In this document: positions 1-64,000 of the stretch, in pieces
How positions within the stretch are numbered: the first letter of the stretch is position 1
Layout of the letters: every line of letters starts with the position of its first letter
Source of the DNA: Methanobrevibacter sp. V74
Lineage (GTDB): Archaea; Methanobacteriota; Methanobacteria; Methanobacteriales; Methanobacteriaceae
Length of the DNA: 64,000 nt
Assembly (NCBI RefSeq): GCF_963082495.1
Contig: NZ_CAUJAN010000004.1
Location: 142,001 to 206,000 of the forward strand
Direction: 5' to 3'
Made by a program: the position numbers and the translations under genes
The notes under the pieces: generated by a model
The model's database searches: none
What the model was told of the DNA's origin: nothing
What the model saw: only the letters and a program-made list of their open reading frames with translations

Positions 1-2261
1 TCATTGTCAACCTTGAAAGTTGCTGAACTTTGTCTTAAAAGTTCACCATCATGTTGCATTGAGTCAATGGCTGCAAGGCCTGCTGAGAAATCAATTCTTT
101 CAACTCCATCCTGCACTCTTTCGGTTTTGTTGATTTTAATTGGTCCAACTACACCAGTTCTAGGTACATGTGTACCTGCACAAGCTTGAACATCGACACC
201 TGGAACTTTAACAACACGAATCATTTTACCTGGAACTATACCTCCTTGGTAAAGCATGAATCCATATAATTCTTGTGCTTCATCTCTTGAATGGAATTTG
301 ATGTCTAAATCAATGTTTTCCATTACATATTCATTGGCTAATTTTTCAATTTCATTAAGTTCGTCTTGTGTGATGCGTTTGTAATGTGACAAGTCAATAC
401 GTGCTCTTGTAAGATTGTTTTGAGATCCAGCTTGCCAGATATGTTGACCTAAGACTTTACGAGCCGCCGCAATTACTAAGTGAGTTCCAGTGTGGTGACG
501 TGCAAGAGTCATTCTTCTTGTCCAATCAAGTTTGCCTGTGACTTTTTTATCAACAATGCCCTCTGTTAAGTCGCCATCTATATGATGCAATACGACATTA
601 TTAACTTTTTCAGCATGAATCATTTTAAATGAATTTCCATCAATTGAAACCTCTCCAACATCAGAAGGTTGGCCTCCTCCTTCAGGATAGAACACTGTTT
701 TATCAAAGATTAAACATTTGTCACCATCTTTTTCAACCAATCCTAAAGCTTCTGCTTCAAATTCTTTTTGGTAGAAATTTTTATAGAATAATAAATCAGT
801 TTCAGGATAGTCCACTTCAAATGAATCTTTTTTATTAGTAGTGTCTTTTTCATGAGCCCCCGCTACTTGAGTGAAGAAATTATCTGGTACATTTACAGTA
901 AAATCATCTCCAGCCATTTCAACTACAGTTTCAGGCGGAATTCCATGAGCATCATATAAATCTATTAACATTTCAAGAGGCATTTCCTTTTTATTCTCTT
1001 TTTTAAGCCTTTTAATAGCTCTTTTAACAATACTTTTTCCTTTTTTAACAGTAGCAGCATATCTTTCTTCTTCTAAAGAAATAATGTTCATAATATGTTC
1101 TTCAGATTCGCGAATTTCAGGATAAAATTTAGATAAGAAGTCTAATTGAATAGCCATTACATCAGACAATGATTCACTCATGTTTAAATCCTTCATGAAT
1201 CGTATAGTTCTTCTTAAAACCAAACGCGCCAAATATCCTTCTTTTACATTTGAAGGGATGATACCGTCAGATATCATAAATGCCAAACATCTAGTGTGAT
1301 CAGCAATAATGTAAATTGCTTCCATTGGCTCAGCTGCTTTTAAATATTCTTCTAGAGATAAATCCAAACTATCAGCCACCTGTTGTCTAAGTTCCTTTAA
1401 ATCTCCAATATCTTCAATATCCATCATTCCAGCAATTTGAGCATTTCTTCCTTGAATATCTTCATTAATTTCAACACCAGTTAATTCTTTCAATTTATCT
1501 ACGACTGGTGCAAAACAAGCATCATAAGCTGTAGGAGTGCCTTGTGAAATCCAAGCGATACGTTCCAATCCATAACCAGTATCTACAACTTTAATTGGGA
1601 TTTCCTTTTTGCTTCCGTCCTCTAAGGTTTCATATTGAATGAAAACCAATGTTGCAAGCTCCACACCCCTGCAACATACTTCATAGCAAGGCCCTTCATT
1701 ACCTCCACCACTCCACCAGGATTTGATGAAAGTAATCTCTTCAGTATTAATTCCAATTGATTTGAAAAATTCATGAGAAAGTCTGATGGTTTCATCTTCC
1801 CAGTAAATGAAATCATCTTCTTTGTTAATTACAGTATGTGTTCCCATGGTAAAACAAGTCATGTGCCTACCAGTTCTTCCAACATTGTCAACATCGTTAA
1901 GTCTGATTGAAGGCTGAGCCATTTCTATAGGATTAGCAGGAGGTTTAACAAGACCGGAAGTAACCCACGGTTGGAAACAAAAGATTGATGCCCCAACTAA
2001 AAATACATCATCTCTCCATCGTTTAGCAAGAACCGGATATCTAGGGACATGTGTGTGCCCTTCACCTTCTAAAAATTCTCTAAAAACCTGTTGGATTTCA
2101 TATAAGTTATATGCTTTATCAGTAGCAGGGTTTGCAATAAACTCATACTCATCACATGGAGCATCACCACAAGTGTGTCTTTCCACTTGGGAGTAAAACT
2201 CCTGACCACAAGTTTCACAAGTTTGTTTTTTATAACCAAGTTTGTCAAAAATCTCTACCAT
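1..2261 (-). CDS. alaS: alanyl-tRNA synthetase, archaeal type (3' end beyond window)
   Basis: Charges tRNA-Ala in the cytoplasm. About 753 codons are open from the ATG at 2261 to the window edge; archaeal AlaRS is around 900 residues, so only the C-terminal domain is missing. The N-terminus has a Cys-rich stretch (TCETCGQEF, then HTCGDAPCDEYEF) typical of archaeal AlaRS, then the class II catalytic core (GRTGRHMTCFTMGTH; SWWSGGGNEGPCYEV). The editing domain shows the zinc-binding pair HHTGTH (near 500) and CAGTH (near 175). No strong Shine-Dalgarno precedes the start. It is the last gene read from the ribosomal stalk cluster on this strand; about 150 nt separate it from rpl12, so it may have its own promoter. 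Identity is very secure. Confidence 0.96.
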   Translation of the reverse strand, partial: MVEIFDKLGYKKQTCETCGQEFYSQVERHTCGDAPCDEYEFIANPATDKAYNLYEIQQVFREFLEGEGHTHVPRYPVLAKRWRDDVFLVGASIFCFQPWVTSGLVKPPANPIEMAQPSIRLNDVDNVGRTGRHMTCFTMGTHTVINKEDDFIYWEDETIRLSHEFFKSIGINTEEITFIKSWWSGGGNEGPCYEVCCRGVELATLVFIQYETLEDGSKKEIPIKVVDTGYGLERIAWISQGTPTAYDACFAPVVDKLKELTGVEINEDIQGRNAQIAGMMDIEDIGDLKELRQQVADSLDLSLEEYLKAAEPMEAIYIIADHTRCLAFMISDGIIPSNVKEGYLARLVLRRTIRFMKDLNMSESLSDVMAIQLDFLSKFYPEIRESEEHIMNIISLEEERYAATVKKGKSIVKRAIKRLKKENKKEMPLEMLIDLYDAHGIPPETVVEMAGDDFTVNVPDNFFTQVAGAHEKDTTNKKDSFEVDYPETDLLFYKNFYQKEFEAEALGLVEKDGDKCLIFDKTVFYPEGGGQPSDVGEVSIDGNSFKMIHAEKVNNVVLHHIDGDLTEGIVDKKVTGKLDWTRRMTLARHHTGTHLVIAAARKVLGQHIWQAGSQNNLTRARIDLSHYKRITQDELNEIEKLANEYVMENIDLDIKFHSRDEAQELYGFMLYQGGIVPGKMIRVVKVPGVDVQACAGTHVPRTGVVGPIKINKTERVQDGVERIDFSAGLAAIDSMQHDGELLRQSSATFKVDN

Positions 2262-2408
2262 ATAAATCAGTTTAAATTATTTATTAGGATAAAATATGTT
2301 TTTTGTTTAATAAATAATTAATGAAAAATTAATGGTTTAATTAAAAATAGTGTAAATTGATGTTTAAAAAAATAAAATAAAAAAAAGAAAGTGATAGATT
2401 TGAAAAAT

Positions 2409-2711
2409 CTATCCGAAGAGAGCACCTAATCCAGCTGCGGCTTCTTCTTCAGAAGCTTCTTCTTCTTCCTCTTCTTCTTCCTCTTCTTCTACAGCTGCTT
2501 CAGTTGCTGCAGGTGCAGCTGCAGGTGCCGCTGCCATTGCAGTAGTTTCCATAGCTTCGTCGATGTCGACATCTTCTAAAGCTGCAATTAAAGCTTTGAT
2601 TCTAGCATCATCAGCTTCAATTCCTGCTGCTTCAATAATACTTTTAACATTTTCTTCGTTAATATCTTTTTCTGCACTGTGCAAAATCATTGCCGCATAT
2701 ATATATTCCAT
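2409..2711 (-). CDS. rpl12: ribosomal protein P1/L12 (acidic stalk protein)
   Basis: Forms the flexible lateral stalk of the large ribosomal subunit that recruits translation GTPases. It has 100 residues, normal for archaeal L12/P1: a helical N-terminal dimerisation region starting [13 protein letters not shown], an Ala-rich hinge, a run of about 14 Glu, and the conserved C-terminal tail ending GLGALFG that contacts elongation factors. The ATG follows GGTGATAAC, a good ribosome-binding site. It lies 61 nt downstream of rpl10, whose protein carries the same GLGALFG tail, so the pair can assemble the P0-P1 stalk. Probably cotranscribed with rpl10 and rpl1. Confidence 0.97.
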
Positions 2712-2772
2712 GTTATCACCATTAGTTTAATTTAAAGTGTTAGTTTTTTATAATAATTATAAAAATTAAATT

Positions 2773-3774
2773 TTAACCGAAGAGCGCTCCTAACCCAGCT
2801 GCTACTTCTTCTTCACTACTTTCTTCTTCTTCCTCTTCTTCTTCAACAATTTCTTCGACTGCTGGAGCAGCTGCTACAGCAACATTGGAAAGTTTCTCGA
2901 CTAATTTGTCATCGATAGCACCAGGAACATCAGCGATTTCAGATGCTAAAGCTAACATTTTAGCCTGTGCTAATCCAATAATTGGTTCTGAAGTTTCAGA
3001 AGTCATAATAGCTGCTTCTACACCGATATTAATTGCTCTAGTGTATGCAAGAGTAATGATAGTGGAAATAGTTTCATCAGTAGGGATTGCTGCGTTTACA
3101 GATAAGTTAAATGCATTTCTAAATGCATTTTGTACGTCAGCTAATGTTTGTTCTTCATCGATTGCAAGTACATCAGAAGTATATACTGATCCTTCTTCAT
3201 ATACTGCTTTTAAATCAATTCCTACTTCCATTGGATTAATATCCATTCTTGATAAAGTTGCTGCAACTTGTTTAGAGACTTCATCACCAGCTTCTACAAC
3301 AACAGTTTCTTTTTGAACGCAAATTTTACCTTTATCAATTTTTGCAGGAATTCCGACTTGTTGTAATTCACCTAAAAATGGACCTGGTTCAAATCCAGTG
3401 TCCCCTTCAGGAACAATAATATCATTTTCAGCAATGGCACCTGGTTTTGCAGGAGCAGAAGTTTTGCTGTCTTCTAATATTTTGTATAATTTGAAAGGAT
3501 TCATTTCAGTTGCGATAATTGCAACTTGACCATCCATATGCTCAGATAAATCTACAATGTTGGTTTTATCAGCATTACAATCTTCAAAAGCTAAATCTAT
3601 AAGGTTTTTCTTAGACATTCTGATAACAGCTTTACCGTGGAGAGATTTTCTCATTTCCTGGAGCTGTTTTGCAGGAATGTTCATTAAATCGACAATACCA
3701 ATTACATCGTATTGGTCAATGATGCCTTTTAGCTCAATAACTTCTTCCTTTTTCCATTCCGCAACATGAGCCAT
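2773..3774 (-). CDS. rpl10: ribosomal protein P0/L10 (stalk base)
   Basis: Anchors L12/P1 dimers to 23S rRNA at the stalk base. The 333 residues match archaeal P0, which is longer than bacterial L10. The N-terminal rRNA-binding domain starts [17 protein letters not shown]; the insertion domain is in the middle; helical spine segments that bind L12 follow after about residue 210; and an acidic tail ends GLGALFG. The ATG at 3774 overlaps the rpl1 stop codon (TAATG), so translation is probably coupled to rpl1. Archaeal rpl1-rpl10-rpl12 units are known to be regulated by L1 binding to their own mRNA. Confidence 0.97.
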
Positions 3775-4412
3775 TAGATCACCCTCACTACTGGTCCCAT
3801 AGTTGTTTTTATAAACATGGACTTAATTTGACTTCTTCCTTTTTCTAAATTGCGGTCTAAGACTGTAAGAACAGTTTCCACATTTTCAGCTATATCTTCG
3901 TCAGCCATATCTTGGCTTCCGACAAGAATTTGGATGCTTGCTTGTTGTTTTACACCAACTTTGACTGTACTACGTAATCTTTCTAAAAGAGGATCTAATT
4001 TGATACTTGCAGGCACTGGTTTTGGCATTTTTCCACGAGGACCAAGAACTGGACCTAAAAATCTACCAACCAATGGCATCATATCAGCTTGAGCTACAAA
4101 GAAATCTACAGAGTTTGCTAATTTTTTAGCTTCTTTTCTGTCTTTTCCTAACTCTTCTAAATCTACTTTGTTAATTACGACGTCAAGACCAGCATCTTTA
4201 GCTTGAACAATGAGTTCCCCATCAGCTATGACTCCAATGTTTACATCTTTGCCACGGCCATTAGGAAGAGTAACTTCCTCATTAAACCTATTTTCTGGTT
4301 TGTTGACATCCAAGTCACGGATATTAATAATAATATCTACGGACTCAGTGAAGTTTCTCGGCTTTGATTGTTCTTTTGCCTCCTTCACCGCGTTAACTAT
4401 ATCTTGTGTCAT
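3774..4412 (-). CDS. rpl1: ribosomal protein L1
   Basis: Primary rRNA-binding protein of the L1 stalk and, in methanogens studied, the translational repressor of its own operon. The frame is open to 4457, but the start chosen is the ATG at 4412 ([12 protein letters not shown]), giving 212 residues, the family length; it follows a GGGGGAT ribosome-binding site, and the 15 upstream codons look non-coding. Conserved stretches include [20 protein letters not shown] and [10 protein letters not shown] perfect 6-bp inverted repeat sits in the leader just before the ribosome-binding site. The stop codon overlaps the rpl10 start. Confidence 0.96.
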
Positions 4413-4423
4413 ATTTATCCCCC

Positions 4424-4439
4424 ATGAACATAAGTTCAT
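4424..4439 (-). promoter_or_regulatory. inverted repeat in rpl1 leader
   Basis: On the coding strand this reads ATGAAC-TTAT-GTTCAT, a perfect 6-bp stem with a 4-nt loop, ending a few bases before the GGGGG ribosome-binding site of rpl1. The position suits an RNA hairpin that could modulate rpl1 translation. L1 autoregulation is established in methanogens, but whether L1 binds here is inference; I did not match it to the L1 rRNA site. Confidence 0.4.
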
Positions 4440-4589
4440 TGGATTTTTTGGTTTCATGAGTATCGATTACAAGAAAAAAATTCTTAAACGATTGCATGAA
4501 TTAAAAACAGTATATCAATTATAAGATTAATTATAATATCATATACACTGTATTTATTAACTTAATTTTAAATTTCAATAAGACAATAT

Positions 4590-5072
4590 TTATTCAGTTA
4601 AAATATCATCGTATACTCCAGCATCTACGTCTTTTTGAGCTTCTCTTGGGTCTTTACCATCAACAGATAATCCCATACTTACACAGGTCCCCATAACTTC
4701 TTTAACACCAGCTTTGTAATCGTTAGCAAGTAATGAATCAAATTTCATTCTAGCAATTTTTAAAGCGGTTTCGATAGGAACATCATTAACAATGTCTAAA
4801 CCTGGTTCATGAGAAGCTTTTTCGATGCCTAATTCTTCCATGATAAGTGCAGTAGTTGGAGGAGTACCAATTTCAATTTCAAATTCTTTAGTATCTCTAT
4901 CAACACTAATAATCACAGGCACTTTCATTCCTGCAAAGTCAGCGCTTTTTTTGTTGATTTCTTCTACAACTTGCATCATGTTAATACCGAGAGGTCCTAA
5001 AGCAGGCCCTAATGGTGGTCCTGGAGTAGCGGTTCCACCTTCGATAAGAACTTCGACTGTATCTTTAGCCAT
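4590..5072 (-). CDS. rpl11: ribosomal protein L11
   Basis: Binds the GTPase-associated region of 23S rRNA at the stalk base, beside L10. Its 160 residues match archaeal L11. The N-terminal domain carries the Gly/Pro-rich signature [17 protein letters not shown], and the C-terminal rRNA-binding domain has the run [18 protein letters not shown]. The ATG overlaps the spt5 stop codon by one base (TGATG), implying translational coupling. A 177-nt gap separates it from rpl1, so rpl1-rpl10-rpl12 may have a second promoter there. Confidence 0.97.
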
Positions 5073-5542
5073 CAGTCAGCCTCCTTTTGAATTATTCTAA
5101 TTTGATCAGCTTTAACAGTAACAGGTATTGGTACTGCAGCTTCTATTAACTCAAGAACGACTTCTTCACGTGATTCATCAATACGAACCACCTTTGCCCT
5201 TTCACCTTTAAATGGACCAGAAATAAGCTCAACAATACTTCCTTTTGAAATTGAGGAAATAATAGGTTCTGGTTTTAAGAATCTTTTCACCTCATCAAAG
5301 GTAATGTCAACACTACCTTCTACAACACCTCTTAAATGTTGCACTTTTAAATCAGGATTTCTAAGATCGATTTTTGTTGAAGATTCAACTAAAATATATC
5401 CTTTTAAAGATTCTGGAACAAGAATTGATGAAATGCCAATACCGTCAATAGTTCTAGCTTTACGAGCTAGGAGTCTTGCAACATTTCTTTCTTGACCAGC
5501 AGAGGTCTTAAGAGCATATATGGAACTGTTAGTATCTTCCAT
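5072..5542 (-). CDS. spt5: transcription elongation factor Spt5 (NusG homologue)
   Basis: Processivity factor that binds the RNA polymerase clamp with Spt4. It has 156 residues: an NGN domain (residues about 7-90, starting [20 protein letters not shown]) and one KOW domain (about 95-150, [19 protein letters not shown]). This is the usual two-domain archaeal form. It sits between secE and rpl11, an order conserved between bacteria (secE-nusG-rplK) and many euryarchaea. A 217-nt AT-rich gap upstream probably holds a promoter. Confidence 0.95.
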
Positions 5543-5759
5543 GAAAAATTCACCTATTTTTTAAATTTTTACTATATTAATAAAATCATACATTAAGTTA
5601 AAAATATTATAAAAGCCATTAATTTCCAGATGAAAAATTTCTGAAAAATAAGATTTCTATAATATTAATGATTATGGTAAATTATAGTATTTAAAACTTT
5701 GTAAAAAATAATAATATTTATTATAAAAAAATGCAATGAAAAAAAATAAAAGATCGGTT

Positions 5760-5939
5760 CTATAAATTAATTAAAGAACCTAAACAAACGATGATATAAC
5801 CAATACCTCCAATAACAACTACACCAATAGCTGAAATTTTAGCTAAATCTTTATATTCGCTTGCATCAGGCTTTCTAGATACCTTTAATACTCTTTTTGC
5901 ATCTTTAATAAACTTATCAAAATCTTCTTTAATAGACAT
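5760..5939 (-). CDS. secE: preprotein translocase subunit SecE/Sec61-gamma
   Basis: Essential small membrane subunit of the SecYE-beta translocon. It has 59 residues: an amphipathic N-terminal region (MSIKEDFDKFIKDAKRVLKV) and one transmembrane helix near residues 37-55 (IGVVVIGGIGYIIVCLG). The start is the ATG at 5939; four further codons back to a TTG are open but unlikely, and GGG lies about 7 nt before the ATG. In related genomes secE usually follows ftsZ; here an IS element and a MITE, together about 1.5 kb, sit between them. Confidence 0.9.
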   Translation of the reverse strand: MSIKEDFDKFIKDAKRVLKVSRKPDASEYKDLAKISAIGVVVIGGIGYIIVCLGSLINL

Positions 5940-6029
5940 TTCAATACCCAAATAAAAAATTTATAAATTATATAAAATATAGTGATAATATAATTTTTAA
6001 TTTAAACATTAATAAATGTTTGCATGATA

Positions 6030-6037
6030 ACAAAAAA
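6030..6037. repeat. left copy of 8-bp target-site duplication
   Basis: The octamer acaaaaaa directly abuts the left end of the IS element. The identical octamer follows the right end at 7383-7390. An 8-bp direct duplication at both ends supports recent, clean transposition into the secE-ftsZ spacer. Confidence 0.75.
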
Positions 6038-7382
6038 GGCTCTTTCAAAAACTTTGTTGATTTGAAATTTTTTGATGAAAATTAGTTTGGAATTTTTAAT
6101 TTTGTCTAAAAATAGTTAAATTTAATAAATAGGTGGAGTAAAAGTTTTTATTATGCCTAATCAAAAAACAAATACTCCAAATAGTATTTTAGATGTTAAA
6201 CAATATATATTTTGTGATTTTAATGATGGATTTGTCCTTTCAGATCCTCGTTTTGTGAAAATTTTTAAATCCTGTCAAAAGGCTCTGAAATCTTTTGATT
6301 TGAGTTTTAAGAAGGATGTTCCGTATTTTAAAATGAGTTTAGCTCGATGCACTCATTGTGGAACTCGTCATGTAGTTAAATATGGTTTTACAAAAAGAAC
6401 ATTAGTATTTAAAGAAATAGGCAAAACTAAGGTGAAAGTTCAGCGTTATATTTGTAAACGTTGTGGTAAAACCTTTCAAACTGATTTAACAAGTCTTGTT
6501 GATAAAAACAGTAATTTTACGAATGAATTGAAAAGTAAATCAGAGCATTTAATTTCAGATTATCTGGGAAGCTTGAAAAATGTTTGTAAATCTTTTAAAA
6601 AATTCTTTGGAATAACAGTTTCACATCAAACGATTGAAAATTGGCTTTTTGTTGATGAAAACATTTTAGAATTTGATTTAGGTCGTTGCTCGGGATATTA
6701 TGTCTTTGATGTAGAATGGATAAAAATCAATGGAGAATGGAAATATCGACACACCTTACTTGATTCAATTTCAAATTGCATCGTAGCCGATGCAATTTAC
6801 GATACTGAAGATGAAAACACTGTTGAGAAGTTTTTAAGAGAATCTACAGTAAATAAAAATAAAATTGCAATCACAACAGATTTAGATAAAAAATATGCCT
6901 CAATTATACCAAAACTAGGTTTTAAACACCAATTATGTATTTTCCATACTAAAAAAAGTTTAAATAAACAATTAAAAACTTTTAAAGATAAAAATCTCAT
7001 TTCTGACGAAGAATATCAAGAATGCCACAAACAACTGAAAATAATCAAAGATTTATTCGATTTAAATGATTACGATGAATTCAAAAATGAAGTACAATCT
7101 TTAATTTATCGCAAAGATGATTTTCATCCAGTTATTTACAAAATAATCAGAAAATCAATCACTCCTCGATATAAAAACTTTATTCATCACTTAAAAGATA
7201 AACGAATTGAAAAAACAAGTAACAAAATTGAAAATGCCATCCAAAATCAACAATGCCAAAATCTAGAAAAAGAACATTCAAGACCAAACGAGGTGTTTTA
7301 AAACGAATCTATCGCAGAGATTTAATTTGGAATGACAATCGCAAAAAGGATTTTGAAAATCAACAAAGTTTTTGAAAGAGTC
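6038..7382 (+). mobile_element. complete insertion sequence, ISM1-like (ISNCY group) candidate, 1345 bp
   Basis: One element bounded by near-perfect terminal inverted repeats of about 26 bp: the left end starts ggctctttcaaaaacttt and the right end, reverse complemented, starts gactctttcaaaaacttt. Flanking octamers acaaaaaa are identical, giving an 8-bp duplication. It carries one transposase gene on the plus strand. ISM1 of Methanobrevibacter smithii has long inverted repeats of this kind and an 8-bp duplication, which is why I favour that group; the family call is from memory and should be checked in ISfinder. It separates secE from ftsZ. Confidence 0.85.
6153..7301 (+). CDS. IS transposase, zinc-ribbon DDE type, probably frameshifted near its C-terminus
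   Basis: A 382-residue transposase. Residues about 70-110 form a zinc ribbon (CTHCGTRH, then CKRCGKTFQ), followed by an HTH-like region (GITVSHQTIENW) and an RNase H-like catalytic region (YYVFDVEWIKINGEW; ITTDLDKKYASIIP; HQLCIFHTKKSLNK). In this frame it ends abnormally after IENAIQNQQCQN. From 7250 the -1 frame encodes a convincing transposase tail (about 40 codons: MPKSRKRTFKTKRGVLKRIY and onward, TGA at 7373-7375, just inside the inverted repeat). So either a one-base indel has broken the gene or -1 frameshifting makes the full protein of about 410 residues. Confidence 0.85.
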   Translation: MPNQKTNTPNSILDVKQYIFCDFNDGFVLSDPRFVKIFKSCQKALKSFDLSFKKDVPYFKMSLARCTHCGTRHVVKYGFTKRTLVFKEIGKTKVKVQRYICKRCGKTFQTDLTSLVDKNSNFTNELKSKSEHLISDYLGSLKNVCKSFKKFFGITVSHQTIENWLFVDENILEFDLGRCSGYYVFDVEWIKINGEWKYRHTLLDSISNCIVADAIYDTEDENTVEKFLRESTVNKNKIAITTDLDKKYASIIPKLGFKHQLCIFHTKKSLNKQLKTFKDKNLISDEEYQECHKQLKIIKDLFDLNDYDEFKNEVQSLIYRKDDFHPVIYKIIRKSITPRYKNFIHHLKDKRIEKTSNKIENAIQNQQCQNLEKEHSRPNEVF

Positions 7383-7390
7383 ACAAAAAA
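7383..7390. repeat. right copy of 8-bp target-site duplication, shared with adjoining MITE
   Basis: The octamer acaaaaaa lies exactly between the right end of the IS and the left end of the MITE at 7391. The MITE's other flank (7565-7572) is aaaaaaaa, 7 of 8 matching, so the same A-rich site appears to have been used twice. Confidence 0.65.
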
Positions 7391-7564
7391 GGCACTTTCA
7401 AAAACTTGTTTGATTTAAATATTTGCAAGTTTTTTATTAAAAACTTTTTCTTAATATTTGGAGTTATTTTTATAATTTAAAGCTAATTAATCAGTTATTT
7501 TGAAAAATTTAAATGAATAGATTAATCGAAAAAATTAGTTATCACACAAGTTTTTGAAAGAGTC
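7391..7564. mobile_element. MITE-like non-autonomous element, copy 1 (174 bp)
   Basis: A short AT-rich element without coding capacity. Its ends match the IS inverted repeats (left ggcactttcaaaaacttgtt; right, reverse complemented, gactctttcaaaaacttgtg), but its interior does not resemble the IS interior. It directly adjoins the IS, separated only by the 8-bp target duplication. Related elements lie at 25749-25917 and, more decayed, at 21605-21757. The shared termini suggest that an IS of this family mobilises it. Confidence 0.7.
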
Positions 7565-7581
7565 AAAAAAAATAGAGGGAA

Positions 7582-8718
7582 TTAGAAAATTCCATCAATA
7601 AAATCGTCTAATTCATCACCATTAGATTGACTATCATCAACACTTTCAGAATCATTGAAATTGGATGAATCATCAGCTCCATAATTTGACTTAATGCCTG
7701 AAACAACCACTGTGGTTCTAACAACATTTTGGAGGCTTTCATCAATTTGAGTACCCCAAATAATATTTGCTTCAGGATCTAATTTATCAGCAACAACTTG
7801 AACGATTTTTTCAGCTTCATGTAATGTTAAATCAGAACTACCAGTAATGTTAACTAAAGCACCGGTAGCATTTGAAATATCAATGTCTAATAATGGGCTG
7901 CTTAATGCTTCATGTACGGATTCTAAAGCTCTGTCTCCAGATTCTGATTCGCCCATACCAATCATTGCCATTCCAGAACCGCCCATGATACTTTTAATAT
8001 CGGCAAAGTCTAAACTTACAAGACCTTTTTTAGTAATTAATTCAGTGATTCCTTTAACAGCTCTTCCCAATATTTCATCAGACACCATGAATGCTTTATT
8101 CAATGGCAAGTTTGGAGCCACTTCTAATAATTTATCGTTTGGAATAATAATTACAGTATCGGCTGATTCTTGGAGTTTTTCCAAACCTTGTTCAGCATTG
8201 TCTCTTCTTTTGATTCCTTCAGCAGAAAATGGCATAGTAGCCACAGCTACAGTTAATGCTCCTAATTTTTTAGCTAGTTTAGAGATGATTGGTGCTGAAC
8301 CTGTGCCTGTTCCACCACCAAGACCACAGGTAACAAATACCATGTCTGCGCCTTCTAATTCTTCTCTAATTTCATCTTCGCTTTCTTCAGCACATTCTTC
8401 ACCAACTGACGGTTCCCCACCAGCACCTAGTCCTTTAGAAGTTTGCCTACCTAAAAGAATTTTTTTACTAGACTGACTGTAAAATAAGTCTTGAGCATCG
8501 GTATTTACTGCAATTGTTGTTGCTCCTTCAATACCCATCTCGTTTAATCTTGAAATAGTATTATTTCCAGCTCCACCAGCACCGATAACAAATATATTTG
8601 TTTTTGCTTCTTTAATTAACTCTATAAGATCATCATCGATGTTTGAAGAGAGTTTATCTGGTGTTTTCTCTTCCATTCTTTCTTCGGATTCTTTAATTGC
8701 ATCATCTATAAATTTCAC
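7582..8718 (-). CDS. ftsZ: cell division GTPase FtsZ
   Basis: Tubulin-like GTPase that forms the division ring. It has 378 residues. An N-terminal tail of about 38 residues is followed by the nucleotide-binding fold with GAGGAGNN (about 46-53), the tubulin signature [10 protein letters not shown] (about 138-147) and the T7-loop region [20 protein letters not shown]-type segment, ending in an acidic tail (DDFIDGIF) for partner binding. The start is a GTG at 8718 with a GGGG tract about 8 nt upstream. The IS and MITE now separate it from secE. Archaea often carry FtsZ1 and FtsZ2; I cannot assign the paralogue with certainty. Confidence 0.95.
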
Positions 8719-8798
8719 AAATTAACCCCACATACTCTGCTATTTAAAATAATTGTTAAATATTCTATTGTAACTAATATTTAAATGCAACTAAAAAT

Positions 8799-9371
8799 TC
8801 ATTCTTTTGGCATTGTAATTATTTCATGGAATTTTAAATCGAATAAGTTTTTTGAATTAACTGGAGTCAATATAACTGCACTATCAATGCCGTGACCTCT
8901 ACCACCAATTGCAATAATTTTCTCGCCAACAGGAATTAATCCAGCATCTGCAGCCATCAAAGAGATTTCAGCGGCTACTTTAATACCGTGTGAAAACATT
9001 CTTAAAGTATCCGCCACAATATCCAATGGAGAATATCCTCCATATTTATTGGTTATGCCTCTTGCAGCTCCACTAAATGCATGTATTCCAAAGTAAGTTT
9101 TTATTCCATGCTTTTCAAGTTTTCCAATCATCTCCGGTGAAATATCTGATTCATTTTCACCGCTAAAACCCATATGATGAGTAACATTGATTATTTCGAC
9201 ATCATTATCAATAGCCTCATGCAATTTTAATGCGGATTTACCACTAGCAGACGCAATTAAAATCCTTTTAATATCATTATAAGATTCTAATTTGTCATTA
9301 ACCCCATTAATTACTTCATCTGTATAATCATTTCCTTGTTTCTCAAAATATGTGATAAATTTTCTTTCCAT
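8799..9371 (-). CDS. pyruvate kinase C-terminal-domain-like protein
   Basis: A stand-alone protein of 190 residues resembling the pyruvate kinase alpha/beta allosteric domain family (COG1751 type). It shows an alternating beta/alpha pattern (IKRILIASASGKSALKLHEA; VEIINVTHHMGFSGE) and a C-terminal GEKIIAIGGRGHGIDSAVIL segment. There is no catalytic pyruvate kinase barrel. It lies 80 nt upstream of ftsZ on the same strand and may share its transcript. The biochemical role is not established; the fold assignment is from family memory. Confidence 0.7.
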   Translation of the reverse strand: MERKFITYFEKQGNDYTDEVINGVNDKLESYNDIKRILIASASGKSALKLHEAIDNDVEIINVTHHMGFSGENESDISPEMIGKLEKHGIKTYFGIHAFSGAARGITNKYGGYSPLDIVADTLRMFSHGIKVAAEISLMAADAGLIPVGEKIIAIGGRGHGIDSAVILTPVNSKNLFDLKFHEIITMPKE

Positions 9372-9448
9372 ATTCTAACCATCCCGATAGATAATTTTAA
9401 TAATCTATTAATTTATATTTATTATAATAATTTTTAATAAAGATTTTT

Positions 9449-10309
9449 ATGAATATTCCAGAACTTGAAGATGTAAAAAGCGTGACTAATGGAGATTATA
9501 TATTAATACCTATTGAAACAGGATATATTAAACCTAATGATACATTAGATTGTATAATTAAACCTGCAAAAGAATTAATGCAGGATGGAGATTATTTGGT
9601 TATTGCTGAAACTCCTATTTCAGTTTCACAAAATCGTTTAGTTGACGAGTCAAAATACACTCCATCGATTACTGCAAGATTCTTGGCTACGGTTTGGAGC
9701 AGGTATTTATGGGGCTATGTTTTCGGCCCTCTTTTAAAGATTAAAAAAAGAACCATAAAAAACTTAAGAAAACTTCCAAAAGAAACTGAAGCTCACAAAG
9801 AAGTAGTTCTTCAATTATATGGTCTTAAACATGCACTGAAACCCGCTTCAGAGGCTGGAATTGATTTAAGTAATGCACCTGGAACTTTTGTTTCACTACT
9901 ACCTGAAAATCCCGAAAAAGTTGCAGTAGAACTCAAAAATGAAATAGATAAAGAGGTTTGTGTGATGATTATCGATACAGATGCAACTTATATGAAAAAC
10001 GGAAAATATTTCACAGGCCTTCCAATAGCTATTGATGGCATTGATGCAGATAATGGATTTTTCGGATATGTAAAAGGACAATTATCAAAGAACATGGGGC
10101 CAACTCCTTTAGGGTGCAGTGAAAAAATAGATGTTGAAACCGCATTGAAAATCGCAAATATTGCTGAAGATTACCAGAAATCTCTCTCAACAGAAATGAA
10201 AACAATACATAGTGTTAAATCTGTTTTAGGTTCTGAAATTAATGCAGTAACTATTGAAGACCTTGATTCGATTATTCACACACCAGCAGTAATTATTAGA
10301 AAGATTTAA
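9449..10309 (+). CDS. coenzyme F420 gamma-glutamyl ligase-family protein (CofE paralogue)
   Basis: A 286-residue protein of the F420-0:L-glutamate ligase family. Visible family features: an N-terminal IPIETGYIKPNDTLDCII segment, GDYLVIAETPISVSQNR, and a central IIDTDATYMKNGKYFTGLP resembling the metal/GTP-binding DTD region of CofE. It is longer than CofE (about 250) and diverged, with a YLWGYVFGPLLKIKKRT insertion, so it is more likely a paralogue than the F420 enzyme itself. It is divergent from the minus-strand gene ending upstream; spacing to the next plus-strand gene is 190 nt. Substrate not determinable from sequence. Confidence 0.65.
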   Translation: MNIPELEDVKSVTNGDYILIPIETGYIKPNDTLDCIIKPAKELMQDGDYLVIAETPISVSQNRLVDESKYTPSITARFLATVWSRYLWGYVFGPLLKIKKRTIKNLRKLPKETEAHKEVVLQLYGLKHALKPASEAGIDLSNAPGTFVSLLPENPEKVAVELKNEIDKEVCVMIIDTDATYMKNGKYFTGLPIAIDGIDADNGFFGYVKGQLSKNMGPTPLGCSEKIDVETALKIANIAEDYQKSLSTEMKTIHSVKSVLGSEINAVTIEDLDSIIHTPAVIIRKI

Positions 10310-10499
10310 TTTATATAAATTAATTAATACTAATTTAAAATTAAAATATTAATTTTTAACATTTAAAACACCCAAATAAATCTTTTAAGCTATAAAGTGT
10401 TGAGAGAAAGAAAGTTTTATATTTAACATAAAACAAAAAAATGTAATAAGTTATAAGTTAGAATTTATAACAATTTTTTTAAAAAATAACATAACGGAT

Positions 10500-12398
10500 T
10501 TGAAGTTTATGAATGTAGATGCTATTGCCAAGTATAGAAATTATTTATTGCCTATTATGGATAGTATTTCAATTATTTTTGGATATTATTTCATGTCAGT
10601 GCTGATTACTGATTCATTTCTTATGCACCCTACAAGTGCAGTAACAAGAAATGAAATATTAATAAGTATTGTATTAGCCATAATGGTTTATCAAGTCGTA
10701 TTTAGATTATCAAAAAGATACACCAACATCATCCGTTATGAAAACAATCAAGATTACATTTTATATATCGTACTTTCATTAGTATCATCAATTATAGTAT
10801 CCTTAATTGAAGAATTAGGGTTGCACATGATTAATCCTTCAATAAAACTGAATTTAATTATTGGATTGCTCATTGGAATTATCATGCTATCTTATCGTAT
10901 GATTATCAGATATTTACTACTTTATGATGTTGCAAATAAAGGAATTAATTATACTGTTGAAAATCCTAAAAAACTGCTAATTGTTGGAGGAGGATATTCG
11001 GCTAATGACATTATTAAAACCTTAAATTCGACCCTTAAAGGAGAATATCATATCATAGGTATTGTTGATGACAATAAAAAACGTATAGGTTATTCTGTTG
11101 CAGGAGTTAGAATCATTGGAAATAGAAACGATATTGTAAAGATTTGTGAAGCTGAAAATGTTGATGAAATCTTTTTTTCAATAGTAAACATCGATAATAA
11201 AAATAAAAAGGAAATTCTTGAGATATGCAGTAAAACAAATGCTAAAGTAAAGGTCTTGCCAAGTTTAATTGAATTAATCACTGAAGAAAACCTATATCAA
11301 AGCCTAAGAGATGTAAGTATTGAAGATTTACTTGGAAGAGAACCTATTGAACTTGACAATCACAATATTAAAAATTTGATCAATGACAAAATTGTTTTAG
11401 TAACTGGAGCTGGAGGATCTATCGGTTCTGAACTTACAAGACAAATAATGCTTTACAATCCAAAACAGCTCATTTTATTAGATAATTATGAAAATAGCCT
11501 ATATGACATTGAGCTTGAATTAAAAACATTGCATCCAAATAATGATATACGTGCAGTTGTTGCAAACATTCGCGAACAAAAGAGATTAGATGCAATATTT
11601 GATAAATATATGCCTGAAATTGTTTTCCATGCAGCGGCACATAAACATGTCCCTCTAATGGAGAACAATCCAACTGAAGCAATTAAAAATAATGTATTTG
11701 GAACTTATAATCTTGTAAATTGCTCGGACAAATATAAAGTTAAACGCTTCATATTAATTTCAACCGACAAGGCAGTAAACCCGACAAATATTATGGGAGC
11801 TACTAAAAGATTATGTGAAATGATAATTCAAGCCAAAAATAGAGAAAGTGACACTGAATTTGTTGCGGTTCGCTTTGGTAATGTCTTAGGCAGCAACGGA
11901 TCTGTTGTCCCATTATTCAAAAAACAACTAGCTCATGGAGGTCCATTAACAGTAACCCACAAAGAAATTACAAGATTTTTCATGACAATACCTGAAGCGG
12001 TTGCCCTAGTATTGCAGGCAATTACCTACGCCCAAGGAGGAGAAATATTTGTTCTGGACATGGGAGAACCTGTTAAAATTTATGATTTGGCAAAAAGCCT
12101 TATTGAATTATCAGGATACAGGCTCGGCGAAGATATGGAAATTGAAATTACTGGAATGAGGCCTGGAGAAAAGCTTTATGAAGAATTACTAATGAATGAA
12201 GAAAATTTACATGAAACAAATCACAAAAAAATATTTATCACAGAATCCATGGACTTTACAATGGACGATGTTGAAAAGAAATTAGATATGTTTAGAGAAA
12301 TCATAGACAACGAACATGCCACTAAAGACCACATTAAAGAAGTAATTAAAAATTGTGTTCCAACATATAAAGAACCTGAAGAGGTTAATGGAGAGTGA
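10500..12398 (+). CDS. membrane-anchored nucleotide-sugar 4,6-dehydratase (WbpM/CapD type)
   Basis: Makes a UDP-4-keto-6-deoxy-sugar for surface polysaccharide or glycoprotein glycans. It has 632 residues. Four hydrophobic helices span about residues 15-145; a first Rossmann-like domain starts LLIVGGGYSANDI (about 160); the catalytic SDR domain starts VLVTGAGGSIGSELTRQ (about 300). The family's altered active site is visible as STDKAVNPTNIMGATKR, with Met in place of Tyr. The first start is TTG at 10500; ATG at 10509 is an equal candidate. It is followed after 5 nt by an aminotransferase, the usual partner that aminates the 4-keto product. Full length. Confidence 0.9.
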   Translation: MKFMNVDAIAKYRNYLLPIMDSISIIFGYYFMSVLITDSFLMHPTSAVTRNEILISIVLAIMVYQVVFRLSKRYTNIIRYENNQDYILYIVLSLVSSIIVSLIEELGLHMINPSIKLNLIIGLLIGIIMLSYRMIIRYLLLYDVANKGINYTVENPKKLLIVGGGYSANDIIKTLNSTLKGEYHIIGIVDDNKKRIGYSVAGVRIIGNRNDIVKICEAENVDEIFFSIVNIDNKNKKEILEICSKTNAKVKVLPSLIELITEENLYQSLRDVSIEDLLGREPIELDNHNIKNLINDKIVLVTGAGGSIGSELTRQIMLYNPKQLILLDNYENSLYDIELELKTLHPNNDIRAVVANIREQKRLDAIFDKYMPEIVFHAAAHKHVPLMENNPTEAIKNNVFGTYNLVNCSDKYKVKRFILISTDKAVNPTNIMGATKRLCEMIIQAKNRESDTEFVAVRFGNVLGSNGSVVPLFKKQLAHGGPLTVTHKEITRFFMTIPEAVALVLQAITYAQGGEIFVLDMGEPVKIYDLAKSLIELSGYRLGEDMEIEITGMRPGEKLYEELLMNEENLHETNHKKIFITESMDFTMDDVEKKLDMFREIIDNEHATKDHIKEVIKNCVPTYKEPEEVNGE

Positions 12399-12403
12399 AT
12401 ATA

Positions 12404-13603
12404 ATGAATATCCCATTTTCACCACCTGATATAAGCGAAACCGAAATTGAAGAAGTAATCTCAGCATTGAAATCCGGTTGGATTACAACAGGACCAAAAA
12501 CAAAGGAATTTGAGAAAAAGATCACAAAATATTGTGGAAGCGATAAAACCGTTTGTTTAAGTGCGGCAACTACTGCCTTGGAGATGACTTTGCGAGTATT
12601 GGGTATTGGTAAAGGTGATGAAGTTATTGTGCCCGCTTATACTTATACTGCTTCCTGCAGTGTCATTTGCCATGTTGGAGCAACACCAGTAATGGTTGAC
12701 AGTCAAATTAACAGCGAAGAAATGGATTATGCAAAAATGGCTGAAGCTATAAGTGAAAAAACTAAAGCAATTATCCCCGTTGATATTGCAGGCATCTTAT
12801 GCGATTATGGTAAAATCTTTGAAGCAATAGAAAACAAAAAAGAGTTATTTGAACCTTCAAATGATATTCAAGAAGCATTCAATAGAGTTGTTGTCGTGGC
12901 GGATTGTGCCCATGGTTTTGGAGCTATCCAAAATAATAAAAAAGCAGGGACTCTTGCGGATTTTACTTGTTTTTCATTTCATGCGGTTAAAAACTTAACA
13001 ACCGCTGAAGGCGGAGCGGTAAGTTGGAAAAACCATGAAGGAATTGACAGCGAAAAACTCTATAAAGAATTCCAGATTTATTCACTCCACGGACAGACTA
13101 AAGATGCTCTTGAAAAAACACAAAAAGGTTCATGGGAATACGATATTTTAATTCCAGCATATAAATGCAATATGACTGATGTTCAGGCGGGAATTGGCCT
13201 TGGACAATTAAAAAGATATGAATCGATGTTGAATAGAAGACACGAAATCATTAAAAAATACGATGAAGCTTTTAAAAACTCAAGAGTCATCACCCAAAAC
13301 CATACAGGTGCAAATCACACCTCCTCCGGCCATTTATACTTAACAAGGATTAAAGATATAACTTTAGAAGAGAGAAATGAGATTATTGTTAAAATGGAAG
13401 AACATGGAATAAGTACTAACGTTCATTACAAACCACTCCCATTATTAACTGCTTATAAGAATTTGGGATTTGATATTGCCAATTACCCTAATGCATATCA
13501 TTTATTTGAAAATGAAATAAGTTTGCCGATTTACTCTACACTAAGTGATGAGAAAGTTGACTATATTGCCAAAACATTATTAGAAATATTAGATGAATAC
13601 TGA
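12404..13603 (+). CDS. DegT/DnrJ/EryC1 sugar aminotransferase
   Basis: PLP-dependent transaminase predicted to convert the 4-keto sugar from the upstream dehydratase to a 4-amino sugar. It has 399 residues from the ATG at 12404, chosen because GGAGA lies 9 nt upstream; a GTG at 12395 is in frame but overlaps the previous stop. Family marks: N-terminal IPFSPPDISETEIEEV, the SGWITTGPKTKEFE segment, VADCAHGFGA for the PLP-binding Asp, and FHAVKNLTTAEGG with the Schiff-base Lys. It forms a two-gene unit with the dehydratase. The exact sugar is unknown. Confidence 0.9.
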   Translation: MNIPFSPPDISETEIEEVISALKSGWITTGPKTKEFEKKITKYCGSDKTVCLSAATTALEMTLRVLGIGKGDEVIVPAYTYTASCSVICHVGATPVMVDSQINSEEMDYAKMAEAISEKTKAIIPVDIAGILCDYGKIFEAIENKKELFEPSNDIQEAFNRVVVVADCAHGFGAIQNNKKAGTLADFTCFSFHAVKNLTTAEGGAVSWKNHEGIDSEKLYKEFQIYSLHGQTKDALEKTQKGSWEYDILIPAYKCNMTDVQAGIGLGQLKRYESMLNRRHEIIKKYDEAFKNSRVITQNHTGANHTSSGHLYLTRIKDITLEERNEIIVKMEEHGISTNVHYKPLPLLTAYKNLGFDIANYPNAYHLFENEISLPIYSTLSDEKVDYIAKTLLEILDEY

Positions 13604-13683
13604 ATTCGTAATATTTTTATAATATAAAAGATATATATTAATAGCAATTTTAATTTTTATACATGTATTTAAGAGGAAATTAA

Positions 13684-14202
13684 ATGATAGATGATCCATT
13701 AGTAAAGACTTTATTAACCAATGTTGTTGAAGATGAAAGCAATTTACCTATTGTTCAAGCATTAATTGATGGTGTTGAAACTGATGAAGAAATTGCTAAT
13801 AAAACTAAAATCAAATTAAATATTGTTCGGAGAATATTATACAGGCTTTACGATATGGGATTAGCTAGTTATAAAAGAAGTAAAGACCCTGAAACTCAAT
13901 GGTTTACATATTCTTGGAAGTTTGAAAAAGACGAGGTTATGAACCGCATCATTAAGGATTCCGAGAATTATTTAAAAATACTTAACGATGAGTTAGAACG
14001 TGAGGAAAATAATATGTTCTTTTTATGTCCACAAGGCCATGTGCGACTTGATTTTGATGATTCTTCAGAATATGAATTTATATGTCCAATGTGTGGTGAA
14101 GAACTAGAATTCCATGAAAACAAAGATACCATAAAACAACTTAAAGAAGATATTAAAATGGTCGAAAGTAATTTTAAATCATTTAGTGAAAAAAACAGAT
14201 AA
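13684..14202 (+). CDS. tfe: transcription factor E (TFE-alpha)
   Basis: Stabilises open promoter complexes with TBP and TFB. It has 172 residues: a winged helix (about 1-85, with DEEIANKTKIKLNIVRRILY), a coiled linker and a zinc-ribbon region (about 115-145). The first half of the ribbon reads FFLCPQGHVRLDF, offering Cys and His rather than two Cys, while the second half is CPMCG. The 3' end overlaps the possible GTG start of the next gene by 17 nt. The gene starts a four-gene plus-strand run through the ArcS-type gene and the DUF59 gene. Confidence 0.92.
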   Translation: MIDDPLVKTLLTNVVEDESNLPIVQALIDGVETDEEIANKTKIKLNIVRRILYRLYDMGLASYKRSKDPETQWFTYSWKFEKDEVMNRIIKDSENYLKILNDELEREENNMFFLCPQGHVRLDFDDSSEYEFICPMCGEELEFHENKDTIKQLKEDIKMVESNFKSFSEKNR

Positions 14203-14695
14203 AATGGAACTTGAGTTACTTGAAAAAGAACACACCTCTAAAAATGTAATAGAACATTGCAAAGCTGTTTATAAAAAAGCTATGAAAATAGCTGCTAATT
14301 TTGATAATGTAGATGAAGACCTTATACGTAAAGGAGCTTTATTGCACGATATTGGAAGATCTAAAACTCATAGCATAGAACATGCGATAAAAGGAGTTGA
14401 AATTGCCAGAAGTCATGGCTACTCCGAAGACGTGTTGCATATTATTGAAAGACATATTGGAGCCGGAATAACTCCCGAAGAAGCCGTTAAACTTGGACTT
14501 CCAAAAAAATCATATGTTCCCCAAACACTTGAAGAAAAAATCGTGGCACATGCTGACAATTTAGTAAGTGGAAGTGAGGAAGTAGATGTTGATTTTGTGA
14601 TTGCTAAATGGCAGAGAACTATCGAAGATAGTGATGATAATATTAAAAGATTAATTAAACTCGATAACGAGTTAATAAAAGCTTTTGAGGAATAA
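14186..14695 (+). CDS. HD-domain metal-dependent phosphohydrolase
   Basis: A 169-residue HD protein of the TIGR00295 type. The signature HDIGRSKTHSIEHA sits near residues 53-66, with a later HIIERHIGAG giving the second metal-ligand His. The start is uncertain: GTG at 14186 inside tfe, or ATG at 14204 two bases after the tfe stop. The 3' end abuts the next gene. Substrate unknown; such proteins usually act on nucleotides or phosphate esters. The context (tfe, tRNA-modification gene) does not settle its role. Confidence 0.8.
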   Translation: MKKTDKMELELLEKEHTSKNVIEHCKAVYKKAMKIAANFDNVDEDLIRKGALLHDIGRSKTHSIEHAIKGVEIARSHGYSEDVLHIIERHIGAGITPEEAVKLGLPKKSYVPQTLEEKIVAHADNLVSGSEEVDVDFVIAKWQRTIEDSDDNIKRLIKLDNELIKAFEE

Positions 14696-14696
14696 T

Positions 14697-15608
14697 ATGA
14701 AAGTAATATGTTCAAGTGAAGAATCACTCTATCGTCCAGAAGCAGTGCGATGGAGACAAAGAATGGAAATAACGGAACCTTTAGGAGATACTGTTGTTTT
14801 ATTACCTTGCAGTATGAAAAAGCCCTATTCCAATTCTAAATCTCATCAAAAGTTTAGAAAACTAACCAAATCATTTCAAGAACTCATTGTAACTTCCCCT
14901 TTTGGAATTTGTCCAAGAGAGCTTGAAAACACTTTTCCAATACAATCTTATGATGTAAGCACAACAGGTTCCTGGTCAGCTGATGAAATTGAAGAAACCG
15001 GTAAGTTAATAGCTAAATATTGTAAAGGTAAAACAATTGTAGCCAATCTTGCTGGAGGATACTTAGAGTCTTGTGAAGCATATATAGATGACTTCACTAA
15101 TGTCTGTGTTGATGAACGTCCAACTTCTCCAGATTCACTTTATAATTTAAGAATGGAACTTAAAAATCATGAAAGAATCAATAGACGTGAAAAAACATTG
15201 CATGAACTTAAATCAATTGCTAAATATCAATTTGGTGAAAATGGAGATAAATTCATTCCAGATAATGTTAAAACAAAGGGAATGTATCATAAAAGAATTT
15301 TATCAAATGGTGTTCAATTAGCATTATTAAATAAAGATTATGGACTGTTTAGATTAAATTTACCTGGCGGGAAAATCTTAAAAGAGTTAGGGATCCATAT
15401 TGTCAATATTGATTTTAATCTTGAGACCAATACTGTCTTTGCACCGGGAATTGAAAAAGCAGACCATAAAATCATTCCAAATGATGAGGTCATTGTTGTA
15501 CGTGATGATGCTGTTGTTGGTGTTGGTAAAGCAATAATGACCGGTCGTGAGATGGAAGAATGTGACAATGGCATCTGCGTTAAAATAAAACATCGTTTGA
15601 AAAAATAA
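14697..15608 (+). CDS. arcS: archaeosine synthase ArcS-type protein (DUF5591 plus PUA)
   Basis: Likely converts preQ0 at position 15 of archaeal tRNAs to archaeosine. It has 303 residues from the ATG at 14697 (TGAGG 6 nt upstream). Residues about 35-60 hold the ArcS core motif PCSMKKPYSNSKSH; the C-terminal 80 residues, including DEVIVVRDDAVVGVGKAIMT, form a PUA RNA-binding domain. It is much shorter than full ArcS/TgtA2, which has an additional TGT-like N-terminal half, so this is either a split or compact form whose partner lies elsewhere. It abuts the HD gene. Confidence 0.75.
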   Translation: MKVICSSEESLYRPEAVRWRQRMEITEPLGDTVVLLPCSMKKPYSNSKSHQKFRKLTKSFQELIVTSPFGICPRELENTFPIQSYDVSTTGSWSADEIEETGKLIAKYCKGKTIVANLAGGYLESCEAYIDDFTNVCVDERPTSPDSLYNLRMELKNHERINRREKTLHELKSIAKYQFGENGDKFIPDNVKTKGMYHKRILSNGVQLALLNKDYGLFRLNLPGGKILKELGIHIVNIDFNLETNTVFAPGIEKADHKIIPNDEVIVVRDDAVVGVGKAIMTGREMEECDNGICVKIKHRLKK

Positions 15609-15668
15609 AAACATATATAAATATCATTGTTATATAATAATAAATACATAAATTATAGGAGATTTAAA

Positions 15669-15953
15669 ATGTCAGAAGATTTAGTAAAGGATATTAAAGA
15701 TGCAATCACTCCAATTAATGACCCTCACATGGGAATTAGTATTGTAGATATGGGTATTGTACAAAATATTACCGTTGACGGCAACCAAGCAGAAATTATT
15801 CTTAAACCAACCAATCCAGGTTGTATGAGCATTACCCGTATTGCTGCTGATGCTAAAATCAGAGCTGAAAACGTGGAAGGTATCGAAAAAGTTATCATTA
15901 ATGTTGAAGGACATGCTATGGCAGATTCTATTAACGAAATGATTAATAGATGA
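15669..15953 (+). CDS. DUF59/MIP18-family iron-sulfur assembly protein
   Basis: A 94-residue DUF59 protein related to PaaD/SufT/MIP18, thought to help assemble or deliver Fe-S clusters. The start is the ATG at 15669, behind AGGAGATTTAAA; upstream in-frame codons are spacer. Diagnostic segments: DPHMGISIVDMGIVQNI near the N-terminus and KPTNPGCMSITRIAADAKIR with the conserved Cys. It follows the ArcS-type gene by 60 nt, perhaps as the last gene of that run; fitting for a methanogen rich in Fe-S proteins. Confidence 0.85.
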   Translation: MSEDLVKDIKDAITPINDPHMGISIVDMGIVQNITVDGNQAEIILKPTNPGCMSITRIAADAKIRAENVEGIEKVIINVEGHAMADSINEMINR

Positions 15954-15985
15954 AATTTTAAAAAATTTAATTAATTACCTTTATA

Positions 15986-16005
15986 ACCGAAACAGTTATA
16001 TAATA
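15986..16005 (+). promoter_or_regulatory. BRE/TATA promoter of tRNA-Ile
   Basis: The string accgaaacagttatataata contains a purine-rich BRE (CCGAAA) followed by a TATA box (TTATATAA), the strong stable-RNA promoter type of methanogens. The expected start, about 25 nt downstream, falls near 16025, giving a leader of about 30 nt before the tRNA. A second TATA-like stretch at 16014-16024 is weaker because it lacks a BRE. Confidence 0.65.
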
Positions 16006-16028
16006 GTAATTAACAAATATATAAGTGT

Positions 16029-16044
16029 TGACAGTTAACTGTCA
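16029..16044 (+). repeat. 16-bp perfect palindrome in tRNA-Ile leader
   Basis: TGACAGTTAACTGTCA is a perfect palindrome, flanked by nearly symmetrical GTGT and CACAC. It lies between the likely transcription start and the first base of tRNA-Ile. It could be an operator or a hairpin in the leader removed by RNase P. Confidence 0.6.
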
Positions 16045-16056
16045 CACCAATCTTAT

Positions 16057-16131
16057 AGGCTAGTGGCACAGCTTGGTTAGCGCGCTCGGCTGATAACCGG
16101 GAGGTCATGGGTTCGAATCCCATCTAGCCTA
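16057..16131 (+). tRNA. tRNA-Ile (anticodon GAT)
   Basis: A 75-nt cloverleaf. Acceptor AGGCTAG pairs perfectly with CTAGCCT; D-loop contains AGCTTGGTTAG; the anticodon arm reads CTCGGCTGATAACCGGG with anticodon GAT; the T arm is CATGGGTTCGAATCCCATG-like with TTCGAAT. The discriminator base is A. CCA is not encoded (genome continues CTA), so it is added after transcription. No intron. Confidence 0.96.
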
Positions 16132-16245
16132 CTAATTACTGATTTTCTAGAATTTTTTTATAACTTAAGAGTTTTATCGTGATTTTTTAGAAATTATTAA
16201 ATACCTAATTCTAAAAATATTAACTTAAATGGACAAAAAGTTGGA

Positions 16246-16761
16246 ATGATGATTAAAATGTGGGAAAAAGTTAATGAAAAATTTAAAAAATACCCTGCAA
16301 GACTAAGAGTTGCAGAAAAAATGATTGAACTTGGATTGTCTCTAGGTGAAGACGGTAAAGTTTATTGTGGAAATTTAAAAATAAGCGATAAATCATTGGC
16401 AACAGCAGCAAATGTTGACAGACGTGCAATCAAATCTACAATTGAAGTAATTCAAGAAGATCCAGAATTAAACAATATATTCTGTAATATCACCCCTGCC
16501 GGAACACTTTTAAAAAACATTGCCAAAAACCTTGAACTAGGCGTAATTGAGATTGAAGTTGGATCTGAAAATGAAGGCATACTAGCCAATATTACTAGTT
16601 TAATTTCAAAAAAAGGTATAAGCATTAGACAAGCTTATGCTGAAGACACCGAACTTCAAAGAAATCCAATACTAACAATAATTACTGAAAAACCTGTTAA
16701 AGGTAATTTAATAAACGAATTTTTAAAAATAAAAGGAGTAACAAGAGTGTCTATTTATTGA
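16246..16761 (+). CDS. ACT-domain regulator of amino acid metabolism (COG2150 type)
   Basis: A 171-residue putative regulator. The N-terminal 90 residues look like an HTH region (ISDKSLATAANVDRRAIKST), and the C-terminal 75 form an ACT domain (IEIEVGSENEGILANITSLI) that typically binds an amino acid. Starts at 16246 or 16258 are both possible; GGA lies just before the first. It converges with hypC, overlapping by 7 nt at the 3' ends. Its ligand and targets are unknown. Confidence 0.75.
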   Translation: MMIKMWEKVNEKFKKYPARLRVAEKMIELGLSLGEDGKVYCGNLKISDKSLATAANVDRRAIKSTIEVIQEDPELNNIFCNITPAGTLLKNIAKNLELGVIEIEVGSENEGILANITSLISKKGISIRQAYAEDTELQRNPILTIITEKPVKGNLINEFLKIKGVTRVSIY

Positions 16762-17030
16762 TTTAAATTAGCACTTCTCGCTTTTTCCATTTCCCTATCT
16801 TCTTCTTCAAGAATTTCCATAAGTTCTTCCCAAGCTTCTAAAGATTCTTTAGCTGCTTCTTCGGTTAATTTTTCTATTGCAAAACCAGCATGGATTAAAA
16901 CATAATCACCAACTTTTACTTCAGGTAAAAGGTCCAATTTTGCTTGTTGCCTGGCTCCGCCAAAATCAGCCACCAACAAATTAGCCTCTCTGTCAATTTC
17001 AATAACATGAGCAGGTGCTGCAATACACAT
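16755..17030 (-). CDS. hypC: hydrogenase maturation chaperone HypC
   Basis: Carries the Fe(CN)2CO group to the large subunit of NiFe hydrogenases with HypD. The start is the ATG at 17030, giving MCIAAPAHVI: HypC needs Cys right after Met, and GGAGATGG lies upstream. Upstream in-frame codons (MEMEI) would bury that Cys. The 91 residues include an acidic helical tail (about 65-91). It stands apart from other hyp genes. A methanogen growing on H2 needs it for F420-reducing and Eha/Ehb-type hydrogenases. Confidence 0.93.
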   Translation of the reverse strand: MCIAAPAHVIEIDREANLLVADFGGARQQAKLDLLPEVKVGDYVLIHAGFAIEKLTEEAAKESLEAWEELMEILEEEDREMEKARSANLNQ

Positions 17031-17109
17031 GATTTCCATCTCCAAAATAATTTTATATTAATACTATTAAAAGTTAGTATTATATAAAACTATCTGAACA
17101 GGTGAAAAA

Positions 17110-18411
17110 ATGAAAAATATTGTTATCGGATCAGGTCCCGCAGGAAGATTAGGTTCTTTTGAACTTGGAAAATTAGGGAAAGAGGTCACTTTAATTGAAA
17201 AAAATCATATTGCAGGAACCTGCTTAAATGAAGGATGTATGGTTGTTTGTGCATTAACTGACATCACCAAATTCATTGATTTAAATAAAAGATTTAATCA
17301 TTACGGTTTTTTAAAAACCCAACTCGAATTATCTTATGAAAAGATTGTTGAAAAAATATGTGAAACCCAGGTTATACTACGACAAATAAACCAGATGGAA
17401 AATGAAAGTGTTGGAAACAATATTGTTTATGGAGAAGCCAGTGTTGAAGAAGGCACTGTTAAAGTAAATAATGAAACTTTTGAATATGATAATTTACTAA
17501 TTGCCACTGGTGCTCGTCCATTTATTCCTGATATCCCTGGAAAAGAATATGGATTAACCAATAAGGATATTTTGAAACTCAATGATATTCCTGAGAAATT
17601 AAATATTATTGGTGGGGGAATTATTGCTTGTGAAATAGCCAATATTTATTCAACACTTGGCAGTGAAGTTAATCTTATTGCAAGAAGCCAAATTTTAAAA
17701 GATATAAGTGAAGCTACTAAAAAATATATCTTAGATAAGATAATTCCAGATGTTAACGTTTTAGAAAATACCAATATAAAACAAGCATTTAAAAATAAAA
17801 TATTGACTGATAGTGAAGATGAATTAGAAGGCATTCCATTTTTTGCAACCGGCAGAACTCCAAACAGTGAGGTTGTAGATGGATTTGTTGAGTTAAATGA
17901 TGATAAAACTATCAGAGTTAATGAAATGATGCAAACCAATGTTGATAATGTATATGCTGCAGGAGATGTTACTGGCGGATATCAATTAACACCCGTAGCA
18001 AGAATGGAAGGCATCACTGCTGCAAGAAATATGGCCAAGTATTCAAATAAAGTAAGCTACAATTGTATTCCTCAAACCTTAAGTTTGAACATGGAAGTTA
18101 GCTTTGTTGAAAATGAAAAAAACCACTTAAGCGATGATGATAAAGAAGTGATTGGAATACCTGGAATTGCAGGCCCACATTCCTTTTGGAACATACTAAT
18201 GGAAGATACCGGATATACTGAAATTGAGTTTGATAAAAACAAGAATAAAATAAATAGAATAAATTCAATATCCCCATCATCAACAAGTGATGTGGCATAT
18301 CTTTCATATTTGATGAGAATGGATTATGATTTAGATGATTACGGTGAATTTTTAGAAATACACCCATCAACTGATTCAAATTATAAAATTATTAAAAATA
18401 TGTGGTTATAA
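17110..18411 (+). CDS. FAD-dependent disulfide oxidoreductase (dihydrolipoamide dehydrogenase-like)
   Basis: A 433-residue class I pyridine nucleotide-disulfide oxidoreductase. It has the FAD-binding GSGPAGRLGSFELGKLG, the redox pair in GTCLNEGCM (about residues 39-44), an NAD(P) site LNIIGGGIIACEIANIY, the second FAD motif VDNVYAAGDVTGG, and a dimerisation domain ending EIHPSTD, equivalent to the catalytic His-Pro. Methanogens lack 2-oxoacid dehydrogenase complexes, and no lipoyl gene is nearby, so the disulfide substrate is unknown. GGTGAAAAA precedes the ATG. It converges on the MurG-like gene through a shared hairpin. Confidence 0.85.
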   Translation: MKNIVIGSGPAGRLGSFELGKLGKEVTLIEKNHIAGTCLNEGCMVVCALTDITKFIDLNKRFNHYGFLKTQLELSYEKIVEKICETQVILRQINQMENESVGNNIVYGEASVEEGTVKVNNETFEYDNLLIATGARPFIPDIPGKEYGLTNKDILKLNDIPEKLNIIGGGIIACEIANIYSTLGSEVNLIARSQILKDISEATKKYILDKIIPDVNVLENTNIKQAFKNKILTDSEDELEGIPFFATGRTPNSEVVDGFVELNDDKTIRVNEMMQTNVDNVYAAGDVTGGYQLTPVARMEGITAARNMAKYSNKVSYNCIPQTLSLNMEVSFVENEKNHLSDDDKEVIGIPGIAGPHSFWNILMEDTGYTEIEFDKNKNKINRINSISPSSTSDVAYLSYLMRMDYDLDDYGEFLEIHPSTDSNYKIIKNMWL

Positions 18412-18418
18412 TAACCAC
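18402..18418. terminator. hairpin across convergent stop codons
   Basis: GTGGTTATAATAACCAC is a 17-nt near-perfect palindrome that contains the stop codon of the oxidoreductase gene and abuts the stop of the convergent MurG-like gene. It may act as a bidirectional transcription or mRNA-end signal; there is no T-run on either side, so the call is tentative. Confidence 0.4.
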
Positions 18419-19467
18419 TAATCTAATTTTTTAAGGATACTGCCTGCTAAATTATCAGCAGCATGTAAACATTTCTCACCATAAATTAAAGCATTTTCTT
18501 GAAGTGATTCGTAATTTTCAAATGCCTTTTTAATATTTTCATTAACGTCTTTAACTTCAGATTCAATCATAGCTCCCTTAAAAACGCCAGCCATATTCTG
18601 ATATCTGCCCCATTTTACACGAGTAAGGGCGATAATTGGTTTTCCACAAGTGAATGCTTCTTCAAGAGAAACACCGTCATCTGTCAGTACAGTCAAATCA
18701 GAGAATTTGAATAAATGATTTATCCAGTCAATATAACCTGCATAGATTATTTTATCCTCATTGATTAAATCATAATACTCATCATGTAATGGCAAACCCA
18801 CTAAAACTAGGTTATACTCATCAGTTCTATTGGCAACCAAATTAATAGCTTCAATTGTGCCTTTAAAAATAGATGAACCAGATGAAAATACAATAGTTTT
18901 TTTATTTTCATCGAAATTAGGGAATTCTTTTAATTTTTCTAAAGCAATTTCAGGCTTGCCTTCACCAATATCATTAGCTAATGGATAAAAAGATTTTTCC
19001 ATATTATTGGGAAGTTTATCCCATCTAAATTTATCCAATTCCGGTAAAATAAAACAATGATTAAATTTTGGACATACTTTTGAATCAAGAGGCGTTGAAA
19101 TTAAAGAAAAAGTAGGAATCCTAGCAAGTTTTCCTCCAAAAGACCCAACAATTGCACCTCCTCCTAAAACACCAATGACAAAATCAGATTCGGATTTTTT
19201 GATAGCTTTTCTAGTTTTAAAAGCAGCAGGTATTAATTTAAGAGCTCCTTTAAGAGCAGATAATTTAGTTGCAGAATGACCTCCAGCTTGAGGGATAGAT
19301 ATTTTATGCCAAGAATATCCATGTTTTTCAAATAAAACACCTGGAGCAGACTCATCCAATGCAACATCACAAATTATACCTCGCTTTTCTAATGCACTCA
19401 TAACATTTAAAGCAATCATAGCATCCCCACCAAGTCCCCGACCAGTGACTACAAATAATGCCTTCAT
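18418..19467 (-). CDS. MurG-like glycosyltransferase (pseudomurein precursor synthesis)
   Basis: A 349-residue GT-B enzyme resembling MurG (GT28). It starts ALFVVTGRGLGGDAMIALNV, a Gly-rich loop like MurG's, and contains KTIVFSSGSSIFKGTIEAINL as the interdomain nucleotide-sugar region and LTDDGVSLEEAFTCGKPIIAL as the acceptor/donor site. It most likely adds a sugar to the undecaprenyl-linked product of the adjacent MraY-like protein in pseudomurein assembly. It starts 3 nt after the MraY-like stop, so the two form a unit. The role is inferred from pairing and family. Confidence 0.8.
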   Translation of the reverse strand: MKALFVVTGRGLGGDAMIALNVMSALEKRGIICDVALDESAPGVLFEKHGYSWHKISIPQAGGHSATKLSALKGALKLIPAAFKTRKAIKKSESDFVIGVLGGGAIVGSFGGKLARIPTFSLISTPLDSKVCPKFNHCFILPELDKFRWDKLPNNMEKSFYPLANDIGEGKPEIALEKLKEFPNFDENKKTIVFSSGSSIFKGTIEAINLVANRTDEYNLVLVGLPLHDEYYDLINEDKIIYAGYIDWINHLFKFSDLTVLTDDGVSLEEAFTCGKPIIALTRVKWGRYQNMAGVFKGAMIESEVKDVNENIKKAFENYESLQENALIYGEKCLHAADNLAGSILKKLD

Positions 19468-19470
19468 AAA

Positions 19471-20433
19471 TCATTCTCCTTTATCTAAACGTGAAACATA
19501 ACTGTTTGGAACATATGTGTTGTGATTTGGAGCATGAGGATTGTACAATAATCTCCTAAAACCTAATGAAATCAATAATGGATTTTTAATATTATATTGC
19601 TTATCCTCTAAAATCCATTTTCTAAATAAATCTCCTAATCCTCCCCCAGTCAAAACATCCATGAAAAAGTCACCAAATGTTGGGTCAAGAATACGGAGCT
19701 TTTGTCTAAAGAATATGATTAGGTTATTGCGTCTTACAAAAGCAATGAATGCAGTTGTTATAAATCCGAATACCAGTACTCCAACCAATTCTCCCATTAC
19801 ATAAAATGCTAAACCAAGTGCCACGCCAAATGTATGGTTTCCAACTTCACCCAACATGATTTTTCCTGAAAAATCAAGCGGACAATATCCTAAACAAACA
19901 GCTAACAACAACAATGGAGTATAAACAGCAGGCAATTCAGCATATGGTTGGGAACCGATTAATAATGTTGCAACAATTGTTAGAACTGACATTATAATTG
20001 TTACAATACATGCAGATCCCGGTTGCATATCTGAAATATTTAATGGCTGAACCATAAGTGCAACAAATATTGCAGATATGCCTAAACCTTGATATATCCC
20101 AACAATCATCACCGCAATTATTCCGATTCCTCTTGACAATTGACCCCATTCAATACCAAATGGAGATTTTTTTCTGCCCAAAACATCATCGATTAGTGCA
20201 AAAATACCTATGATTAAAATTAAATTGTTAAATCTTGGTAGCATGTAAAAAGACAATATTACAAAAGGAACAATACCTACAGCACGTGGAATTCCTCCAC
20301 GAACATTCGGATATAAGTTACCTAAATATCCCCTTTTTCCTAAAAATCTAAATATTATATCTATAATAGCCGTACCTATTGCGGATAAAACAAAAACAAA
20401 TATTAGTGCACAAAGTATCGATGAATACATCAT
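19471..20433 (-). CDS. MraY-like membrane glycosyl-1-phosphate transferase
   Basis: A 320-residue polytopic protein of the MraY/WecA family (GT4) with about nine hydrophobic helices. It keeps a DDVLGRKKSP loop corresponding to the catalytic DD motif and GEVGNHTFGVALG in place of the usual N-x4-DG region, so the active site has diverged. The C-terminal 50 residues are soluble. Expected to link an activated sugar (peptide) to a polyprenyl phosphate. Paired with the MurG-like gene directly downstream, which supports a pseudomurein role. The start may be either of two adjacent ATGs. Confidence 0.8.
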   Translation of the reverse strand: MMYSSILCALIFVFVLSAIGTAIIDIIFRFLGKRGYLGNLYPNVRGGIPRAVGIVPFVILSFYMLPRFNNLILIIGIFALIDDVLGRKKSPFGIEWGQLSRGIGIIAVMIVGIYQGLGISAIFVALMVQPLNISDMQPGSACIVTIIMSVLTIVATLLIGSQPYAELPAVYTPLLLLAVCLGYCPLDFSGKIMLGEVGNHTFGVALGLAFYVMGELVGVLVFGFITTAFIAFVRRNNLIIFFRQKLRILDPTFGDFFMDVLTGGGLGDLFRKWILEDKQYNIKNPLLISLGFRRLLYNPHAPNHNTYVPNSYVSRLDKGE

Positions 20434-20493
20434 ATTAAATCACGATTATAATTTTTATATATATAAGATTTAAATTGTTTTTAATATATAAAA

Positions 20494-21555
20494 TTAAGCA
20501 ATTTTGTACCTTAAAATAGCCGCCATCCCACCTAAGCTTTCTAATTGTTTTCCACCATCATGTTCACTACTGATGACCATTACTTCACCTTTCATGTTTT
20601 CAACCATATCCATTGCCTCATCCATGTCTTCACTTGCTATTTTCGTGTCAAGAATTAATAATTGGGATACCGCACCTAAATTAATGGCATTTTTAGTTTC
20701 TTTTATACCATAAGTGATTTTTGAAGAGTTTTTGCCAATATTTTCCAATAAATTATTGACAGCTCCCATTTCTTGGGCAACTCTATTTTCGGAAGTTAAT
20801 TTTTCAACAGTGCCTTTTTTAAGAACTTCATTTATTCCATTTCTTCCGCCGGCACCGGTTGAGTCAACAACGGATATTTTAGCTAAATCTTTATGATTGT
20901 CTTTTAAATAATCATGAAAATCATTTTTAACAAAACCCGGCCCTGCAATTACAATATTTTGAATTGAATCAAATTTAGCAATTGATTCTATGACTTTTTC
21001 ATAAAATTGAGTGATATTTTTTTGCCGATTTTTATCTAAGATGCGTTTACCTGAGACATTGCCTTTAATTGGACCATAATATTCAATTCCGAATTGTCTC
21101 ATCAAACCTAATGTTGCAGTGTCATCTTCTAAAACTACAATGATTGCAGATAATTTACGAGAAGCATCAATTGCTTGATTTAATCTTTTAATAGCCCACT
21201 TAGGCCATCTTGGTTTGGTGATTTTTAAAGGAACATTCAATTTGACTTCCAAAGTATGATGTGATCCGAGAGGTATTAAATCTTCCGGACCTCTTGTAAT
21301 GACGCCAGTTAATCGCAGTTTTCCTGTGAATAAATGAAAAGAAATACTTTCAATATCTAAACCTAAATAGAAAGTTTTTTTAATTCCCCTATCACTTCTG
21401 ATTTTATCTCCAGTGTTGTCCTGTATACGCCTAGTTGTTTTAGAGGAAGCATTATCCCCAATCTGTATTACATGGGATAAATGCCATAAATCATCCAATG
21501 TTTCTGGAACTACTTCTACAATTCCTTCCTTTTCATCTTCGTTTATAATTTTCAT
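20494..21555 (-). CDS. pelA: Pelota (mRNA surveillance, ribosome rescue)
   Basis: eRF1-like factor that binds stalled ribosomes and, with archaeal EF1A and ABCE1, splits them. It has 353 residues from the ATG at 21555 (MKIINEDEKEG), the usual family length; 31 further in-frame codons to 21648 run into the neighbouring element and are rejected. It shows the N-terminal Sm-like domain (about 1-130, with DDLWHLSHVIQIGD), a central eRF1 domain 2 without the GGQ loop, as expected for Pelota, and a C-terminal domain ending GKQLESLGGMAAILRYKI. It is transcribed alone. Confidence 0.95.
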   Translation of the reverse strand: MKIINEDEKEGIVEVVPETLDDLWHLSHVIQIGDNASSKTTRRIQDNTGDKIRSDRGIKKTFYLGLDIESISFHLFTGKLRLTGVITRGPEDLIPLGSHHTLEVKLNVPLKITKPRWPKWAIKRLNQAIDASRKLSAIIVVLEDDTATLGLMRQFGIEYYGPIKGNVSGKRILDKNRQKNITQFYEKVIESIAKFDSIQNIVIAGPGFVKNDFHDYLKDNHKDLAKISVVDSTGAGGRNGINEVLKKGTVEKLTSENRVAQEMGAVNNLLENIGKNSSKITYGIKETKNAINLGAVSQLLILDTKIASEDMDEAMDMVENMKGEVMVISSEHDGGKQLESLGGMAAILRYKIA

Positions 21556-21604
21556 ACTAACATTAATTAGATTAATAAGTAATAGTATTAAAAATTTATC
21601 ATAC

Positions 21605-21757
21605 TGAAAATTGTCTATTGTGTGATTCCAATTTAAACAAATTTTCATTTGAAACTTTTACCTGATATCTGGAGACAGCGTTATAATTTAGTGCTAATAA
21701 ATCACGTGTTGTGAAATAAGTTAATCCAAAAATAATCAAGCACATAAGTTTTTGAAA
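21605..21757. mobile_element. decayed MITE-like element, copy 3
   Basis: A stretch between pelA and cdc48 that matches the interior of the 25749-25917 element patch by patch (tttaaacaaattttcattt, tataattta, gtgaaataa, then aagtttttgaaaa at the right end), with the left terminal repeat largely lost. It is non-coding. It lies 50 bp upstream of pelA, so it probably overlaps or displaces that promoter. Confidence 0.55.
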
Positions 21758-21875
21758 AATAATATAGTGACAAAAGAACATCAATTTAGAGGTCGGGGAA
21801 AGATTCCATACCTTTCCCCAAATATGGTTAGATATCAGATAATGATTAAGAGGGAAAATGTAGGGCGTTTGGTCC

Positions 21876-24077
21876 CTACATATATTGGACTAATTCGTCA
21901 TGCCCGGCTTTATTTCCAGGTTTTACTTTATCTATTGCATCTTTAAAGTATTTGTATGGGATTTCACTAGCTTCAATGTTATCTCTTAGTGCAAGCATTG
22001 CTGCTTCCCTACATATGGATTCTATGTCTGCTCCAACATAACCCTCAGTATTTTTAGCTAATTTTTTAATATCAACATCACTTCCAAGCGGCATGCCTTT
22101 TGTATGTACTTTAAAGATTGATATTCTTGCTTCTTCATCAGGTTCTTTAACCTGAATATGTCTATCAAATCTTCCAGGCCTCATAAGTCCAGCATCTAAA
22201 ATGTCCGGTCTGTTGGTTGCTGCTATAATTGCTACATCTTCAAGTTCCTCTAAACCATCCATTTCAGTTAAAAGTTGGTTAACAACTCTTTTTGTCACAC
22301 CGCTATCGGTGTCATTTCCACTACGTGTGCTGGCTATTGCATCTATTTCATCGAAAAAGATTACTGTTGGGGAAGCTTGTTTTGCTTTTCTAAATACTTC
22401 ACGAACACCTTTTTCAGATTCCCCTACCCATTTAGATAAGAGTTCAGGACCTTTAATTGAAATGAAGTTGGCTTCACTTTCACTTGCTACTGCTTTTGCA
22501 AGTAAAGTTTTACCAGTTCCAGGAATACCATAAAGTAATGTTCCTTTTGGAGGCCTTATTCCTAAGCGTTGGAATGTTTCTGGATGTTTTAACGGCCATT
22601 CAACAGCTTCTTTTAGCTCTTGTTTTACATCTTCAAGTCCACCTACATCGTCCCATTTAATATCTGGGATTTGTACTAGAACTTCTCTAAGAGCGGAAGG
22701 TTGAATTTCTTTTTGAGCATTTTTAAAGTCCTCACCAGTTACGACAATTTTTTCCATTACCTCTTTAGGAATTTCTTCATCGTTTTGTATTTCAGGCAGG
22801 ATTCTTCTAACTACTCTCATTGCCGCTTCCTTACATAATGATTCGAGATCTGCTCCCACGCAACCATGGGTAGTATTTGCTATTTTATCAAGGTTTACAT
22901 CATCTGCGAGAGGCATGTTTCTTGTGTGAATTTCAAGAACTTCTTTTCTTTCTTCTGAATCAGGTACTCCTATTTCAATTTCACGATCAAATCTTCCAGG
23001 TCTTCTAAGAGCAGGGTCTAGAGAGTCAGGCCTATTGGTTGCTCCAATAACTACTACCTGACCACGGGATTTAAGACCATCCATTAATGTAAGAAGTTGT
23101 GCAACGGTTCTTCTTTCAACTTCCCCATTTGTTTCTTCTCTTTTTGGAGCAATTGCGTCTAATTCATCTATAAATATGATTGAAGGAGAATTTTCTTCTG
23201 CTTCTTCAAAGTATTCCCTTAAGTTTTCTTCAGACCCACCTACATATTTGCTCATAATTTCAGGCCCATTTATTGCAATGAAATGAGCATCACTTTCACT
23301 TGCTACCGCTTTAGCCAGTAATGTCTTACCAGTTCCAGGAGGACCATGCATGAGGACTCCTTTTGGAGGTGCAATACCTAGTTTCTCAAAGAGTTCAGGT
23401 CTTTTAAGAGGAATTTCAATCATTTCTCTTACTTTTTTAACTTCTTCTTTAAGACCTCCAATGTCTTCGTAACTTACATTAACGAGGTTTCCAACACCTT
23501 CGATTTTGCTGACATCTACTGGAGTTTCATGTAATTGCACTTCAGTATTTGGCCCGACAATTACTATATCCTTTGGATTTGTAGAGACTACTGCAAATTT
23601 AATTTCTTTCATTGCTGGAGTAAAGTCCATTAATTCATCAAAAATACTATTGAATCCCATTCCCATACTTGGTTTTGGTGCACGGATTTGAGATCCAATA
23701 ATGTCTCCCTGTACCATTACCTTACCTGCAAATAATCCCCTTACGTCTCCCTGTACACGAATATTGTCTTCAGTTGGTGCAAGAACAACTTTTTTCGCTT
23801 CCGTTGCTTTTGCTTTTTTAACTAAAACTTCACCTCCGATGGTAGCTCCGGAGTTTTTGCGGATTAATCCGTCAATTCTTATAACTCCAAGTCCAATATC
23901 GGTTTGTGAAGGAAGAGCGATAGTGGCAGTTCTTCTCTCACCAATAATTTCGATTAAGTCTCTTTCATGGATTCCTAAATCTTCCATGACATTAGGATCA
24001 ATTCTTGCAACTCCTTGGCCTACATCTTTTTGTGAGATTGCTTCTGCAACCTTTAATGTAATTTCATTTTCTGCCAT
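21876..24077 (-). CDS. Cdc48/VCP-type AAA+ ATPase
   Basis: Double-ring unfoldase that feeds proteins to the archaeal proteasome. It has 733 residues: an N-terminal substrate/adaptor domain (about 1-190, double-psi barrel plus [12 protein letters not shown] linker), D1 ATPase with Walker A GPPGTGKT and Walker [11 protein letters not shown], and D2 with GIPGTGKT and [10 protein letters not shown]. Second-region-of-homology arginines are present ([24 protein letters not shown]). Complete. It has a long leader with a TATA box and two inverted repeats. Monocistronic. Confidence 0.96.
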
Positions 24078-24134
24078 TTTCTCATCTCCTTGTTTGTATG
24101 TAATCTAATAATTGTAATTTGTCAAAATCTTTTT

Positions 24135-24190
24135 GTTACTTTTTGTAACTTTATTGACATACTAATCTGTATGTGTCTTAATATATAAAG
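24135..24190 (-). promoter_or_regulatory. cdc48 promoter with TATA box and two inverted repeats
   Basis: Reading towards the gene, a TATA box CTTTATATAT lies at 24190-24181. About 10 bp after it is the inverted repeat GACACATAC-agatta-GTATGTC (24177-24156), covering the expected transcription start, and then GTTAC-aaaaa-GTAAC (24149-24135) early in the leader. Dyads at the start site are typical of archaeal repressor operators. The 312-nt spacer 24078-24389 otherwise shows nothing recognisable. Confidence 0.5.
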
Positions 24191-24389
24191 CTTTCGGTCA
24201 GGATGATTTTTTTAAACCATTTAAAAATTAACTATTCATTATTTAAACAATACTGAATTTCAATTTAATCAAATATTTAACTTAAAATTAATATTAATAA
24301 AAAAAAGTGAAAATTAAATATGTATTTTAAATTTTAAGATTTAATTACTTTTAGATACTTTAATGTTTGTTCGTATTTAGTAAAACAAT

Positions 24390-25691
24390 TTATCTGATAC
24401 TTCCCCCAAAACCTGTGAATAAATCTTTGACATTTTGAATATCTTCTTTGGTTAATGTAGTAACCTCAAAAGTTAAGCTAATAAAGTCATCGTCAATTTG
24501 AGGACCGGCATATACATCAGTTAACCTAATATCAATAATATTATCAATTTTCATTACTGCATTTTCAATTGTTTCAACATGAACCCTTTTAGAAAATACG
24601 CAACTAATCGATTGGGTTACGGTATTTAAATTATCAATTTTCCATTTATACAATTCTTCAGGATGTAAAATCCTAATATTTGCAATACGAAGTTTTTTAA
24701 CTTTACTGCCCTCTCTTAAAACAGCAGTTTTACCATCAACACTTTCTAAAATTCCCGTGTGGATTTTTCCAGAATAGATATGTTTTAGACCAACTTCCTG
24801 ACCAATGGAATTGTTTAAAATAATGTATTCATAGTTTAGGGCATTAATAGCTTTATCGCTCCTACCTAAAGCATTTGTAATATCTCCCATATTTTTAGTT
24901 GCCCTATTGGCTATCTTTACAAATTTCTCTTCATCTTTATCATTAATAACATCTTTTAGTTCATTTACAGCTTCAGCAAATGTATTTCTAATTTTAGAAC
25001 CATTATTGTTCATAGACTGAATATTGTATGTTAAATATGGATTTTGAGCAACAATACGGGCAATCATATCAATCATTAGATTGTATATTGGACTTTCATA
25101 ATCTTCAGTTTCAGATAAATCCACTTTAAGTTTTTCAATTGCAGAAGCAGTTGAAATGAATGAGAAGTGGGTTAAGACTTGAACTATACTCATCATAAAG
25201 TCATGTTTTTTAGCAGTAGTTTCGATAACTCTCATATTTTTATTGGATAAGTAATTATAAGCTTTCCTGTACCATTCCCCCTTTTTATCAGCAGTCAAAA
25301 CAATCACTTGATTGTCTAGTCGGGTAGTGCGTGGACCAAAGATTGGGTGTGTTGGAAGATATTCGACAGTATCAGGCAATACTTCCTGCATTGTTTTTAA
25401 TGGTTCTTCTTTAACGCTGGTTACATCAACCATTAAAGATCCGCTTTTCATAAATGGAGCGACCTCACGAATAACATCTGAAGTATATTGAATAGGTACA
25501 CTAATAACTAAAATATCACTAATATCTGCTATCTCAATATTAGATTCAATATAGTTGACATTTAATTTATCTGCAACTCCACGACCTTTTTTATGGTCTG
25601 TGCCTGTAATGTATACTTCAAATTCTTCTCTAAAATAGTAAATGAGGGTTTTTCCCAAACCATCACTACCTCCAATAATTCCAACATTCAT
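24390..25691 (-). CDS. tyrA: prephenate dehydrogenase (TyrA)
   Basis: NAD(P)-dependent oxidative decarboxylation of prephenate in tyrosine synthesis. It has 433 residues from the ATG at 25691 (MNVGIIGGSDGLGKTL gives the dinucleotide loop); an in-frame TTG at 25700 is less likely. The substrate region shows PTHPIFGPRTTRLDNQVIVL and the catalytic/binding run AKKHDFMMSIVQVLTHFSFI. The N-terminal 280 residues make the core; the C-terminal 150 form an extension whose last 80 residues resemble an ACT-like regulatory domain. No shikimate genes adjoin. The MITE at 25749 lies immediately upstream. Confidence 0.88.
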   Translation of the reverse strand: MNVGIIGGSDGLGKTLIYYFREEFEVYITGTDHKKGRGVADKLNVNYIESNIEIADISDILVISVPIQYTSDVIREVAPFMKSGSLMVDVTSVKEEPLKTMQEVLPDTVEYLPTHPIFGPRTTRLDNQVIVLTADKKGEWYRKAYNYLSNKNMRVIETTAKKHDFMMSIVQVLTHFSFISTASAIEKLKVDLSETEDYESPIYNLMIDMIARIVAQNPYLTYNIQSMNNNGSKIRNTFAEAVNELKDVINDKDEEKFVKIANRATKNMGDITNALGRSDKAINALNYEYIILNNSIGQEVGLKHIYSGKIHTGILESVDGKTAVLREGSKVKKLRIANIRILHPEELYKWKIDNLNTVTQSISCVFSKRVHVETIENAVMKIDNIIDIRLTDVYAGPQIDDDFISLTFEVTTLTKEDIQNVKDLFTGFGGSIR

Positions 25692-25748
25692 TTTAATCAA
25701 TCTAAATTTTAATTTTTAATCAATATAAAATTATATCCCAAATTTTCA

Positions 25749-25917
25749 GGCTCTTTCAAACTTGTGTGACTTCACTTTAAACAAATTTTTCATTTAAAAA
25801 TTTTCCCTAATCTGAAGGAATCTTTATAATTTAACGTTAAGAAACCGTTTATCGTGAAATAAATTAAGTGCATAAATTAATCAAAAAATAACCCTCACAC
25901 AAGTTTTTGAAAATGTC
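25749..25917. mobile_element. MITE-like element, copy 2 (169 bp)
   Basis: Begins ggctctttcaaacttgtgtg and ends with the inverted counterpart (cacacaagtttttgaaaatgtc), the same termini as the IS at 6038 and the MITE at 7391. The interior matches the decayed copy at 21605-21757. No target duplication is visible, so it is older than copy 1. It fills the divergent promoter region between tyrA and the marker 8 gene. Confidence 0.65.
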
Positions 25918-25969
25918 TAGATTTGCAATACAGCAAATTTTTAATACTCCATAAACTCAACTATTAAAC

Positions 25970-26803
25970 ATGAGCGAACATATTATTGAAGCAATGGGAT
26001 TGAGCAAAGTAACAATTAAAGATGGTAAAGTAATAAATGTTAGTGAACCTGAAATCGAATACTGTCCCCTTTTTGATCACCACCGTGGAATAAAAAAACT
26101 CACACCCGAGGCAATAGCTGAAAATATGCAATTTAGAATCGATGATTTTGGAATGTGCACTTCCAAAAGGCAACTAAGAATGAAGGACTTTTTAAGCTTT
26201 GGTATTTCAGAGATTATTTGCACATTGCTTGATGAAAAAATTATTGATTGTGCTGTAATGGTTTTAGAAGGTTGTGGAACATTAATAGTTTGGGACGGGG
26301 AACTTGTTCAAGGAATCGGAGGACGGGTTTCAGGTCTTTTCAAGACAAGTCCCATACCAGAGCTAATAGTCAAAATAGGTGAAGAAAATATTGTTAATCC
26401 TAAAACTGCTGAGATAAACCAAATTAAGGGAATCAAACTTGCAATTAAAAAAGGATTTAAGAATATAGCTGTCACTATTGCCGTTGCAGGTGATGCAAAA
26501 GAAATTAAAAAACTTCAAAAAGAACATCCAGACACCAATATTTATGTTTTTGTTGTACACACCACTAAAAGAAGTGCCAAGGAAGCTAGAGAATTATTTG
26601 ATATAAGTGATGTTGCAACAGCCTGTGCTTCAAAAAATATCCGTGAAATCGCAGAAGCCGAGTGCATAAAAACTGTAGGCCAATCAATACCTATTTATGC
26701 ACGAACTGAAATGGGCAAAAAGTTTCTAGAAATGCGTTTAGCAAAAATTGGTGGGGAAAAACCTAAAAAAGATAATCCTGATTTACCTTATCCCATGATA
26801 TAA
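25970..26803 (+). CDS. methanogenesis marker protein 8 (DUF2099)
   Basis: A 277-residue protein matching the family found almost only in methanogens. Recognised from the N-terminus HIIEAMGLSKVTIKDGKV, IEYCPLFDHHRGIKKLTPE, the Cys-containing MVLEGCGTLIVWDGELVQG-type loop and the C-terminal KTVGQSIPIYARTEMGKKF. Several conserved Cys (EYCPLF, GMCTSKRQ, EGCGT, ATACASK) suggest metal or cluster binding, but function is not established. Monocistronic; it converges with the exonuclease gene, with 2 nt between stops. Confidence 0.82.
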   Translation: MSEHIIEAMGLSKVTIKDGKVINVSEPEIEYCPLFDHHRGIKKLTPEAIAENMQFRIDDFGMCTSKRQLRMKDFLSFGISEIICTLLDEKIIDCAVMVLEGCGTLIVWDGELVQGIGGRVSGLFKTSPIPELIVKIGEENIVNPKTAEINQIKGIKLAIKKGFKNIAVTIAVAGDAKEIKKLQKEHPDTNIYVFVVHTTKRSAKEARELFDISDVATACASKNIREIAEAECIKTVGQSIPIYARTEMGKKFLEMRLAKIGGEKPKKDNPDLPYPMI

Positions 26804-26805
26804 AA

Positions 26806-27462
26806 TTATTTTCTAGGCAAAATATTGTTTGGAGAAACCATGAATTTATTATAAAATTGTTTTTTATATTTGATAAATGGAAATTCAACTCCACTAACTC
26901 CCCATTTAGGATTATATCCAAAAATATTAATATATTCCTTTAAATCGCCACGTTCATTCATTAATGCTTTTGTTAAATCATACAAGGCTTTTGTATCATC
27001 AATTGCTCTGTGAAAATTAACTTCTTCAATACTGTAATGTTTAACACCATCTATTAATTTGTGAGGATAATCCTTACGATCTTTTAAAACTGTTAAGGTA
27101 TCTAACCAATTCATTTTAGAAACAATATTATATGCTTCATCGGGGAAATGTCTTTTAAGTAAATTATAGACAAACGACAGGTCAAATTGACAGTTGTGAG
27201 CTATCATTAAAGTTTCCGGAGTTAATTTTTCTTTCAAATCCTCAGCAACAACATATTCATAAACCCCCTCATCAGATAACAACTCATCGTCAATGCCTGT
27301 TAATTTTATAATTTTTGAATCAAGAGGCTCTTCAATATCTATGAATTCATCATATTCTTCAATTATTTTGCCCTCTTCAACAATCAACATTGCAAGTTCT
27401 ATTATCCTACAATTTTGACAATCAAGACCACTTGTTTCAGTATCAAAAAATATAATTTTTAT
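26806..27462 (-). CDS. DnaQ-like 3'-5' exonuclease (DEDDh), apparent non-ATG/GTG/TTG start
   Basis: About 218 residues of an exonuclease domain. The first ATG (27390) would leave out the catalytic ExoI motif, but the same frame upstream encodes KIIFFDTETSGLD, the canonical DxE motif, then RIIELAM. No ATG, GTG or TTG lies in frame there. The codon at the expected Met of (M)KIIFFDTET is ATA at 27462-27460, placed 8 nt after GGTG (27474-27471), an ideal ribosome-binding distance; ATT at 27456 is the alternative. ExoII is AHNCQFDLSFV and ExoIII HRAIDDTKAL. Full catalytic set is present only if initiation is at ATA or ATT. Confidence 0.8.
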   Translation of the reverse strand: MKIIFFDTETSGLDCQNCRIIELAMLIVEEGKIIEEYDEFIDIEEPLDSKIIKLTGIDDELLSDEGVYEYVVAEDLKEKLTPETLMIAHNCQFDLSFVYNLLKRHFPDEAYNIVSKMNWLDTLTVLKDRKDYPHKLIDGVKHYSIEEVNFHRAIDDTKALYDLTKALMNERGDLKEYINIFGYNPKWGVSGVEFPFIKYKKQFYNKFMVSPNNILPRK

Positions 27463-27502
27463 AAATATCCCACCATCAAGTATAATTTTAATTAATTCTA
27501 TA

Positions 27503-27514
27503 TAGTTATAACTA
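27503..27514 (+). promoter_or_regulatory. 12-bp palindrome upstream of thiC
   Basis: TAGTTATAACTA is a perfect palindrome 38 nt before the thiC start, in the divergent region shared with the exonuclease gene. Archaeal thiamine genes can be controlled by ThiR-type repressors; whether this is such an operator is inference. No thiamine riboswitch core (CTGAGA, then ACCTGA-like) was seen. Confidence 0.35.
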
Positions 27515-27551
27515 CATAACTATTACTGATTAGTCAACATGAGGGATAAAT

Positions 27552-28826
27552 TTGACTCAAAAAAGTGAAGCGCAAAAAGGCAATATTACTCCTGAAATGG
27601 AATATGTTGCTAAAAAAGAAAATATTGATGTAGGCAAATTAATTAAATTAATAGATGCAGGCAAAGTTGTAATTCCAAAAAATATTAATGGACACTCAAA
27701 ACCTTGTGGTATAGGGGAATGTTTAAGAACCAAAGTTAATGCAAATATTGGCTCATCATCAAAAATTGATGATATTAATCTGGAAATAGATAAAGCAAAA
27801 TTGGCACAGGAATATGGTGCAGATGCTTTAATGGATTTGTCAACAGGTTCTGATTTAAAACTGTTTAGAAAAAAAATTATGGATGCTGTTGATTTATGTG
27901 TTGGAACTGTGCCCATTTATGAAGCAGGAGTCGTAACATTAACTAAAAACAAAGAAATAATGGATATGAATCCCGATGATATTTTCAAATCTATTGAAAA
28001 CCAAGCACGTGAAGGAGTGGACTTTATGACCATTCACTGCGGAATTACCAAGGATTTAGTTGAAAAATTAAAAGCCGCCAATAGAATGATGGGTATTGTA
28101 AGCCGTGGAGGAACATTCATGGCATCTTGGATAAATCACAACGATATGGAAAATCCCTTATATGAAAATTACGATTACTTACTTGAATTATCCTATGAAT
28201 ACGACATTACATTATCTCTGGGAGATGGTTTAAGGCCAGGTTGTTTAGCAGATGCAAGTGATATCCCTCAAATTCAAGAACTCGTAAACCTTGGAGGCCT
28301 TGTTAAAAGAGCACAGGACGCTAATGTCCAAGTTATGGTGGAAGGCCCCGGACACATGCCATTAAACCAGATTAAAGCCAATATGGAAATTCAAAAAACA
28401 ATATGTCATGGAGCTCCGTTCTACGTTTTAGGACCTCTCGTGACTGATATTGCACCGGGTTATGATCATATTACTGGCGCAATCGGAGGGGCGATAGCTG
28501 CAAGTTCTGGAGCCAGTTTCTTATGTTATGTTACTCCAGCAGAACACCTGTCCCTACCAAGCCTTGAAGATGTTAAAGAAGGAGTTGTTGCATCAAAAAT
28601 TGCCGCTGAAGCAGCGGATGTTGCAAAAGGACTTCCTCAAGCATGGGAAAGGGAACGTGCAATGGGCCGTGCAAGAAAGGAATTCGATTGGGAAGCCCAA
28701 TTCGACTTGGCTCTAGACAAATCAAAGCCTAGAAAATACCGTAACAAATGTGAACTTGACGATGATGAAATGTGTGCAATGTGTGGAGAATATTGTGCAG
28801 TAAAAATAGGTAAAGGCGATTTTTAA
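27552..28826 (+). CDS. thiC: phosphomethylpyrimidine synthase ThiC
   Basis: Radical-SAM rearrangement of aminoimidazole ribotide to HMP phosphate in thiamine synthesis. It has 424 residues, the length of archaeal ThiC without the bacterial N-terminal extension. It starts with TTG at 27552 behind GAGGGAT. Conserved pieces: DALMDLSTGSD, VMVEGPGHMPL, FYVLGPLVTDIAPGYDHIT and YVTPAEHLSLP. The C-terminal cluster motif is CAMCGEYC (C408, C411, C415), that is CX2CX3C, one residue shorter than the CX2CX4C usually quoted. Its stop overlaps the ligase start (TAATG). Confidence 0.92.
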   Translation: MTQKSEAQKGNITPEMEYVAKKENIDVGKLIKLIDAGKVVIPKNINGHSKPCGIGECLRTKVNANIGSSSKIDDINLEIDKAKLAQEYGADALMDLSTGSDLKLFRKKIMDAVDLCVGTVPIYEAGVVTLTKNKEIMDMNPDDIFKSIENQAREGVDFMTIHCGITKDLVEKLKAANRMMGIVSRGGTFMASWINHNDMENPLYENYDYLLELSYEYDITLSLGDGLRPGCLADASDIPQIQELVNLGGLVKRAQDANVQVMVEGPGHMPLNQIKANMEIQKTICHGAPFYVLGPLVTDIAPGYDHITGAIGGAIAASSGASFLCYVTPAEHLSLPSLEDVKEGVVASKIAAEAADVAKGLPQAWERERAMGRARKEFDWEAQFDLALDKSKPRKYRNKCELDDDEMCAMCGEYCAVKIGKGDF

Positions 28827-30484
28827 TGAAATACCAGGAATTAGTTGACGTTTACTCAGCTCTTGAGGCAACTACAAAAAGACTAGAAAAAACAGAAATA
28901 ATATCAAATTACCTAAAAACATTAGATTCAGATACTATTGAAAAGGTTGGACTTTTAATTTTAGGAGTTGTTTTTCCGGCATGGAGTTCAGAAGAAATTG
29001 GAATTGGGGCGAAATTGGTTGAGCGGGCAGTAGCTGAAGCCGTTGGAACAACACAGGAAGTTGTTGAAGATGCAATTCGTGATGAAGGAGATATTGGCCT
29101 TGCATGTGTTAAACTATATGCAAAAAAATCCCAAATGACCTTTTTCTCACAACCCTTAACAATTGATTTTGTATTTAATAACTTACGTAAATTATCTAAA
29201 ATCAGTGGTTCAAAATCGACCAATCGTAAAATAGCAATTATTTTAGAATTATTATCACAGGCAAGTGGAACAGAAGCTAAGTATCTAACAAGAACTATCA
29301 CTGAAGAGTTAAGGATTGGTGTAGGAGATGGAGTGGTTCGTGATGCAATAGCCCAAGCATTTAATATTGAAAAATCTATTGTCGAACGTGCGCAAATGCT
29401 TACAAATGATTTTTCAGTAGTTGCAAGAACCGCCAAGGAAGAAGGTAGTACGGGTTTGGAAAAACTTAACTTAACACCAGGAACACCTGTCAAACCAATG
29501 CTTGCCCAATTGGCTCCTCCACTAGATGAAATTCTACCGGAAATGGGCGAGGCGATTTGTGATACCAAATATGACGGCATAAGGCTACAAGTTCACCGCA
29601 AAGATAATGAAATTAAAATATTCACACGCAGATTAGAAAACATCACCCATGCTTTGCCGGAAATTGTAGAGCTTTTTAATGAACACCTGCCTCATGAGGA
29701 TTATATTGTAGAAGGTGAAGTGATAGCTACACGTAATGGAAAACCTCTGCCTTTTCAAAATGTCTTGCATCGCGTTAGAAGAAAATATAATGTAGAAGAA
29801 GCGATGGAAAATGTTCCTCTAAAACTATTCTTATTTGATGTAATGTATTATAAAGTTCCAATGATTGATGAGGATTTAAAAACAAGAAGAAGCACATTAG
29901 AAAATATTGTTGATACGTCAGTCGATGAGATGAATTTAAGTACAATGAAAGTTGGAACTGCAGACAATATTGATGAAATCCAAGAATTATTTGAAATTTC
30001 AATCAAGGAAGGTCATGAAGGAATCATGATTAAAGATGCAAGTGCGCCATATATTCCAGGTCTTAGAGGTAAAAAAATGCTTAAATATAAATCTGAACCT
30101 GAAACATTAGATATGGTTGTTATTGGAGGAACTTATGGAATTGGTAAAAGGGGAGATTTCGTTGGATCATATCTTGTAGCTTTAAGAGATGAAAATGATG
30201 ATTTTAAAAGTGTAGCATATGCCGCAACAGGTCTCGATGATGCTACCTTAGAATACTTAACTGAGAAAATGAAGGAACTTGAAATTTCAACCAAGGGTCG
30301 TGAAATAAAAGTTGAACCTAAAATCGTTTTAGAAATAGCTTTTTCAGAAATTGTAGAATCCCCAGAATATGAAACCGGTTACTCATTACGATTCCCAGTT
30401 GTTAAAAATATCCGCAAAGATAAAAGTCCGAACGATGCAGATACTGTTGAAAGATTGCTTTCAATGTACCATACTGGAAACTGA
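28826..30484 (+). CDS. lig: ATP-dependent DNA ligase
   Basis: Seals nicks during replication and repair. Its 552 residues match archaeal LigI-type enzymes: an N-terminal DNA-binding domain (1-220), the nucleotidyltransferase motif I DTKYDGIRLQ with Lys248 as the AMP acceptor, motif III LFLFDVMYYK, motif IV EGIMIKD and motif V KMLKYK, then an OB domain ending VVKNIRKDKSPNDADT. The ATG overlaps the thiC stop by one base, so translation is likely coupled although the functions are unrelated. RFC/PCNA are not in the window. Confidence 0.95.
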   Translation: MKYQELVDVYSALEATTKRLEKTEIISNYLKTLDSDTIEKVGLLILGVVFPAWSSEEIGIGAKLVERAVAEAVGTTQEVVEDAIRDEGDIGLACVKLYAKKSQMTFFSQPLTIDFVFNNLRKLSKISGSKSTNRKIAIILELLSQASGTEAKYLTRTITEELRIGVGDGVVRDAIAQAFNIEKSIVERAQMLTNDFSVVARTAKEEGSTGLEKLNLTPGTPVKPMLAQLAPPLDEILPEMGEAICDTKYDGIRLQVHRKDNEIKIFTRRLENITHALPEIVELFNEHLPHEDYIVEGEVIATRNGKPLPFQNVLHRVRRKYNVEEAMENVPLKLFLFDVMYYKVPMIDEDLKTRRSTLENIVDTSVDEMNLSTMKVGTADNIDEIQELFEISIKEGHEGIMIKDASAPYIPGLRGKKMLKYKSEPETLDMVVIGGTYGIGKRGDFVGSYLVALRDENDDFKSVAYAATGLDDATLEYLTEKMKELEISTKGREIKVEPKIVLEIAFSEIVESPEYETGYSLRFPVVKNIRKDKSPNDADTVERLLSMYHTGN

Positions 30485-30496
30485 GAAGGTGAAACT

Positions 30497-31360
30497 GTGA
30501 CAAAAAAAGCTTCAGATTTTCAAATTAAATATATGGCAAAGATGTATCGTGGAAAAGAGATATTCAAACCATTGAATACAGGATGGATAGATGAAAATGT
30601 TGCTTGCATTAGAGAATATGTTGCAAATATCTTTTTTTATAGAAAAAAGGCTAAAACAATAATGATTGACGCCGGATATAATTATCCGAAAGTTGCTGAG
30701 AAGATGGAATGGTTAGGAATTGATCCTGAAGAAGTAAATGATATCCTAATAACCCATCAGGATACAGACCATGTTGGTGCTGTAGAAGAGGATAGTGATG
30801 GACTATTCAGCCACTGCAAGCTATACCTAAGTGAAATTGAAAATAGATATCTGACTGGAGAAGTTAGGCGTAGAGTAGCTTACAAATTATATAAACTTCC
30901 AATGGTTACAATCAACAATGAAAAAGTACTCCTAAAGGATGGAGATATCCTGGATTTTGATGGCATTAAAGTAGAATGCATTTTAGTTCCAGGCCACACT
31001 TGGGGGCATATGGTTTATTTGATTGATGATGAATACCTGTTTACCGGAGATACAATATGGTTTGGTTCTGACGGAGGATATAGCTTCCTATCCCCACTAG
31101 CTGAAGACAATAAACTATCCTTAAAATCATTGAAAAAACTTGAAGAAAAAATAAGAAGTAAGAATATTAATCCGTTAGTAATTACTGGCCACACAGGTTG
31201 GAGTCAGGATTTGGATTTTGTATTTGCCCATTGCGACAAAAAATGCTCAGCATTTTCAAGAAGAGCTCCTGATCCAGATGCGCCATATGATGCATATGAT
31301 GAATCAGACGATACAAAAGAAAACACACGAAATTCAGGATTTCTAAAAGCCAAACATTAA
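30497..31360 (+). CDS. MBL-fold metallo-hydrolase with HxDxDH motif
   Basis: A 287-residue metallo-beta-lactamase-fold protein. The metal motif reads ITHQDTDHVGAV, giving H-x-D-x-D-H instead of HxHxDH; later ligands are seen in VPGHTWGHMVYL, FTGDTIWFGSDGG and VITGHTGWSQDL. The C-terminus has a Cys/His cluster (FAHCDKKCSAF) and a charged tail. GTG start at 30497 behind GGTGAAACT. It follows lig by 12 nt, so thiC-lig-MBL are probably one transcript. Substrate unknown. Confidence 0.8.
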   Translation: MTKKASDFQIKYMAKMYRGKEIFKPLNTGWIDENVACIREYVANIFFYRKKAKTIMIDAGYNYPKVAEKMEWLGIDPEEVNDILITHQDTDHVGAVEEDSDGLFSHCKLYLSEIENRYLTGEVRRRVAYKLYKLPMVTINNEKVLLKDGDILDFDGIKVECILVPGHTWGHMVYLIDDEYLFTGDTIWFGSDGGYSFLSPLAEDNKLSLKSLKKLEEKIRSKNINPLVITGHTGWSQDLDFVFAHCDKKCSAFSRRAPDPDAPYDAYDESDDTKENTRNSGFLKAKH

Positions 31361-31369
31361 TTTGAGTTT

Positions 31370-31800
31370 TTAGCTCATCCAATCATGCACATACTGAATA
31401 AACGATGATTTCATTGTTTTGAATAACGCTTGAGCAATAATCATTATCCCTAAAACCTCAAGCGGCATTTGGCTAAAAATCCGATTGTAAAGATTATTGC
31501 ACCTAATCCTTCACCAGATAATCTCAATGTTAAACCTAAAACAACATTAAAAGCTTAAATTCTTTGAAAAATACCTGAGATAGTAGCAATTGTTACGTTA
31601 TATGCTTTTTTATAACCATGAACTTCAACAAGCATATCATCAACAATGTAAATTACTGGAAAATATTGTCCGGGCACACTAATATTAAAGAGAAAAAATC
31701 AAAGATTTTACCCACTATAACATTTGAATCGATGATTGTGTAAAAACACCCCGTAAAAAATCATAATCTTCATTTTTTGTTGCCACGTATAGTTTTTTTT
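31370..31800 (-). pseudogene. decayed membrane-protein gene
   Basis: Fills most of the 508-nt space between the MBL and OB-fold genes. On the minus strand, three frames carry consecutive pieces of one hydrophobic protein: SVPGQYFPVIYIVDDMLVEV with KAYNVTIATISGIFQ, then VVLGLTLRLSGEGLGAIIF, then MPLEVLGIMIIAQALFKTMK ending VHDWMS and a stop at 31370. At least one stop and one or two frameshifts interrupt it. The family was not recognised. Decay is inferred from frame alternation; there are no close repeats or IS ends around it. Confidence 0.55.
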
Positions 31801-31868
31801 AAACCTACATCAATTTTACTGAGTAAAATCCTATCGAATATATTTATTCTGAAAATCATTATGAAAAT

Positions 31869-32267
31869 ATGGAAATCACAGATGATAAACTATTAAGAAT
31901 AGCCCTGATAACCTCACTTATTGGAATAATTGGCCTGATTGCTTTTAGTCCGACAATTGAAGTTAAAGAAGTTGATATTAAAGACATTAATAATGCAATG
32001 ATTGATGAAGAAGTGCGCATTGACGGAGTAATTACAGACATTGCCCAATCAAGCTCAAAGACAAGTTATTTTTTAACCATAAATGATGGAGATGCACAGA
32101 TTCAGTTAATAATATTCGAAAATCAAGTAGCGGAAATACAGTCAAAAAACCTTGACATTGAAGATTTTAAAAATCGCAAAGTACAAGTTGTTGGAACAGT
32201 TACACAATATAATTCAGAATTAGAATTGATTTTATCAAATGGGGACAGTTTGAGAATGATTAATTAA
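31869..32267 (+). CDS. membrane-anchored OB-fold protein
   Basis: A 132-residue protein with one hydrophobic helix at residues 11-27 (IALITSLIGIIGLIAFS) followed by an OB-fold domain of the tRNA-anticodon-like type: EVRIDGVITDIAQSSSKTSY, FLTINDGDAQIQLIIFE, KVQVVGTVTQYNSELELIL. Topology would put the OB domain outside the cell if the helix is a signal anchor. It precedes glmM by 66 nt on the same strand. Function unknown; nucleic-acid binding is the usual activity of such folds but is not shown here. Confidence 0.75.
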   Translation: MEITDDKLLRIALITSLIGIIGLIAFSPTIEVKEVDIKDINNAMIDEEVRIDGVITDIAQSSSKTSYFLTINDGDAQIQLIIFENQVAEIQSKNLDIEDFKNRKVQVVGTVTQYNSELELILSNGDSLRMIN

Positions 32268-32333
32268 CAATATATTTTTATTGATTAAAAACTAAAATAA
32301 GTTTATATATTAAATTATAAAGGAATTTTAAAT

Positions 32334-33698
32334 ATGTCTAATAAAAAAAGATTATTTGGAACTTTTGGAGTTAGAAGAACTGCAAATGACGTTTTAACTC
32401 CTGAATTCGCAACAAGACTTGCTGCTTGTTATGGAACACAAATAAAAGGAACCGTCGCTATTGGCGGAGATACACGTACAACTTCCCCTATGTTAATGCA
32501 AGCTGTAACTGCAGGTTTACTTTCAAGCGGTTGTGACGTGGTGAATTTAGGAATCCTGCCTACCCCCGGAGTCCAATATGCTATCCGCAAATATTATGAT
32601 GGTGGAGTAATGATTACAGCTTCACATAATCCTCCAGAATATAATGGAATTAAATTTTTGGATTCTGACGGTATTGGAATTGCTGATGATATGGAGCTTG
32701 AAATTGAAAGATTATACTTTGATGATGAGCCAGACCGTGTAGAATTTTCAGAAATTGGTGAAATCTATCACAATGATAAAATAATTGATGAATATATTGA
32801 TGAAGCAGTTTCTAAAGTAGATGTGCAAGCTATTAAAGATTCAAATTTAAAAGTGGTTGTTGATTGTGGATCAGGTGCCGGATGTTATACCGCTCCATAT
32901 TTAATTAGAAAATTAGGCTGTGATGTAACAACACTTAACTCGCAAGCCGACGGATTCTTCCCCGGACGTAATCCTGAACCAATTGAAGAAAATTTGCAAG
33001 AATTAATTAGCATTGTAAAAGAACTTAATGCAGATATTGGTCTTGCACATGATGGAGATGCAGATAGAACCATTTGTATTGATGAGAAAGGAAACTTTGT
33101 TTTAGGCGATAAAACTTTCACACTTGTTGAACGTGAAATGCTTAAAGAAAACAATGGAGGAATCATTGTAACAACTGTTGCAACATCACAAGCAATTTAT
33201 GATATTGCTGATGAATTTAATGGTGAAGTAATAGCTACTGCTGTTGGAGATTTACTTGTTGCTCGTGAACTCAAAGAAAAAGACGGTTTATTTGGTGGAG
33301 AAGAAAACGGCGGTTTAATATTCCCGGATTTCGTTTATGGAAGAGATGCAGTAATGACTGTTGCTAAAATCTTAGAAATTCTTGCAAAATCTAAAAAACC
33401 GATGTCTGAGTTAGTGGCTGAATTACCTATCTATTATGCAAGTAAAATGAAAATTGAATGTCCGGATGATGAAAAAGAATTTGTGATGAACAGTATTGCC
33501 GATGAGATTAAAGAAACAACTGATTTTGAACTTGACTTAACCGATGGTGTTAAAATCTTAAAAGAAGACGGTTGGGTAATCATCAGACCCTCTGGAACTG
33601 AACCAATATTTAGATGCTTTGCAGAATCTGATTTACAATCTAAAGCAGATGAAATGACCGAATGGGGAATTAGTTTAATTAAAAAATACAGAAAATAA
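32334..33698 (+). CDS. glmM: phosphoglucosamine mutase/phosphohexomutase, paralogue 1
   Basis: Interconverts glucosamine-6-phosphate and glucosamine-1-phosphate for UDP-GlcNAc synthesis. It has 454 residues of the alpha-D-phosphohexomutase family: phosphoserine loop TASHNPPEYNG (Ser near residue 98), metal loop DGDADRTICID, sugar-binding loop GEENGG and phosphate-binding RPSGTEPIFR. A second paralogue lies at 39814 on the other strand, and a UDP-sugar nucleotidyltransferase at 37186, so precursor supply for pseudomurein or glycans is concentrated here. Which paralogue is the true GlmM and which acts on mannose or glucose is undetermined. Confidence 0.88.
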   Translation: MSNKKRLFGTFGVRRTANDVLTPEFATRLAACYGTQIKGTVAIGGDTRTTSPMLMQAVTAGLLSSGCDVVNLGILPTPGVQYAIRKYYDGGVMITASHNPPEYNGIKFLDSDGIGIADDMELEIERLYFDDEPDRVEFSEIGEIYHNDKIIDEYIDEAVSKVDVQAIKDSNLKVVVDCGSGAGCYTAPYLIRKLGCDVTTLNSQADGFFPGRNPEPIEENLQELISIVKELNADIGLAHDGDADRTICIDEKGNFVLGDKTFTLVEREMLKENNGGIIVTTVATSQAIYDIADEFNGEVIATAVGDLLVARELKEKDGLFGGEENGGLIFPDFVYGRDAVMTVAKILEILAKSKKPMSELVAELPIYYASKMKIECPDDEKEFVMNSIADEIKETTDFELDLTDGVKILKEDGWVIIRPSGTEPIFRCFAESDLQSKADEMTEWGISLIKKYRK

Positions 33699-33733
33699 TA
33701 ATTCCTTCATTTCTTCTTTTATTTTAATTGAAT

Positions 33734-34870
33734 TTAGAAATACTCTAAACATTCTTCTTTAAGGAAAAATGCATCTTCATTATCTGGGCTTCTAAGCAAA
33801 ACTCTATTAAAACTGTCTACCGCTTCTTCAAACTTGCCAAGTTCCATCAATACAACACCCTTATTTAACAGAAAATCGATATTGTTTTTTTCAATAGATA
33901 TTGCTTTGTTAAAACATTCAAGAGCTTCATCAAATTTACCTAAATCAATATAAGCATTTCCCATGCGATTAATTGCTGCAGCATCCATTTCGGAGTCATC
34001 TAAACAAACTTCAACTGCCTTATCAAAAGATTCAATGGCCTCTTCCAACATTCCCATGTCAGATAACAAATTCCCACGTGAATTCCATACTTCAGGGTTT
34101 TCACCATCAATTACAATAAGCTTATCATAAACTTTCAGGGCATCATCATATCTTCCAAGCATTTCTAAGATAAATCCTCTCCAATAAAGAACAATTGAAC
34201 TGCTTGGACGATAATTATAAGCAATATTGCTAACTTTTAAAGCCTCATTAATATTGCCTGAGTTTAAAAGTGCAATGGCTTTATTGTTTAAAATATAAAT
34301 ATTATCCGGTTCCCATTTTAATGCTTTATCATAACATTCAATAGCATCCATGAATCTTCCAAGCCGGGATAAATTATCCCCTTGCTTATTCAATAAATAA
34401 ATATCATGAGGGTCCAATTTAAGTGCCGCATCATAACACATTGTTGATTTATCGAATTTACCACTATCAAAAAGAATATCAGCCCTTTTTGTAATCATAG
34501 CTTTTTCATCTATTTTATCTCCTCTCCAATCATCAATGTGAATTTTTTCGAAATATATAATTTGAAATTCGTCTGAAGGACCAATGCACCCCCCATACAT
34601 TTTTTTAAACTCACGCAACATATCTTCAGAATCCTTAAACCCCTCCTCACGAGCCAATTCATCATTATCTTTAATCTCTGAAAAAGGAATGCTCTCAACA
34701 CCAGTTACGAAAGCCTCAAAAATCTTCATTTTTTCTTTAGACACTAAGTTCCAATAACAATATAGTCTATCTCCGACTTTAAGAGGTGTTTTCCATGCTT
34801 TACGTATTGTACGAGTTTTCTTACCCGTAATTACATCAATATCATTACTTGAAAATGATAAAATCGGCAT
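33734..34870 (-). CDS. ASCH-like domain fused to TPR repeats
   Basis: A 378-residue two-part protein. Residues 1-120 look like an ASCH/YqfB-type PUA-related domain (LSFSSNDIDVITGKKTRTIR, LKVGDRLYCYWNLVS), a fold used for RNA or nucleotide binding. Residues about 125-378 hold seven TPR units (for example AIECYDKALKWEPDNIYILN and ALECFNKAISIEKNNIDFLL). It is the last gene of a tightly spaced minus-strand run beginning at the nucleotidyltransferase, 13 nt after the NrdG-like gene. No specific function is recognised; a scaffold that reads an RNA or nucleotide ligand is a guess. Confidence 0.8.
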   Translation of the reverse strand: MPILSFSSNDIDVITGKKTRTIRKAWKTPLKVGDRLYCYWNLVSKEKMKIFEAFVTGVESIPFSEIKDNDELAREEGFKDSEDMLREFKKMYGGCIGPSDEFQIIYFEKIHIDDWRGDKIDEKAMITKRADILFDSGKFDKSTMCYDAALKLDPHDIYLLNKQGDNLSRLGRFMDAIECYDKALKWEPDNIYILNNKAIALLNSGNINEALKVSNIAYNYRPSSSIVLYWRGFILEMLGRYDDALKVYDKLIVIDGENPEVWNSRGNLLSDMGMLEEAIESFDKAVEVCLDDSEMDAAAINRMGNAYIDLGKFDEALECFNKAISIEKNNIDFLLNKGVVLMELGKFEEAVDSFNRVLLRSPDNEDAFFLKEECLEYF

Positions 34871-34883
34871 TCAAAAGGCACTC

Positions 34884-35588
34884 CTATATTACCTGTTCTC
34901 CAAATTCGCCAGATTTGACTTTAACAATTCCATTAAAATAAGGTTTAATCATCTTAGCCAACTTAGTTAAATCATGAGGATTAGGAACTTCAACTTTTTC
35001 CAAAGCAGGATCCAATACATTTTTATTTCTGAATTGTTGAATTGTATACACTTCAGATTCAATTTCATCAACAAGATTCATGATATCTTTTTTAGTATGT
35101 AATGTAGGAACAAAAGTTGTTCTGATTTCAAGATGAACCCCTGCATCATTTATCAGTTCCATTGATTTTTTAACATCGAAGCCTACATTGGCTCCGGTTA
35201 TTTTTTTGTATTTTGAAAATGTTGTTTTGACATCAAGAGATACGTAATCGAGTAAATTCAAGTCCAATATCTTTTTAAGTTTATCCGGATAAATTCCACT
35301 TGTATCTAATTTTGTTTTTAATCCGATTTTGCGAACATAAGACAATATTTCAATTACTGCATCTGTTTGCACTAATGGTTCTCCACCTGAAATCACAATA
35401 GCATCTAAAAAATCAGCTGATGAATCTATTTCATATTTAATTTCTTCAAATGATTTTTCAGTATTATCTTCCAATAATTCCACATTATGACAATATCTGC
35501 ATGCCAAAGGACATTTTGACATGAAAATAACTAAAGACATATTTCCATGAAATTCAACAGAAGATATTACACTACCTCCAATATACAT
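34884..35588 (-). CDS. anaerobic ribonucleotide reductase-activating-type radical SAM protein (NrdG2 type)
   Basis: A 234-residue radical SAM protein of the TIGR02495 type. The cluster motif is CPLACRYCHN (CX3CX2C, about residues 26-33), then the SAM-binding region AIVISGGEPLVQ. Its neighbours (hisC, carbonic anhydrase) do not include the reductase nrdD, so NrdD activation is only the family's standard guess; other glycyl-radical or modification targets are possible. The start ATG immediately follows the hisC stop. Confidence 0.85.
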   Translation of the reverse strand: MYIGGSVISSVEFHGNMSLVIFMSKCPLACRYCHNVELLEDNTEKSFEEIKYEIDSSADFLDAIVISGGEPLVQTDAVIEILSYVRKIGLKTKLDTSGIYPDKLKKILDLNLLDYVSLDVKTTFSKYKKITGANVGFDVKKSMELINDAGVHLEIRTTFVPTLHTKKDIMNLVDEIESEVYTIQQFRNKNVLDPALEKVEVPNPHDLTKLAKMIKPYFNGIVKVKSGEFGEQVI

Positions 35589-36689
35589 TTAATTTAAAAC
35601 CTCTTTTAAAACATTAATAAATTTCTTATCCTCTTCAAGAGTACAAATACTTATTCGTATCCAATATTCATCTAAACCCTTAAATGAAGTACAATCCCTC
35701 ACAATAATGCCTCTCTTCATAAGTTCTAATGCCAACTGTGAAGCGGTAAAACCAGTATCCTTAATACCGATTAACATGAAGTTAGATTTAGATGGGAATA
35801 CATTTAATCCATCAATTTTTGATAATTCATCATGTAAATATTGTCTTGACTCAATTCCTTTTTTAATTGAATCCTCTATGTATTCTTTGTCTCTAAAGGT
35901 ATTAAGAGCAGCTACGAATGATAATCTTGTAAGGGAAAATACTGGTTTTATTCTGTGCATATACTCAATAATCTCCTCACATGCAAGACCATAACCAATT
36001 CTCATACCTGCAAGGCCCAATACTTTTGACATGGTACGTATGATGAATATGTTGTCATATTCATTGATTAAATCTTTATTTGTGACTTCTGAGTATTCAA
36101 AGTAAGCTTCATCAATAATGATTAATATGTCTGGATTTTTACGGGCAATATCTATTAAGATTTCCTTATCAATCAATGTTCCGGTAGGATTATTCGGACT
36201 GCATAAGAAAATCATTCTAGTTTTGGAAGTGATTGAATTATAAATTGACTCAGCATCTAATTTATTCTCATCCAAATCCCATTTTGCATAAACCGGTTTT
36301 GCACCGTATTGATTTAACAAGTATTCATAATACATATAAGAAGGCAATGGAACTATAAACTCATCGCCATCATCTATAAATGTTTTTGCAAGTACATCAA
36401 TGATTTCATCAGCTCCGTCCCCACCAATTATAACTTGTGAATCTTTAACACCCGAATATTCCGCTATTTCACTTACAAGTTCATGCAATTGAGATTCGGG
36501 ATATCTATTAATTGATTTAATTTCATCTTCAATAGCTTTCATGGCTTTTGGAGACGGACCCCATGGATTTTCATTTGAACCTAATTTAATGATATCCTCT
36601 TTTTTAAGGTTGAAATCTGAAGCAATCTCATCCTGAGACCTTCCAGGGACATAGGAATCCATTTCTTCCACAATTTTCCTTGCCTTCAT
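35589..36689 (-). CDS. hisC: histidinol-phosphate aminotransferase
   Basis: PLP enzyme of histidine synthesis (imidazole-acetol phosphate to histidinol phosphate). It has 366 residues, normal for HisC. Motifs: [15 protein letters not shown] near the N-terminus, [22 protein letters not shown], the PLP-lysine segment [16 protein letters not shown], and a C-terminal [18 protein letters not shown]. It is separated from other his genes. The start ATG lies 3 nt past the carbonic anhydrase stop, so it is part of the minus-strand operon. Confidence 0.93.
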
Positions 36690-36692
36690 AAT

Positions 36693-37175
36693 TTAATCTT
36701 CCCTATATTGTTTAGAAAGTTTTACATAATTATCTGCATTATTTTGAATCATTTCAATTTGATCGTGACTAACCTTTTTAACAGCTTTTGCTGGAACACC
36801 TAAAATCAAACTTCCTTCTGGAAACTCTTTTCCTTCACTTACAACTGCACCTGCCCCAACAATAGAGTTTTTTGAAATATGTGCACCGTCTAGGACTGTT
36901 GCATTCATTCCAATTAAAACATTGTCGTCTAATTTACATCCGTGGACAATTGCACCATGACCTACAGAGACATTATCTCCTATCTCAACAGGAAATCCTT
37001 CAGTGCAGTGAACAACACAATTGTCTTGAACATTAGATTTATTTCCAATTTTAATTGAATCTACATCTCCCCTAAGGATTGCTCCATGCCAAATTGATAC
37101 ATCCGCACCCAATTCAACATCACCAACTACTTGTGCACCCGGGCATATTACAATAGAGTCTTTTTTATTTTCCAT
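36693..37175 (-). CDS. gamma-class carbonic anhydrase-like hexapeptide protein
   Basis: A 160-residue left-handed beta-helix protein. Hexapeptide turns are visible throughout (VVGDVELGADVSIWHGAILR, NVQDNCVVHC). Potential zinc-ligand His are in VVHCTEGFPVEIGDNVSVGH and AIVHG, the spacing seen in gamma-carbonic anhydrases. In a methanogen it could hydrate CO2 for the first methanogenesis step, but many homologues lack activity. It starts 10 nt after the nucleotidyltransferase, with which it shares the hexapeptide architecture. Confidence 0.87.
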   Translation of the reverse strand: MENKKDSIVICPGAQVVGDVELGADVSIWHGAILRGDVDSIKIGNKSNVQDNCVVHCTEGFPVEIGDNVSVGHGAIVHGCKLDDNVLIGMNATVLDGAHISKNSIVGAGAVVSEGKEFPEGSLILGVPAKAVKKVSHDQIEMIQNNADNYVKLSKQYRED

Positions 37176-37185
37176 AATATCGCCT

Positions 37186-38469
37186 TTATTTCTGTATTTT
37201 ATTCTTATCTTGTATAATATGATTTTGTTTTACCAAAACACGTGTATCGGAGGGTACATCATCATATAATAAAACCCCTGAACCGATAGTGGAATTATAA
37301 CCTACTTTCACACCAGGTGAAAAACTAGAATTAATACCTGTTTTAACAGCGTCTCCAATAATCGATCCGAATTTGCGTCTTCCACTATCTATCATTTTGT
37401 CCTTAATTTTGGTTTTTACGGATTGGTTATCAAAACGTAAGTTTGCAATGTTAGTTCCTGCTGCAATATTACAATTTGAACCTATTACCGAGTCTCCGAC
37501 ATAACTTAAATGACTAATATTGGTATTTTCCATGACAATCGAATTTTTAATTTCAACAGCATTTCCAACATGAACATTGTCACCAAAGTAAGAATTACCT
37601 CTAATATAAGAATTTGGACCTATATCACAATTTTTACCTATATATACATTTCCTTCAATGTAAACTCCCGCACGAATAATGCTGCCTTCATCCAAAAAGA
37701 TATCACCATGAATATGAGCTCCATCCTCTATTTTTCCTTTGATTTCATTTTTTAATTGGCCGATCAATTCTTCATTAACTTCAATTAGCTCCCATGGCCT
37801 TCCAACATCAATCCAATCCTTATTGGTTTTATGTCCAATTACCTTTTTGCCGTCTTCAATTTGTAAGGATACCGAATCTGTAATTTCATATTCTCCACGT
37901 TCAGAAATTTCAGTTTCATCAATTTTATCGAAAATATCCTTATTGAATACATAAATTCCAGCATTTACAAGATTACTTGGAGCTTCCTCTTTTTTAGGTT
38001 TCTCTACAATGCTTTTAATATTGTCATTTTCAATTTCAACAACTCCAAAGGCAGAAGGGTCTTCTACTTCAGTTAAAACCATTAATGTATCTGGTTTTAA
38101 TTGGTTGTATTTTTTAATGATTTCAGTAATAATTTCATCATCTAAAATGATATCCCCATTTAAAACAAGCAAGCTATCATTAATAAATCCTTTTCCATAT
38201 CCAATAGCATTTGCAGTACCTAAGAAGTCCTTTTGAGTTTGATAAGAAATGTTTACTCCAAATTCACTACCGTCACCAAAATAATCCCGAACCATTTCCT
38301 CCTTATAACGTACAATTAATAATATATCTTTAATTCCACTATTCCTTAAAGATTCAATGTTATATTGAATAATTGGTTTTCCAGCAACTGGCAACATAGT
38401 TTTAGGCTTTGTAAGGGTTAATGGCCTCATTCTAGAACCTTCACCAGCACTTAAAATAATTGCTTTCAC
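37186..38469 (-). CDS. bifunctional sugar-1-phosphate nucleotidyltransferase/acetyltransferase (GlmU-like)
   Basis: A 427-residue protein predicted to make UDP-GlcNAc from GlcN-1-P. Residues 1-230 form a nucleotidyltransferase domain (AIILSAGEGSRMRPLTLTKP, LLVLNGDIILDDEI, NAGIYVFNKDIFDK); residues 245-427 form a left-handed beta-helix with acetyltransferase-type repeats (IEGNVYIGKNCDIGPNSYI; IAAGTNIANLRFDN). This two-domain form is the archaeal equivalent of bacterial GlmU and fits the two glmM genes here. It is the first gene of the minus-strand operon. Nucleotide specificity cannot be fixed by eye. Confidence 0.88.
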   Translation of the reverse strand: MKAIILSAGEGSRMRPLTLTKPKTMLPVAGKPIIQYNIESLRNSGIKDILLIVRYKEEMVRDYFGDGSEFGVNISYQTQKDFLGTANAIGYGKGFINDSLLVLNGDIILDDEIITEIIKKYNQLKPDTLMVLTEVEDPSAFGVVEIENDNIKSIVEKPKKEEAPSNLVNAGIYVFNKDIFDKIDETEISERGEYEITDSVSLQIEDGKKVIGHKTNKDWIDVGRPWELIEVNEELIGQLKNEIKGKIEDGAHIHGDIFLDEGSIIRAGVYIEGNVYIGKNCDIGPNSYIRGNSYFGDNVHVGNAVEIKNSIVMENTNISHLSYVGDSVIGSNCNIAAGTNIANLRFDNQSVKTKIKDKMIDSGRRKFGSIIGDAVKTGINSSFSPGVKVGYNSTIGSGVLLYDDVPSDTRVLVKQNHIIQDKNKIQK

Positions 38470-38586
38470 TTTTATTATCCCCTTAAAAATTATCTAATAA
38501 TATTATATGTTTAACTATTTACTTATTAATTAACTTATCTAATCAAATAACTACTTTTAAATAATAGTTCAAATAAACTCAAATCA

Positions 38587-38603
38587 TATTAGCTATGCTA
38601 ATA
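38587..38603 (+). promoter_or_regulatory. inverted repeat before rubredoxin gene
   Basis: TATTAGC-TAT-GCTAATA is a perfect 7-bp dyad with a 3-nt spacer, located just before the AAAGGAGAT ribosome-binding site of the rubredoxin gene. It could be an operator or a leader hairpin. No TATA box is distinct enough to fix the transcription start. Confidence 0.4.
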
Positions 38604-38625
38604 GCAAATAAAAGGAGATAATAAA

Positions 38626-38793
38626 ATGACTATATATGTTTGTTTACATTGCGAATACAGGTTCGATTCTGAAAAAGGGGACCCGGAATACAACATTCCT
38701 GCTGGAGCAACCCCTGCAGATATGCCGGATGACTGGGTTTGCCCAGAATGCGCTGCATTAGGTATTGATGCATTTATTGCAGAAGAAGAATAA
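38626..38793 (+). CDS. rubredoxin
   Basis: A 55-residue one-iron electron carrier. The two knuckles are CLHCEYRFD (residues 6-9) and CPECAA (about 39-42), with the usual core PAGATPADMPDDWVCP between them. In most rubredoxins each knuckle is CxxCG; here the Gly is replaced by Glu and Ala. AAAGGAGATAATAAA precedes the ATG. It sits alone, divergent from the nucleotidyltransferase gene. Likely donor to oxygen/peroxide-detoxifying flavo-diiron or rubrerythrin enzymes encoded elsewhere. Confidence 0.92.
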   Translation: MTIYVCLHCEYRFDSEKGDPEYNIPAGATPADMPDDWVCPECAALGIDAFIAEEE

Positions 38794-38973
38794 ATATTCT
38801 TCTTCATATTATTTTTTATAAAAAAATTATTATTTTTTAAAATAGCTTTTTTTACGTTATATTGATAAATTGTTAAAAATATTTATATAAGTTAATGTTT
38901 ATAACTATAAAATGTAATTTTATTTACTTTACAAATTTAATATTTATCTTAAACTTAAGTGTGGGAAAATAAA

Positions 38974-39693
38974 ATGACTAGGACAAAGAAATTAATTATA
39001 GCAATATTATTAGTTATTCTTGTAGGTCTATTAGCTTCTATTTATGGCGCATTAAATAGTGGTCCTAACCTTTCCGAAGAAAGTAAAGACATATTATTAT
39101 TAACTGCAGATAAATATGAACAATCTAATGGTGGAGTGGACATGGCATTCATGATTCACTTAGAAAATGGAAGTTTTAAGAACTATACACCAATTTATCC
39201 TGGAGGAATGACACATCCAACACAACCCGCTTCGAGTGCTATTGGAGGAGGCAAAATGTATCTTCACGATTGCCTCTATGATGGTGTTGATAAGGGAATG
39301 GATTATGCAAAAGAAATTGTTGAATCGAACACCAACTTAACTGCAGATGCAGTAGTTCTTGTTTACGATGAAGGTGTTGACAACATTATTGATTCAATAC
39401 GTCCATTAAAAGTAAATGGTGTTGAAACAAATCTCACAGCTACAGACATTATTCGTGAAAACGACGCATATAATGGATATGCAGGTAACGAAGCTGTAAC
39501 TGGAACAATGTCTAGAGCGGATGCAGTAATGGTATTGGTTAAAGCATTAGCACAAGCTGCTGCAGATCCTAATAAAAAAGCAACCATGATAAAAACTGCA
39601 TTACAAGAATATTCCAATGGAAATATTATAATGAAACCAGAAGGTTCATTTACCAATTTGCTTGCGACAAAAGGTATTGAATCGCTTGGATAA
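38974..39693 (+). CDS. membrane-anchored extracellular protein, DUF4012-like
   Basis: A 239-residue protein with an N-terminal hydrophobic anchor (residues 6-25, LIIAILLVILVGLLASIYGA) and a mature domain starting near GPNLSEESKDILLL. The region NGSFKNYTPIYPGGMTHPTQ resembles DUF4012/LCP-like envelope proteins, but I am not certain of the family. Start ATG at 38974 with GGGAAAA upstream; GTG at 38959 also opens the frame. A strong hairpin plus T-run follows. An envelope role is plausible from the anchor. Confidence 0.65.
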   Translation: MTRTKKLIIAILLVILVGLLASIYGALNSGPNLSEESKDILLLTADKYEQSNGGVDMAFMIHLENGSFKNYTPIYPGGMTHPTQPASSAIGGGKMYLHDCLYDGVDKGMDYAKEIVESNTNLTADAVVLVYDEGVDNIIDSIRPLKVNGVETNLTATDIIRENDAYNGYAGNEAVTGTMSRADAVMVLVKALAQAAADPNKKATMIKTALQEYSNGNIIMKPEGSFTNLLATKGIESLG

Positions 39694-39704
39694 TATAAAT
39701 TTGT

Positions 39705-39742
39705 CTTTAAAGAACTAAATTATTCTTTAAAGAACTTTTTTT
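39705..39742 (+). terminator. hairpin plus T-run terminator
   Basis: CTTTAAAGAA (39705-39714) pairs perfectly with TTCTTTAAAG (39723-39732) across an 8-nt loop, followed by aac and seven T residues. Located 12 nt after the stop of the anchored-protein gene; an intrinsic-type terminator for it. Confidence 0.65.
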
Positions 39743-39813
39743 ATTTTAATAAAGTTAAAAATACAAATAACCGCTTGTTTTTTAAAAAAAAAAAGAAAAG
39801 ATGAATCATCATC

Positions 39814-41148
39814 TTATAAATTTTCATTAATGATTTTAATACATGCCTCTTTAATCTCTAAAGCTCTAGCGTCATCACGAGATTCAAGAGTTATTCTAAT
39901 ATAATCTTCTGTTCCAGAAGGCCTTACTAAAACCCAACTATCATCTGAAAATGTTAATCTGAATCCATCTAAAGAGTTTACATCAACAATATCATCAAAA
40001 GAATTTTTTAGCAGTTCTTCCATATTCTCCATTATTTTAACTTTAGCCTCTTTTGAGCAAGTTATTTTTTCACGGACGTTTGGATAAGACGGGATTTGTG
40101 CTAATAGGTCCGATAGATTACCATCTCTTGAAACGATTTCGGCCATTCTTAAACCGGACAATATTCCATCAGGACACATACAGAAGTCAGGATGCAGCCA
40201 AGTTCCGGATGGTTCCCCCCCAAATGCCGCATCTTTTTCAATGATTGCTTCAGCTACATTGACATCTCCAACAGGAGTTCTAATAACTTCTCCCTTTACA
40301 GATTCGTCCATGCATAAACCTGCATCAACAGTAGTAACAATGTTTCCTTCGAACTCTTTTGAAATTAATGCTAAAAGAGAATCAAATGGTGAAATATTCC
40401 CTTTCTCATCAACTGTAATCATCCTATCTGCATCACCGTCGTGAGCAATTCCAAGATCTGCACCAATTGCAACAACAGTTTTCATTAATGTTTGTAAGTT
40501 TTCAGCATTAGGTTCTGGGTTGCGACCTGGGAAAAATCCGTCAGGTTGAGAATTAATGGTTGTTACTGCACATCCCGCTTTTCTAAATACTAAAGGTGAT
40601 ATTTCGCTTCCAGCGCCAGATGCGCAATCAATAACAACCTTAAGATCCTTTTTAACATCAACCATACTTACTAAATCATCAATATATTGGCCTTTGATTT
40701 CTTCATTAACACTTAATTCACCGACATTATCCCAAGTGACTGAAATATAATCTTTATTAGCATATATCTCTTCAATTTTTCTCTCTTGAGCGGAAGTATA
40801 TGCCATACCGTTTTTATTCCATAGTTTTATTCCATTATATTGAGAGGGATTGTGAGATGCAGTCAGCATTATTCCAGCATCAGCATCAAGTTTTTCGGTA
40901 GCATATCCTACCAACGGTGTTGGAACCATTCCGATTTTAACTACATTTACCCCGCTTTCAAGCAATCCTGCAGCAATAGCCTGATCTAGCATTTTATTTG
41001 TTGTTCTTGTATCATAACCGATTACAACAGTGCCTTTATTATCCAAATAATAAGCAATTGATTTTCCAACATTTAATGCAAGTTCGCATGTTACTTCAGA
41101 ACCGATTTTGCCTCTAATTCCAGAGGTCCCAAAAAGTTTTGCTACCAT
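39814..41148 (-). CDS. glmM: phosphoglucosamine mutase/phosphohexomutase, paralogue 2
   Basis: A 444-residue alpha-D-phosphohexomutase. It starts KLFGTSGIRGKIGSEVTCEL and has phosphoserine loop TASHNPSQYNG, metal loop DGDADRMITVD, sugar loop GGEPSGTW and phosphate site RPSGTEDYIRI. The sugar loop GEPSG differs from GEENGG of paralogue 1, so the two probably differ in substrate (glucosamine-1-P versus glucose/mannose-1-P); GlmM is suggested for either. It starts 11 nt after apgM on the same strand. Confidence 0.87.
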   Translation of the reverse strand: MVAKLFGTSGIRGKIGSEVTCELALNVGKSIAYYLDNKGTVVIGYDTRTTNKMLDQAIAAGLLESGVNVVKIGMVPTPLVGYATEKLDADAGIMLTASHNPSQYNGIKLWNKNGMAYTSAQERKIEEIYANKDYISVTWDNVGELSVNEEIKGQYIDDLVSMVDVKKDLKVVIDCASGAGSEISPLVFRKAGCAVTTINSQPDGFFPGRNPEPNAENLQTLMKTVVAIGADLGIAHDGDADRMITVDEKGNISPFDSLLALISKEFEGNIVTTVDAGLCMDESVKGEVIRTPVGDVNVAEAIIEKDAAFGGEPSGTWLHPDFCMCPDGILSGLRMAEIVSRDGNLSDLLAQIPSYPNVREKITCSKEAKVKIMENMEELLKNSFDDIVDVNSLDGFRLTFSDDSWVLVRPSGTEDYIRITLESRDDARALEIKEACIKIINENL

Positions 41149-41159
41149 CTAATTCGCCC

Positions 41160-42398
41160 CTATGCACCGAACTTATGGGCATAATTCATTAAATCCATCA
41201 TAATGTTCATAACATCTGATCCACGGATCCTGTTTAATCCACCTTTTGCACAAGCACGTTCAGAGAATTCGCAAACATCATCAACCCTTACTTCAGGACC
41301 TCTGATTACAACAGGTACAGGATCGCCAGAGTGATTCATTACTGAAATTGGAGTAGAATGATCAGCAGTTAAGTAAATGTAGACATCTTCAAGTTTTATT
41401 AGTTCGCTCATAACAACCTCATCCACTTTTTCAATGAATTCTTTTTTCTCAATTGTCTGACCGTCGTGACCTGCTTCATCTGCTCCATCGATGTTTATTA
41501 AGAAAAAATCATATTCTGAGTTTTTGACTTGGTCAACAATGGTATCACGAATATTATATAGGTTAGTATCAATTCCGCCGGTTACATCTTCCATTTCAAT
41601 AATGTCCATTCCTGCAAATCTTCCGATACCCATGATTAATCCGGTTTCTGCAATACAGGCTGAATTAATTTCATATTTTTCATTTAATGATTCAACAACA
41701 GGCACCTCTCCAGCTCCACGTGGAATGACAATATTTGCTGGCGGTTCGCCTTCTTCAATTCTTTTTAAGTTTACAGGGTGATCTTTAACCATTTCATATG
41801 TTTTTACAACAACTTTATTTAAAATATCTGCTGTTTTAGCTGCTTGCGGAGTGTCGTCCAAAGCCTTTACTTCTTTTGGTCTGTTTCCTTCTACTTTAGG
41901 ATCAGCATCACTTACTTTATCAGACAATCCTTCACCCCTAAGTACAAGTACGGCCCTGTGGCCAGTTGATTCTTTAAATATTATTTTAATATCAGGATAA
42001 TCCTCTAAAACCATAGTATTCAAGACATCTACAATTTCTTTAGTGCCCTCTTTAATTCTTCCAGCACGCCTATCGGTTACAACTAAGTTTTCATCTGCAG
42101 TTGAGAAATTACATCTAAATGCAATATCCCCCGGCAATACCTCCAAACCAACGCCATTTGCTTCAAACGGACCTCTTCCAGTATAAACTTCATATGGATT
42201 GTATCCTAAGATAGATAAGTGTGCAGTGTCACTTCCAGGAATAATCCCCGGTGCGATTGAATCCATAATACCAGTTATTCCTTCTTCAGCCATCTTATCC
42301 ATGTTTGGAGTATTTGCTGCTTCAAGAGGTGTTTTATTTCCAAATTCTTTAATTGGACGGTCACCCATACCATCCATGATTAAAATAAGACCTTTCAT
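41160..42398 (-). CDS. apgM: cofactor-independent phosphoglycerate mutase, archaeal type
   Basis: Interconverts 3- and 2-phosphoglycerate in gluconeogenesis. The 412 residues match archaeal aPGAM, an alkaline-phosphatase-superfamily metalloenzyme. It starts MKGLILIMDGMGDRPIKEFG; the catalytic Ser is in PGSDTAHLSILGY, and further metal ligands appear in INIDGADEAGHDGQ and LTADHSTP. Cotranscribed with the second phosphohexomutase gene directly downstream. Confidence 0.94.
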   Translation of the reverse strand: MKGLILIMDGMGDRPIKEFGNKTPLEAANTPNMDKMAEEGITGIMDSIAPGIIPGSDTAHLSILGYNPYEVYTGRGPFEANGVGLEVLPGDIAFRCNFSTADENLVVTDRRAGRIKEGTKEIVDVLNTMVLEDYPDIKIIFKESTGHRAVLVLRGEGLSDKVSDADPKVEGNRPKEVKALDDTPQAAKTADILNKVVVKTYEMVKDHPVNLKRIEEGEPPANIVIPRGAGEVPVVESLNEKYEINSACIAETGLIMGIGRFAGMDIIEMEDVTGGIDTNLYNIRDTIVDQVKNSEYDFFLINIDGADEAGHDGQTIEKKEFIEKVDEVVMSELIKLEDVYIYLTADHSTPISVMNHSGDPVPVVIRGPEVRVDDVCEFSERACAKGGLNRIRGSDVMNIMMDLMNYAHKFGA

Positions 42399-42619
42399 AA
42401 ATATATCACCTTTAATAAATTATATTAATATTCTTTTTATTTTTAATAGTTAAATAATTTGTTTAAAACTAATTAATTATTTTTGAATTTAATCATTATG
42501 CTTTTTCCATCTTTGAGCTTTAAAAGAAGATTAAATGTTTGCAATTGCATTTGAAATATTGTATACTATGTGGCTCTTGTAAAATGTTTTTCATAAGTTT
42601 ATTTTAAGTATTGTTATTG

Positions 42620-43060
42620 AGTTTTATGAATATCTGCAATGCTGTCAAGCTAAGGTTTTTGAATTCATTTTTATGAGTTTCGAGTTTTTGGTTGATTTGG
42701 ATGTGCTCTCAGATGCATTATTGGATTATATGGATTGATTAAAGACGGCTAGACGAAAGAATGCTTGAAGACAACATGTCGAAGAAGACCCAATGGCAGG
42801 TACTTCTATTTAGTGGATGCATGCTTGTTATTGCAGTCGCTTTCTTGTCTTTGTGATTATCAGCTGGAACATGCAGGCAATTGTTAGCGATGATGCAACT
42901 CCTATTTCTATGGATCAGCAGACTACAGAAATTGACTCCATCAGGAATTGGATGATGTGCCCGATACAAGTAACTCCTCAGTCAAGGTTATAACGAAATG
43001 GGAAAAGTGTACAAAATCAGGCACCCTCATATGGCGAAGGGAGGTTAGATATTTGACCTC
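42620..43060 (+). pseudogene. decayed gene fragment with membrane segment, family unknown
   Basis: Part of the 829-nt spacer 42399-43227. Plus-strand frames carry successive protein-like pieces: MLEDNMSKKTQWQVLLFSGC, a hydrophobic stretch interrupted by TGA after FLSL, then VFVIISWNMQAIVSDDATPI, TTEIDSIRN and, in another frame, ELDDVPDTSNSSVKVITKWE. Base composition is visibly richer in G and C than the neighbours. I read it as a frameshifted remnant of a small membrane protein; it was not assigned. The remainder of the spacer is AT-rich with nothing recognisable. Confidence 0.4.
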
Positions 43061-43227
43061 TCGAATTCTTATTTTCATGATTAATCATTCAAATACTTAA
43101 TCATATAATTTATTTTTAATTAAACATTAATGGAATAATTTTGATTCTATTTTTTAATCATGATTTTTTCTAGTAGTTGATATACTGTTTTTTTATTTAA
43201 TATACAAATATTGGATGTGATTATTAT

Positions 43228-43326
43228 ATGGTCAAAACAATTAGAATAAATGAAGACTTTAAACAATTGCTGAAATTGAAAATTGTTGAAACCAGAAAAA
43301 CACAAGGAAATGAAACTAATCAATAA
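43228..43326 (+). pseudogene. truncated antitoxin-like ORF
   Basis: A 32-residue ORF beginning MVKTIRINEDFKQLLKLKIV, the opening of small VapB-type antitoxins in methanogens, but cut off after VETRKTQGNETNQ. It overlaps the start of the PIN-domain ORF. Full antitoxins of this type have about 70-90 residues, so an internal deletion is likely. Confidence 0.5.
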
Positions 43327-43603
43327 CACAGTACTGGTGGAAGTGCTAAACAGCCTAAAAAAGAACGATTACAAAATCGAACCGGATGAAATAGTAGAAG
43401 TCCTGCTAAACCGGGACAAGGTGGTTTTTCTAACAGATAAAGATTATGGAGAAATCCTAAAACTATTTAAATATTACAATCTAGGGGTTAACTACTATGA
43501 TTGCACTATATTAAACACAATTATGGACAGCACCCTTTCTGTTGCAGTGTCATTCGATTCAGACTTTGATAAAATCCAAGGAATAATAAGAATCTATTTA
43601 TAA
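43310..43603 (+). pseudogene. PIN-domain (VapC-like) toxin, internally deleted
   Basis: 97 residues from the ATG at 43310 (AAGGA upstream). The N-terminus MKLINNTVLVEVL resembles VapC's MKLIDTTVLI but has Asn at the first catalytic Asp; the C-terminus DSTLSVAVSFDSDFDKIQGI is a normal PIN end. Length is about 40 residues short of VapC, so the middle acidic residues are lost or displaced. An inactive toxin beside a broken antitoxin is the simplest reading; a divergent small PIN protein is the alternative. Confidence 0.6.
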
Positions 43604-43660
43604 AAATAGCGGGAAATATAATTTATTTCCATCATGCGTTTAAGATTATTAATATCCTCC

Positions 43661-43792
43661 TTAAGCAAATCCTGTTCCATAGTATTTTACGAAATGTTTA
43701 CCCCAAAAAATTTCATCACCGATTTCCAATTGTTTCTCTATCCTATGAATATATTCACCAAGCAGAGATCTGGTTTGGCCAAATTTAACCAT
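43661..43792 (-). pseudogene. small ORF remnant, function unknown
   Basis: A 43-codon minus-strand ORF (MVKFGQTRSLLGEYIHRIEK, ending YYGTGFA), with another short ORF (MEQDLLKEDINNLKRMMEIN) overlapping its 3' end and KTSDKLEHDEIKLLEEHFKE readable upstream in a different frame. Together they look like broken pieces of one or two accessory genes in the 354-nt gap before the DUF92 gene. No family recognised. Confidence 0.35.
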
Positions 43793-43957
43793 TCTAAAGA
43801 TGTATTCTCATATAAATATTATGAGCTTGCCTATATTCTTTAAAATGCTCTTCAAGTAATTTAATCTCATCATGTTCAAGTTTATCTGAAGTTTTCATGA
43901 ATAGATATTTGTCATTTCAGAGATAAACTTTTCATAATATACTATAACAAAATAAAT

Positions 43958-44656
43958 CTAAATTAATAATATTGCAACAATTGCTCCTACGATAGTTGCA
44001 ATTAAATTAACATGTTCGTTTGTTAAAAGTCCCTGATTTTCAAATAATGCTCCTAAAATACTATCCATAAAACAACCAATGGTTCCAGAAACTATTGAAA
44101 CTAAAATTGCAGAGAGAGGATTTTCTAAAATTCCTAAAAAGTATGCTGAAATACCAATAATCGCTGCACCAAAAATCCCAGTTGCCGTTCCCAATACTGA
44201 AACCGCGCCATTTGTGCCGGGATCTACTTTTTGCAAAGTTGTAATTAAACGAGGATGAGTATCCAATACACCAATTTCAGAAGCTAGTGTGTCTGCAGTT
44301 GCAGTTGCAATAGCCCCAATAAATCCTCCAACGAATGGCAAATAATATCCTCCAAATGCAGCCATAAAACATGCGACCACACCATTTGAGATTACATTTT
44401 TAGAAGTTCTCCTTCCTTCAAATTCTCCAAGTGACATTTTATACTTTTTAGAGAATTTTGTGGCAATTAACGACATGACAAGGAATAGAACAATTAATAA
44501 AAGCCAGTTCGTACCTGCAGAGAATATAATTATTATTCCCATGACAATCATAACTGCTGAACCAAATAAATCTAGAGATTTTCTTCTATAAGTAATGAAA
44601 CCTAAAATAAACAAAAGAATAACATAAACCCAATTTATCATTAAAAATCCGAACAT
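43958..44656 (-). CDS. DUF92 integral membrane protein
   Basis: A 232-residue DUF92-family membrane protein (TIGR00297) with six or seven hydrophobic helices. Signature segments: EGRRTSKNVISNGVVACFMA, IGAIATATADTLASEIGVLD and GTNGAVSVLGTATGIFGAAI. Plant homologues phosphorylate phytyl phosphate; archaeal ones may act on isoprenoid phosphates, which is inference. ATG at 44656; a GTG 9 nt upstream is in frame. It is an intact gene between decayed regions. Confidence 0.85.
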   Translation of the reverse strand: MFGFLMINWVYVILLFILGFITYRRKSLDLFGSAVMIVMGIIIIFSAGTNWLLLIVLFLVMSLIATKFSKKYKMSLGEFEGRRTSKNVISNGVVACFMAAFGGYYLPFVGGFIGAIATATADTLASEIGVLDTHPRLITTLQKVDPGTNGAVSVLGTATGIFGAAIIGISAYFLGILENPLSAILVSIVSGTIGCFMDSILGALFENQGLLTNEHVNLIATIVGAIVAILLI

Positions 44657-45029
44657 TATTACCACAACTTTCTATAAGTATTTGTTAAAAATAATATAAA
44701 AAGATTTTTAAACCTTGTAGAAAGCATGTTAAAATTTTGATGAATATCGAATTTTTTTGCTTGTTTTATTTAAATAATCATTTTAAATGGTTTTTTCTTA
44801 TTTTTAACATGTTTTTATTGATTACTCTTTTTCACTTGCACTTTTACTTTTGAGAAAATTTTTTCATATCTCGCCTTGATTTTAATTTTAAGCTATTTGA
44901 TTACTTTAATTTTTTTACACTTGAATTAATACATGACATTATTTAAAAAACCTAATAATAAATTATAAATATGCATAATTGAGAATAATTATTAATATAA
45001 ATAAAAAAATAAACTATTTCCACATTATT

Positions 45030-45935
45030 ATTTAAATTCAGGAATGTTAACTCTTTTAATTTTAGGATTAATATTAATGGAAAAAGTAAAGATGAAAAAC
45101 TATTTGAACTTGGTCAAAATCAAAATAATTACTTGACTTTGTTGAATTAACATTCAACTATTGAAAAATGGATATTACAAAGCATTCCTGTGATAGCAAC
45201 CATATAATACAATCAATCACAATTACACACCATTTTAGCGATGCAAACTTACTTGAAACAATAGAAATTTAGAAGTTTCAGATAAAATAACCCAATTTGA
45301 AACTTAAAAAGTTACCCCATTACATAACAATCCCAAAATTCTTTTTAATAATGTCAGACACAAGATTAAAAGAGTTAAACAAATTAATCCTATACCTACA
45401 TCAATAGATTGTAAATTAGCAGTAATTTATGAGACAGGACATATAAGTGACTATGCAGACCAATATTATGTAAAATAAGATGAAAAATCTAAAAAAGCTA
45501 AATTAAAAACCATATTTCAATTGATGTCAACACAAGAATAATTTTAAATTATTCGGCAAATTGAGATTCAAAATACGGCACACAATTCATAATATCTTCT
45601 ATAATGCAATTAAAACAAATTCAACCACATTTATATACGGGCATATAAAGCTTATGATTCATAACTCATAAAAAAATGCATAAATTAAGAATTAGGAGCA
45701 TTTAACCATACCATTAAAAAAGATATAACCGGACATTATCTGCTAAATTGTACTAACCCATCTGGTACCACATATACCCAAAAAATGAATGTGGAAAGTA
45801 GATATATGTAATAAAAAAAAGATTAAACATAGCAACTATAGCCGAAGCACAACCTTCAAAATAAAGAAACAAAACTCAAAGATGTATTCTATAACATTTA
45901 CATAGCAATACAAATATTTTAAAGAAGGTTTCTAC
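45030..45935 (+). pseudogene. relic of a DDE transposase gene
   Basis: In the 1.7-kb spacer 44657-46391. Plus-strand frames carry ordered transposase pieces with many stops: KDEKLFELGQNQNNYLTLLN, STIEKWI, then IPTSIDCKLAVIYETGHISD with YADQYYVK, KSKKAKLKT, IYIRAYKAYDS, HYLLNCTNPSG, QKMNVESRYM and NKETKLKDVFYNIYIAIQIF. The D...D...E layout fits IS4/IS5-type DDE enzymes. Terminal repeats were not found. It is clearly dead. The rest of the spacer (44657-45029 and 45936-46391) is AT-rich with nothing I can assign. Confidence 0.65.
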
Positions 45936-46391
45936 AAGGTTTATTTTAATATATTAATAAACTACATTTTTTACATAACGGTGGATGCATTGAAAATCAA
46001 ATTAGTTTTTTAACTTTGCATAAAATCCGCCCAACCGTTTTTAAAACTACTATACTATATCATGTTTGCCAAAATTATTCTTAAGTTAGTTTGTGAAGTC
46101 TTTTAAACTAATAAAACAATTTAAACATTGAAATGTTAGAAACAACTCTTTTTTTGACTCCCAAATAGTTCCAAATATAAAATCAACAATAAAAAGAAAC
46201 AAGATTATTATTTTAAAACCACATATTTAGTAAGAAAATAAAAAACATGAAAAATCATCAGGCATTATGCTTCATAATCACTAATGAAACTTTTAAAATT
46301 AAAAATAGTTAAAAATTAAGTAGTTTCAGCCAATATCAAATGACCTGCAGAAAGATAAAAGATGATAAAAAAAAGAATAAAGTTAAGTAAT

Positions 46392-46973
46392 TTAGTTAAT
46401 TACTTTACTTTTGATAATTTCCACTCTTTTAAGTGGGTAGATTTTTTTAGCATTGTGATAAATTTCAGATGCTAATTTACCGTTTACACAAACATTTACC
46501 AAATCGTCAAAGGATTTTTCAGCAGCTGCATCAATGAGTAAATCTTCAATAGTTCTTCTCATGTATCTTTGTTGGGAAGATTTAGCTCTTCTAGTAGTTA
46601 CAGCTAAAACGTGTAATTTTAATTTATAATTATCTTTGGTTTTAACTACTGTGGAAGCATCGATTCTGGAAGTTCCTCTTCTAATCATACTTCTTACATA
46701 ATCAGTAGTGGTTTTGTGACCTGTGAATTTGGTGTTTGCAACATTGCCTGCAACATTGTCAATTTCAAATCTGAGTTTGATGTATTGTTTTGAGAAGTCT
46801 CCGGTTAATTCCCTCATGGTAACTTCCACACCTCTTCCAATGAGAAAATCTGGATCCCTAGATGGAGTTTCTCCAATTTCTTTATCTTCAAAGTTCACTG
46901 GTGTTTTAATAGTATACCAGGATTTTTCTTTCCATGTATCACGTACTCTACGTCTTGCTTTTGCTTTTGCCAT
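46392..46973 (-). CDS. rps3ae: ribosomal protein S3Ae (eS1)
   Basis: Small-subunit protein near the mRNA exit, archaeal/eukaryotic type. It has 193 residues: basic N-terminus MAKAKARRRVRDTWKEKSWY, then GRGVEVTMRELTGDFSKQYI, VRSMIRRGTSRIDASTVVKT and a C-terminal EIYHNAKKIYPLKRVEIIKS. Full length. It has a leader of about 150 nt with two possible hairpins. Transcribed alone, next to a long decayed region. Confidence 0.95.
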   Translation of the reverse strand: MAKAKARRRVRDTWKEKSWYTIKTPVNFEDKEIGETPSRDPDFLIGRGVEVTMRELTGDFSKQYIKLRFEIDNVAGNVANTKFTGHKTTTDYVRSMIRRGTSRIDASTVVKTKDNYKLKLHVLAVTTRRAKSSQQRYMRRTIEDLLIDAAAEKSFDDLVNVCVNGKLASEIYHNAKKIYPLKRVEIIKSKVIN

Positions 46974-47047
46974 TATATCTATCCTATAAATTTAATCTAT
47001 AATATTAGCGTTGCGCCATTAAAATTTTAAAACTAGCCTTAACTAAA

Positions 47048-47160
47048 TTGTAAAAATGATTTCAAATAAGTATAAATTTACAATCGTTAAAGAAACTCAT
47101 GTGAGTTAATCTCACGTTATTTTAAGTAAATATTTTAAATAAAGTTTTAATTTATAAAAC
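47048..47160 (-). promoter_or_regulatory. rps3ae promoter and structured leader
   Basis: Reading towards the gene, an AT-rich TATA-like element TTTTATAAATTAA lies near 47160-47148. Downstream in the presumed leader are two dyads: GTGAG-5 nt-CTCAC (47115-47101) and TTGTAAA-22 nt-TTTACAA (47083-47048). The 361-nt spacer 46974-47334 has no ORF of note. Leader hairpins before a ribosomal protein gene suggest autoregulation; that is inference. Confidence 0.35.
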
Positions 47161-47334
47161 CCGCCAATAAAGGTTATAATTACTTATTTTATTCATAATA
47201 TATAAAAGTTTTTGAATTTTAAAAATATAGGAAAAATTTTTGAAAAATAAAAAATAATAAAATTTTTAAAAGTTATTTATGATCATGTAAAAAAAGAAGC
47301 AAATATCTTAGATTTAAAAACCAAGTGCCGACAT

Positions 47335-47646
47335 TTAGTTTTTCATGAAATTTACATGATCAATATATCTCTTCAAAACCTCTTCAATTGGCCCTTCATC
47401 CATGACCAATTTAACATCAGCATCGTCTGCTTTGATTTTAGATTTAAAACCATATTGAACTGAAATTATAGCATCACAATCCTTGCAAGCTTGAATTACT
47501 TTTCCGCCTTGATGTTTTGAATCATCAGAAATTTCTAATTCACGTTTTTCAACAAAATCCATGTCATCATAAACGTATATGGTTTTACCCTTTCCAAGAT
47601 GAGTGTCAACATTTTTACCATCAGATGATACCACCGCCAAACGCAT
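47335..47646 (-). CDS. NifX/NafY-type dinitrogenase iron-molybdenum cofactor-binding family protein
   Basis: A 103-residue protein of the FeMo-cofactor-binding family: MRLAVVSSDGKNVDTHLGKG, EISDDSKHQGGKVIQACKDC (Cys pair) and ISVQYGFKSKIKADDADVKL. The start is the ATG at 47646, directly behind GGAGGATTTCAAA. Small members of this family occur widely in methanogens without nitrogenase nearby, so a general Fe-S or metallocluster role is likely. It follows the nucleoside phosphorylase by 48 nt. Confidence 0.82.
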   Translation of the reverse strand: MRLAVVSSDGKNVDTHLGKGKTIYVYDDMDFVEKRELEISDDSKHQGGKVIQACKDCDAIISVQYGFKSKIKADDADVKLVMDEGPIEEVLKRYIDHVNFMKN

Positions 47647-47694
47647 TTTGAAATCCTCCATTTTAATTAAATAATAATACAATTATAATACCAC

Positions 47695-48453
47695 TTACAC
47701 TCCAGCACCTTGCAATGCATGAAGACAACTGCAATCTTCCTCATCATCAACATTTTTTATGAAGTTATATATTAATTCATATAGGTCAACTTCTTTTTGA
47801 GCAAGCATCTCAAATACCTCATCTATCGTAAGCTCATTTTCAGAAATTCCAGAAGCGTAATTTGACACTATGCAAATGGAATTATAACAAATTTCTCTTT
47901 CACGGGCCAAGGTAACTTCAGGAAGTCCAGTCATTCCAACAATATCCCCCCCAAGCATTTTAAACATTTTAATCTCGGCAGGTGTTTCGAATCTGGGCCC
48001 TTCAGTGCAAACATAAATTCCCCCCAATATTACATCCCCTGAAGCATCTAAAACATTAGCCAAACTAGGACAATAAGGCTCTGTAACATCAATATGAACC
48101 ACACAATCTTCATAGAAAGTTTTATCCCTGTTTTGTGAGAAATCTAAAAAATCATCTGGAACAACAAAAGATCCCGGAGGCATGTCCTTATTCATTGAAC
48201 CAACAGAGTTAGTAGCTATTACCTTTGTAACCCCAACATTTTTAAGTGCATCAATATTTGCACGATAATTGATTTTATGTGGAGGAATAGAATGTCCAGA
48301 AGCATGACGAGGAATAAAAGCCACTTTTTTAGAACATATATCTAAAATGGATACCTCAACATTCCCATATTCAGTTTTGACTAACTCATTTTTACAAAAG
48401 TCGGCTTTTTGAGCAATTTCATAAACTCCGCTGCCTCCAATAATACCTATCAT
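47695..48453 (-). CDS. S-methyl-5'-thioadenosine/thioinosine phosphorylase
   Basis: Cleaves methylthioadenosine or methylthioinosine to release methylthioribose-1-phosphate, recycling polyamine and SAM by-products. It has 252 residues from the ATG at 48453 (MIGIIGGSGVYEI), with AAAGGAT upstream. Signature pieces: FIPRHASGHSIPPHKINYRA, TNSVGSMNKDMPPGSFVV and VCTEGPRFETPAEIKMFK. In Methanocaldococcus the homologue acts on methylthioinosine, so base specificity is open. The Cys-rich tail (EEDCSCLHALQGAGV) is unusual. It directly follows rtcB. Confidence 0.87.
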   Translation of the reverse strand: MIGIIGGSGVYEIAQKADFCKNELVKTEYGNVEVSILDICSKKVAFIPRHASGHSIPPHKINYRANIDALKNVGVTKVIATNSVGSMNKDMPPGSFVVPDDFLDFSQNRDKTFYEDCVVHIDVTEPYCPSLANVLDASGDVILGGIYVCTEGPRFETPAEIKMFKMLGGDIVGMTGLPEVTLAREREICYNSICIVSNYASGISENELTIDEVFEMLAQKEVDLYELIYNFIKNVDDEEDCSCLHALQGAGV

Positions 48454-48458
48454 TGCAA

Positions 48459-49907
48459 TCATCCTTTGCAAACGGACAACGGTTTTACTTTTGCAACCAA
48501 TTTTGCAATACCTGTACTGTCAGAAACCCTAACTACTGAATCTACATCTTTATAAGCTCCAGGAGCTTCCTCTTCAATGACATGCTTACTGCTAGCTTTG
48601 ACTTTAATACCTTTTGATGCTAAATCGTCAGTGATTTCATCTGCATCATAATCCTTCTTAGCTCTGGAACGTGACAGGATCCTGCCGGCTCCATGAGCTG
48701 TAGAACCAAATGTTTCCCCCATTGCAGTTTCGCTACCATACAATACATATGATGCAGTTCCCATTGTACCTGGAATTAAAACGGGCTGTCCCACATCCCT
48801 ATATTTTTCAGGGACTTCCTCCCTTCCAGGACCGAATGCTCTTGTTGCTCCTTTACGGTGAACTATGACCTCTTCTTCGCGATTATAAATTTTATGGGTT
48901 TCCAATTTTGCAATATTGTGAGCCACATCATAAAGAATGCTCATTTCCATTTCTTTTGCAGATTTGCCTAAGACCTCTTCAAAAGTTTCCCTAATCCAAT
49001 GAGTTATCATTTGTCTATTAGCCCATGCATAATTAGCCGCAGCAGACATTGCCTTAATATAATTATGTGCTTCTTTTGAATCAAGTGGAGCGCAAGCCAA
49101 TTGCCTATCTGCAATATTAATTTTATAATTTTTATAAGTCTTATCCATTATTCTTAAATAATCAGAGCATACCTGATGTCCGCAGCCTCTTGAACCTGTG
49201 TGAACCATAACAACAATCATTCCTTTTTCAAGCCCAAATACTTCTGCAACTTCTTCATCATAGATTTCATCCACAATTTGAATTTCTAAAAAATGATTGC
49301 CTGAACCAAGTGAACCCAATTGTGGAATACCTCTTTTTTTAGCCTTATCAGAAACGATACTTGAATCGGCATCCTCCATCTTACCATTTTCTTCTAAAAC
49401 TTCTAAATCTTCAGCCCATCCGTATCCATTATCTACAGCCCATTCAGCACCATAATCAAGTACATCGTTAATTTCATTTTCTTTCAGTCTGATTTTGCCT
49501 TTGCTGCCTACACCTGAAGGGATGTTTTCAAATAACTTTTCTGTAAGTTCATCTAGGCTATCTTCAATATCCTCCAATGCCAGATTTGATTTGATTAATC
49601 TGACTCCGCAGTTAATGTCAAATCCAACCCCTCCAGGAGATACGACACCATTTCTTATACTGAATGCTGCAACTCCCCCTATCGGAAATCCATATCCGAA
49701 ATGAATATCAGGCAATCCTATTGCATATCTTTGAACACCTGGAAGACATGCCACATTAACAATTTGTTCAATAGCTCCCTCTTCCAAATCGTCAATGTAT
49801 TCATCTGCAATATAAAATCTTCCAGAAGCCCTCATAGATTTGTTATAAGAACCCGGAATCTCATAAACATTATCTCTCACTTTTTTAATTTCGTCTTTAA
49901 TTGTCAT
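48459..49907 (-). CDS. rtcB: tRNA-splicing RNA ligase RtcB
   Basis: GTP-dependent ligase that joins tRNA exon halves with 2',3'-cyclic phosphate ends. It has 482 residues and no intein. Metal site [13 protein letters not shown] (Cys near 97), guanylate-binding regions [13 protein letters not shown] and [31 protein letters not shown], and [12 protein letters not shown] near 380 are present, ending in the usual SVCKG. Its activator archease lies 1.3 kb upstream on the same strand, separated by a DUF4064-like gene and a recombinase relic. Complete and probably active. Confidence 0.96.
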
Positions 49908-49973
49908 AGTATCACAAAAAATATAATTGCTTTTATATATATTATTGGCATTTAAATAAGGTTTTCTAAAAAA

Positions 49974-50297
49974 TCATTTTCTAAATAATGATGAAACACC
50001 TGCAAGAAGTAAAAATATCGCACTTATCACATTAATATAATCAGATCCAAGAATAACGAACATAGTTGCGATTATAAAACCAATACCTGCAATCTCAGCA
50101 TTTTTTCTAACATAATATGTTGAAGCAATACCTAAAAATGATGCAACGACTGCAATTAATCCTAAAAAAGGAGTATGTGCATTGGTTGGAACACTTCCAA
50201 GGAATATTAAAAAGGAACCTGAGAATATTCCGACTAGTGAACCAACAATACCCAATATCATTTCAAAAATTCTTGAGATGCTTTTAGTTCTTTTCAT
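49974..50297 (-). CDS. small DUF4064-like membrane protein
   Basis: A 107-residue protein with four hydrophobic helices (residues about 12-35, 42-60, 68-84, 87-103) and the N-terminal RIFEMILGIVGSLVGIFSG typical of DUF4064. No catalytic residues are evident. It is 66 nt upstream of rtcB on the same strand. Function unknown. Confidence 0.72.
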   Translation of the reverse strand: MKRTKSISRIFEMILGIVGSLVGIFSGSFLIFLGSVPTNAHTPFLGLIAVVASFLGIASTYYVRKNAEIAGIGFIIATMFVILGSDYINVISAIFLLLAGVSSLFRK

Positions 50298-50330
50298 GAT
50301 AATAAATTTATAAGGGATATTATAAATACT

Positions 50331-51160
50331 TTAAAAATCCCCTTCTTCATTGTTGTCAAAAAAATAGCTTTCCCTGACTTCGATTTTGGTCCTGCCCTGC
50401 AGGGTGTCTATGGTGTCCATGTTCAGTCCGATTTCACGAAGCTGGCTTGCATGGAATTTTTTCAGCATGTGGATAGGGAAGCGGTTGTTGTATCCACCTT
50501 TTCCCAGTCAAAGCTGGTTGTTGATTGTTCTGAACTTTTTGATGAAATGCTGTTCTCTGATTTTAAACAGTTGGGAGTCCGGTTGCAGATACCTGTTTTC
50601 GCTTAAAATGTAATTGATTATTTCAACTGTTGCTTCAGCTGCAGCAGGTGTAATAATACTTGTTTATTTTCTGCCTTTTAAGATAAAAGAGTGGCAAGAT
50701 TGCCTGATTGTCTTTCATCCTTTTGAGTGTTTCATAGATGTCATCGATTGTGGCAGTCCTCGGTGGCTTTGATGAATTCACACTGTAAGGTTCAGTGTTT
50801 CCATTCTTGCACAGCTGATGAGCTCATGAATAGGATTATTGACTTCATGAGAGGAATGGATATTTTCAAAGCTTTTTTGATGATGTTTTTGTCAGGCAAG
50901 TCTTTAAAGCTGATTGCCACTTCATCTATGTTTTTGGTGCTGATTGGAAACAATGGACGTATCTCTATTTCTAAATGTCTGTAGAATGCCAAGAGTTTGC
51001 TGAATATGCTTTTGGTTGTGGAGCATGCGTGTTTTTCGTATAGGTATGCCCTGAAGCCCAATAGTCTTTTCTTAGAGTTCTGTATTTCCAGCGTCTTTCT
51101 TCTTCTTTTTCAGCCTCATCAAGGAGTTCCGCCCTGTTTTTTCATTGTAATTGGAGCATT
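50331..51160 (-). pseudogene. tyrosine recombinase (integrase) relic
   Basis: Minus-strand frames together spell an archaeal integrase C-terminal part: LLDEAEKEEERRWKYRTLR, LLAFYRHLEIEIRPLFPIS, ISFKDLPDKNIIKKALKI, KSIILFMSSSAVQEW, YILSENRYLQPDSQLFKIRE, then FPIHMLKKFHASQL, IDTLQGRTKTKIRESYFFDN with the catalytic Tyr, and a stop at 50333. At least two frameshifts and one stop break it. The 5' catalytic portion with the first Arg is not found. Codon use is more GC-rich than in neighbouring genes. A remnant of an integrated element between archease and the DUF4064-like gene. Confidence 0.7.
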
Positions 51161-51193
51161 CATGCTTTATGAAAATACTTCCTATGAAACTAA

Positions 51194-51607
51194 TTATAAG
51201 TCAACAATAACCTGAAGCTCAACATGGTCTGTTTTTCTAACCTCCATTTTATGAAATGTTATTGCTTTTATTTCTGTTTTTCGCTCATGTTTATTCCAAT
51301 TTATGGTTTCTCCTTTAATTTTAGCTTTTAGGTGTAAATTATCACTAATCTCAACATGAAATTCACTAAACAGCATGAATTTGATTTCATGATAGAACAG
51401 CAGCTCCTCCAAATAATCATATAAAAGAGATACTTCATCTTCTGAGGTTATTTCGAATTCAATTTCATTTAAAGGTTCTATATTTGAAGTATCAGATATT
51501 ATATTAAAAATAGCCAGTCCCGCATTTTCAAATGCTTCGGTTATATCCATTCCATAAGATGTAAATCCAATATCTGCCGTGGCTTCAAAATATTCATAAT
51601 TTTTCAT
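51194..51607 (-). CDS. archease
   Basis: Protein cofactor that accelerates RtcB guanylylation and broadens its nucleotide use. It has 137 residues: YFEATADIGFTSYGMDITEA, with the metal-binding Asp in the TADIGF segment, and the C-terminal ITFHKMEVRKTDHVELQVIV. Its usual neighbour rtcB is close, on the same strand. The intervening 0.85 kb contains the recombinase relic. ATG at 51607; GTAATCAC lies upstream, a modest ribosome-binding site. Confidence 0.93.
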   Translation of the reverse strand: MKNYEYFEATADIGFTSYGMDITEAFENAGLAIFNIISDTSNIEPLNEIEFEITSEDEVSLLYDYLEELLFYHEIKFMLFSEFHVEISDNLHLKAKIKGETINWNKHERKTEIKAITFHKMEVRKTDHVELQVIVDL

Positions 51608-51695
51608 GTGATTACCTCAAAAATAATATTCTTCAAATGCTCTCTATCTCTTTTTTTATATATGGATTTTAAACAATTTAAGATTAGGGATTAAA

Positions 51696-51872
51696 ATGTT
51701 AGGCAATAAAGACACCTCAATTAAAGTAGATTTAAGAAAAAGAAATTCATTAAAAGACGAAATAATATATCACAATATAGACATTCAATCTTGCATGGTA
51801 ATGCTTGTAGTAATAGCAGCATTACTTTTCTCTGTTATTTCAATTGTAGCAGCTCAAGCTCCAGTAGTATAA
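51696..51872 (+). CDS. small single-span membrane protein, unknown function
   Basis: A 58-residue ORF with ATG at 51696 behind TTAGGGATTAAA. The first 32 residues are charged (MLGNKDTSIKVDLRKRNSLK, then DEIIYHNIDIQS) and residues about 34-53 form one hydrophobic helix (MVMLVVIAALLFSVISIVAA), ending QAPVV. It lies in a short gap between archease and cdc6 (both minus). A 7-bp hairpin overlaps its stop codon. No homologue recognised; a sensible ribosome-binding site and composition support it being real. Confidence 0.55.
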   Translation: MLGNKDTSIKVDLRKRNSLKDEIIYHNIDIQSCMVMLVVIAALLFSVISIVAAQAPVV

Positions 51873-51880
51873 CCTGGAGC
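51858..51880 (+). terminator. hairpin overlapping small-ORF stop codon
   Basis: GCTCCAG (51858-51864) pairs perfectly with CTGGAGC (51874-51880) across a 9-nt loop containing the TAA stop. No T-run follows, so it may be an mRNA-end structure or a regulatory hairpin rather than an intrinsic terminator. Confidence 0.4.
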
Positions 51881-51986
51881 ATTAAATAGATGCCAAACCC
51901 TTAGTTGCACATTAGACTATGAGCTTGCCATGCAAAAAACTATACTCTAATGTTTAAAAACTAATTTCCAGTTACAGGAAAGGCTA

Positions 51987-53096
51987 TTAAAAATCATAGT
52001 CCTTGGGGTTGAAACGCAATATAATTTCCCTAGAATTTCCTACAGCCCCTTTTCCTGTAAATTTGGTATCTATTAATCTTACAAATTCTAATTTGTCAAC
52101 CACCCTATTAAATGAAGAGTAACTTGATCCTGTTTTTTCTTTATATATTTCGGACATCTCGCCAATAGTGTGCCTTCCTTCATTTTCAGAAATGAACTTT
52201 AAAACATCTTTTTCTGTATCGGTTAAAGTTTTTAATGTTTGAGATATGTTAACAGATACAAGTGAATCAATAGCCTTATCAAAATGTTCTTGAGCAATTT
52301 TACGGCTTGCATCAGCTTCAGCAATATTTCCGCAACTTCTCAAAAGATTAATTCCAACTCTCAAATCACCATTTTCAAAAGTGTACATAGCAACCTGCTC
52401 CAGGATATCATCAGAGACAACATCTGGGAAAAAACCTGCCTTAACCCTGTCACGTAAGATATCCTCTATTTCCGAGTAGGAATATAATGGGAATATTATT
52501 TCCTGAGGAATGAATACCGTAGTTACGTTTTTATCAAAAGCATATTTGAATTCCAAATCTGACAGGATTGCAAAAATAGATGTTTTTACACCAGGATACT
52601 CCTCATATGCCCTGAGCAAATCATATACTACTTTGTTAGCATTTTTTGATTGGAACAAATAGTTAATATCATCTAGCGCTACAACCAGAGATTTTCCGGT
52701 TTTTTGAAGTTCTTTCATTATTTGGCCATAGATTCTTGAAAATGGAACACCTGTTTCAGGTGGAATGTGTCCGAAGATTTTTTTATATATTTGTGAAAAT
52801 ATTCCAAAGCGTGTTGTGTGTAGCTGACAGTTAATATAAATGCACAATACTTTTTCTGTTGTCTTTTCGACTAACTCAAATACTTTTTTAATTGCTGTTG
52901 TCTTTCCAGTAGCAGGTGAGCCTAGGACTGTTGCATTTGATGGTTTTCCTCCCCGGATAGCTGGCCTTATTGACATTGCCATTGCTTCCATTTGAGTGTC
53001 TCTAAAATTATAGTTAGGAGGGAAATAATCTGGATCAAATGCGTTTATGTCTTGAAAAAGACTTTCATCATACATTAAAATATCTTCGATTCCCAT
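51987..53096 (-). CDS. cdc6: Orc1/Cdc6 replication initiator
   Basis: AAA+ protein that recognises the origin and loads MCM. It has 369 residues: Walker A GSPATGKTTAIKK (about 60-70), Walker B LVVALDDINYLFQ, sensor regions, and a C-terminal winged helix (about 290-365, ISENEGRHTIGEMSEIYKEK; RVVDKLEFVRLIDTKF). It is divergent in sequence from some Orc1/Cdc6 but complete. Archaeal origins often lie beside such genes, yet the 36-nt gap upstream and 114-nt gap downstream show no convincing set of origin recognition boxes. It follows mptE by 36 nt on the same strand. Confidence 0.92.
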   Translation of the reverse strand: MGIEDILMYDESLFQDINAFDPDYFPPNYNFRDTQMEAMAMSIRPAIRGGKPSNATVLGSPATGKTTAIKKVFELVEKTTEKVLCIYINCQLHTTRFGIFSQIYKKIFGHIPPETGVPFSRIYGQIMKELQKTGKSLVVALDDINYLFQSKNANKVVYDLLRAYEEYPGVKTSIFAILSDLEFKYAFDKNVTTVFIPQEIIFPLYSYSEIEDILRDRVKAGFFPDVVSDDILEQVAMYTFENGDLRVGINLLRSCGNIAEADASRKIAQEHFDKAIDSLVSVNISQTLKTLTDTEKDVLKFISENEGRHTIGEMSEIYKEKTGSSYSSFNRVVDKLEFVRLIDTKFTGKGAVGNSREIILRFNPKDYDF

Positions 53097-53132
53097 GTTA
53101 TCATATTATATTGTTTTATTATAAAACGATTA

Positions 53133-53852
53133 TTATCTAGACAAGTTAACTATATCCACATCTTCATTGTCAATTATCCATTGTGTGAATTTCTCGGCGT
53201 AATACAGTTTTTTCTTTTTAAAGTCGTCTGCTTTGGCCAATGAAGTTTCTATATTGGGTCTTGAGTATTTGGTTATGATTTCACCGAAATCCATACCTGC
53301 AAGGGTGATTTCCTTTGCATTAAGTGCAACTGCTAAAAATAATGCCCTATCCCCATCGCTGAATCCTCCAAAGTTGTAAAGATTTCCAATTGGTTGGGAT
53401 TGTGTAGTTCCAAGCACGCTTGTAAAGAATTTTGTTAAATTTGCAATTTTATCAATATTGTCCCCATGGGCATGGATTACAATGTTTGCTCCCCTAAAGT
53501 TAGCAAGCAATATGTCATCAAGATTTCCATCCAAATCCGTGGTGATTATGTCCGGTGCGATTTTCTCTTCAATCAGTGCAGTTGTTGCACCATCAGCTGC
53601 AACCAAAACATAATCTTTTAAATCATAGTTTTCCTTAAAGAATTTTACATGCTCTTTTAGAGATGGTCCTGCGCCAAATATGATGTATTTATCTGAAAAA
53701 TCAACAAATTGAGACAGGGCATCTAAAGTTAAGCAGCCTTCACTTGATAAAATTTCGTCCAGCAGCAGTGCGGATTTCTCATCATTTTCACGCAAAAATC
53801 CCAAATCCTCAAGAATTTCCGTATAGTATTTTTCCCAAAGTCCAAAATCCAT
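53133..53852 (-). CDS. mptE: 6-hydroxymethylpterin diphosphokinase MptE-like (DUF115)
   Basis: Phosphorylates 6-hydroxymethyl-7,8-dihydropterin, an early step to tetrahydromethanopterin, the C1 carrier of methanogenesis. It has 239 residues of the DUF115 family, including IIFGAGPSLKEHVKFFKENY, VLVAADGATTALIEEKIAPD, IITTDLDGNLDDI, VIHAHGDNID and GMDFGEIITKYSRP. No other pterin genes adjoin. Cotranscribed with cdc6 on spacing alone. Confidence 0.88.
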   Translation of the reverse strand: MDFGLWEKYYTEILEDLGFLRENDEKSALLLDEILSSEGCLTLDALSQFVDFSDKYIIFGAGPSLKEHVKFFKENYDLKDYVLVAADGATTALIEEKIAPDIITTDLDGNLDDILLANFRGANIVIHAHGDNIDKIANLTKFFTSVLGTTQSQPIGNLYNFGGFSDGDRALFLAVALNAKEITLAGMDFGEIITKYSRPNIETSLAKADDFKKKKLYYAEKFTQWIIDNEDVDIVNLSR

Positions 53853-53897
53853 GGTTAAAACCTCATTATATTATATTTAAATTTTTGATTTATTAAT

Positions 53898-54545
53898 CTA
53901 TTTATTTGCAACCTTAATCTCAGAGCCTGTAATATAAGTATGCAAATTATTAATTTGTCTTAATGTAAATCCGACCATAAAAGCAGATATTACTGTTCCA
54001 ATATTCACTGCCCCTAAAATGTTTGTATACCACAATCCACACATTATAAGCGATATCACAACCATCACCGCATCAAAAGCAATTTTTATAGTTGAAAATC
54101 TCCAGCCGCTTACGATTGCAATAGCTTCCACACATCCTTCACCAGGAAGTGGGGCAATATCAGCAGGCATATAGACAAATATTCCCAATGCTGTTAGGAA
54201 TATACTTAAAATTAAAAATAGAATACTCATTTCTATTGATCCGTCAAACGGGATTAAAGAAACTGTGTTTAGTGCCAAATCAGAAAAATATCCAAATAAC
54301 ACGCAGTTAATCAGCTGCAATAATCTTTTTTTGTGAAATTTTGAGCGCAAAATGATGAACTGGATTAAAATTAAAGCTGTGTTAAAGATGAATGTTGTAA
54401 TTCCAAGGCTGATGTTTGTTATTAAAACCAACGAATAAGAAATAGAGCTTATAGGAGTTGTTCCATATGCAGAAATTATTGCAAATGCCACACCAAATGA
54501 CATCATTAGCAACCCAAAAGCAAATGAACAAATCCTTTTTATCAT
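53898..54545 (-). CDS. YczE/YitT-type membrane protein (DUF6198-like)
   Basis: A 215-residue membrane protein with five or six hydrophobic helices. N-terminal ICSFAFGLLMMSFGVAFAII followed by GTTPISSISYSLVLITNIS, and LPGEGCVEAIAIVSGWRFST, are features of the YczE/YyaS/YitT group. Function unknown; some relatives export or protect against small molecules. It ends 45 nt before mptE on the same strand, so it may head the run to cdc6. Confidence 0.75.
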   Translation of the reverse strand: MIKRICSFAFGLLMMSFGVAFAIISAYGTTPISSISYSLVLITNISLGITTFIFNTALILIQFIILRSKFHKKRLLQLINCVLFGYFSDLALNTVSLIPFDGSIEMSILFLILSIFLTALGIFVYMPADIAPLPGEGCVEAIAIVSGWRFSTIKIAFDAVMVVISLIMCGLWYTNILGAVNIGTVISAFMVGFTLRQINNLHTYITGSEIKVANK

Positions 54546-54758
54546 GATATAAGATATACCTTACATCATTTTTAAATCCAGATGATTTGGCCGAAAAGAC
54601 TAAGTTGCCCAATAATTGGAGCTGGCGCTGATTCAAAAATACATTTGAAAAATCACTTAATGTTAACTTTTAAGCCACAAATTCCATACTAACAATCAGT
54701 TTTAAACAAACAGGAAGATTAATAATATTTTATTGCACAGCATAGTAAAATCGATATG

Positions 54759-54790
54759 TGAACATGTTCATTATTGAATAAATTATATAT
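54759..54790 (+). promoter_or_regulatory. palindrome and TATA box of the aminotransferase gene
   Basis: In the 319-nt spacer 54546-54864, the perfect 12-bp palindrome TGAACATGTTCA (54759-54770) lies about 12 bp before a TATA-like AATTATATATT at 54781. With a start expected near 54812, the palindrome is at the position of an upstream activator or BRE-blocking operator. The rest of the spacer is AT-rich and featureless. Confidence 0.45.
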
Positions 54791-54864
54791 TGAAAATATT
54801 TAATAAGTATAAAAATTAAAGATAGTAATGGCTAGAAAAGCTTATTACAATTGGAGGATATTTA

Positions 54865-56007
54865 ATGAACGATATTTTGTTAATGCTTCCCGGACCAACA
54901 ACAGTGCATCCTAGAGTACTCAATGCAATGTCACAGGCTGTTGTTAACCACAGAGGAGCTAAATACAGTAAAATCTTAACCGAAACTACTGAATTAATGA
55001 GCAAGGTTTTCCAAACTCAAAATGATTCTTATTTATTAACTGGATCCGGAACTGCAGCAATGGAAGCAGGCATTGCCAATACTGTAGCCCTTGGAGAAAA
55101 AATGTTAAATGTTGTAGGTGGAAAATTCGGAGAACGTTTCATGAAAATCGCTGAAACTCATGGAATCGATGCTCAAGAATTAGCAGTTGAGTGGGGAACT
55201 GCTGTAACACCCAAAGCAATCGAAGAAGCCCTTGAAGCTGATGAAGATATTAAAGCTGTAAGTGTTATCCACAATGAAACTTCCACAGGTGTGGCAGCAC
55301 CTATCGAGGAAATTGGTAAAGTAATGAAAAATTATGATGCATTATACATTGTCGATACCGTATCTTCACTTGCAGGAGATGAAGTGAAGGTTGATAAATT
55401 CGGCATTGATGTTTGTCTTACCGGATCACAAAAATGTATTGCTGCGCCGCCAGGAATGGGAGCAATTACCTTAAGTGACGATGCTTGGGCGGCTGTTGAT
55501 AAAGTAGAAAGCAACACTTTCTATTTGGATATGAAAGCGGCACGTAAAAGCGGGAATAAAGTGCCTCCTGAAACACCATACACCCCTTCCGTTTCACTTA
55601 CATATGCAATGAATGAAGCTTTAAAAATGATTATGGAAGAGGGAATAGAAAACAGAGTTGCTCGCCACCACAAAGCTGCTAAAGCTAGTGTTGATGCAGT
55701 AAAGGCATTGGGGCTTGAATTGTTCGCTGACGAGGAAGTTTCTTCCGCAACTGTAACTGCCGTCAAAATACCTGAAGGAATTGCCGATGCTGAATTTAGA
55801 GGAACCACCCGTGACAAATATGGTGTTGAATTAGCTGGCGGTCAAGATCACTTAAAAGGAAACGTTTTCAGAATTGGACACATGGGTAATGTTTCATATA
55901 AAGAATTAACTCAGACTTTTGCTGCTATTGGCATGACTTTAAAAGGTTTAGGAGTTATTGATGAAGCTGGTGCCGGTGTAGCATCTATTGCAGAATCATA
56001 CTTATGA
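54865..56007 (+). CDS. class V aminotransferase (serine-glyoxylate/broad-specificity type)
   Basis: A 380-residue PLP enzyme. N-terminal LMLPGPTTVHPRVLNAMSQA, GSGTAAMEAGIANT for phosphate binding, YIVDTVSSLAGDEVKVD, and the Schiff-base segment CLTGSQKCIAAPPGMGAI with Lys near 193. Methanogen homologues act as broad aspartate or phosphoserine/alanine aminotransferases, so the amino donor is not fixed. GGAGG lies 8 nt before the ATG, indicating strong translation, and codon use looks well adapted. A textbook terminator spans its stop codon. Confidence 0.9.
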   Translation: MNDILLMLPGPTTVHPRVLNAMSQAVVNHRGAKYSKILTETTELMSKVFQTQNDSYLLTGSGTAAMEAGIANTVALGEKMLNVVGGKFGERFMKIAETHGIDAQELAVEWGTAVTPKAIEEALEADEDIKAVSVIHNETSTGVAAPIEEIGKVMKNYDALYIVDTVSSLAGDEVKVDKFGIDVCLTGSQKCIAAPPGMGAITLSDDAWAAVDKVESNTFYLDMKAARKSGNKVPPETPYTPSVSLTYAMNEALKMIMEEGIENRVARHHKAAKASVDAVKALGLELFADEEVSSATVTAVKIPEGIADAEFRGTTRDKYGVELAGGQDHLKGNVFRIGHMGNVSYKELTQTFAAIGMTLKGLGVIDEAGAGVASIAESYL

Positions 56008-56028
56008 TTCTGATTTTTTTCTTTTTTT
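55991..56028 (+). terminator. strong intrinsic-type terminator across stop codon
   Basis: CAGAATCAT (55991-55999) pairs perfectly with ATGATTCTG (56004-56012) over a 4-nt loop, followed by a T7 run, C and another T7 run. The gene's TGA stop lies inside the right arm. It is the best terminator in the window. Confidence 0.8.
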
Positions 56029-56060
56029 ATTCAGTTTGATGTAACATATTTTTTATAGTA

Positions 56061-56300
56061 AGTTATAAGTGAAAAGTTACACTTGAAATGCATGTCTGCA
56101 AATTGTGTCTTAGAACTTATAAGTGAAAAGTTACACTTGAAATGAATGTCTCCACCTTGTGTATTAGAAGTTATAAGTGAAAAGTTACACTTGAAATACT
56201 CCTCTCCAAAAGGAATTTTTGAAGTTATAAGTGAAAAGTTACACTTGAAATACACGTCTAAAATTAGGTGTAATTAAAATTTTACACTTGAAACCTATGC
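56061..56300. repeat. 54-bp tandem repeat array, 4 full units plus a degenerate fifth
   Basis: A 29-bp core, nearly invariant and centred on aagtgaaaagttacactt, starts at 56061, 56115, 56169 and 56223: an exact 54-bp period. The 25-bp intervals also resemble each other (units 1 and 2 share most bases), so this is a diverging tandem repeat. A fifth, altered core ends near 56294 at a 43-bp offset. Each core contains the dyad AAGTG-aaaagtta-CACTT. On the minus strand a frame stays open across all units, giving an 18-residue repeat (FKCNFSLIT) because 54 is a multiple of three; there is no start context. It occupies the 387-nt gap between the aminotransferase and gerW genes. Confidence 0.85.
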
Positions 56301-56394
56301 ATTATAAGTCTAAAAAGTAATACCCGAGCATACAATATAAAATTATTTAAAATAAAAATGCCAAACTTATATACATATAAAGGATGTGAAAACC

Positions 56395-56823
56395 ATGTCA
56401 GAAAATATTAAAACAACTGTTGAAGAATTGCGCAAATTGATTAACGTGGACAATGTAATTGGAACTCCAATTGAAACTGAAGATAAAGTTCTCATTCCAG
56501 TGATGAAAATGGGAGTAGGATTTGGAGCCGGTGAAAACATACTTGGCAGTCAAGGTAGTGACGCGGCAGGTGCTGGAGCTGGAGTAGAACCAATATCAAT
56601 GGTGATGATACCTAAAAAAGGCAACGATGCTGAAGGGGTCCGTGTACTTGACTTAAGCAAAGGAACCGAAACCAACAAAGCAATATCTGATATCGGATTG
56701 ATAATTACTGATCTTGTAAAAAGCTTTTTAGACACACAGCAAGGTGTTGGTGAAGAATACTACGATGAATCAGAATACATTGAACCTGAATTCAGCACCA
56801 GTGATGATGCAAAAGAAGAATAG
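56395..56823 (+). CDS. GerW (YtfJ)-family protein
   Basis: A 142-residue protein of the GerW/YtfJ family, first known from spore-forming bacteria but present in methanogens. It contains NVIGTPIETEDKVLIPVMKM, a Gly/Ala-rich loop (GFGAGENILGSQGSDAAGAG) and VEPISMVMIPKKGND. The acidic tail (about 118-142) is Glu/Asp-rich. ATG at 56395 with GGATGTGA upstream; an in-frame GTG 9 nt earlier is less likely. Followed after 11 nt by a DUF2953 gene, the same pairing as ytfJ-ytfI in Bacillus. Confidence 0.85.
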   Translation: MSENIKTTVEELRKLINVDNVIGTPIETEDKVLIPVMKMGVGFGAGENILGSQGSDAAGAGAGVEPISMVMIPKKGNDAEGVRVLDLSKGTETNKAISDIGLIITDLVKSFLDTQQGVGEEYYDESEYIEPEFSTSDDAKEE

Positions 56824-56834
56824 GGCTTTACTGC

Positions 56835-57389
56835 ATGCTAAACATCCTAGAGGTGATTATCCTAATAATCATCTTTTTTATTATTATTTTACTTGCAACA
56901 GGAATCAAAATAATATTCAGGTATAATAAAACTGGCAGTGAAGTTAAAGGATGTTTAAAAATACTAATTTTTAAAAAAATCAAAATTTACAGTCTTGATT
57001 TACCCTTTGAAAATAAGGAAAATAAAGATAAAGACTTTAAAGAAATAGTGAAACTGGCCAAGCCTTGTTCTAAAGACTTGCTAAATTATTTAAAGCTTAT
57101 TTTAAAAACAGTTGATATTAAAAAAATAGAAAATCACATTGTTTTTGGCCTTGAAAGCTATGCTGAAACTGGAAAATACATAGGCATCATCTGGGGGGTT
57201 TTAGCGGTGATAAATTCAGCCAATAAAAACCTGAAGATAAGTGCTGAACCATCATTCAGAGGAAGCGTATTTGACATGAAAGGTGAAAACGAATTTGAAT
57301 TTTACCCATTTAAAATTTTAATGCCAACAATCAGGTTAATTTCAAAAAAAGAGATTAGACTATTAATAAGGAGTGTCTTAAATGGGTGA
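56835..57389 (+). CDS. DUF2953 membrane-anchored protein (YtfI type)
   Basis: A 184-residue protein with one hydrophobic helix at residues 5-25 and a soluble region containing KGCLKILIFKKIKIYSLDLP and the C-terminal FRGSVFDMKGENEFEFYPFK typical of DUF2953. It probably faces the cytoplasm or the pseudo-periplasm; topology is unclear. It overlaps the next ORF by 8 nt and follows gerW by 11 nt, forming a tight three-gene unit. Function unknown in all domains. Confidence 0.78.
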   Translation: MLNILEVIILIIIFFIIILLATGIKIIFRYNKTGSEVKGCLKILIFKKIKIYSLDLPFENKENKDKDFKEIVKLAKPCSKDLLNYLKLILKTVDIKKIENHIVFGLESYAETGKYIGIIWGVLAVINSANKNLKISAEPSFRGSVFDMKGENEFEFYPFKILMPTIRLISKKEIRLLIRSVLNG

Positions 57390-57660
57390 AAATTTTGCAG
57401 AGGACATAAAAGAGTTTTTCAAATGCAAAACAGATGAAATTATTGAGTTTAAAAAAATCTGCGGATTCACATTTGTTTTTATAACAAAAATAACCATGAT
57501 TAGAGATAGATTATCTTCTGCCGAGATAAAACCGGTTGGCATAATTTATAATGAAAATGACCAATATTATTTTGCACCATTAAATGGAAATGTTAAAAAT
57601 ATAGAAGAGATTGTTGAAAAATATGTTAAGGAAGAGGAATATTTTCACTCTCAACAATAA
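57382..57660 (+). CDS. unknown 92-residue protein, third gene of the gerW unit
   Basis: Starts with ATG inside the end of the DUF2953 gene (ATGGGTGA), so it is translationally coupled. It is a small soluble protein (MGENFAEDIKEFFKCKTDEI at the start, IYNENDQYYFAPLNGNVKNI near the end) with no membrane helix or motif I recognise. Its end overlaps the convergent ThDP gene by 35 nt. The operon position suggests it works with GerW and DUF2953. Confidence 0.7.
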   Translation: MGENFAEDIKEFFKCKTDEIIEFKKICGFTFVFITKITMIRDRLSSAEIKPVGIIYNENDQYYFAPLNGNVKNIEEIVEKYVKEEEYFHSQQ

Positions 57661-59155
57661 CTTCAACAACAAGAGGCCCTTCTAGATTCCTATCTAAAAG
57701 CAATTCCAAATCGTTTAAATTGTCTACTTTTACAGCATCAATCCCATAACTTGCAGCTAATTTTGCAAAATCAGGATTATTTAATTGTGTTTGATATGCA
57801 TCCATCCCATAGACATCCTCTTGCCATTGGCGAATAATCCCATACTCCGAATTATTTAAGATGAAAATGATTACATCCAAATCCTGTTCTTTAATAGTTG
57901 CAAGCTCCTGGAGATTCATCTGGAAGTCTCCATCCCCATTGATAACAATGATTTTCTCATCAGTTGCAATGGCAGCTCCAATAGCTGCTGGAAGACCATA
58001 ACCCATCGGTGCCATGGCTCCTGAGAATAATAATTGTCTTGGCTTTGAAGATTTCTTTAAAAGAGCGGTCCAAGTGGTATGGGATCCTGCATCTGAGACG
58101 ACAATATTGTCATTGAACTTATCTAAAATTCTTTTAATGGCAGCTTGTGGTTTTAAATCATCATCAAGACCTTCTAGATGATATGAATCATCAATTTTAA
58201 AAATATCCTCAATCCAGTTGACTTCCTTAAATCTGGCTTCAAGCATGAATTCCATTACTTGCCCCTGAATTGGATAATCCCCAACCAAAACATCTTTATT
58301 GATATTTACATGAATGAAATTATCTGGAAGCTCAGTCAATGTCCTCTCACTAGCTTTAATGCCCAAACCAATTATGCAATCAGAATTTTCAAATGCATAT
58401 TTAGCTTGAGGATTTGCCCGAATTCCACATAACCCCAAGTTTAGAGGAGATTCATCAGGAATTATTCCTTTTCCATGATAGGTTGTTGTTATTGGAATTT
58501 TATATTTCTTAGAAATCCTTTCAATGTTATCTCCATATGATATTGCCCCTGCACCTAAAATAAATAATGGCTTTTCAGCCTTATCGATCAGCTCTTGAGC
58601 CTTACCTAGATTTGACATGTCATCATCACACAAATAGCATAAATCAAAATCATTGAAATCCTCTTGAAGGAGAATGTCTTTTGATAAATTAATATGAATA
58701 GGACCTTTTGGGAAGTTTTTCAACTCATAAATAGAAGCACGCAATGCATACATTACTTCTGTACCATTTAAAGGATAATATGATGCTTGAGTAATGTTTT
58801 TAAAGATCTCAAACTGAGGAGTTGTTTGGAAATAATCGCTTCCTCTGTATTCTAAATCATTGTCTCCAGTTAGGAGCAATACCTGGAGGTTATCTTTAAA
58901 AGCGGTAGCCATTGCCATTGTAGCATTTAGTGCGCCCGGTGATGCAGTTGTAATGCATACTCCAATTTTGCCTGTTGACCTTGCAAATCCATCTGCTGCA
59001 TGAGCCGCTGCTTGTTCATGACGTGTTAAGACATGATTAATTTCGCTTTCAGATAATGATTTATAAATAGGCATTATCTGCTCACCAGGAATTCCAAAAA
59101 CAGTGACAATTCCTTCTTCAGCAAGTATTTTAACGATTTTATCAGCTACGTTCAC
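57626..59155 (-). CDS. thiamine-diphosphate-dependent enzyme, acetolactate synthase-like
   Basis: A 509-residue ThDP enzyme of the IlvB/pyruvate oxidase family. The N-terminal catalytic Glu lies in VLTRHEQAAAHAADGFARST (near 47), the central domain binds no obvious FAD, and the C-terminal GDGDFQMNLQELATIKEQDL is the metal/ThDP motif. It is shorter than IlvB (about 560-590) and has no small subunit gene beside it, so true acetolactate synthase is unlikely; a decarboxylase or related lyase is possible. GTG start at 59155, overlapping the dUTPase-like gene (ATGTGA), with GGAGG 8 nt upstream. Confidence 0.82.
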   Translation of the reverse strand: MNVADKIVKILAEEGIVTVFGIPGEQIMPIYKSLSESEINHVLTRHEQAAAHAADGFARSTGKIGVCITTASPGALNATMAMATAFKDNLQVLLLTGDNDLEYRGSDYFQTTPQFEIFKNITQASYYPLNGTEVMYALRASIYELKNFPKGPIHINLSKDILLQEDFNDFDLCYLCDDDMSNLGKAQELIDKAEKPLFILGAGAISYGDNIERISKKYKIPITTTYHGKGIIPDESPLNLGLCGIRANPQAKYAFENSDCIIGLGIKASERTLTELPDNFIHVNINKDVLVGDYPIQGQVMEFMLEARFKEVNWIEDIFKIDDSYHLEGLDDDLKPQAAIKRILDKFNDNIVVSDAGSHTTWTALLKKSSKPRQLLFSGAMAPMGYGLPAAIGAAIATDEKIIVINGDGDFQMNLQELATIKEQDLDVIIFILNNSEYGIIRQWQEDVYGMDAYQTQLNNPDFAKLAASYGIDAVKVDNLNDLELLLDRNLEGPLVVEVIVESENIPLP

Positions 59156-59610
59156 ATTTTTACCTCCTGATAAGAACCATTATATTCTCCCGAACCCTCA
59201 ACAGAATACACAACAGCTTGTGCAATTCTATCTCCCGATTTGATTTCATATTCAAAGTCTCCATGATTGTATATTAAAAACATCAATGTTCCATAAAATC
59301 CAGGATCCCCAACAGCAGTTTGTACAGAGACAAATGACCTTAAAAGAGTAGATCTGGGCAAATACAACATTGCATAACCTTTCGGGATTTTAATTTTCCT
59401 TTTAATACTGGCAAGATATGCCGTATGAGGTTTTAAAGTGTATATATCCTCTTCAAGCTCTTCAATTTCAGGCAGGTTTTTTTCATTGTCAATAAGTGAC
59501 CCTTCACTTTTTTGAACATAAACCTTGTCCAGTTCCAAATCAATTCCAGAGGGCTGGACTAAATCTGCAAAATCTGGAAATAGTTTAACTAGTTCTTTTT
59601 CGCCAAGCAT
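59152..59610 (-). CDS. dCTP deaminase/dUTPase-family protein
   Basis: A 152-residue trimeric nucleotidohydrolase-family protein, predicted to keep dUTP low. Motifs: QPSGIDLELDKVYV, YLPRSTLLRSFVSVQTAVGD (phosphate and uracil contacts) and DPGFYGTLMFL, then a short C-terminus. The DPGFYG motif fits dUTPase or the bifunctional archaeal enzyme rather than simple dCTP deaminase. ATG at 59610 with AAAGGAT upstream; an earlier in-frame TTG is rejected. Overlaps the ThDP gene by 4 nt, so the two are coupled. Confidence 0.8.
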   Translation of the reverse strand: MLGEKELVKLFPDFADLVQPSGIDLELDKVYVQKSEGSLIDNEKNLPEIEELEEDIYTLKPHTAYLASIKRKIKIPKGYAMLYLPRSTLLRSFVSVQTAVGDPGFYGTLMFLIYNHGDFEYEIKSGDRIAQAVVYSVEGSGEYNGSYQEVKM

Positions 59611-59674
59611 AATTATCAAATCCTTTTAATAATTTATTTATCTAGATAACTTAATATATTTTAATGGTGATAAA

Positions 59675-59863
59675 ATGCCCGTAGTGACAATTGCTGGAAA
59701 TGAAAAAATAAGTATTGAGAAAAAAAGAGAAATGGTTAAAAATGTATCTAAAACCGTAGCTGAAGCATATGATTTGCCTATTGAAGCTATTACTGTTTTA
59801 GTTCAAGCTTACCCTGCAGATAATGTTGGAGTAGCTGGTGAACTGTTAAGTGAAAGAGAATAA
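59675..59863 (+). CDS. 4-oxalocrotonate tautomerase-family protein
   Basis: A 62-residue tautomerase with the catalytic Pro directly after Met (MPVVTIAGNEKISIEKKREM) and the beta-alpha-beta pattern of the family, including YDLPIEAITVLVQAYPADNV. Small hexameric members like this occur in many methanogens; substrate unknown. GGTGATAAA before the ATG is a good ribosome-binding site. It is divergent from the dUTPase-like gene and followed by a hairpin. Confidence 0.87.
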   Translation: MPVVTIAGNEKISIEKKREMVKNVSKTVAEAYDLPIEAITVLVQAYPADNVGVAGELLSERE

Positions 59864-59871
59864 AAATTAAA

Positions 59872-59894
59872 AGGAGAGTTTATATGACTCTCCT
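59872..59894. terminator. bidirectional hairpin terminator
   Basis: AGGAGAGT (59872-59879) pairs perfectly with ACTCTCCT (59887-59894) over a 7-nt loop. On the minus strand it is followed by TTTTAATTTTT, so it can end transcription from the 59974-60568 gene; on the plus strand it follows the tautomerase stop by 8 nt. Confidence 0.6.
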
Positions 59895-59973
59895 ATAAGT
59901 TCAAACCAAAAAAAGAAATTTGTATTTGAATAACAAATACGCATCAATATTAATCAAAGATATTATTTAAAAA

Positions 59974-60568
59974 TTACTTTTTAGCGTAATAATTGCCATT
60001 TTTAACAATCAAATCTGATTTTATAAGATCCTCTAAGTTTTTTTGGATTTTTTCATCAAAATTCTTTGATTTAAATCTAATTAATGATTTTTTAATATCT
60101 TCAAAGCTGGAGTTATTAACCTCATCATAAACACTTTGCTGGAAAGGTGTTAAGTTAAATATAATATCGTTTAGAGGATTTTTCCTCTCTTTAAATGACC
60201 AAACCTCATCCTGAACTTCAATATTGAATTTGTCTTCTAAAGCAGGGATTTTATCCCTAAGCTCATCTAAATCCGGATGTTGGGCAAGTCCAAGTTTATG
60301 TTTAAATATTTTATTTAAGAATTTCTCGTGCAGTTCATTAAGATTAATATCTTCTTTAGTTTTAAATGAATCTAACACATATATCTTATCACCAATTACC
60401 TCTAGAACTTTATAACTGTTTGTTTCCTCGTCAAACTCGATTTGTTTAAATGCACCTAAATTCCAATGATTATCTAAAAGAAAGTTCCTCACAAATTCGG
60501 CATCTTCAAGAGAGTTATAATATCCAAAGATACAATCCTCACCAGCAATTTGTTTTTTAATAACAAGA
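59974..60568 (-). pseudogene. repeat-domain protein, 3' part of an IS-interrupted gene
   Basis: About 198 codons, open from the IS boundary to the stop at 59974. The native N-terminus is absent: the only in-frame start lies inside the IS terminal repeat (giving MADTLV). Residues near the IS form a domain CIFGYYNSLEDAEFVRNFLL with NHWNLGA, the same pattern (Y-G-x-F/Y, SLxDA, R, W-x-L) as the piece at 62382-62825 on the other side of the IS. The remaining residues are charged, helical and end DLIVKNGNYYAKK. I do not recognise a function; the domain slightly resembles AP2/integrase-type DNA-binding repeats. Confidence 0.6.
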
Positions 60569-62350
60569 GTGTCCGCCAAAAATGATTTTTGAGTGTGGAT
60601 TCTAGTAAATGGTCACATCAAGCTTTAATTGGTGTGTAGTGGATATACTTTCACAAAAATCAACAATATCTTCTTTATTATTTTGTTCTCCTTGAATAAG
60701 ATTATATAATCTTTTTATATTGTATGCTAGTGCATCTAGGTTGAGTCTTTCTCCGGTTTTTACCATTCCGATTACTATTTCTTGTTCTACATGGTATTGT
60801 TCTTTGAATATTCCGAATGGTCCTTCTACACTTGGTCTTTTTTTGAATTCTTCTTTATATTCTTCTTTTTCCATTTTGAAGAACATTGCTCTTTCTAATC
60901 TGCCACCGTTTTCTGTGATGGTTTTATGTGTTTGTTTGTCTGTTAAGCAGGATTTTCTGTGAATGCAGTATTTACATGCAGTATAATTGTTGTAGAGTCT
61001 TTTTATTTTGTCGGGTTTGTCTGGTTCTTCGTTTGGTTGTGTGTGTATTCTTTGTAGAAGTACATTGGTTGTCCTGATGGGCACATAAATAAGTCTAGGT
61101 CGGATATGTAGTAAAAGTGGTCTTTATGGAATTGGTTTGGATTTAATTTGCCTATTTTTTCTTTGGATTGTTTTCTTGTTGGTATTAATCCATCTATTCC
61201 TTTGTTTACAAAGTATGATAGGCTTATTTGATTTAAATATATTGTATCTGCACTCATGTGTTTTGGTACTTTTCCTATGTTGTTTATTGCTTTGTCAGCT
61301 ACTTCTGGTAGTTGGTAATGGTCTGTAGGGTTTTGTGTGACGTTTAATGCGCAGATTAGTTTGGTGTCGTAATCGACTGCAGATTGGATATTATAAGCAA
61401 CCAGGAAGTTTCCTTTTTTGCCTTTCATCATGCGTGCTTCAATATCATTCATTGGTATTTTATCCTGTCCTGTGAATTTGAATTGAGTTCTGATGTCATA
61501 TAATATTTCTAATTTTTCATCATTGGACATTTCCTTGTCATCATTTAGTATTTTTTGAGCTGGTTTATTGAGTTTTTCAAGCTTTTTAAGGTCAACTTCC
61601 AGTCCTTTGTAGAACTGGACCAGCAAATTGGTTTCTTTTTTGCTGATCATATTTTGGTTAGAATTGAATGCTTTTTTGATGGTCCCATCGACTACAACAT
61701 GATTAAATTCAGTGAATCCTTTTTTTACGGCCATTTTTAATGTCATTTGAAGCAATACTTCATAATAACGTCCAAATTCATCACGATACCTTTGAATTGA
61801 ACGTTCAGAGGGTTTAATTCTATCACAAACGAATTTATATATGTCATGGTACTTTGTCATTTCTGCAATGACTCTAGCACTTTCAATATGGTCTATTTTT
61901 GCATAAACAAGTAATTTTAACATGGAACATGGAGGATATGAAGGCCTACCGCCTTTTTTCTTATTCTCTTTAATTCCCAAAATCGGATAAAATTCTTCAA
62001 TAAAATCAACCACAAAACGAGAAATATGATTCTCTGGAACATTAAAATCTATAAGTCCTAATGCCTAATTCAGCCTGATTCTTAATAACTTTCTTACTAA
62101 CCATAAATAACCAACACATAATAACTCATATCTAATATAAAATATGTACATCATAGTATATAAATATTACTATTCTAAAAATGACTAAAATCAAATATAA
62201 ATAAATCATTATAATCCATATTAAAAATTATGAATAATAAATAATTAAAATTAAATTCTAATTAATTTAATGAAAAAAATTAACAAAACAAGAAAATTAT
62301 AACGCAGTTATAAAAAATTCAAAATAAAAAAAATTAGTTTTGGCGGACAC
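60569..62350 (-). mobile_element. IS1182-type insertion sequence, inactivated (1782 bp)
   Basis: Bounded by inverted repeats: GTGTCCGCCAAAA at 60569-60581 and its exact complement at 62338-62350, with similar AT-rich sequence inside. The transposase on the minus strand resembles the IS1182 family and is broken by two frameshifts. No direct duplication is visible at the flanks. The 3'-proximal region 62105-62337 is AT-rich, without genes. It lies between two pieces of a repeat-domain gene. Confidence 0.85.
60602..62104 (-). pseudogene. IS1182-type transposase gene with two frameshifts
   Basis: Read from 62104: MVSKKVIKNQAELGI, a frameshift near 62060, then LIDFNVPENHISRFVVDFIE and on through GGRPSYPPCSMLKLLVYAKI, SERSIQRYRDEFGRYYEV and VVVDGTIKKAFNSNQNMISK (first catalytic Asp), NIQSAVDYDTKLICALNVTQ, STDTIY-type ADTIYLNQISLSYFVNKGID. 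A second frameshift near 61035 (after EYTHNQTK) leads to the C-terminal part with the zinc-binding CKYCIHRKSC and RLERAMFFKMEKEEYKEEFK. The N-terminal piece is 336 codons, the C-terminal 160. Not functional unless both shifts are sequencing errors. Confidence 0.85.
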
Positions 62351-62381
62351 CCAACAAATGTATCAAAGACTTTAGTAATGT

Positions 62382-62825
62382 TTAAACCATATTTTGAACT
62401 ATTAGGATTTCTTTTATATTTTTTAAGTATCCCATCAATTTTTGTGATGGTTTTCTTTTATATTTTTCAAGGAGATTTATTTTCCCATCAATACTTACAA
62501 CAAAATAAGTATCCTCAAATTTATATAATTGTTTAATTGAGTCTAAATCCCAAGCATTATCTATTAATTCATCTCTAAAGAATCTTGCATCATCTAAACT
62601 TGCAAATTTACCATAATTTTTTGAATTTTTAATAATTGTATATGAACTATTAATCAATCGAATATATTTTTCAGCCATCAATATGACTTTGTTTTTAAAA
62701 ACAGATAAGTTTTGAGATTGAAACTTTAGATAAGTTGTTTTATAAGTTACTTTTTTACCAATTTTAAGTTTAGACATTGTCTTTGATTCTAACCTGTTTT
62801 GAACAACAAATCTTAAATTTAGCAT
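62382..62825 (-). pseudogene. repeat-domain protein, 5' part of the IS-interrupted gene
   Basis: A 147-codon ORF. Its core (YGKFASLDDARFFRDELIDN, then AWDLDSIKQLYKFEDTYFVV) matches the domain left on the other side of the IS. The frame stops at 62384, but the neighbouring frame continues NSSKYGLNITKVFDTFVG up to the IS end, so the original gene probably read on into the 59974-60568 part. An indel here and the IS both break it. Start uncertain: MLNLRF at 62825, MSKLKI or MAEKYI further in. Function unknown. Confidence 0.55.
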
Positions 62826-62887
62826 GAAAACGTTTTAATTTAAAATGTTCTCAAATACATGGAAAAAGGAAAAAATGGTTTTATAAG

Positions 62888-63067
62888 CTATTTTAAATTT
62901 AAAATATCATTTTTAGACAAACCAGTTATTTCAACAATATCTTCAATCGAATAAGCTTTTTTAATCATGTTTTTAGCAACATCCAATTTAATTTCTTGTC
63001 TACCTTCTAACCTACCTTCTTCTCTACCTTTTCGTTCACAGTAACGATCCATTGGATTAAGTAACAT
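62888..63067 (-). CDS. free-standing copy of the Rpn C-terminal domain, candidate RpnS-like antitoxin
   Basis: A 59-residue ORF starting MLLNPMDRYCERKGREEGRL, with ATG at 63067 and GGGAGG ending 8 nt upstream (63081-63076). It equals the last 63 residues of the Rpn-like protein apart from one missing REEG unit and about nine substitutions, mostly conservative (for example V/I, F/L, I/V, G/A). It includes an HTH-like end (IKKAYSIEDIVEITGLSKND). In bacteria, the separately translated C-terminal Rpn fragment (RpnS) neutralises the full nuclease; a duplicated, independently translated copy would act the same way. Function is inference; the ORF, start and duplication are visible. Confidence 0.65.
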   Translation of the reverse strand: MLLNPMDRYCERKGREEGRLEGRQEIKLDVAKNMIKKAYSIEDIVEITGLSKNDILNLK

Positions 63068-63112
63068 ATAAGTTTCCTCCCTATGAAAAAGGAAAAAAAA
63101 TAGTTTTATAAA

Positions 63113-63304
63113 CTATTTTATATTCAAAATATTTTTTTTAGACAACCCAGTTATTTCAACAATATCCTCAATCGAATATCCTTTTTTAATCATGTTTTTG
63201 GCAATGCCAAATTTAACTTCTTGTCTACCTTCTAACCTACCTTCCTCTCTACCTTCTTCTCTACCTTTTCGTTCACAGTAACGATCCATTGGATTAAGTA
63301 ACAT
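63113..63304 (-). CDS. candidate internally initiated small protein within the Rpn-like gene (RpnS-type)
   Basis: In frame with the Rpn-like gene, ATG at 63304 lies 9 nt after GAGGAG (63319-63314), the best internal Shine-Dalgarno in this gene, and would make 63 residues starting MLLNPMDRYCERKGREEGRE. Known bacterial Rpn genes make a short inhibitor (RpnS) from the same position. The duplicated copy at 62888-63067 starts at exactly the matching ATG with its own GGGAGG, which supports this site as a real start. Confidence 0.55.
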   Translation of the reverse strand: MLLNPMDRYCERKGREEGREEGRLEGRQEVKFGIAKNMIKKGYSIEDIVEITGLSKKNILNIK

Positions 63305-64000
63305 ATAACTTTTCTCCTCATATTGTTTTGATTCACTATCATCTAACATATTTGTACTTAAAACATCGAACAAATAAATAATCGCTTTTTTCTCATTAAT
63401 ATCCATTTTAGATTTTTCAGCAATCTTTTCAAAAAGATTACGAGCTTTAATTAAAATATTTAATGGAGATTCTTCATAATCTGTGTAAACAATTACTTGA
63501 AGTGATGCAATATCTTCATCTGTAATTTCCTCACTGTTTTTTAGTTTATTTTCAATATTTTTAAAGATATCTGTTGCTTTGAATTTTTTAAGAGAAATCA
63601 TGTGCATTATATAATTACATCCCTCATTAATCCCAAATTCTATTTTATCATATTTTGCTTTTTTAGTGCACAAAATAAATAAATCAACATATTCATCTAT
63701 AAATATGCGTAAAGTAGACACATACTGATAAAATCTTTTAATATCTTCACCTGTTGGAAGTGTTGACTGACATTCCAATATTAATGATGTCCTCTTCCCA
63801 TCTTTTTCTGCTTCACATACAAAGTCAAGACGGGAAATTGAGGGCCCTAAACTAATATATTCAGACAACAATACTTTTTTGATAGTATATGGAATATTCA
63901 TGAATTTTAATAGACCATTTGCTCGACTATGTAGAATAGCTTTAAAAATATAGTCGTTGAATTGACCATAAGTTTTATTTGAAATATCTATTTTTGAATT
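63113..64000 (-). CDS. Rpn-family PD-(D/E)XK nuclease (5' end beyond window)
   Basis: At least 295 codons, open to the window edge; the ATG at 63901 is probably internal, since KTYGQFNDYIFKAILHSRAN upstream matches the family's N-terminal D-x2-FK motif. The nuclease core shows ISRLDFVCEAEKDG then SLILECQS, the PD-(D/E)XK-like D and E-x-Q. Later parts: RFYQYVSTLRIFIDEYVDLF, a helical middle, EGR repeats (REEGREEGRLEGR) and an HTH-like end. Such proteins (recombination-promoting nuclease/putative transposase) cut DNA and act in phage defence. An internal ATG at 63304 has its own strong ribosome-binding site. Confidence 0.85.
   Translation of the reverse strand, partial: NSKIDISNKTYGQFNDYIFKAILHSRANGLLKFMNIPYTIKKVLLSEYISLGPSISRLDFVCEAEKDGKRTSLILECQSTLPTGEDIKRFYQYVSTLRIFIDEYVDLFILCTKKAKYDKIEFGINEGCNYIMHMISLKKFKATDIFKNIENKLKNSEEITDEDIASLQVIVYTDYEESPLNILIKARNLFEKIAEKSKMDINEKKAIIYLFDVLSTNMLDDSESKQYEEKSYMLLNPMDRYCERKGREEGREEGRLEGRQEVKFGIAKNMIKKGYSIEDIVEITGLSKKNILNIK

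Follow-up and report, generated by a model that had tools for sequence, protein, structure and literature searches.

What is a free-standing antitoxin gene for, when it lies beside a toxin gene that appears to hold an antitoxin of its own? This question is raised by the stretch of DNA analysed here, 64,000 nucleotides of Methanobrevibacter sp. V74 (hereafter the window), near the right edge of which a gene for an Rpn-type nuclease (RpnL) is followed by a small ORF that repeats the nuclease tail. In E. coli the tail of Rpn nucleases is also made by itself, translation from an internal start in rpn giving the small protein RpnS; the same holds for a C. difficile gene that was cloned in E. coli (Zhong et al. 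2023, PMC10327210; all statements attributed to this paper refer to its main text and figure legends). We refer to the free-standing rpnS-like ORF as the solo.

A tandemly duplicated tail cassette

Tandem Repeats Finder reported one array here, consisting of two copies with a period of 225 nt and 86% matches, and its score is far above chance; both copies of the 225-nt unit are also seen as direct repeats. The duplicated unit spans the final 63 codons of the nuclease gene together with the upstream Shine-Dalgarno sequence and the 3’ flank, the full nuclease frame being 322 codons from stop to stop. The solo starts at the ATG at 63067 on the minus strand (Table 1). A preliminary description of this DNA had proposed exactly such a duplication, Shine-Dalgarno and 3’ flank included, and had described the copy as a self-contained ORF of 59 codons with its own GGGAGG and ATG; array and ORF coordinates confirm both points. 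It had also put the divergence at about nine residues and one repeat unit. The unit difference holds, the missing unit being an REEG, and the codon alignment gives 8 residues; at the nucleotide level the copies differ at 14 positions, 6 of the changes being synonymous and 8 non-synonymous. Except for the missing unit, the first 25 codons of the solo are identical in DNA to the nuclease copy. The T-rich tract in the spacer between the two ORFs might terminate the upstream transcript.

Table 1 Features of the rpn locus in the window
Feature	Coordinates	Strand	Evidence
Tandem duplication, two copies	62862..63317		Tandem Repeats Finder, score 668
Free-standing rpnS-like ORF (solo), 59 aa	62888..63067	-	ORF; TIGR01784 profile positions 227-271, E=9.2e-10
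Spacer from nuclease stop to solo ATG, 45 nt, including T-rich tract	63068..63112	-	Sequence
Shine-Dalgarno GGGAGG of the solo	63076..63081	-	Sequence
Putative nested rpnS, last 63 codons of the nuclease gene, internal ATG 63304	63113..63304	-	Same ATG context as the solo
REEG repeat unit, 12 nt, in the nuclease copy, missing from the solo	63239..63250	-	Alignment of the copies
Internal Shine-Dalgarno GAGGAG of the putative nested start	63314..63319	-	Sequence
Rpn-type nuclease (RpnL) gene, 3’ part, going on beyond the window to ~64081 (stop-to-stop)	63113..64000	-	TIGR01784; conserved residues

The neighbouring gene encodes an archaeal Rpn-type nuclease

The nuclease matches the NCBIfam family TIGR01784 over nearly its full length (E=7.9e-13), scoring 48.8 bits where the curated cut-off is 52.1, and no Pfam family is reached at its cut-off. 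Across the 96 Rpn proteins of the genus, the residues aligned with D86 (63826-63824), E103 (63775-63773) and Q105 (63769-63767) are conserved at 99%, 100% and 79%, respectively, and those aligned with Y120 and K179 at 99% and 97%. All five are present in the window protein and, by the conservation of these alignment columns, its PD-(D/E)XK catalytic residues are kept. An AlphaFold2 model built from 14 sequences (mean pLDDT 80.7) predicts an alpha/beta core and helices, with a long helix at residues 238-273 and two short helices. Matches from Foldseek against the PDB were weak, the best having E=1.3e-3 and none reaching E<=0.001; the higher-ranking ones include EndoMS/NucS and McrBC, both PD-(D/E)XK nucleases. 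For the tail two matches were obtained: the RpnA_S chain 7TH0 ranks second (E=0.0045, query residues 21-59), behind an entry named CAP REPEAT that is built of weak repeated matches. The initial assignment as an Rpn-type nuclease with an RpnS-like tail is thus supported by the conserved catalytic residues and the match to 7TH0. Judged by its PD-(D/E)XK residues, its 7TH0-like tail and an internal ribosome site at the equivalent ATG, the window gene is a putative archaeal RpnL/RpnS toxin-antitoxin gene.

That internal site, an ATG with GAGGAG, occupies the position equivalent to the ATG and GGGAGG of the solo. Such sites are over-represented in the genus: 70 of the 93 nuclease genes with a stop codon contain an ATG with a Shine-Dalgarno 5-mer between 110 and 40 codons before the end, where 33.0 +/- 3.7 are expected (maximum 45 in 60 synonymous shuffles). 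In the upstream control, taken from the middle region, 5 are found and 3.9 expected. A strict Shine-Dalgarno 5-mer precedes 20 of the internal starts and 16 of the solo starts in 32 toxin-solo pairs. These counts suggest that a nested RpnS start exists in these archaea too. Repeat alignments and the predicted structure place a variable number of four-residue repeats after the internal start, followed by a helical tail. With an apparent nested antitoxin start inside the nuclease gene itself, a first antitoxin need not come from the solo.

Free-standing tails recur in Methanobrevibacter

A genus search of 67 genomes found a match in 57 of them, among the matches listed. From these, 111 loci were surveyed (about 15 weak listed matches were left out), in which 96 nuclease genes were counted along with 47 tail ORFs that stand alone. 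A solo lies within 2.5 kb of 30 of the 96 nuclease genes, about a third, in the loci among the matches listed, and five loci carry two consecutive solos downstream (G002, G013:C55, G041:C12, G061 and G065). Three loci with a solo and no toxin gene (G005:C7, G064:C23 and G047:C146) stand outside this count. The pair of nuclease and small ORF, which the preliminary description suggested looking for in other Methanobrevibacter genomes, is therefore recurrent. A frame-independent search detected tail homology on the same strand downstream of 35 of the 96 nuclease genes (one of these being a 9-residue match), upstream of 1 and on the opposite strand of 0. In other genera of the same family, a tail-like ORF lies beside a longer Rpn ORF at 3 of 18 scanned loci (L157, L158 and L160).

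For 26 of the 47 solos the nearest relative is their own toxin, a count that fits frequent, independent duplication at individual loci. Most appear to be of recent, local origin, as they would if they were by-products, i.e. if local 3’ duplications of rpn arose frequently, their repeats slipped fast and the small ORFs lingered without function. The survey also turned up three Rpn proteins in which the 7-residue repeat KDEELVA replaces the 4-residue unit (L076, L087 and L102, at G011:C35:151-1221, G015:C34:1667-2608 and G035:C10:25639-26604); compared in pairs, they differ in length by 35, 35 and 0 residues.

Solos seldom match their neighbour in repeat number

The window solo has one REEG unit fewer than its toxin, and this proved to be the rule. 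We aligned 35 toxin-solo pairs of the genus, leaving out one solo upstream of its toxin, and dropped three with a poor start match or an identity below 0.5. In the resulting 32 pairs, repeat number is unequal in 30, and in 28 of these 30 the difference is a multiple of four residues. The toxin is the longer partner in 22 unequal pairs and the solo in 8; the equal pairs are G004:C1:990501 and G018:C17. All 11 pairs that are at least 90% identical outside the gap are among those differing by a multiple of four. One solo of the set, G010:C15, is truncated and aligns over 11 residues; excluding it leaves 29 of 31 pairs unequal. Similarly, in E. coli MG1655 RpnE is without a unit where YpaA, the product of the small gene downstream of rpnE, has one. 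Seventeen E. coli loci with both rpnE and ypaA, hand-picked for differing lengths from evenly spread rows and so not a random sample, gave 10 distinct allele combinations, none of them equal; one combination (L181, 5 versus 0), which escaped the search pattern, was counted by eye.

These differences fall in the element that probably sets specificity in the bacterial system, where RpnC_L is blocked only by RpnC_S of equal repeat number (Fig. 4D of PMC10327210), a rule that rests on one E. coli pair. By this rule the window solo, being unequal in repeat number, should not restrain its present toxin. This weakens the suggestion, made in the preliminary description, of a second inhibitor acting on the same nuclease. 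A second functional antitoxin, i.e. an extra RpnS that keeps the adjacent nuclease in check, would sit well with a solo that is adjacent, on the same strand and intact, that has its own ribosome site and that shares its first 25 codons with the nuclease copy, the missing unit aside; E. coli does produce YpaA (PMC10327210), and two of the 32 genus pairs are equal. Against these points stands the unequal repeat number, both in the window and in 30 of the 32 pairs, viewed in the light of the RpnC result in PMC10327210. We therefore see the second-inhibitor role as possible and do not favour it; on balance it is unlikely. The mismatch also bears on the opposite proposal, an anti-antitoxin that would pair with nested RpnS, titrate it and so free the toxin. 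RpnA_S dimerises through its long first helix (PMC10327210) and the solo has most of that stretch, but unequal repeats should weaken a dimer of solo and RpnS too, and we consider this reading highly improbable.

Does the mismatch reflect selection on solos? Selective avoidance of matched repeats was rejected: repeat number is equal in 8 of 82 toxin-toxin pairs from different genomes, a control in which some pairs were aligned from a shared Met other than the internal start, and in 2 of 31 toxin-solo pairs (identity of at least 0.6 in this comparison). In the bin of at least 90% identity, 2 of 3 toxin-toxin pairs and 0 of 11 toxin-solo pairs are equal, too few to lean on. A shuffle of nine E. 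coli combinations, with L181 excluded, predicted 0.89 matches where none was found (P=0.28). The mismatch between solo and toxin is a matter of hypervariable, fast-changing repeats and no special trait of solos, and that toxin-toxin pairs are equally mismatched is also what the by-product explanation would predict. The nested antitoxin changes with the toxin and the free-standing one does not, hence a solo seldom equals its neighbour in repeat number.

Solos are weakly constrained as a class

The window pair has a Nei-Gojobori dN/dS of 0.29 (Fisher P=0.03), from the 6 synonymous and 8 non-synonymous changes whose comparison the preliminary description had proposed as a check, but in a simulation with AT bias and transition bias so few non-synonymous changes have P=0.17, and the lack of a stop has P=0.46. 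When the changes are polarised, 0 synonymous and 3 non-synonymous fall on the solo branch, with no evidence of constraint there. On these two counts the window pair alone does not demonstrate selection. Of the earlier idea that divergence in frame hints at selection, what survives is a set of weak signs across the genus. In 19 of the 32 pairs, polarised by an outgroup, dN/dS is 0.63 on the solo branch (bootstrap 95% 0.47-0.83, binomial P=0.009) and 0.46 on the toxin branch (P=0.23 for the difference). For G041:C45 and G061:C31 the outgroups may carry the newer toxin tail, which would perhaps put changes on the wrong branch; dropping both gives 0.59 on the solo branch (P=0.018). The pooled pairwise pN/pS of the 32 pairs is 0.56, a value we set aside as evidence because it is roughly what a neutral solo next to a toxin under constraint would produce. 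Broken solos number three or four (G010:C15, G021:C77, G033 and perhaps G016:C54), where about 10 of 32 are expected from substitutions alone (P ~0.002-0.007), the two sets overlapping only in part and decayed copies perhaps escaping detection.

Judged from these substitution patterns, solos as a class are mostly intact and weakly constrained. The low number of broken copies, with the same reservation as to overlap and missed copies, and a dN/dS below 1 on the solo branch both argue against lingering by-products, an explanation to which the pooled pN/pS of 0.56, the P of 0.17 for the window pair and the strict Shine-Dalgarno 5-mer at only 16 of 32 solos lend themselves. We rate it as improbable overall.

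Tails occur both on toxins and as separate genes

One locus, shared by G021:C16, G041:C45 and G061:C31, has nucleases that are 75-82% identical and flanks in common. In G021 tail A is on the toxin, and no solo was detected up to 1500 nt away. In G041 it is the solo that carries A (31/35), the toxin tail being identical to A at 16/31 positions; this solo tail and its own toxin are identical at 17/32. The G061 toxin has a third tail and is followed by two solos, the first A-like (27/35) and the second like its own toxin (32/35). By eye, another four toxins of the subfamily also end in A-like tails, which suggests that tail A is the older one at the shared locus. That two species carry an A-type tail downstream of the toxin at a single shared locus is a further point against by-products. 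Of the E. coli strains examined, the three that lack a solo bear the solo-type tail on their toxin.

The tail module thus occurs both as the tail of a toxin and as a separate gene, so that one recombination between copies would interconvert the two states. Uneven divergence was considered as a trace of gene conversion. In the window all 14 differences are confined to the final 102 nucleotides of a 177-nt alignment (hypergeometric 3e-4), but toxin-toxin controls are uneven as often (15/42, versus 11/31), and the pattern was set aside as evidence.

The locus lies in a defence island

The neighbouring genes on the nuclease side encode a type IV restriction enzyme (mREase_IV, E=1.7e-222) and a NUDIX protein matched by PDC-S07, a PADLOC candidate model, and include DUF2357/PDDEXK_7 ORFs. 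The rpn proteins themselves matched no PADLOC model. The rpn locus therefore lies among defence genes, in a defence island. This island (L004:3770-9471) lies directly beyond the right edge of the window, and its restriction enzyme has a PLD/helicase/DUF3427 architecture. A single Rpn locus was found in the genome at E<=0.001, so there is no other resident toxin found there that needs the solo, and a role as antitoxin of a second resident toxin was rejected.

Downstream of the rpn locus lies an IS1182/DUF772-type transposase ORF (61003-62013, minus strand; IS1182 model E=4e-52, positions 45-392 of 488), which looks incomplete and the remainder of which may be in the overlapping ORF 60602-61084. 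It is flanked by two small proteins without Pfam matches (62382-62825 and 59974-60579, minus strand) that have a 58-residue stretch in common (41% identity, E=9e-9); no further copy of them was found in the same genome.

A model for the free-standing tail

We tentatively prefer to see the solo as a spare, non-cognate tail and antitoxin module. The C-terminal domain of the nuclease would also be made alone from the internal start and would block the nuclease. Tandem duplication of the C-terminal cassette, ribosome site included, would then give a free-standing RpnS. Since solo and neighbour now differ in repeat number, the solo would, by the RpnC rule, leave the present toxin unrestrained. The solo could still neutralise toxin versions with its own repeat number, whether former, future or incoming. 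One recombination event might make the solo the toxin’s own tail, with toxin and nested antitoxin changing together. Here we infer translation, inhibition, the specificity rule in archaea, the recombination step with its direction and mechanism, and the benefit.

A wider, and less likely, proposal is that free-standing rpnS genes in archaea and bacteria are a store of alternative tails and not backup antitoxins. Each would keep a specificity absent from the present toxin, would protect the cell during a switch of repeats or tail, and could be recombined onto the toxin, altering both the toxin and its nested antitoxin in one step.

The results presented here extend the gene-within-gene Rpn system, with free-standing copies of its antitoxin, to an archaeal genus, in about a third of the nuclease genes examined. 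They put in doubt the obvious function of such copies, YpaA included, which in the pairs compared here seldom match their neighbour in the repeats that set specificity. And they suggest a reason for nesting: only a nested antitoxin would stay matched to a fast-changing toxin.

Comparison with known Rpn systems

The preliminary description knew of no earlier account of a nuclease with a second, independent inhibitor gene, above all in an archaeon. For bacteria the arrangement is already described: free-standing RpnS genes lie downstream of rpnE (ypaA, or rpnES) and, in some strains, of rpnC (rpnCS) in E. coli (PMC10327210). Tagging in the same paper shows that E. coli produces the YpaA protein; the paper also notes losses of rpnS through deletion or fusion and reports rpn genes in two archaeal phyla. 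We found no mention of the mismatch in repeat number between solo and neighbour in its main text and figure legends, and no description of a free-standing RpnS copy in archaea in the open-access literature, where most subscription journals are missing. In E. coli K-12, ypaA (L136:3817-4002; NC_000913.3 2357816-2358001) is annotated as a pseudogene with its frame open, the tagging in PMC10327210 showing a protein; rpnC of MG1655 has no annotated solo.

Compared with single entries, the window protein resembles RpnA_S (7TH0) in the sequence of its C-terminal domain and in a predicted long helix followed by two short helices, but the 7TH0 chain has 49 residues, and the tail of the window toxin has three REEG/RLEG units near the start of this domain. 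It matches TIGR01784 (Rpn family nuclease / putative transposase) nearly end to end, but its score below the cut-off marks a divergent archaeal branch. A further likeness is to rpnE-ypaA. In both, a free-standing RpnS lies downstream of the nuclease gene and begins at the start equivalent to the internal one, the window solo being a separate ORF downstream of rpnL in this ypaA-type layout, and in both (MG1655 for E. coli) it differs from the nuclease tail by one 4-residue unit. The window differs from rpnE-ypaA and rpnC-rpnCS in its archaeal host, and Methanobrevibacter differs from them in the several loci, named above, with two tandem solos. The window arrangement is an archaeal example of an arrangement known from E. 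coli.
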